Below are positions 1 through 23,122 of a stretch of DNA of 23,122 nucleotides, in pieces (position 1 is the stretch's first letter; the number at the start of each line of letters is the position of its first letter). This stretch comes from a virus. A program made the position numbers and the translations under genes. The notes under the pieces are model-generated. The model made no database searches. It was not told the origin of the DNA and saw nothing but the letters and a program-made list of their open reading frames with translations. The DNA lies in IMG/VR virus record IMGVR_UViG_3300017734_000081, positions 1 through 23,122 of that record. The stretch is one strand, 5' to 3'.

Positions 1-1
1 A

Positions 2-160
2 AATGCAATCAAAAAACTTGGTGCAATCAATCCCTTACCACATGAATACAATACGTTAAGATTAGACTACATAGATAAGATAGATGTAAAAAATCCAAAG
101 ATAGTTCATCACACTGGACAAAAGGGAAACAACGTAATAAGGGAGTTGATAAATGCATGA
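2..160 (+). CDS. C-terminal end of a truncated unknown protein
   Basis: An open frame enters from the left edge and ends at the TGA at 158-160, giving the last 52 residues of a protein. The visible part contains a KIVHHTGQKG segment near the end. A hydrophobic-HxTG stretch near the C-terminus also occurs in some glycosyltransferases, but this is too short to assign a function. Its stop overlaps the next start in the sequence ATGCATGA, so the two genes are translationally coupled and belong to one transcript. The start lies outside the window. Confidence 0.7.
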   Translation, partial: NAIKKLGAINPLPHEYNTLRLDYIDKIDVKNPKIVHHTGQKGNNVIRELINA

Positions 161-575
161 ATATAAAGTAAAAGTTTTAAGAGTAGTAGACGGAGATACG
201 GTTGATGTAGATATTGACTTAGGGTTTTCTACATGGTTGAAGAAACAAAGAATTAGATTATATGGTATCGACACACCAGAATCCAGAACCAGAGACTTAG
301 AAGAAAAGAAATACGGTAAAATGGCTTCTAACTTTTTATCAGATGCAATCAAAGATGCAGAGGTTGTTGCACTACGTACCCACAAAGACTCAAAGGGTAA
401 GTATGGTAGAATACTTGGAGAGATTATTTGTGACGGAGTAAACATTAATCAAGTTATGGTAGAAACGCATCTTGCAGTCGCATACTTCGGACAATCAAAA
501 GAAGATATTGCAGAACAACATTTGCAAAACAGAGAACTTATTGACCACCAAACTTTATTTGGACATAATGAATGA
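153..575 (+). CDS. Staphylococcal-type (thermonuclease) nuclease
   Basis: The 140-residue protein covers one SNase (OB-fold) domain. Seen in order: VDGDT at 12-16 (calcium-binding aspartates), RLYGIDTPE at 35-43, KYGR at 83-86 and a VNxxMV segment near 106-110. Arg35, Glu43 and Arg86 match the catalytic Arg/Glu/Arg triad of staphylococcal nuclease, so the enzyme should be active as a Ca2+-dependent nuclease on DNA or RNA. There is no signal peptide, so it probably acts in the host cytoplasm. Breakdown of host nucleic acid for nucleotide supply is a plausible role but is inference. The start overlaps the upstream stop and the stop overlaps the next ATG (ATGA), so it sits inside an operon. Confidence 0.9.
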   Translation: MHEYKVKVLRVVDGDTVDVDIDLGFSTWLKKQRIRLYGIDTPESRTRDLEEKKYGKMASNFLSDAIKDAEVVALRTHKDSKGKYGRILGEIICDGVNINQVMVETHLAVAYFGQSKEDIAEQHLQNRELIDHQTLFGHNE

Positions 576-1207
576 CAAACAGAATAAATGTTTTAGGTAA
601 TGGAAACCATGCGGGACTCTTTAAAAGAGGAACGGAAGGTACATTACTAATTTGTAATATGCCACCTATGGAACTACCACCGAGTGAAGTCTATGCAACT
701 TGTATGGTGGATTATAAAATGATGCAAGCATTACAACGAGGTCAGTTTGCATTAGATAGTTATGATTGGATACTTGGTACAAGACCAAGACACTATATGG
801 AAATGCAAGGTGGTTTCTATATGCGATACGCACAAAACATCAAAGGGTTCTATCCACATGTTCCTGAGTATGCTGGTAATGCAACTAACTTTAGTTGTGG
901 ACACTTTGCGGTTCACTATGCATGTAATGTAATGAAAGCAACCGAAGTCCACATATATGGATTTGACTCTATCTTTGAAATGGATTTAACTTCTTGGACA
1001 GATACTATACTTGGTTCAGATAGAAGTACAGAGAATACTGTACGTCTTTCCAACAATTGGAGACCTATCTGGCCTGAAATGTTTAAAGAGTTTCCTGATA
1101 TAAAATTCTATCTATATCATTCACACGATAATATAAAAATCCAGATACCAGACAATGTCTCCATTGTAGTTGCGACTAGTAAAGAGTCGAAAACGAATAC
1201 AAAGTAA
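572..1207 (+). CDS. Rossmann-type protein, possibly DUF115/glycosyltransferase-like
   Basis: A 211-residue protein starting in an ATGA overlap with the nuclease gene. The N-terminus NVLGNGNHAGLF (residues 6-17) looks like a nucleotide-sugar-binding glycine-rich loop. The centre has a CGHFAVHYA segment followed by a beta strand and HIYGFDS (about 147-153). This SGxxA...G...I.L.GFD-type layout is typical of DUF115/MptE-like and some sialyltransferase-like folds. Function is not proven; a sugar- or pterin-related transferase is a weak inference. The last 32 bp overlap, tail to tail, the end of a small minus-strand gene (1176-1346). Confidence 0.75.
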   Translation: MTNRINVLGNGNHAGLFKRGTEGTLLICNMPPMELPPSEVYATCMVDYKMMQALQRGQFALDSYDWILGTRPRHYMEMQGGFYMRYAQNIKGFYPHVPEYAGNATNFSCGHFAVHYACNVMKATEVHIYGFDSIFEMDLTSWTDTILGSDRSTENTVRLSNNWRPIWPEMFKEFPDIKFYLYHSHDNIKIQIPDNVSIVVATSKESKTNTK

Positions 1208-1346
1208 AAGGTATGATTACTGGTAAAACAACATATGCAGTCAATTTTAGTACTTCACAGGCGTGACAAACCGTGTCCGTTTCTTTTAGGTGTTCAATTT
1301 TTTGCACTATGTTCTTCGCACCAGCATATAACTGAGCTGTGGTCAT
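1176..1346 (-). CDS. Small unknown protein with CxxC and hydrophobic tail
   Basis: A 56-residue frame on the minus strand starts at ATG 1346-1344, preceded by AGGAG (complement of 1351-1356) at good spacing and, further up, by a GATAAATA late-promoter-like element (1382-1389). The protein has a charged first half, a CHAC motif at 27-30 and a long hydrophobic C-terminal stretch (about 33-56) that could lie in a membrane or pack in a complex. Its 3' end overlaps the end of the convergent gene at 572-1207 by 32 bp. No family is recognised. Support rests on the ribosome binding site, the promoter and its place at the end of a minus-strand cassette. Confidence 0.5.
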   Translation of the reverse strand: MTTAQLYAGAKNIVQKIEHLKETDTVCHACEVLKLTAYVVLPVIIPFTLYSFSTLY

Positions 1347-1363
1347 AGTGTCTCCTATATAAA

Positions 1364-1400
1364 GAAAAGTTATAAAAAAGTTATTTATCTATAACTTTTC
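1364..1400 (-). repeat. 11-bp perfect inverted repeat
   Basis: GAAAAGTTATA at 1364-1374 is repeated as its exact reverse complement at 1390-1400, with a 15-nt loop. It lies between two minus-strand genes. The stem is AT-rich and the run after it on the minus strand is only weakly T-rich, so a termination role for the gene ending at 1438 is possible but not secure. The loop carries the GATAAATA element. Confidence 0.6.
1382..1389 (-). promoter_or_regulatory. Probable late promoter (GATAAATA)
   Basis: The minus strand reads GATAAATA, matching the NATAAATA late-promoter octamer of T4-like marine phages (T4: TATAAATA). Transcription would start near 1376 and give a leader of about 30 nt that contains the AGGAG of the gene at 1176-1346. 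It sits in the loop of an inverted repeat. Confidence 0.5.
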
Positions 1401-1437
1401 AAGTTTCTTACACTACTATATATACAAATGATATTTT

Positions 1438-2610
1438 CTAGAAAATTGGAATGAACTGTTGACTTTTATTTCTTTCAAATGCCATACGACTTGCTTCTCT
1501 AAACATTTCACTAAATCCCGCATGATGTTGTCCATTATCAATTAAGTCTTTAAGATTAGTGCTACTATCCAATCCATATTTTTCAATTGTAATTTGTGCC
1601 TTTCTATCTCTTGCAGATATCATAGTTGGATTACTTATGTCGGAGTCACTATACATTAAGTATGGATTAGAACTACAAAAACCTTCTTCCATAATTTTTG
1701 AAGCATCTGAGTCATTATTATTATCTAAAACAAAACCCCAATCCATTGATTGTTGATAAGATTTAAATTCATGTAAACTTTGTAATGCTTCTTCGTTTGG
1801 AGTTCCTTCAATTCCACGATACCAAGTATCTCCCCAAGTTTTACTCAACCCGTCTTTTAGATTAAAAGTTGGTCTCCACATATCATGCAATAAAAAGTCA
1901 TCTTTGCAATATCTTTTAAAATCATCTTTAATATCTTCTGCACGGAACACTGTACCTTCTTCTGGTCTATCATGTCCGATTAACTGCACGACATCAAACT
2001 TTCCTACATGATTTGGTAAATCAGTTATAGTAAAACCATTATAAGTATTATCTCCGAGATTATATGGTTTTGATTGTCTTGCAAAGGTAGGTTCAAACCC
2101 ATATTCATAAAAAACTTTTTCTAACAGTGAGTATTCTTTAGGAAGTGCAATAGTTATAGAATGATATCCATTGACAATTTTTTTCCAGATAGGCCAGAAA
2201 CACGCAGTTAGAATAGGATTGGGTGTAAAATTATGAGTTGGATTAAATGCATTATAATCTGGTGTGGTATTCGCAATATCATAAAGTGCTTCAACTTCAT
2301 CTTCTTTCCAGTTAGGTATCATTAATATATCTCTTCTTTCCCCATAAAGTCCTACACAAGTTTCGTATATTAAAGCACTTATGTTAAACATTGTACGACT
2401 TATCGTATTATAAGGTATTGCTTCTGGGTTCAGTTTATTATTTTCGTTATTATAATAATCACGAAGAACCCCTAAAAAATTTCTATGATTATATGCTAAT
2501 TGATATCCATTTGTTTCATAACTGGATACTATATTCCCAGTTTTCTTTCTAGGAAGAATAACTGTAAAATTTCTTAATGTTTTTTTTGATACTTTATCTA
2601 GTATACTCAT
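1438..2610 (-). CDS. Conserved phage protein of unknown function (390 aa)
   Basis: The frame is open up to an ATG at 2655, but the ATG at 2610-2608 is preferred. It comes 1 nt after the stop of the upstream gene and has AAGGG just before it, and the longer form would overlap that gene. The protein (390 residues) is soluble, rich in Asn, Asp, Tyr and Trp, and has no membrane segment or signal peptide. I see no catalytic motif I can name; a stretch reading FDVVQLIGHDRPEE lies in the middle. It is the largest gene of a minus-strand cassette with late promoters, so a role in virion structure or assembly is likely, but that is inference. Confidence 0.75.
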   Translation of the reverse strand: MSILDKVSKKTLRNFTVILPRKKTGNIVSSYETNGYQLAYNHRNFLGVLRDYYNNENNKLNPEAIPYNTISRTMFNISALIYETCVGLYGERRDILMIPNWKEDEVEALYDIANTTPDYNAFNPTHNFTPNPILTACFWPIWKKIVNGYHSITIALPKEYSLLEKVFYEYGFEPTFARQSKPYNLGDNTYNGFTITDLPNHVGKFDVVQLIGHDRPEEGTVFRAEDIKDDFKRYCKDDFLLHDMWRPTFNLKDGLSKTWGDTWYRGIEGTPNEEALQSLHEFKSYQQSMDWGFVLDNNNDSDASKIMEEGFCSSNPYLMYSDSDISNPTMISARDRKAQITIEKYGLDSSTNLKDLIDNGQHHAGFSEMFREASRMAFERNKSQQFIPIF

Positions 2611-2611
2611 A

Positions 2612-2875
2612 CTATCCCTTATATATTTTTTGAATGTGGTCTTCAAATGACTCAATCTTTTCTAAACGATTAGGCCACTTAATCAACTCCTTCTCAGGAT
2701 TTGCTTTTAAATTATTAAGTAATGGTTGTATCGCACTGAACAGTTTATCAAGTTTATCTTGTGTCTGTTCTGCAGTAGTAGAGGACTCAGATACCTTTTG
2801 TTCAATCTCCTGAACTGTATCGAGTTCGTCTTCGTCTACTAGGGTAAAACCAAAATCAAATATCTCTTCACTCAT
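2612..2875 (-). CDS. Small acidic phage protein, coiled-coil-prone
   Basis: The protein has 87 residues. It starts IFDFGFTLVDEDEL and has a Gln/Glu/Ser-rich helical middle, then ELIKWPNRLEKIESFEDHI near the end. The N-terminal FDFGFT...DEDEL and the C-terminal WPNR..KI..F pattern resemble short hypothetical proteins of marine T4-like phages, but no function is known to me. The ATG follows the stop of the 43-residue gene by 1 nt (TAATATG). Its own stop is 1 nt from the next ATG, so three genes are read as one coupled unit. Confidence 0.75.
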   Translation of the reverse strand: MSEEIFDFGFTLVDEDELDTVQEIEQKVSESSTTAEQTQDKLDKLFSAIQPLLNNLKANPEKELIKWPNRLEKIESFEDHIQKIYKG

Positions 2876-2876
2876 A

Positions 2877-3008
2877 TTAATACCTTGTCCACTTATTAAT
2901 TAGTCTAATTGCAGTATATACAAATAAACCACCGAATACATAAATTGCACCTTCAATCCAACCAATGTTAGTTAGTAATTGTTCTAATGCACTGAAATCT
3001 ATATCCAT
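2877..3008 (-). CDS. 43-residue single-pass membrane peptide
   Basis: The minus-strand ATG at 3008-3006 has a strong AAGGAG (complement of 3015-3020) at proper spacing, and a consensus TATAAATA late promoter lies just upstream (3029-3036). The peptide has a polar N-terminus (MDIDFSALEQ), then a hydrophobic span of about 20 residues with GAIYVFGGLFVYTAI, and a basic end (NKWTRY). One membrane helix with a positive C-terminus is expected. Its stop is 1 nt from the next start. A late membrane peptide could serve lysis or envelope functions; that is a guess. Confidence 0.7.
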   Translation of the reverse strand: MDIDFSALEQLLTNIGWIEGAIYVFGGLFVYTAIRLINKWTRY

Positions 3009-3028
3009 ATCTATCTCCTTTAATATAG

Positions 3029-3036
3029 TATTTATA
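3029..3036 (-). promoter_or_regulatory. T4-type late promoter TATAAATA
   Basis: The minus strand reads TATAAATA, the exact T4 late-promoter octamer used by RNA polymerase with gp55. Start is expected near 3023, giving a short leader with AAGGAG for the gene at 3008. One base pair separates it from the TTGACA of the divergent early promoter. Confidence 0.75.
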
Positions 3037-3037
3037 C

Positions 3038-3066
3038 TTGACATATTCTGTATGAGTCGGTATAAT
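3038..3066 (+). promoter_or_regulatory. Early sigma70-type promoter P1 (TTGACA-N17-TATAAT)
   Basis: TTGACA at 3038-3043 and TATAAT at 3061-3066 are both perfect consensus, with a 17-bp spacer. The expected start, about 3073, is the A of the ATG at 3073, so the transcript may be leaderless. Confidence 0.85.
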
Positions 3067-3072
3067 TCACAT

Positions 3073-3423
3073 ATGACTCAGATTTTTAATAGAGGGGGTT
3101 CTCTACGATATGATATGAAAGGTAAGAAAAGAAAGAACCACCTTGCAAATCCAGTGAAAAGAAAGGTACATATAGGTACAAGTCAAAGTACTAAAGTATC
3201 TGTAGAAGAAGTTAAAAGAAAACAGAAAGAAAGAGAAGATGCAAAGAAAGACTTCTTTGAGAGACTTAAGAATTCTGTAGGTAATAATAACAAACAAGAA
3301 AGAAAAGTATATTCGGGAGAGAGAAAGCTCATGGGTATCGCAACGATGCACAAGTCTAACGCAGTTCCCGTATTTGAAGATGATAAAAAACTTGCAAAAG
3401 ATATTGCAAAAATGCGAAGATAA
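3073..3423 (+). CDS. Small basic phage protein of unknown function
   Basis: The frame stays open upstream to 2965, but promoter P1 fixes transcription near 3073, so the ATG at 3073 (116 residues) is the first usable start. An ATG at 3115 is the alternative, but its nearest Shine-Dalgarno-like run (AGGGGG, ending at 3098) is too far away. The protein is highly basic and polar, with a lysine/glutamate helical middle (about residues 45-75) and a conserved-looking end reading KLMGIATMHKSNAVPVF, closing with KMRR. It probably binds nucleic acid or is a small regulator; no family is recognised. Confidence 0.7.
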   Translation: MTQIFNRGGSLRYDMKGKKRKNHLANPVKRKVHIGTSQSTKVSVEEVKRKQKEREDAKKDFFERLKNSVGNNNKQERKVYSGERKLMGIATMHKSNAVPVFEDDKKLAKDIAKMRR

Positions 3424-3426
3424 TAC

Positions 3427-3455
3427 TTGACATTTTGTGTATGTCTTGGTATAAT
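3427..3455 (+). promoter_or_regulatory. Early sigma70-type promoter P2 (TTGACA-N17-TATAAT)
   Basis: TTGACA at 3427-3432 and TATAAT at 3450-3455 are separated by 17 bp. Start is expected near 3462, upstream of the GAGAGG at 3468-3473 that serves the ATG at 3478. Confidence 0.85.
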
Positions 3456-3477
3456 AACAACATAATTGAGAGGTAAT

Positions 3478-3870
3478 ATGAGTGAACAATATTTAGAAGA
3501 AAGAGTCCAAGATTTCTTGGATAGTGAGGTTCTTAAAGGAGATAGAGAAAAGGTTCTTTATCTTAGACTTTATAATAGGTTAAGACCTTTTAAACAGAAA
3601 AAAATATTTTCTGACCAACTTGCGTTTAGATTTTTTGAAAGAGATACTAGAGAAGACTACGACTCTTTGGGTTTTGGTGGTATTAGTGATGTTGTTGAAC
3701 AAAGTCAAATGATTCAAGAATTCTATGACAACGTAAAACAAGACGATTATTATGCAGATTACTTTGAACAAGATTACAACAGATACAAAGTTGAACTTAT
3801 GTTGTCAGACCCAGTTAAGTTAATCTCTACTTGGAGAGCAGAAGAAAGTGTAGAGGTTTCTGAGAAGTGA
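3478..3870 (+). CDS. Unknown acidic phage protein (130 aa)
   Basis: The start is the ATG at 3478 with GAGAGG a few bases before it, just downstream of promoter P2. A TTG further up would lie in the leader. The protein is charged, acidic and rich in Tyr, Phe, Asp and Glu, with a predicted helical layout and no membrane segment. I do not recognise a family. Its TGA stop overlaps a GTG that begins a tiny hydrophobic frame. Confidence 0.75.
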   Translation: MSEQYLEERVQDFLDSEVLKGDREKVLYLRLYNRLRPFKQKKIFSDQLAFRFFERDTREDYDSLGFGGISDVVEQSQMIQEFYDNVKQDDYYADYFEQDYNRYKVELMLSDPVKLISTWRAEESVEVSEK

Positions 3871-3950
3871 GATATATAGTTTATGCCGCAATAATCCTAG
3901 TACCATGGGAGATTGCACTTATTATTTTAATTACGAGAGGTATTATATGA
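3867..3950 (+). CDS. 27-residue hydrophobic peptide (GTG start)
   Basis: A GTG at 3867 overlaps the stop of the upstream gene (GTGA) and the frame ends in a TGA that overlaps the next ATG (ATGA at 3947-3950). The peptide is almost wholly hydrophobic (IVYAAIILVPWEIALIILI core), long enough for one membrane helix. The exact overlap on both sides fills the gap between two genes without spare bases, which argues for a real coupled gene. The GTG start and weak ribosome site keep confidence moderate. Confidence 0.45.
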   Translation: MRYIVYAAIILVPWEIALIILITRGII

Positions 3951-4513
3951 TAGAAAAAGAGGATTGTAAAACTCTAGAAGAGTATTGTGAGAAAGCAACA
4001 CAACACTATAAAGACAAAGGGTATTCGCATACTCCATTACATGCTCAACTTTCTTTTTATCAAGAGAGTGATGTTAACACACTTGAAGAAGCTATCAAGT
4101 GGGATTTATATGGAGAGTATTCTGATTGGTATAAATCCACTCATGGTTTCAGACCTAGATTTGATTTTAGAGAATACTCTATTGAAGAACTGAAAAAAAT
4201 GATTGACGACCAATACAATGCGTATTGCAGACATATAGAAGCAGAAAAAAGAACTGAACAAAAGAATTGGAAAAGATATCGTCAAAAAATGATACAAGAG
4301 TCAAACTACTTCGGTATTCCACTCAAAGAAAGAATTGAGGAAGATATCAGAAAATCTGATGTTATGTACGGAGACAGTGGTAAAGTAGATTTAGGATACT
4401 ACTGTTTTAAATTCGGTTTACCTAGTTGTAAAAAATATATTATCGCAAGAGTATTAGAACAAAAACTTAAATACGAATACGGAGATGCGTTAGTTCATGT
4501 GGAGCCAATATAA
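3947..4513 (+). CDS. Unknown soluble phage protein (188 aa)
   Basis: The frame opens at 3905, but the ATG at 3947 is preferred: it has GAGAGG about 7 nt upstream and starts MIEKEDC. The protein is polar and rich in Tyr, Lys and Glu, with no signal or membrane segment. Its middle has a long charged helix (about residues 85-115). It lies in the early/middle operon behind promoter P2. No family is recognised. Its TAA shares its last base with the next ATG (TAATG). Confidence 0.75.
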   Translation: MIEKEDCKTLEEYCEKATQHYKDKGYSHTPLHAQLSFYQESDVNTLEEAIKWDLYGEYSDWYKSTHGFRPRFDFREYSIEELKKMIDDQYNAYCRHIEAEKRTEQKNWKRYRQKMIQESNYFGIPLKERIEEDIRKSDVMYGDSGKVDLGYYCFKFGLPSCKKYIIARVLEQKLKYEYGDALVHVEPI

Positions 4514-4686
4514 TGTTAGGACTTGTTTTTAAAACAAACGAACAAGGAGACGAACTTCTTCGGAGTAGACAAGACGAACCTATGTCAAGTAGGTGGGTCA
4601 TTAAAAGGAATAGTGGAGAAACCATTCAGTTGAATGCGTTTCATTATCGTTATAAAGATGCAGAAAAAATATTCGATAGTGTCTAA
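4513..4686 (+). CDS. Small unknown protein (57 aa)
   Basis: This frame starts in a TAATG overlap with the upstream gene and runs 57 residues. The protein is charged, with SSRWVIKR and a Tyr/His-rich FHYRYKDA near the end, suggesting a small beta-rich fold. The coupling supports translation. No family is recognised. Confidence 0.6.
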   Translation: MLGLVFKTNEQGDELLRSRQDEPMSSRWVIKRNSGETIQLNAFHYRYKDAEKIFDSV

Positions 4687-4753
4687 TTTTATCTTGACAA
4701 TTTTGACTGCGTCAGTTATAATAGGTGTTTTATATTTAATTGGAGTAGTATAA
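4658..4753 (+). CDS. 31-residue membrane peptide overlapping promoter P3
   Basis: An ATG at 4658, inside the end of the upstream gene in another frame, opens a 31-residue peptide. It has a basic start (MQKKYS) and a single hydrophobic helix (FILTILTASVIIGVLYLIGVV). Its TAA abuts the next ATG at 4754. The frame runs through promoter P3, so it can only be made from upstream transcripts. There is no clear ribosome binding site, so translation would depend on coupling. Confidence 0.4.
   Translation: MQKKYSIVSNFILTILTASVIIGVLYLIGVV
4694..4722 (+). promoter_or_regulatory. Early sigma70-type promoter P3 (TTGACA-N17-TATAAT)
   Basis: TTGACA at 4694-4699 and TATAAT at 4717-4722 are separated by 17 bp. 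Start is expected near 4729, upstream of GGAG at 4742-4745 and the methyltransferase ATG at 4754. Confidence 0.85.
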
Positions 4754-5416
4754 ATGAGTGAAGATTGGAGAATGGATAGTGATGAAAGACAACAACTAAA
4801 AGATTATTTTAGTGATAGGAAAAGTATTCCTTATTCTAAGTTTCAGTTAGACTATCCTGACGCAGTAAATTCTAAGTCTTGGGGTAGAGAGAAACCACTG
4901 TATTGGAGTTCTTACAAAAGAGTATTAGACCAATTAGAAGAAGACCAATGGGTACTTGATGTTGGTTGTGGTATCAATCCACTTAAATTCTTTCACAAGA
5001 AAACTTACGGTATTGATATTACCGATGTTGGTTCTGACGAACAAGTTGCAATCGAAGATTTCTTAACTCCTAGAGTCTTTGATGTTGCAGTTTGTTGGGG
5101 AAGTATTAACTTCGGACACTATCAACTGATTGAGAAACAAATAGAAAATCTTGTGCAAGTAATGAAAAAACCTAAATCAGTTATCTATTGGAGACTCAAC
5201 CCAGGCATGGCTGACCACGTTGACGAAAGGTGTCAGAACATAAATTTCTTTCCTTGGTCAAGTGAGTTGATGTTTGAGTTTGCAAACAAACACGGTTATA
5301 CCATTACAGAATTAATGCCCGATGAAAATAGAATATATTGTAAGTGGGAAATAGGAACTGAACATATGTGTCATTCGGGAATTTCTGAACCTAAGTTTAT
5401 GTATGGAGATAAGTAA
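4754..5416 (+). CDS. Class I SAM-dependent methyltransferase
   Basis: The 220-residue protein has methyltransferase motif I, VLDVGCG, at 67-73, an acidic residue after strand 2 (YGIDI, Asp88) and FDVAVCWGSINFG at 109-121, the usual order of a Rossmann-type SAM methyltransferase. The substrate is not evident: there is no DPPY/NPPY motif of an adenine DNA methylase and no PC motif of a cytosine-C5 enzyme. A small-molecule, protein or RNA target is more likely. The start has GGAG about 8 nt before it, behind promoter P3. The stop is followed directly by the next ATG. Confidence 0.8.
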   Translation: MSEDWRMDSDERQQLKDYFSDRKSIPYSKFQLDYPDAVNSKSWGREKPLYWSSYKRVLDQLEEDQWVLDVGCGINPLKFFHKKTYGIDITDVGSDEQVAIEDFLTPRVFDVAVCWGSINFGHYQLIEKQIENLVQVMKKPKSVIYWRLNPGMADHVDERCQNINFFPWSSELMFEFANKHGYTITELMPDENRIYCKWEIGTEHMCHSGISEPKFMYGDK

Positions 5417-5632
5417 ATGGAATATTTAGGAATTGAGGGTTATCTTGGATATTTACTGATGATGTGTATTGTCAGTTTTGTATTGATACTATGTACAATA
5501 CTTTCTTTACAAGATAAAAGAATAAAAAGATATAAACTATCTGAGATAACAAAAGATAGAATACCCAAACCACAAAAAGGTGTATGGGATATGCAAGGTA
5601 CAGTAAAATATACAAAGGGAGATAATACATGA
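5417..5632 (+). CDS. Small membrane protein (71 aa)
   Basis: The ATG follows the methyltransferase stop without a gap, with GGAG (in GGAGATAAGTAA) upstream. Residues 9-31 form one strongly hydrophobic helix, followed by a basic cytoplasmic-type tail (KRIKRYK and on). An inner-membrane protein with N-out, C-in topology is predicted from the positive residues after the helix. The last bases overlap the next ATG by 4 nt (ATGA). Function is unknown. Confidence 0.7.
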   Translation: MEYLGIEGYLGYLLMMCIVSFVLILCTILSLQDKRIKRYKLSEITKDRIPKPQKGVWDMQGTVKYTKGDNT

Positions 5633-6204
5633 ATATATTTTATCTAGATAATCACACACATAGATGTGCGAAACAACATTGTGATAAACATGTTGTCAAA
5701 ATGATTATTGAGTATGCACAACTATTGTCTACTGCACACCGTGTGATAGACGGTATTCCATACGAAGATAAAACTGCGAATGGTCGTAGAATTAAAAGGT
5801 GGAAAATGGTAAAGAACTCCAACATGGAAGAAACTCTTTACAAGGCCGCAATGGTCAACCACCCGAGTGCGATATGGGTCAGACAAAGTTCTAGACATTA
5901 CAAATGGTTGTATCGTCTCTTCATGTGGTTATGTGTTGAGTATACTTATCGTTATGGTAAGATACATGCAACCGAAAGATTACTTGGAGACTTACTTGGA
6001 TACACTCCAAAAGGATTAGAGGATAATGGTTTTACCGAACCACCACAATGTATGCCCGATTACTGTAAAGTAAAAGGAGATACAATCGAAGCATACAAGA
6101 ACTACTATATCAATGAGAAACAGTATTTCGCAAAGTGGACAAAACAACAAGAACCCGAATGGTACACCGAAGCTACGGGAACATATAGTTCATATGCCAG
6201 TTAA
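5629..6204 (+). CDS. Conserved phage protein with HCDKHVVKM motif
   Basis: This 191-residue protein starts MNIFYLD, then has a compact set of possible metal ligands: Cys13, His17, Cys18 and His21 in CAKQHCDKHVVKM. Further on come NHPSAIWVR (77-85), a Trp/Tyr-rich helix (90-110), and PPQCMPDYCK near 138-147. This pattern looks like a widespread family in T4-like and other large phages, annotated only as hypothetical as far as I know. The concentration of His, Cys and Trp suggests a metal-binding or nucleic-acid-acting protein; this is inference. The ATG overlaps the upstream stop (ATGA). Confidence 0.8.
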   Translation: MNIFYLDNHTHRCAKQHCDKHVVKMIIEYAQLLSTAHRVIDGIPYEDKTANGRRIKRWKMVKNSNMEETLYKAAMVNHPSAIWVRQSSRHYKWLYRLFMWLCVEYTYRYGKIHATERLLGDLLGYTPKGLEDNGFTEPPQCMPDYCKVKGDTIEAYKNYYINEKQYFAKWTKQQEPEWYTEATGTYSSYAS

Positions 6205-6472
6205 GTTCTTAGAACTCGATAGAGTCGATGTAGTCCACAAACTTGTTGAAAACATAGTGGATATCGAGTTCATTAAAGAAAAGGACATACAACTCAGGAA
6301 AATGCGTTGTACACTAATGGATACAGAAATACCTGATGATAAAATGCCTAAGTCAGAAATGTTATGGAATTATCAAGACACTGATAAAGTCATTAAAGTC
6401 TTTGATTTAGACCTTCAACAATGGAGAGCATTCCGTCTAGAGAATGTAACACGATTTGACATTTCTTGTTGA
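6194..6472 (+). CDS. WYL_2 / Sm-like SH3 beta-barrel protein
   Basis: The frame is open from 6113, but the ATG at 6194 just before the upstream stop (6202-6204) gives a 92-residue protein that fits the family. The second half reads KVFDLDLQQWRAFRLENV (about 70-87), the hallmark of the phage WYL_2/Sm-like SH3 beta-barrel family. MRCTLMDTEIP at 37-47 forms the earlier strands. Members are small and likely bind nucleic acid or regulate; the target is unknown. The gene's own 3' end holds the -35 element of promoter P4. Confidence 0.7.
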   Translation: MPVKFLELDRVDVVHKLVENIVDIEFIKEKDIQLRKMRCTLMDTEIPDDKMPKSEMLWNYQDTDKVIKVFDLDLQQWRAFRLENVTRFDISC

Positions 6473-6484
6473 CTCGTGTATAAT
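6456..6484 (+). promoter_or_regulatory. Early sigma70-type promoter P4 (TTGACA-N17-TATAAT)
   Basis: TTGACA at 6456-6461, inside the end of the upstream gene, and TATAAT at 6479-6484 are separated by 17 bp. A second TTGAC inside the spacer is too close to the -10 to be used. Start is expected near 6491. Confidence 0.85.
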
Positions 6485-6519
6485 GGCTAACATAAACTAG
6501 AAGAGGTGTATGTATAAAT

Positions 6520-6912
6520 ATGATTAGAGAACCATTTGTGAGAAAGAAAAAAGTATATAAGAAGAACCCCGAACCATTTGAATGGGAACACGGTAGTTAT
6601 AAAGCTGGGGAGATAATAGATAATGCATGGGTGTATTATGACTACTTTGGAGAAGAAGAAAATCCTGAGAAGAATAGATTTGAAGAAAACACTCAGAAGT
6701 TTAGTTACAAACTCATTGACGAAAAGTACAACGACTACAGAAGTCTTATCCTAACACCAAAGTATTTAAAGATACTCATGAATGAAACGGGTCTATCTGA
6801 CCAAGAAGTAAAAGAGTACATTTGTGATGTAATCATGAAAGAAGAGAATGACAAAATCCGAGAAAGAAACAATCAAAAAGCAAAAGAAAGAAGAGAACGT
6901 AACGGAAGATAA
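6520..6912 (+). CDS. Unknown charged phage protein (130 aa)
   Basis: The first gene after promoter P4 starts at ATG 6520, with AGAGG about 13 nt upstream, a little far. The protein is very polar, with a basic start (RKKKVYKKNPEPFEWEHG), an acidic middle and a long basic helix at the end (KIRERNNQKAKERRERNGR). The tail suggests RNA, DNA or protein contact. No family is recognised. The following gene starts inside its 3' end in another frame. Confidence 0.7.
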   Translation: MIREPFVRKKKVYKKNPEPFEWEHGSYKAGEIIDNAWVYYDYFGEEENPEKNRFEENTQKFSYKLIDEKYNDYRSLILTPKYLKILMNETGLSDQEVKEYICDVIMKEENDKIRERNNQKAKERRERNGR

Positions 6913-7123
6913 TTTTCTTACTCGTAAGAAGTTTACCGCAATGGTTCTTGAGTCTGTACAAAGAGACAACCATTCTTATATAGATGCAATCGTACATCTA
7001 TGTGAAAAGAATAACATTGAGATAGAAGATATTAAGAAGTATATCTCTCCCGCAATCAAAGACCATTTAGAAGCAGAAGGAATGAGTCTAAATTTACTAC
7101 CCAAAGGTAATACCTTGTTTTGA
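6848..7123 (+). CDS. gp33: Probable gp33 late-transcription coactivator
   Basis: This 91-residue protein has a basic start and a helical core with SYIDAIVHLCEKNNIEIEDI (about 43-62), then KKYISPAIKDHLEAEGMSLNLLP. That helical pattern and the length agree with gp33-type coactivators of T4-like cyanophages. In T4, gp33 binds the beta-flap of RNA polymerase and links gp55 to the gp45 clamp at TATAAATA promoters. Two things support the call: its place two genes before gp32 (T4 keeps 33 close to 32) and the TATAAATA promoters in this window. The start at 6848 lies inside the previous gene and has only a weak ribosome site; a later start is possible. Confidence 0.6.
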   Translation: MTKSEKETIKKQKKEENVTEDNFLTRKKFTAMVLESVQRDNHSYIDAIVHLCEKNNIEIEDIKKYISPAIKDHLEAEGMSLNLLPKGNTLF

Positions 7124-7587
7124 AAACGGGTAAGGTTATACAACAAGAAGATATTCAAGACATATTAGAGTTAACAAAAATATCTAATATATCTGAAGCT
7201 CCAACTGCGGGTTCAAACTTAAACAAGTGGAGAAATAGTTTAAAGTATCAAATTGATTATCAGTTGTTTCCCGAACTATGTAAAACAATAGAAGACTTTA
7301 TTAATGACGGAACAAAAGTAAATCAGTTGGATTTATTACTTTATAAAGAAGGTCATTACTATAAGAAACATAAAGATGTTATCGAAGAAAGAAAAAGAAC
7401 TTGGACATCTATAACTATGATTGACAAAAAAGATTTGAAGGGTGGGGAAATAGTAGTTTATAATAAAGATAAAAACATTATTGATTTAGACATTGGAGAA
7501 ACTGTTATTTTTAAATCAAGTCTTTATCACAAAGCAAAAAAAGTTTTACACGGTACTCGTTTAGTTTTAGTTGCATGGTTAAATTAG
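7120..7587 (+). CDS. 2-oxoglutarate/Fe(II)-dependent oxygenase
   Basis: This 155-residue protein has the prolyl-4-hydroxylase-type 2OG-Fe(II) fold. His84 and Asp86 (HKD) with His137 (LYHKAKKV) form the iron-binding HxD...H set. Arg147 (GTR) sits where 2-oxoglutarate is bound, and GGEIVVY lies at 108-114. All key residues are present, so activity is expected; the substrate (protein, nucleic acid or small molecule) is unknown. The start is a TTG at 7120 overlapping the upstream TGA (TTGA), so translation is probably coupled. A later start would remove part of the N-terminal helical region but not the active site. Such enzymes are common in marine T4-like phages. Confidence 0.8.
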   Translation: MKTGKVIQQEDIQDILELTKISNISEAPTAGSNLNKWRNSLKYQIDYQLFPELCKTIEDFINDGTKVNQLDLLLYKEGHYYKKHKDVIEERKRTWTSITMIDKKDLKGGEIVVYNKDKNIIDLDIGETVIFKSSLYHKAKKVLHGTRLVLVAWLN

Positions 7588-7590
7588 TAC

Positions 7591-7619
7591 TTGACAATAC
7601 TTGTATAAATAAGTATAAT
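7591..7619 (+). promoter_or_regulatory. Early sigma70-type promoter P5 of gp32
   Basis: TTGACA at 7591-7596 and TATAAT at 7614-7619 are separated by 17 bp. A consensus late octamer (7604-7611) lies inside the spacer. Confidence 0.85.
7604..7611 (+). promoter_or_regulatory. T4-type late promoter TATAAATA upstream of gp32
   Basis: An exact TATAAATA octamer lies in the spacer of promoter P5. Start would be near 7617, giving a leader of about 66 nt before the gp32 ATG. Dual early/late expression of gp32 fits its need throughout infection, but use of this site is not proven. Confidence 0.5.
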
Positions 7620-7682
7620 ACACAACGATTTACATTATGAATAAAGTGGACAAACAGAAGACAAATAATACGGAGTATACAC

Positions 7683-8606
7683 ATGTCATTTGAAAACTTA
7701 AAGACCAATCGCACCGATGTCTCAAAACTAGTTTCTGCAGTGCAAGAAGCTACTGGTGCAACAACCCAAAAGAAATCTTACGAAGACGAAAGATTTTGGA
7801 AACCCACAGTAGACGAGTCTGGTAACGGTTATGCAGTTATTAGATTTCTACCAGCCGCAGAAGGTCAAGAATTACCATGGGTTAGGTATTTCGACCATTT
7901 CTTTAAAGGCCCTACTGGACAGTGGTATGTAGAGAAGTCTCTTACATCTATTGGACAGAAAGACCCACTTGGAGAACTGAATTCCAGACTATGGAACTCA
8001 GGTATCGAAGAAGATAAAGAAACTGCAAGGAAACAAAAAAGAAGATTGCACCACGTTGCAAATATCATGATTGTTTCTGACCCCGCAAACCCTTCCAACA
8101 ATGGTAAAGTATTCCTTTACGATTTCGGAAAGAAAATCATGGACAAAGTCATGGACGTAATGCAACCGCAATTTCCAGGCGAAGAACCCGTGAACCCTTT
8201 CGATTTTTGGAGTGGTGCGGACTTTGAACTTAAGATTACTAATGTCGCTGGTTATAGAAACTACGATAAATCTTCTTTCAAACCAGTGAGTGCATTGTAC
8301 GATGCAGATGAAACTAAACTAGAAGCAACTTATAACTCTATGTTTGATGTTGCAGAGTTTGTTGACCCAACTAACTATAAAACTTATGACGAGTTAAAAC
8401 AGAGATTGTCTGTTGTTCTTGGAGAAGCTGTTGGAGAAGGTTCAACTCAGAAAATGGAAGACTTAGGAAAGACTGCAGAAGCAGTAGAACCTAAAGGTGT
8501 AGAAACCCCAGTGGTTGCACCAAGTACTCCAGAACCAGAAGTTGCGTCAACTGAGTCTGACGATGAAACTTTGAGTTATTTCGCTAAACTTGCGAATGAC
8601 GAGTAA
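7683..8606 (+). CDS. gp32: gp32 single-stranded DNA-binding protein
   Basis: The 307-residue protein matches T4 gp32 along its core: FWKP...GNGYAVIRFLPA (about 39-60), PTGQWYVEKSLTSIG (about 79-93), ANIMIVSDPANPSNNGKVFLYDFGKKI (two segments around 124-151), GADFELKITNVAGYRNYDKSSF near 179-200, and an acidic Ser/Glu/Asp C-terminus that in T4 recruits replication and repair proteins. It coats single-stranded DNA in replication and recombination. The T4 zinc ligands (one His, three Cys) are not kept: the protein has no cysteine at all, as in other marine T4-like gp32s. Translation starts at an ATG with CGGAG about 8 nt upstream. A strong terminator follows. Confidence 0.95.
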   Translation: MSFENLKTNRTDVSKLVSAVQEATGATTQKKSYEDERFWKPTVDESGNGYAVIRFLPAAEGQELPWVRYFDHFFKGPTGQWYVEKSLTSIGQKDPLGELNSRLWNSGIEEDKETARKQKRRLHHVANIMIVSDPANPSNNGKVFLYDFGKKIMDKVMDVMQPQFPGEEPVNPFDFWSGADFELKITNVAGYRNYDKSSFKPVSALYDADETKLEATYNSMFDVAEFVDPTNYKTYDELKQRLSVVLGEAVGEGSTQKMEDLGKTAEAVEPKGVETPVVAPSTPEPEVASTESDDETLSYFAKLANDE

Positions 8607-8635
8607 GTACTTAATTTAAAAACAAGATTTTTAGA

Positions 8636-8660
8636 CCCCACAGAAATGTGGGGTTTTTTT
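8636..8660 (+). terminator. Intrinsic terminator after gp32
   Basis: CCCCACA (8636-8642), a GAAA tetraloop and TGTGGGG (8647-8653) form a perfect 7-bp stem followed by seven T (8654-8660). It ends gp32 transcription before the opposed minus-strand gene. The minus-strand side has no good T run, so termination should be one-way. Confidence 0.9.
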
Positions 8661-10107
8661 AAAACCTTTTACCACGCATTATTGCACTACCACCACGCAT
8701 TCTTCTTCTATTGTTTATAGGTGGTTCAACCATAGAAGTCATAGATTGTGAGTTATCATTTGAAACATTATTATTAGTAGAAGTATCAATTATGGTTGGT
8801 GGTGGAGGCCCCATTTGTTCTAGTTTTGCAGCTTCATTTGCATCAATGTTTTCATTTATTGTAGTTGACGGTTTTGGTTTAACATCAATAAAATCTCTAT
8901 CAGGTGGTTCTATTCCTTGTCTTTTTTGTATTATATCATCTACTCTTTTTAGTTCTTCGATTAGTTTATCTCTTTCAACTCCTTCTTCTGTTTCTGCAAT
9001 TTTTTTCTCTAATCGTTCTCTATTTTTTATTTGACCAGCATCTACTGCTTTTGATGCATTATCTGTATCAAAGTATTCCATGTCAGCCATGTTTGTTAAA
9101 AACTCTGGAACTTCAAAACCTAATGCTTTTGCAATAGTCCCACCTATCGCACCTAGTTTTTTTCCTATCATTATAAAAATATTTAAGAAATGATTTACTG
9201 CATCTTTTAAACCACCTATAACAATTCCAAAAACTGAACCCATATCTCCTATACCAAGATTTTCTAAGTTCTTTTTAATCATAAAGAATATTCCAACTAT
9301 TGCTCCTATTGCGGCTGCGACTACTACAATGATAGGTAAGAAAGGTGCAACTGCAGCCATAATGGTTGTTCCCATAGTCATGAGTGAAGTCAGAAGTGCG
9401 GGAATAACTGCACCCCTAATAAATATTGCAGTCATTTGAAGACTCTTTAACATCGTCTGAAATTTACCACCCAATGTAAGTGCAACTTTTTTGAATGATG
9501 TAGCCATGAATAGAGTTGCAACTTTAATAAGTCCAGCTAATTTTGCAATTACACTCCACACTTTTGCAACTTTTAAAGCGGCCGCAGTTGCCATAAAACC
9601 TAATTTTATTAAACCAGTAAGTGCAAGAATAGATAAACCTGCTATAACAATCTTATCAAAGTTATCTTTTAAAAATGGTAATACTTTATCTTTTAAAAAA
9701 TCAAAAAAACTTTTTACTGCGGGAACAAACTTATCTTTAATAAATTCTTGAACACCTTCCATAGATAATAAACCTATTAGTGTTGCACCTAAGATTGCTT
9801 TGAATGCTCCTGACTTCATAAATTTATCAGTACCAGCACCTATACCAGCAATTGCTTTAAGAAATGAACCTTCATCGATTGGTTCTGGTTTAGGTTTTTC
9901 TTCTTCTTTTTTACTTTCTAAAGAATCTCCTTCTGCTTGTCTTTGTTGTGCAGTAAAGAAATCTCCAAAAGTTTTTGCAAGTCCACCTAATAATTGTTCT
10001 TGTACTCTTCTAGATTGTGCAATGTTTTGATTAAGATTAGAGTCTCTTTGTCTCTCTTCTTCGTTATTGGTTTTGAGTTGGTCTACAACTGCAGCTAAAG
10101 TGGTCAT
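8659..10107 (-). CDS. Candidate tail tape measure / gp29-like hub protein
   Basis: The 482-residue protein has a polar, Gln/Glu-rich helical start (1-75), then a long region (about 80-335) of alternating amphipathic and strongly hydrophobic helices (for example 155-175, 225-275, 290-315). After that come a coiled-coil-like charged segment (360-400) and a low-complexity end with PPPP and Asn/Ser runs, closing RRRMRGGSAIMRGKRF. This composition is typical of tape-measure proteins, and it directly follows gp26 and its frameshift tail, like the tape measure after chaperone genes in other tailed phages. In T4 that role is held by gp29 (590 aa), so this would be short. The ATG has no Shine-Dalgarno; TATAAATA lies 5 nt before it. 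Confidence 0.6.
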   Translation of the reverse strand: MTTLAAVVDQLKTNNEEERQRDSNLNQNIAQSRRVQEQLLGGLAKTFGDFFTAQQRQAEGDSLESKKEEEKPKPEPIDEGSFLKAIAGIGAGTDKFMKSGAFKAILGATLIGLLSMEGVQEFIKDKFVPAVKSFFDFLKDKVLPFLKDNFDKIVIAGLSILALTGLIKLGFMATAAALKVAKVWSVIAKLAGLIKVATLFMATSFKKVALTLGGKFQTMLKSLQMTAIFIRGAVIPALLTSLMTMGTTIMAAVAPFLPIIVVVAAAIGAIVGIFFMIKKNLENLGIGDMGSVFGIVIGGLKDAVNHFLNIFIMIGKKLGAIGGTIAKALGFEVPEFLTNMADMEYFDTDNASKAVDAGQIKNRERLEKKIAETEEGVERDKLIEELKRVDDIIQKRQGIEPPDRDFIDVKPKPSTTINENIDANEAAKLEQMGPPPPTIIDTSTNNNVSNDNSQSMTSMVEPPINNRRRMRGGSAIMRGKRF

Positions 10108-10111
10108 ACTA

Positions 10112-10306
10112 CTATTTATACTTACTCTCTAGTTTTTGACGTTCTTGTTCTTCTTTTTTTATCCATTCTGCTAATAAAGTTAAATATATTTCCCTTTCCC
10201 ACGGCCACATGTTTTCTATTTCAGTCAAACTATACTTGTAATGTGTGACCAAGTTAAAGTTTGTCTGATAATAATTATATAAACTATCATGAGAAAGGCT
10301 TAGGTA
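10112..10306 (-). CDS. gp51-like extension reached by -1 frameshift from gp26
   Basis: After the gp26 stop, the -1 frame stays open for 64 codons to the TAG at 10112-10114 and reads like a true protein: NYYQTNFNLV, then YKYSLTEIENMWPWEREIY and a charged helix KKEEQERQKLESK. The pattern (S/T)L.EIE.M.PWEREIY resembles short T4-like hub-assembly proteins (gp51 type) and tail chaperones. There is no ATG near its start; the only in-frame ATG is half way through. The frames meet at T_TTT_TTT (10306-10312). The predicted fusion is 300 residues. The TAG lies next to the late octamer for the next gene. Confidence 0.65.
   Translation of the reverse strand, partial: YLSLSHDSLYNYYQTNFNLVTHYKYSLTEIENMWPWEREIYLTLLAEWIKKEEQERQKLESKYK
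10113..10120 (-). promoter_or_regulatory. Late promoter TATAAATA, 5 nt before the tape-measure ATG
   Basis: The exact octamer on the minus strand is followed by GTAGT and then ATG. In T4 late promoters the octamer covers about -13 to -6, which would put +1 on the A of the ATG. Confidence 0.7.
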
Positions 10307-11013
10307 AAAAAATCCTGAATACCTTTTAACTTCAATTCATTATGATGTCCACAGTTAGAACAATCAAACTTGACATCTTTTTCCAGTGAGGGAATGGTGT
10401 CAACAAAATCTGTTATCGATTTAATTTGGTCACTAGTCATAGAGTCAATGAAATCATCAACTTCTTTTGCTGATACTTCACTTACATCTATTCTTTCATC
10501 ATCACTAATAACTGCACTGAAACATTCTCTAATAACCATAAAACCAAATTGAGTTTCTTGAATACCTTCCTTAAAGTTATCAATAAAAGTTTTGAAAGGG
10601 GGATACTGTAATTCTACTGAAATAGTATCTGTTAGTTCTACAGTACTTTCTATATTTTTTGGAACATCTATTGTAAGTTCAGAAAGGTTTATGTTCATTT
10701 CGTTTTTTGTTTTGCATTCTTGACAAATTAGATTTACGTTTACAGACTCACCAACAGACTTACCACGAATTTGAGTAAACATATACTCAATGTCAAAAGT
10801 GGTAAGTTTAGATTTAACGTATTCTCCTTCAACACATGCATCTATTGTATCCAACATTGCTTGCATTGCAGTTTTTTCGTCTTTTGTTTCAAATGCCATA
10901 AGAAGAATTTTTTCTTCTTTTACTAAGTATGGTCGAAACATAACAGTCTTACCCGTTGAGGGTACTACCATTTCGTGTTTAGGGGTTGCATTTAGTTTAG
11001 GTAATGCACTCAT
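10300..11013 (-). CDS. gp26: gp26-like baseplate hub assembly protein
   Basis: The 237-residue protein fits the T4 baseplate/gp26 family: MVVPSTGKTVMFRPYLVKEEKILLMA near the start (two short segments around 15-40), a helical middle and two CxxC pairs (Cys97/Cys100 and Cys218/Cys221) that could bind one or two metal ions. In T4, gp26 takes part in hub assembly. The ATG has AGGAG (complement of 11019-11023) at 5-nt spacing. The gene ends GATTTTTTTACCTAA, with a T7 slippery run two codons before the stop that allows a -1 shift into the gp51-like frame. It lies downstream of the gp54-like gene on the same strand. Confidence 0.75.
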   Translation of the reverse strand: MSALPKLNATPKHEMVVPSTGKTVMFRPYLVKEEKILLMAFETKDEKTAMQAMLDTIDACVEGEYVKSKLTTFDIEYMFTQIRGKSVGESVNVNLICQECKTKNEMNINLSELTIDVPKNIESTVELTDTISVELQYPPFKTFIDNFKEGIQETQFGFMVIRECFSAVISDDERIDVSEVSAKEVDDFIDSMTSDQIKSITDFVDTIPSLEKDVKFDCSNCGHHNELKLKGIQDFFT

Positions 11014-11042
11014 AATATCTCCTATAATGTATTAATATATAT

Positions 11043-11837
11043 TTAAATTCCAAATAATGCTTTTCTCAATCCAGTTTTTACAGCTCTTGCACCTGCTTTC
11101 TTCACTGCAGATTTAGCTGCATCTTTCAATTTGTCTTTAACTCCAGTTGCTTCTAATAGTCTATCTTTAGTATTACCTTCAACTACTTCATATCGTTTGT
11201 AAGATAGTTGTACATTTACTTCTATCAATCCGTCAGGGTCATTATTTAATTCCATAGAGTTCATAGTAGTTGGAAATGCGTTTAATAATCTAGTAGAATA
11301 CGTCACTGCATCTGCAAGATACTTAGCGCCTGGTGCGATTAGGCCAGGGTCAAAATTACCATTTGCAATATCTAATGGGCCAATAGGTGGTATCAAGTCT
11401 TTGATTGCATCTGGTAAAGGATTATCAAATAGTTTCTTAGGTTTAATTAAAGGATTGATTGCACCCTTTCTAAGTGTTTGAATGACTACATCAAAAGTAT
11501 AATCCTTATAATATCCAACTTCTTGGGTTTCTTGATTGACTGCAAGGTTTTGCCAGTTCTCGAAGTAGTCTCTTACACGCATATCATTTAAACAATAAAA
11601 GGTTAAAGTAATATCTTCACTTGCATATCCATACGCAACCTTTTCATTGTTAAGTGCATATTGTCTTTCAGTTGTTAGTATTTGTCGGCCTGGAATACTT
11701 GCAACCTTACATAAGATATTTAAGTCTGTAGAGTTTACTCCACCAATCGGTGGTAAAAATACTCTCCATAAATTTGAAAATGCAAGACCGTCTCCAGCCT
11801 TTATGGTTGCAATCATGTCATCTACTTGATATCCCAT
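11043..11837 (-). CDS. gp54: gp54-like baseplate tail-tube initiator
   Basis: The 264-residue protein has the tail-tube fold pattern seen in gp54/gp48/gp19 relatives: NLWRVFLPP near 22-30, a Cys/Ala strand with IPGRQILTTE (48-57), YASEDITLTFYCLNDMRVRDYFENW (72-96, in two halves) and YYKDYTFDVVIQTL (109-122). A basic helical tail ends the protein. In T4, gp54 sits on the baseplate through gp48 and starts tube polymerisation. It is shorter than T4 gp54 (320 aa), and gp48 itself could be confused with it, but a better gp48 match lies at 12961. Its ATG overlaps the upstream stop by 1 nt (TAATG). Confidence 0.65.
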   Translation of the reverse strand: MGYQVDDMIATIKAGDGLAFSNLWRVFLPPIGGVNSTDLNILCKVASIPGRQILTTERQYALNNEKVAYGYASEDITLTFYCLNDMRVRDYFENWQNLAVNQETQEVGYYKDYTFDVVIQTLRKGAINPLIKPKKLFDNPLPDAIKDLIPPIGPLDIANGNFDPGLIAPGAKYLADAVTYSTRLLNAFPTTMNSMELNNDPDGLIEVNVQLSYKRYEVVEGNTKDRLLEATGVKDKLKDAAKSAVKKAGARAVKTGLRKALFGI

Positions 11838-12421
11838 TACCTTATCATTCTCCTACTGTCGTTATATACTTTACGTTGGTCTGCCTTTTCAAACAATGCA
11901 GTTGGTAAGAAGGTTGCAATCTCCCACTCGGGTGCTTTTACTTCTGCAAAATTACTTCTTACATGTTCATTTAAATAATGTTTGATGCATGGTTTGTAGT
12001 ATTCTAAATCAGATGCAGATGCAAGAAGTTTAGTCGTTAGTTTAAATTTTGCATCTGGACTCTTTTTACTTGTCACATTATCCATAAGTGCATCAAGAAA
12101 CTTTGCACGAAGTATTGGTGGTAAATAGTGTAAGTTCATTCCTAAAAACCCACCCTTTGCTGGTTTTACAACGATTGCAAGGGGAAACCTATCATAGTAT
12201 GGTAAAGTTTCTTTATACTTTGGGTCATAAAAGAACATCTGCATAGAACCAATAATTCTACGAGCACCCCTATTCAAAGGTTCTTCTTTCATCAATGTTT
12301 CACGGTTTATACCCTTGATAACTTTTGCTTTTTTCATAAACCAATCTCTACTCTCTTTGGTTCTCGGAGTAATCTGATTTCTAAAAGCTGCAAGTTCTAA
12401 CTTCTGGAATATATTTGACAT
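11837..12421 (-). CDS. Conserved late protein of unknown function (194 aa)
   Basis: The protein is basic and soluble. Its clearest feature is a stretch reading MFFYDPK (62-68), YYDRFPLAIVV (about 75-85) and GFLGMNLHYLPPILRA (90-105), which looks like a folded, conserved core. I cannot tie it to a T4 gene. By position between gp4 and the gp54-like gene it may be a head-completion or tail-assembly factor; T4 has gene 2 (DNA end protector) near gene 4, so that is one candidate, unproven. Its ATG has no Shine-Dalgarno but lies 5 nt after a TATAAATA. Confidence 0.7.
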   Translation of the reverse strand: MSNIFQKLELAAFRNQITPRTKESRDWFMKKAKVIKGINRETLMKEEPLNRGARRIIGSMQMFFYDPKYKETLPYYDRFPLAIVVKPAKGGFLGMNLHYLPPILRAKFLDALMDNVTSKKSPDAKFKLTTKLLASASDLEYYKPCIKHYLNEHVRSNFAEVKAPEWEIATFLPTALFEKADQRKVYNDSRRMIR

Positions 12422-12426
12422 ACTTC

Positions 12427-12434
12427 TATTTATA
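12427..12434 (-). promoter_or_regulatory. Late promoter TATAAATA, 5 nt before ATG 12421
   Basis: The exact octamer on the minus strand is followed by GAAGT and ATG. It lies next to the end of gp4 (stop at 12436-12438). As at 10113, +1 should fall on the ATG. Confidence 0.7.
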
Positions 12435-12435
12435 C

Positions 12436-12918
12436 TTATTTTTTCCTATTTGTGAAAGGTTTTAGTGGTTTCATAGATTTTGGTAGAATACCCATAGACT
12501 CTAAAGTTTTTTCTGTCCAGATTTGAAACTCATAACCATTGTCCTTTGCAAACTCATTAGCTGCGTCCCACTTATTCATATTCTTTACATAGGTTGCAGC
12601 CTCATTAATAAATGTCTTGGTTCTTCTACTTCCCTTTCTGGGTGGTTTAGTTTGTGAGTCTGGTTTTATTTCTACCAGTATAGTCTTACCTTCTTTAAAT
12701 GTTATTTTTAAATCAAGAAAATATCTATGATACCTTTTATCTACTTCATAGAAATATGGGACAACAACTTCTTCGGAACTCCACGATTGTACCTTTGGAT
12801 TATCATCACACCAACGAAAACAATTGCGTTCCCATAGAGAACGGAAGATGACATTCTGATAATCACCTTTATACTTTTTTGTATTTTTTACTTTATATCT
12901 TCCTTTGTATGTCTTCAT
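12436..12918 (-). CDS. gp4: gp4 head completion protein
   Basis: The 160-residue protein closely follows T4 gp4 (150 aa): KYKGDYQNVIFRSLWE, WSSEEVVVPYF, KRYHRYFLDL and VEIKPDSQTKPP in the same order. Glu30, Asp69 and the ExK at 83-85 form a PD-(D/E)xK-type nuclease set, as in TnsA-like endonucleases. In T4, gp4 (with gp50) is needed to finish packaged heads before tail joining. The ATG at 12918 has no clear Shine-Dalgarno; a late octamer facing this gene lies at 12943-12950. Confidence 0.9.
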   Translation of the reverse strand: MKTYKGRYKVKNTKKYKGDYQNVIFRSLWERNCFRWCDDNPKVQSWSSEEVVVPYFYEVDKRYHRYFLDLKITFKEGKTILVEIKPDSQTKPPRKGSRRTKTFINEAATYVKNMNKWDAANEFAKDNGYEFQIWTEKTLESMGILPKSMKPLKPFTNRKK

Positions 12919-12923
12919 TTGTG

Positions 12924-12931
12924 TATAAATA
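12924..12931 (+). promoter_or_regulatory. Late promoter TATAAATA for the gp48 operon
   Basis: The exact octamer on the plus strand predicts a start near 12937 and a leader of about 24 nt with AGGA (12950-12953) before the gp48 ATG. Confidence 0.75.
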
Positions 12932-12942
12932 GAACTATAAAG

Positions 12943-12950
12943 TATTTATA
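12943..12950 (-). promoter_or_regulatory. Late promoter TATAAATA for gp4
   Basis: The exact octamer on the minus strand predicts a start near 12937, about 19 nt before the gp4 ATG. It faces the plus-strand octamer at 12924-12931 with 11 bp between them. Confidence 0.7.
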
Positions 12951-12960
12951 GGAAACATAG

Positions 12961-14097
12961 ATGGCAGACAAATCAAAGAACTTTGGAAACAAAGTCGCAA
13001 ACTTCGGAAAGAAATTTATCGGTGGTCTATTATTTGATGACCTACCAGAAGCCGCAGAGGTATCAGAAGCAGACAGACTTGAATATCCTTTACATGATAC
13101 TCAAGATTATAAGTCTTGTATTGAGTTTGGAACAATACAAGAAGAAGGAGTTGATTTAGAAGGATTGATTGGTTTCGGTAGTCTATTTGGTAAGAACGAA
13201 ACTATAGAAGATGAAAGTGACGAAGATAAAGCAAACCGAGAAAAGAAAGAAAGTGAAGCAAAACAAAAACAAGAAGATGCAGCTAAAACAATACTAGAGA
13301 GTCAAGATAACATAGACTCTACACAAGGAAAAGATGATGCAGTACAAACTAGTTTTGGTATTGGTAATACTAGTGATGTAAATCCACAAATATTAAAGAA
13401 GTGTAAATTATATTTACCAGCTGCAATTCCTTTTCGTGATACTGCATCATATGAGAATGCGGACTTAGGAACGGCTGGTGCTCTTGCAGAAGCAGGGGGT
13501 AATGCGTCACAAGGTTTAGTACAATCTTTACTTGGTGGTCTTGGTACTACTGCTTCAGCTGCATTTGAAGGTAGTGGTGCAGACGGTCTAAGTAGACTTG
13601 CAATGACTAAAGTAAGTGTAGGAAAATATTTAGGTGGTGAAGGAACTGCACTCGCAGTAAAACAAGCTGCGGGTGTCACCCTAAATCCTAATACTAGGTC
13701 ATTATTTAAATCAGTCGCACTTCGAGAGTTTGCATTTCAATTTAAATTTATCCCGTTATCAAAACAAGAACATGATACAGTAGTAAAAATTATAGATTTT
13801 TTTAGGTCAGAATTATACCCAGAAGATATTACTGTTAAAGTAGGAGAACAAGATACATCGATTGGTTATAAGTTTCCAAAAAGATTTAAAATAAAAATAT
13901 TATATGAAGATAAAGAAAATTCTAACATACCAAGAATATTACCTTGTTATCTGCGTGATGTAACAACTACTTTTAATCCTTCAAATATGGGAATGCACCC
14001 TAATGGAGAATTTGGTGAAATAGATATGGGACTTGCGTTCTCAGAGACAAGAACACTATCAAAAAGAGATATTGGTAAACAAGGAGAAATGTTTTAA
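12961..14097 (+). CDS. gp48: gp48-like baseplate tail-tube cap protein
   Basis: The 378-residue protein matches gp48/tube-cap proteins in its C-terminal half: NPNTRSLFKSVALREFAFQF (237-256), FIPLSKQEHDTVVKIIDFFR (258-278, in part) and PCYLRDVTTTFNP (327-339). In the T4 baseplate, gp48 binds the hub and gives the platform for gp54 and the tube. The N-terminal third is acidic and low-complexity (a Glu/Lys/Gln-rich stretch at about 80-115) and probably flexible. Length is near that of T4 gp48 (364 aa). The ATG has AGGA at 12950-12953 and a late promoter 29 nt before it. The stop overlaps the next ATG (TAATG). Confidence 0.75.
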   Translation: MADKSKNFGNKVANFGKKFIGGLLFDDLPEAAEVSEADRLEYPLHDTQDYKSCIEFGTIQEEGVDLEGLIGFGSLFGKNETIEDESDEDKANREKKESEAKQKQEDAAKTILESQDNIDSTQGKDDAVQTSFGIGNTSDVNPQILKKCKLYLPAAIPFRDTASYENADLGTAGALAEAGGNASQGLVQSLLGGLGTTASAAFEGSGADGLSRLAMTKVSVGKYLGGEGTALAVKQAAGVTLNPNTRSLFKSVALREFAFQFKFIPLSKQEHDTVVKIIDFFRSELYPEDITVKVGEQDTSIGYKFPKRFKIKILYEDKENSNIPRILPCYLRDVTTTFNPSNMGMHPNGEFGEIDMGLAFSETRTLSKRDIGKQGEMF

Positions 14098-14837
14098 TGA
14101 GTGGTACTAATTTTTTTAAAAACTTTGAATTTGTTCAATACTCTTTTGGTAATAGAGAAGACCCAGTCTTATTTAATAACATAACTCAATATGTAGATAT
14201 TATTGATAAAATAAAACAAGAGGTATCATTTCTAAACCGATATACAATTATTGGGGGAGATAGACCAGATAGTTTATCACAGAAACTATATGGAACTACT
14301 GACCACTATTGGACATTCTATTTGATGAATGATGACCTAAGATATAGTGGTTGGCCTGTAGATACTAATGGTTTATTAGAAGCTGCACAATCCAAATATC
14401 CAAATAGAACGGTAGTCACTGGAGATGATATTGGTGCGTTGTTTCCAGTAGGACAAGTAGTAGAAGGTACAACTTCTGGTACAAGTGGTACGATAATTAA
14501 AAGAAATTTAGACTTAGGACAACTCGTTATCAAAACAACAAATGGAACTAAATTTACTGGTGGAGAACAACTTAGATATACAGATATAAATGGAGTATTT
14601 CAAGTATTAACAACTACTAGTGAAACCGAACAATACAATGCAGTTCATCATTACGAAAACACAGACGGTGTACAAGTAGATGTTGACCCACATAATTTAA
14701 ATACCAGTGGACTTATTCCAATTACCTTCCGAGATAGAATGGAAGCTAAAAACGACTCTTTGAAACAAATAATTACAATCAGACCAGACTCAATCGATAC
14801 GGTTGTTTCTGAGTTTAACCGTATGTTGAAACGATAA
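14097..14837 (+). CDS. gp53: gp53 baseplate wedge protein
   Basis: The 246-residue protein follows T4 gp53 (196 aa) at both ends. At the N-terminus, FLNRYTIIGGDRPDSLSQKLYG and HYWTFYLMNDDLRYSGWP (45-87) correspond to the LysM-like part and its PELYWVLLMCNDNYDPYYGW counterpart. At the C-terminus, SLKQIITIRPDSIDTVVSEFNRML matches the T4 IKIIAKSDINSFMNDLIRIM end. gp53 joins wedges to each other and to the hub. The extra length lies at about 117-160, a Gly/Thr-rich insert (GQVVEGTTSGTSGTIIK...TNGTKFTGGEQL). Coupled to gp48 by overlap and followed closely by gp27. Confidence 0.85.
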   Translation: MSGTNFFKNFEFVQYSFGNREDPVLFNNITQYVDIIDKIKQEVSFLNRYTIIGGDRPDSLSQKLYGTTDHYWTFYLMNDDLRYSGWPVDTNGLLEAAQSKYPNRTVVTGDDIGALFPVGQVVEGTTSGTSGTIIKRNLDLGQLVIKTTNGTKFTGGEQLRYTDINGVFQVLTTTSETEQYNAVHHYENTDGVQVDVDPHNLNTSGLIPITFRDRMEAKNDSLKQIITIRPDSIDTVVSEFNRMLKR

Positions 14838-14841
14838 TGTT

Positions 14842-16281
14842 ATGTCACAATCTTCGCAATTTTCTATAACTAAATGTCATATAACCGCAGATAGACTTGG
14901 TGGTTTTGATAAAAAGTTCTATGATGTTAAAAGTCAAATAATAGAACTTAATATCTATGAGAGTTTAGAGAACGCATTCCTATCTGGAACTATTTCAATC
15001 ATCGATGATAAAGGTTTATATGACATAATAAACTTTGACGGTACTGAAAGAATTAAAATTGAAATTGCGGGTATGGGTGAAAATGTTGACCCAGTATTTG
15101 AAAGAACCTTTATTATGACTGGTATTGATAACATGATTAAAGCAAAAGACAATGCAAGTGTTTTTGTCTTTGGATTGTTAGATGAACATGCATATGTCTC
15201 AGAAGTACAAAGACTTAGAAACTCTTATCGTGGTACATTGTCAGATATTATTGCAAAAATATCCGCACAATCACTTGACAAAGATATAGATGTATCATAT
15301 ACTTTAGACGGAAATCAACAAATCATTGACTCGGTACAAACTGAAATGCGAGTCATTGTTCCTAACTTAGCACCACTAGAAGCGATGCAGTGGTTATTAT
15401 CAAGAGCAACTACTAAGACGGGTTCTCCGTTTTATCTTTGGTCAACCGTTCATGATGACAATCTAAGACTTGGTAATTTAGATGTCATGTTAAAACAACA
15501 AGCATTTAATAGTAAATTACCTTATAACTATAATAGTGCAAACATTAGTACTGCAGAACAACAAAATGATTTTGCACAAGGATTTACAGTAAAGGCTATT
15601 GATGAAAGAGGTTCAGGTGATACTTTAACCCTTGCACAATCAGGTAGTATAAGTGCGGACTATTGTGTTACTAATTTAAATACTGGACAGATATTCATGA
15701 AAAAATATGATATCGATACTCTACTGACTAATTTAAATAATGAAGGTACAATCGACAAAAGGTTTCAGAATGTTTTTGACGATAAGTTTAAATTAAGAGA
15801 TAAACCCATAAACGAATATCGTAGTGCTATCATACATAATATAGTATCAAGTGGAACGTATGGAGAATATAAATCATACCATGATGAATACGATAAACCA
15901 TTGCATCTTAAAAAACTAGAAAGTAGTGCAATCAAAAATTTATTATTTAAAAATATGAGAACTGTTGTAGTTCCAGGCACCGCATTCTTTGTGGGTAAAG
16001 CTGCAGTGGGTGATATTGTTAATTTAAATATAAGAAACGATAATACTGAAAATCCAACGAATGAAGACAATACCATTGACCAGAATAAATCTGGACATCA
16101 TTTAATACATGATTTAAGACATACCTTTAGAGAAACCGCACACGAAGTGACCATGACCGTATGTAAACTCGAAAGAAAAGGAACTAAAGAGTCTAAGTTC
16201 TCAGGTAGAGGTGCAAAACAAAGATTAGAAATTAGAAAGAATAGTAGAGACTTAACCTTAAGAAATAAAAGATTGATATGA
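14842..16281 (+). CDS. gp27: gp27-like baseplate hub protein
   Basis: The 479-residue protein has the hub-protein pattern of gp27/VgrG N-terminal domains: IIELNIYESLENAFLSGTISIID (31-54, two strands with a typical ELxIYExI..PxLxGxIxIxD style), GTLSDIIAKI near 131, and VPNLAPLEAMQWLLSRAT at 173-190. In T4, the gp27 trimer forms the hub torus that carries the gp5 spike. It is longer than T4 gp27 (391 aa). Its place just before the gp5-like genes supports the call. The end is very basic (RLEIRKNSRDLTLRNKR). Its TGA overlaps the next ATG (ATGA). Confidence 0.8.
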   Translation: MSQSSQFSITKCHITADRLGGFDKKFYDVKSQIIELNIYESLENAFLSGTISIIDDKGLYDIINFDGTERIKIEIAGMGENVDPVFERTFIMTGIDNMIKAKDNASVFVFGLLDEHAYVSEVQRLRNSYRGTLSDIIAKISAQSLDKDIDVSYTLDGNQQIIDSVQTEMRVIVPNLAPLEAMQWLLSRATTKTGSPFYLWSTVHDDNLRLGNLDVMLKQQAFNSKLPYNYNSANISTAEQQNDFAQGFTVKAIDERGSGDTLTLAQSGSISADYCVTNLNTGQIFMKKYDIDTLLTNLNNEGTIDKRFQNVFDDKFKLRDKPINEYRSAIIHNIVSSGTYGEYKSYHDEYDKPLHLKKLESSAIKNLLFKNMRTVVVPGTAFFVGKAAVGDIVNLNIRNDNTENPTNEDNTIDQNKSGHHLIHDLRHTFRETAHEVTMTVCKLERKGTKESKFSGRGAKQRLEIRKNSRDLTLRNKRLI

Positions 16282-17165
16282 GTTATGATAATCCCATTCA
16301 AAGTGAGTTTTATGGAGATAATGTCCGTTGGTTTATTGCAACTGTCATAGATGCAAGTCCACCTTTTGGTTTTGAAGGACGAGTAAAGATAAGAGTACAC
16401 GGACTGCATTCTCCAGAAACATACTTATTACCACAACAAGATTTGCCTTGGGCTCAATGTGTTCTTCCTACTACAGAAGGTGGAATGTCTGGTATTGGTA
16501 AAGTACCTAAACTACAACCAAACGCACTAGTCTTTGGTTTCTTCATGGACGGAATGCAATCACAAACACCCGTTGTGGTCGGTTCATTACCACATATAGA
16601 GATACCTACATACTTACAAGACCAACAACAGAATGAAGATGTTGGAGACGATAGTAAACCTTCAAATGTATTTCAAAGTTTCGTGGGTTTCTTTGCACCT
16701 AAATTTAATGTTGATGATGAAAATAATACTTCTAATGCGAGACAACTTGCATTTGGTGGGACTCAGGATAGTCGAGTAAAATATGCAGTTCAGTTCTTCA
16801 TAAATATAGGATACACAGAAAACCAAGCACTTGCATTGACTGCTGGTTTATTTATAAAATCTGGTATGGCCACTGGTGGTTTTGGTCTTTGTGATTGGGA
16901 AGCAACTAGATTTAGAAGATTAAAAATGTTTAGTGATTTGTTTCATAGGTTTACCGTGCAAATATTTTTTGTTGCATTTGAATTGAGAAGTTTTAAGACA
17001 GATGCGAATATAAAATTACTTGCAACCGAAAAACTTGATGCAGATGACGGTGCATGTCAGATAGTTGCAAAAGATTATCTTGATAGTAGAAGTATAGTAG
17101 AACGAGAAGAATTAATTGGTTTAATAGAAGATAAAGCAAGAGAGTTAAAAGAAGATAATGAGTAA
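16278..17165 (+). CDS. gp5: gp5-like hub OB-fold protein with degenerate lysozyme domain
   Basis: Residues 16-106 form the gp5/VgrG OB-fold: RWFIATVID, FEGRVKIRVHGLHSP, LPWAQCVLPTTEGG, GIGKVPKLQPNALVFGFFMDG and PVVVGSLP. This domain sits under gp27 at the hub. Residues 167-268 resemble the phage tail lysozyme (Phage_lysozyme2) domain: VQFFINIGYTENQALALTAG, then FGLCDWEATRFRRL (202-215) and a helical end. At the GNLxxES active site the sequence is AGLFIKS, with Lys194 where the catalytic Glu is expected, so it is probably inactive. The beta-helix spike of T4 gp5 is missing here and found in the gene at 19020. Overlaps gp27 and the next gene by a few bases. Confidence 0.75.
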   Translation: MSYDNPIQSEFYGDNVRWFIATVIDASPPFGFEGRVKIRVHGLHSPETYLLPQQDLPWAQCVLPTTEGGMSGIGKVPKLQPNALVFGFFMDGMQSQTPVVVGSLPHIEIPTYLQDQQQNEDVGDDSKPSNVFQSFVGFFAPKFNVDDENNTSNARQLAFGGTQDSRVKYAVQFFINIGYTENQALALTAGLFIKSGMATGGFGLCDWEATRFRRLKMFSDLFHRFTVQIFFVAFELRSFKTDANIKLLATEKLDADDGACQIVAKDYLDSRSIVEREELIGLIEDKARELKEDNE

Positions 17166-19017
17166 TGAAGCACAGAAAAGAAGAATTGCACAACGTCATA
17201 TAAACTTTTACCTTCGAGGGTTCAACAAAGAAGATGCACAGGCTGCTCTGGAAAGAGGAGACTATGAAGAAGTTCAAGAAATAATACAGTTTAATAGAAA
17301 TACCAGATTAAATCATAACTTCGATGATGTTGAAGGTTATGATACTCCAACAGAAGTTGAACCACTTGAGATTACGGAGTCTTATAAGAATGAGGTAAAA
17401 ACTGGTGAGGGTACAATGCAAATTGTACCAGAAGAAGCATTCTCTACAGAAACTTTAGTAGACCCAAAGAAAGAATTACTTACTGCGGGAACAGTAAACT
17501 TTACTAATAACTTTGCAACTATTACAGACGGTAGTGTAACACCCACTGCAACAATTACTGGGGGAGATAGTAATCAACCCATATCAGAATTAATCTCAAG
17601 TTTGACTGGACACCCTTCTTTGAAAACTGAAAAGAAAAAATTTGGTATGAACTTAGTAGGTTCATCAAGTCCAGAAGGTATCAAAGCCGCAATGGATAAA
17701 GGTCAAGATTTATTAGGTAAAACAAACGATGCAATTAAGGCAGTACATGATGAGGCTGGTGGACTTAAGTTTGTAAAAAATAATTTAGGAGATGATGCGA
17801 AAGACAAAGCACTATCTGCAATTAAAAGTAAAATAAGTGGTTTACCAGATATCAATAAAGCAATTCCTAACCCAGAAGATTTAGCAGCAGGTATTGAAAA
17901 TCAAACTGGTAATAAACTATTAACTGCAAAGACCAAAGTTGCAAAAGCAAAACTAAAAAAGATTGCATCTGTAGTTGCACTAGTAGGAACTGTAGTTGCA
18001 TTCAAAGATAAGTTATCAGGTTTTGTTGATAAAGCAAAAAGTTTTGTAAAAGATAATTTAGCTAAAGTTGCAACTGGATTGATTGTGGGTGGTATTATAC
18101 AAGATATTTCGGAAAAAGTCAATAGTGGTATTAAGAATAAAATAACTGAAAACTTAGGTGCAGAACTACCTGCTAAAGTACAAGAAAAGGTCAATGAAAA
18201 AGTTGCAAAGGGTGATAAGAAGGGTGCAGCTGAAGAGATTAAAAAAGCTACTGGTAAAGTAGATGCTGACGGTAAAACTAGTCCAGAAACTAGTCAAGAT
18301 GACTTAGACCGTATCGATGATTTAGCAAGTCAATTAAATCCAACTATATCGGGTTCATTAGTTAGAGATGCAAGTTTTTATGGAGAACCAGTGAAACTAG
18401 GAGATAATATACCTAAGTGGGCTGGAGAAAGAACTGGAGATGAAGCATTTACTTATGTCGCATCTGTAGAAGAACTCAACTCAGAAATGATGTCAATTTC
18501 AAGAAAGATATCAGAAGTAATAATTCATGCAACCGAAACTGCAGAAAATAAAAACATCGGTTCAATCGAAATAAACAATATACATAAACAACTTAAACAT
18601 GACGGTATTGTTTATCATTATGTAATACGTAGAGACGGTAGATTACAAAGAGGAAGACCCGCAGATGTAGTATCAAACCATACTGCGAAGGAGAGTCATA
18701 ATAACTTCTCTTTGAGTGTTGCATTAGTCGGTGGAATAAATCTTCCTACGGGGGACGTAAATCCCTTAGACAACCGTTCTGAGACTGCATTCACAAGAGA
18801 ACAATATACCACACTTGAAAGATTTTTAGAAGCATTCTTTGTGAAGGTGCCTGGTGGACTAGTGTTTGGACATAATGATATAGAGATTGATGAACTAGAC
18901 CCATACTTTGATGTAAAAGATTATGTCGAAAAAAACTTTAGAAAGACTTATGATAGAGTAGGTAATACTTTTGAGTTTGAAGCACTAGACCCAGATGACA
19001 CGGAGATAAATAGTTAG
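17158..19017 (+). CDS. Hub-associated protein with C-terminal amidase domain
   Basis: This 619-residue protein starts with a short helical domain (RHINFYLRGFNKEDAQAALERGDYEEV, two segments in 13-39). A low-complexity region and a long Lys/Ala helical region (about 170-365) with a hydrophobic span (268-282) and a Gly-rich one (305-315) follow. Residues 452-595 form an Amidase_2/PGRP domain: IIHATE (His457), VYHYVIRRDG (485-494), SLSVALVGG and FGHNDIEIDELDPYFDV (570-586). His457, His572 and Asp581 can bind zinc; Asp581 stands where T7 lysozyme has Cys. A peptidoglycan amidase carried on the tail tip would help pass the cell wall. The Lys of the usual KxC/KxD motif is Glu579. Confidence 0.75.
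   Translation: MSNEAQKRRIAQRHINFYLRGFNKEDAQAALERGDYEEVQEIIQFNRNTRLNHNFDDVEGYDTPTEVEPLEITESYKNEVKTGEGTMQIVPEEAFSTETLVDPKKELLTAGTVNFTNNFATITDGSVTPTATITGGDSNQPISELISSLTGHPSLKTEKKKFGMNLVGSSSPEGIKAAMDKGQDLLGKTNDAIKAVHDEAGGLKFVKNNLGDDAKDKALSAIKSKISGLPDINKAIPNPEDLAAGIENQTGNKLLTAKTKVAKAKLKKIASVVALVGTVVAFKDKLSGFVDKAKSFVKDNLAKVATGLIVGGIIQDISEKVNSGIKNKITENLGAELPAKVQEKVNEKVAKGDKKGAAEEIKKATGKVDADGKTSPETSQDDLDRIDDLASQLNPTISGSLVRDASFYGEPVKLGDNIPKWAGERTGDEAFTYVASVEELNSEMMSISRKISEVIIHATETAENKNIGSIEINNIHKQLKHDGIVYHYVIRRDGRLQRGRPADVVSNHTAKESHNNFSLSVALVGGINLPTGDVNPLDNRSETAFTREQYTTLERFLEAFFVKVPGGLVFGHNDIEIDELDPYFDVKDYVEKNFRKTYDRVGNTFEFEALDPDDTEINS
19005..19012 (+). promoter_or_regulatory. Possible late promoter GATAAATA before the spike gene
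   Basis: GATAAATA lies in the end of the amidase gene, 7 nt before the ATG at 19020, similar to the close octamer-ATG spacing elsewhere in this window. It is within a coding sequence and not the full T4 consensus, so it may be chance. Confidence 0.3.
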
Positions 19018-19019
19018 TC

Positions 19020-20495
19020 ATGACTACTAAGAAAGACAATCTAGAAAATAGACTCAAACAACTTGGAGAAGGACAAGAGGAGAGTATCGGAGTACCCGAG
19101 GACGGTTTTCAAGACCCAACTGGTGAGTATCCAAAAAGGGATTACAACTTTGGTTCGGGAATAAACAAAGCTGCAAGGGGTACAAAGATAAATGACCTTT
19201 ATGTAAATGGTGGTGCAGAAGGTGTTCCACTAAACATTGAAGAACAAAGACCTTCTCGTTTTCCTTTCAATCAAGTAGATGAAACTCCTTCGGGACATGT
19301 CGTAGAATATGATGACACGCCTGGTGGAGAACGTATACTAATTAAACACCGTAAAGGTGCGGGTGTAGAAATGCGAGCAGACGGTTCGGTAGTTATTTCT
19401 GCAGTTAATAATAAAGTAGAAGTGACTGGTGGAGACCAAACTCTTATTGTCGAAGGTCATGGTAGTTTGGTATATAAAGGTAATTTAAATCTAACCGTGA
19501 CTGGTGATTACAATGTTGATGTCGGGGGTAATTACAATGTACAAGTTGGGGGTAATCACATAGAAGGTATCTCAGAGAACCATAGAACCTATGTAACCAA
19601 GAATTCTGAATATGTGACCAAAGGTACTAAGTCAACCAAAACAATTGGTAAACACACCGATATTATGTTATCAGATAATAATCAATACGTCAAGGGTAAT
19701 CAAAGAAACTGGATAGAAGGAGACAATGAGATTGCAGTAGAGAAAGATATGTCTGTATCTGCGAAGACTTCTCTTGCAATGACCAGTGAAGTATTCAATG
19801 CAACGGGTATCAAACAAGTATCTATCTTTGGACTCAAGGGTTCAATAGGTGGTAAGAATGTAAACTTTACTGGAGATGTCTTCATGGGTAATGCGGGTGC
19901 GAAACCGTTTACTAGTGGTGCATCATTCTATGGGTCTTTTCATGGACAAGCAACTGAGTCTATCTTTGGATTGTTTGCACATAATTCCCAGAATGCAGCT
20001 TTTGCTGAAGTGTCTGACCAAACAAACTCACAATCATATGCAGAAAATGCTACATCTGGTAGTACGACTGGAACTACTGGTGGTGCTCCAGATATTGCAA
20101 TAGACCAAGAAACGAATAAACCATTAGGGCCACCACCGATACCAGATATTGTTGCAGCTTATGGAACAGTCGGAGAGTTTGCAGTACGTGATGTATCAAT
20201 TGATAATGAAGATAAACTTAAGAACGCACTTGACTTTAGTGATGACTATCTAGGGTTCTTTGACCGACACCCAACAACTCAGGAGATTAGGTCAAAACTT
20301 AGAACAGATAGTAAAAGAGATGAACTTCTGGGACAAATGGTTGCAGAAGGTAGAGTAAGTAAAACATCATTTAGAACAAAACCAAAACGTATTGGTAGAG
20401 TTAGTGGTATAGAACCAACATCTAGATTTGGTTATACTGCAATAGGTAATGCAACGGAGAATAGGGGTAAAAGATTTACTCCGAAGAAACGATGA
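19020..20495 (+). CDS. gp5-C-like spike protein with beta-helix octad repeats
   Basis: The 491-residue protein has GHVVEYDDTPGGERILIKHR (92-111), typical of the start of gp5/VgrG spikes. Thirteen consecutive 8-residue units at 144-247 follow the VxGxxxxx pattern of the T4 gp5 triple-stranded beta-helix (examples: VTGDYNVD, VGGNYNVQ, VGGNHIEG, VKGNQRNW). A Gly/Phe-rich region with SIFG and MGNAG motifs follows, then a linker and a basic end. It should form the trimeric needle under the hub. In T4 this is the C-terminal domain of gp5, not a separate gene. Only 2 nt separate it from the amidase stop, and its end overlaps the next ATG (ATGA). Confidence 0.8.
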   Translation: MTTKKDNLENRLKQLGEGQEESIGVPEDGFQDPTGEYPKRDYNFGSGINKAARGTKINDLYVNGGAEGVPLNIEEQRPSRFPFNQVDETPSGHVVEYDDTPGGERILIKHRKGAGVEMRADGSVVISAVNNKVEVTGGDQTLIVEGHGSLVYKGNLNLTVTGDYNVDVGGNYNVQVGGNHIEGISENHRTYVTKNSEYVTKGTKSTKTIGKHTDIMLSDNNQYVKGNQRNWIEGDNEIAVEKDMSVSAKTSLAMTSEVFNATGIKQVSIFGLKGSIGGKNVNFTGDVFMGNAGAKPFTSGASFYGSFHGQATESIFGLFAHNSQNAAFAEVSDQTNSQSYAENATSGSTTGTTGGAPDIAIDQETNKPLGPPPIPDIVAAYGTVGEFAVRDVSIDNEDKLKNALDFSDDYLGFFDRHPTTQEIRSKLRTDSKRDELLGQMVAEGRVSKTSFRTKPKRIGRVSGIEPTSRFGYTAIGNATENRGKRFTPKKR

Positions 20496-21559
20496 CTATA
20501 TTAGTAGTAGACCCAGTATATAATCCTAATTTAGTTGCAACGATTACATCTGCAACAAAGTTAGGGCCTGGTATAACCATTGCAAAGTTTCTTGGTGCGT
20601 ATGGAAATAGAACATCTTTTAATCACATAGGTACTAAGAAGGAAAGAGAAGCAATCGCAAGACAATTATATCTACAAGCAGAAATGATGCGTATGATAAA
20701 TGGTAATATAGATTTATTTAACAAAGTAAGATTAGTAGTAAGTGAAGGTATCTATCGTGCAGGCCCAAATGAAACTCTATCGGGGGATACTCTTGCAAAG
20801 AGTAAAGGAGAACTGGTATACTATCAAGTCATTGGTAATGACGGTATTGTTGATTTGGAAACAACATTTGATATTGCAGAATACTGGAAAGACTATGCAG
20901 ACTATGGTGAGATACGATTAGACTACGACTCTTATAATCCAGACAATACTCTTACTGCACAGATTGGAGTGCAAATGCCTACTGTCGGAGAAGACTTTAA
21001 TGTAAACTTTACCAGAATGATTAAGACTTTCTTTAATGGTCAATTACAATCTGACGGTGAGTTTATTGAAATACTAGAATACTTTGATAGAAACGATAGA
21101 AGAGTATCAAGAAACTTATCCAGTAAGATTACCTACGATACATCTGGTCAAAGTTCACATGGAAGAACCTTACAGAACCAACCAAGAAATTTAGAAAAAC
21201 AATTAGAAGCAGAAGAGGTTATTAATGAACTTGCGGATACTCGTCCAGTAGGAAGTGGTCAAGAGTTAACTAAAGTCCCAGAAAACTTAGATGTGGTGCA
21301 AAGACATGTTCAAAATGAACCAGAAGATAGAAAAAGAGTAATAGAAAGAACTGATAAAATTACTATTAATGGTAGAGAAGTAGACCCAAATAGTGCAGAA
21401 GGTAAAGCACAACTTGAAAGAGGACAAAGACTCAGTCTTAAATTTGATAAAATCAAACGAGAAAAAGATGCAAAAGTGCTTCAAAGTAAAATTGATAGGG
21501 GAGAAATTTCTGGATATACTGGTGGTGGAAGTTCTGGAGATGATGAAGAAGATTTATAA
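20492..21559 (+). CDS. Unknown baseplate-operon protein (355 aa)
   Basis: The ATG overlaps the spike gene stop. The N-terminal two thirds looks folded: GPGITIAKFLGAYG (25-38), KEREAIARQLYLQAEMMR (50-67), VRLVVSEGIYRAGPNETLSG (79-98) and a beta-rich part with IRLDYDSYNPDN near 140-151. The last third (about 210-355) is highly charged and low in hydrophobic residues, ending GYTGGGSSGDDEEDL, so it is likely disordered. I do not recognise a family. Its position between the spike and gp25 points to a virion or assembly role. A 33-bp gap with a late promoter separates it from gp25. Confidence 0.75.
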   Translation: MTILVVDPVYNPNLVATITSATKLGPGITIAKFLGAYGNRTSFNHIGTKKEREAIARQLYLQAEMMRMINGNIDLFNKVRLVVSEGIYRAGPNETLSGDTLAKSKGELVYYQVIGNDGIVDLETTFDIAEYWKDYADYGEIRLDYDSYNPDNTLTAQIGVQMPTVGEDFNVNFTRMIKTFFNGQLQSDGEFIEILEYFDRNDRRVSRNLSSKITYDTSGQSSHGRTLQNQPRNLEKQLEAEEVINELADTRPVGSGQELTKVPENLDVVQRHVQNEPEDRKRVIERTDKITINGREVDPNSAEGKAQLERGQRLSLKFDKIKREKDAKVLQSKIDRGEISGYTGGGSSGDDEEDL

Positions 21560-21579
21560 CGATAAAATAATCAAACGAG

Positions 21580-21587
21580 TATAAATA
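21580..21587 (+). promoter_or_regulatory. Late promoter TATAAATA, 5 nt before the gp25 ATG
   Basis: The exact octamer is followed by GATAC and ATG. There is no Shine-Dalgarno before the ATG, so the transcript from this site should be leaderless. Confidence 0.7.
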
Positions 21588-21592
21588 GATAC

Positions 21593-22039
21593 ATGGGAAA
21601 CGCATACGCAAAAGAAGACCAAGGCGACTTAAATGTTTTTAACATTTCTACTAGTCGTTCGTCTAATTATAAAGACATTGACTTATTCTTCAAAGCGAAA
21701 GGAACAAGTGGTGATATATTTAAGAAAGAGAATGCAGCCGCAGTAAAACAAGCAATCAAAACTCTACTTCTAACAAATAGATTAGAGAAACCTTTTAATA
21801 ATGATTTTGGTGGAGATGTACAAGGTAGATTGTTTGGACTTGCAGTTGATAGTACCGCAAGTGAAATAAAAGACCAAATACTATTTAGTATAGCGAAGTA
21901 CGAACCCCGTGCAGAAGTATTGGATTTGATTGTCACACTTGACCCAGATAGAAATACATTACATGTAAATGTAGAATTTAAAGTAGTTAACACTGGTCAA
22001 ATTGTAGAGTTTTCTACAATAATCGAAAGGGTAAGGTAA
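21593..22039 (+). CDS. gp25: gp25 baseplate wedge protein
   Basis: The 148-residue protein is a gp25/GPW_gp25 family member: residues 43-60 form the KENAAAVKQAIKTLLLT helix, then NNDFGGDVQGRLFGL and YEPRAEVLDLIV. The EPR motif (Glu104-Arg106) is the family hallmark, placed at the sheath-contact surface in T4. gp25 connects gp6 and gp53 in the wedge core and starts sheath polymerisation. T4 gp25 has 132 aa. gp6 follows immediately. The ATG is 5 nt from TATAAATA. Confidence 0.9.
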   Translation: MGNAYAKEDQGDLNVFNISTSRSSNYKDIDLFFKAKGTSGDIFKKENAAAVKQAIKTLLLTNRLEKPFNNDFGGDVQGRLFGLAVDSTASEIKDQILFSIAKYEPRAEVLDLIVTLDPDRNTLHVNVEFKVVNTGQIVEFSTIIERVR

Positions 22040-22040
22040 T

Positions 22041-23122
22041 ATGGGAACAACAACAATTAAATCAACCGCATTAGATTTTCAAGCAATCAAGAATAATCTA
22101 AAAACATTTCTTGCACAGACAGACGAGTTTAGTGATTATAACTTTGAAGCATCTGGTCTTTCTAACATACTAGATGTCCTTGCGTATAACACACACTTCA
22201 ATGGATTGATTGCTAACTTTGCATTGAATGAGTCTTATCTTGGAAGTGCTCAGTTAAGAAGTTCTATAGTCTCACTTGCAGAAGGTATTGGTTATGTACC
22301 AGACTCTAAAAACTCTTCTCAGGGAGTTATTAATATGTCAATCAGTCTTGCGGGTGTTTCTGGTAGACCGAACAAAGTTACAATCCCAAGTGGTTTTAAA
22401 TTCAACTCAACGGTAGATGATATTGTTTATGAATTCCAAACCCAAGAAGATATATCCGCAACCGATGACGGTGCGGGTGCATATAAATTTGCTACAGCAG
22501 ACGGTAGTGAAAGTATTAAAGTATTTGAGGGGACTGCAACAACTAAAACCTTTTTAATTACTGGACAGACCGAAAACTTTGCATATATTATTCCAGACGA
22601 AAATATGGATATTGATACTGCAGTTGTTAAGAACTTTGAGACTGCAAGTGGAACAACCTTCTCAACCTTTACCGATTTAAGAAACGCAACCAGTTTGACA
22701 GAACTATCAAGAATTTATATACTTAGAGAAAGTCCAAACGGAAACTTTGAATTAAGTTTTGGAAACAAGACTACTTTAGGTATATCACCAGTTGCGGGAA
22801 ACAAGGTCACGGTTGACTATCTATCTGTAAAAGGTGGAGATGCTAATGGTGCAAAAATATTCGCACCACAACAACAAGTACAAGTAAATGGTGTTGGTTA
22901 TACGGTATCTGTTGCAACAGTATCTAATTCTTCGGGTGGTTCTGAAAAAGAAACAGTAGAGTCTATCAGAACTACTGCACCATTCCAGTATGCAACTCAA
23001 AACAGAGCTGTGACTGCAGATGACTATGCAACCCTAACAAAAAGAAACTTTAGTTCTTTAATCAAAGATATAAAAGCATTTGGTGGACAAGATGCACTTG
23101 AACCAGAATTCGGTGTAGTATT
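22041..23122 (+). CDS. gp6: gp6 baseplate wedge protein (N-terminal part)
   Basis: The frame starts at ATG 22041, 1 nt after the gp25 stop, with AAGG upstream, and runs off the right edge after 360 residues (T4 gp6 has 660). The N-terminus shows the gp6 pattern: DFQAIKNNLKTFLAQTDEF, FEASGLSNILDVLAYNTHFN and NESYLGSAQLRSSIVSLAEGIGY. Near the edge, APFQYATQNRAVTADDYATL matches the baseplate J-like part shared with other contractile systems. Two gp6 copies per wedge form the continuous ring of the baseplate core. Confidence 0.9.
   Translation, partial: MGTTTIKSTALDFQAIKNNLKTFLAQTDEFSDYNFEASGLSNILDVLAYNTHFNGLIANFALNESYLGSAQLRSSIVSLAEGIGYVPDSKNSSQGVINMSISLAGVSGRPNKVTIPSGFKFNSTVDDIVYEFQTQEDISATDDGAGAYKFATADGSESIKVFEGTATTKTFLITGQTENFAYIIPDENMDIDTAVVKNFETASGTTFSTFTDLRNATSLTELSRIYILRESPNGNFELSFGNKTTLGISPVAGNKVTVDYLSVKGGDANGAKIFAPQQQVQVNGVGYTVSVATVSNSSGGSEKETVESIRTTAPFQYATQNRAVTADDYATLTKRNFSSLIKDIKAFGGQDALEPEFGVV

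Follow-up and report, generated by a model that had tools for sequence, protein, structure and literature searches.

Genes and features at the gp26 locus

The window, by which we mean the whole 23,122-nucleotide stretch of DNA analyzed here, from an uncultured T4-like marine phage (IMG/VR record IMGVR_UViG_3300017734_000081), carries on its minus strand a gp26 gene whose 3' end overlaps an open reading frame in the -1 register. The features of the locus are listed below, where TAC refers to a tail assembly chaperone, TAC-N to its putative short form and TAC-NC to its putative long form.

11043..11837, minus strand: tail tube protein (gp19-like), directly upstream of gp26; phrog_45, E 3.5e-36
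11013..10300, minus strand: gp26, the putative TAC-N frame; 237 aa; PF12322 (T4_baseplate) and phrog_150
10327..10322, minus strand: SD-like AAAAGG, 9 nt upstream of the heptamer
10312..10306, minus strand: putative slippery heptamer T_TTT_TTT, in the register of the gp26 frame and one codon (ACC) ahead of the gp26 stop
10300..10302, minus strand: stop codon TAA of gp26 (0 frame)
10112..10306, minus strand: -1 frame, the putative gp51/TAC-C domain; 64 codons plus stop TAG (10114..10112), with no initiation codon near its start
10112..11013, minus strand: predicted gp26-gp51 (TAC-NC), the whole frameshifted product; 300 aa, virtual translation
10264..10294, minus strand: weak downstream hairpin, kept in near relatives only and not a family feature
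8659..10107, minus strand: candidate tape measure protein, directly downstream; 482 aa, weak profile matches

The gp26 gene ends GGT ATT CAG GAT TTT TTT ACC TAA, and the -1 frame encodes the 64-residue tail YLSLSHDSLYNYYQTNFNLVTHYKYSLTEIENMWPWEREIYLTLLAEWIKKEEQERQKLESKYK. The first-pass annotation had described the terminal GAT TTT TTT ACC TAA with its coordinates, register and frames, the 64-codon -1 frame lacking an ATG near its start, and the AAAAGG located about 9 nt ahead of the slip; all of these are found as it described them. The window is AT-rich and holds 15 T7 runs when both strands are counted, so a single run is not rare, and the significance of this one derives from its conservation, which is presented below.

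Elsewhere in the window, three consecutive ORFs (16278-20495, plus strand) appear to divide the T4 gp5 hub lysozyme among them, and an oxygenase-family gene adjoins a gp32-like gene:

16278-17165, plus strand: ORF with the gp5 OB domain
17158-19017, plus strand: ORF with an Amidase_2 domain
19020-20495, plus strand: ORF with the gp5 C-terminal trimerisation needle domain, scoring below the Pfam cut-off
7120-7587, plus strand: 2OG-Fe(II) oxygenase-family protein, adjoining the gp32-like gene
7683-8606: gp32-like ssDNA-binding protein

The two frames encode gp26 and gp51 protein families

Profile searches identify the products of both frames. The gp26 frame gives a full-domain match to PF12322 (E 5e-58, residues 11-235) and matches phrog_150 (E 2e-58). 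For the -1 tail the match is to phrog_634, the gp51 profile named 'baseplate hub assembly catalyst' (positions 58-118, E 6e-24), a comparison that bears out the gp51-like character assigned to it on first reading. A second match of the tail falls at the C-terminus of phrog_150, the gp26 profile (positions 236-278, E 5e-7), implying that this family includes proteins in which a single ORF holds both parts. The protein gp26 has long been catalogued as a subunit of the baseplate hub, and gp51 as a catalyst of hub assembly. The gene order in the window is tail tube, gp26, gp51 tail and tape measure candidate. This last gene matches tail length tape measure protein profiles weakly (phrog_1686, E 4e-4; phrog_305, E 8e-4), and a search of phage records found no sequence relative of it; its position, its length and the weak profile matches make it a candidate tape measure gene. 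At the corresponding location in phiM12 there is a gene whose annotation notes a similarity to tape measure proteins.

The fold of gp26 was modeled with AlphaFold2 (pLDDT 90, 32 sequences); the -1 tail was modeled as well and is predicted to be helical (pLDDT 80). In a Foldseek search of the PDB with the gp26 model, the two highest-probability matches are chains of the HK97 tail assembly chaperone 2ob9 (probabilities of 0.87 and 0.75, TM of 0.50 and 0.41 of the target), with an E-value of 0.48 for the match of probability 0.87. No match in this search has a significant E-value, and the matches of lower E-value have TM scores near 0.14. The resemblance of the modeled gp26 fold to the HK97 chaperone is thus suggestive. 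Among predicted viral structures the gp26 model matches mostly other gp26 proteins, and searches of PDB sequences with the gp26 and tail profiles found nothing relevant.

T4 gp51 resembles the predicted fusion in a single ORF

In T4, genes 26 and 51 lie apart on opposite strands, and gp51 is a single ORF whose residues 1-201 match PF12322, the family of gp26 (E 4e-52); a match to phrog_150 covers nearly its full length (E 3e-84). The virtual 300-residue fusion from the window aligns with T4 gp51 over residues 26-281 (E 5e-12) with no gap across the slip, and the fusion residues that span the slip in this alignment are GIQDFFYLSLSHDSLYNYYQTNF. The heptamer is absent from the gp26 end in T4 and Cronus, which have TTC TTT, and in an RB49-like phage, which has TTC CTT; in these T4-group phages gp51 is separate and full-length, so no slip is required. 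The first-pass annotation had counted a continuous ORF in relatives as evidence against a frameshift; T4 gp51 is such an ORF, yet it supports a fused long form. Of all the arguments, the alignment to T4 gp51 gives the strongest support to the view that the long product would be the functional form. It also bears on the cyanophages, in which gp51 was reported to be ~20% of the length of T4 gp51 and to be without the first ~200 residues (Sullivan et al. 2010, PMC3037559). The short cyanophage protein (~80% shorter) can be explained because the missing part would be the gp26 frame, joined to it by the slip.

Conservation of the probable slip site and coding selection on the -1 frame

The slip site is kept together with the -1 frame in 15/15 of the closest viral contigs, and in the 80 contigs that were found via the tail. 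The heptamer is also there in L007, a locus passed over by the filter behind the counts out of 99 loci given below. The cleanest test of conservation comes from a tail-blind set of viral contigs picked by gp26 alignment only: 80/80 carry an in-frame T_TTT_TT[T/C/A/G], located at the gp26 stop or at most 9 codons ahead of it, followed by a gp51-type -1 tail, where tails were judged by eye and one of them (L129) breaks off at the contig edge. The retention of T run and -1 frame in relatives, for which an alignment had been proposed at the outset, is therefore observed. Isolates with the slip site are P-SSM2, C48C1, metaG-MbCM1, S-CAM1, P-HM2, S-RSM4, S-CRM01, S-B68, KVP40, Ochrobactrum OC, phiM12, OLIVR6, RL2RES and Variovorax V45v66. 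Codon choice at the slip position is fixed as well. All 56 gp26 clusters (identity below 70%) have TTT for the first Phe and an NNT codon immediately ahead of it, whereas elsewhere in the same genes TTT accounts for 76% of Phe codons and T-ending codons for 76% of those for Asp, Asn and Ser(AGY). The probabilities of a fixed TTT and a fixed NNT by chance correspond to log10 P of about -10.6 and -9.0, values that treat the 56 clusters as independent. On this comparative evidence, the conservation of slip site and tail is not due to chance.

Two groups of relatives differ in the arrangement of the junction. The T_TTT_TTN heptamer is absent from Ackermannviridae-type relatives and Vibrio D510 (L024, L025, L030 and L117); the gp51-like -1 frame is still present in these loci, and three of them have a TAATG overlap. 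Aeromonas A8-29, which belongs to this heptamer-less group, has neither the heptamer nor an overlapping ATG. In a second group (L045, L052-L055, L073, L075, L085 and L094) the gp26 stop follows the slip by 8 codons, as compared to 0-2 elsewhere, giving a longer dual-coded overlap.

The -1 frame evolves as a coding sequence. Over 60 non-overlapping sequence pairs its pN/pS is 0.17, and its substitutions are concentrated in the third codon position (385, 190 and 906 at positions 1, 2 and 3, respectively). Judged by these patterns, the -1 tail is under purifying selection. It is also better conserved than gp26, with a mean column identity of 64% as compared to 45%.

An SD-like element precedes the probable slip site

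Where the window has AAAAGG, related loci retain an SD-like run of purines. Predicted anti-SD pairing peaks where the 9-mer ends 6-8 nt ahead of the slip, with a mean of about -6 kcal/mol, and is about 0 over most of the remaining preceding 90 nt, apart from a second, weaker rise near 29-35 nt; the window's own element is weaker, at -3.9 (measured on locus L001, which is identical in sequence there). The codons at the site encode a conserved (E/K/R)-G, and their synonymous usage is biased: GAG is preferred over GAA with an odds ratio of 4.2 relative to elsewhere (p 6e-11, an optimistic value since the sequences are related), and Arg is encoded by AGA in 12/12 cases. From its codon usage, the SD-like element shows the marks of codon-level selection.

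Downstream of the slip, consensus folding of 93 unique sequences found no conserved structure; the mean folding z is -1.1 versus -0.3 in a control region. The hairpin that the first-pass annotation had called weak is indeed so in the window (local z of about -1.4 to -1.9). A stimulatory RNA structure conserved downstream of the slip was rejected as a candidate, what remains being this weak hairpin ~17 nt downstream, present in near relatives only.

Alternative explanations for the junction

Could gp51 instead be a separate small gene with its own start, an internal ATG or one reached by termination-reinitiation, next to which the T run is incidental? A separate gp51 is annotated in many records, among them many cyanophages, an ATG lies near the start of the -1 frame in 28/99 loci, and in KVP40, a Rhizobium phage and S-CRM01 (L019, L023 and L028) the slip heptamer is accompanied by a TAATG start that overlaps the gp26 stop, making separate initiation possible there. 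However, in 54/99 loci the -1 ORF lacks any ATG, GTG or TTG as far as 10 codons beyond the slip, the gp51 genes annotated in P-HM2, S-RSM4 and C48C1 start within the conserved domain and so truncate it, no gp51 gene is annotated in metaG-MbCM1 and S-CAM1, and a separate gene leaves the conservation of the heptamer unexplained. Independent initiation as a general account is therefore very unlikely, although in the three phages with a TAATG overlap the gp51 domain might be produced in two versions, one fused and one free. In several of the records examined, gp51 is thus unannotated or cut short.

The homopolymeric nature of the site raises two further possibilities. RNA polymerase slippage on the T run, adding one base, would yield the same fusion from an altered mRNA, and T_TTT_TTT stands directly ahead of the stop in 25 of the 80 tail-blind loci. 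We nevertheless regard this as extremely unlikely because most loci have only six T's (TTTTTTC in 58/99), which is short for transcriptional slippage, and an SD-like element, such as the one conserved upstream, exerts its effect on ribosomes. A sequencing error or broken gene might likewise be suspected of a single-base homopolymer junction in a metagenomic contig, but the same kind of junction occurs in 174 unique loci, including the isolate genomes P-SSM2, S-RSM4 and KVP40, and purifying selection on the tail contradicts a broken gene; this explanation is refuted, its probability being practically nil.

We conclude that gp26 is very probably the short chaperone TAC-N, and gp26-gp51 its long form TAC-NC, produced by -1 ribosomal frameshifting. 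The first-pass proposal of a programmed -1 shift that makes gp26-gp51 near the candidate tape measure gene, as in lambda, is well supported by evidence that is comparative in kind; we infer the occurrence of slippage, its rate or efficiency, and the chaperone role. Briefly, most ribosomes would finish gp26 and release TAC-N, while a minority, probably paused by SD-like pairing, would shift two tRNAs back by one base on T_TTT_TTT. The slipped ribosomes would read the 64-codon gp51 domain to give the 300-aa TAC-NC. On the model of lambda gpG/gpGT, the tape measure protein would then be coated by many TAC-N and a few TAC-NC molecules, and these would bring in the tail tube protein.

Relation to known frameshift systems

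In E. coli dnaX, an SD-like stimulator is positioned ~10 nt upstream of the -1 heptamer. This is a cellular gene with an A_AAA_AAG heptamer and a downstream hairpin, whereas the gp26 family is without conserved downstream structure. Lambda slips on GGGAAAG, in contrast to the T_TTT_TTN and SD-like element of the gp26 locus. The scheme of short and long forms made by a -1 slip is the same in lambda gpG/gpGT, which we liken to gp26 by organization and not by homology. Vladimirov, Gautam and Davidson are said to have found in 2022 that several T4-like groups retain the frameshift and that in T4 itself genes 26 and 51 are separate.

In lambda, a short and a long form arise by a -1 slip near the gene end just before the tape measure gene (PMC5009743). 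In Pseudomonas phage Adele (Vandenendeviridae/Andersonviridae), TAC-N precedes the tape measure gene and has a -1 frameshift close to its end, at the T-rich motif GTTTTT (PMC12846349); these are other phage families with another motif, and their TAC-N is again likened to gp26 by organization, not homology. Poly-T slip signals in T4-like TAC-N genes are credited to Vladimirov, Gautam & Davidson (Virology 2022;566:9-15) by PMC12846349, and PMC10885494, citing the same work, states that the short and long forms are separate genes in some T4-like phages. As these papers represent it, T4-like TAC frameshifting had already been proposed in 2022, contrary to the first-pass statement that gp26/gp51 had no prior report, and the T4-like TACs gp26 (TAC-N) and gp51 (TAC-NC) of that work are the same protein families, with the same idea of short and long forms, as in the window. 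The present additions are likely to be how widely the signal is conserved, its SD-like stimulator and the explanation of the 'truncated' cyanophage gp51; the SD-like element may be new.

More tentatively, and as a proposal we think possible rather than probable, the TAC-N/TAC-NC ratio in marine T4-like phages could be set by the codon-selected SD-like element before T_TTT_TTN and not by downstream RNA structure, an SD-stimulated chaperone frameshift of a kind not known from tailed phages. If so, the 'short gp51' of cyanophages would be an annotation artefact. The putative SD-like stimulator offers a direct, testable handle on the ratio of short to long forms. The findings support the view that, in the very abundant marine T4-like phages, gp26 and gp51 represent the two versions of one tail assembly chaperone.
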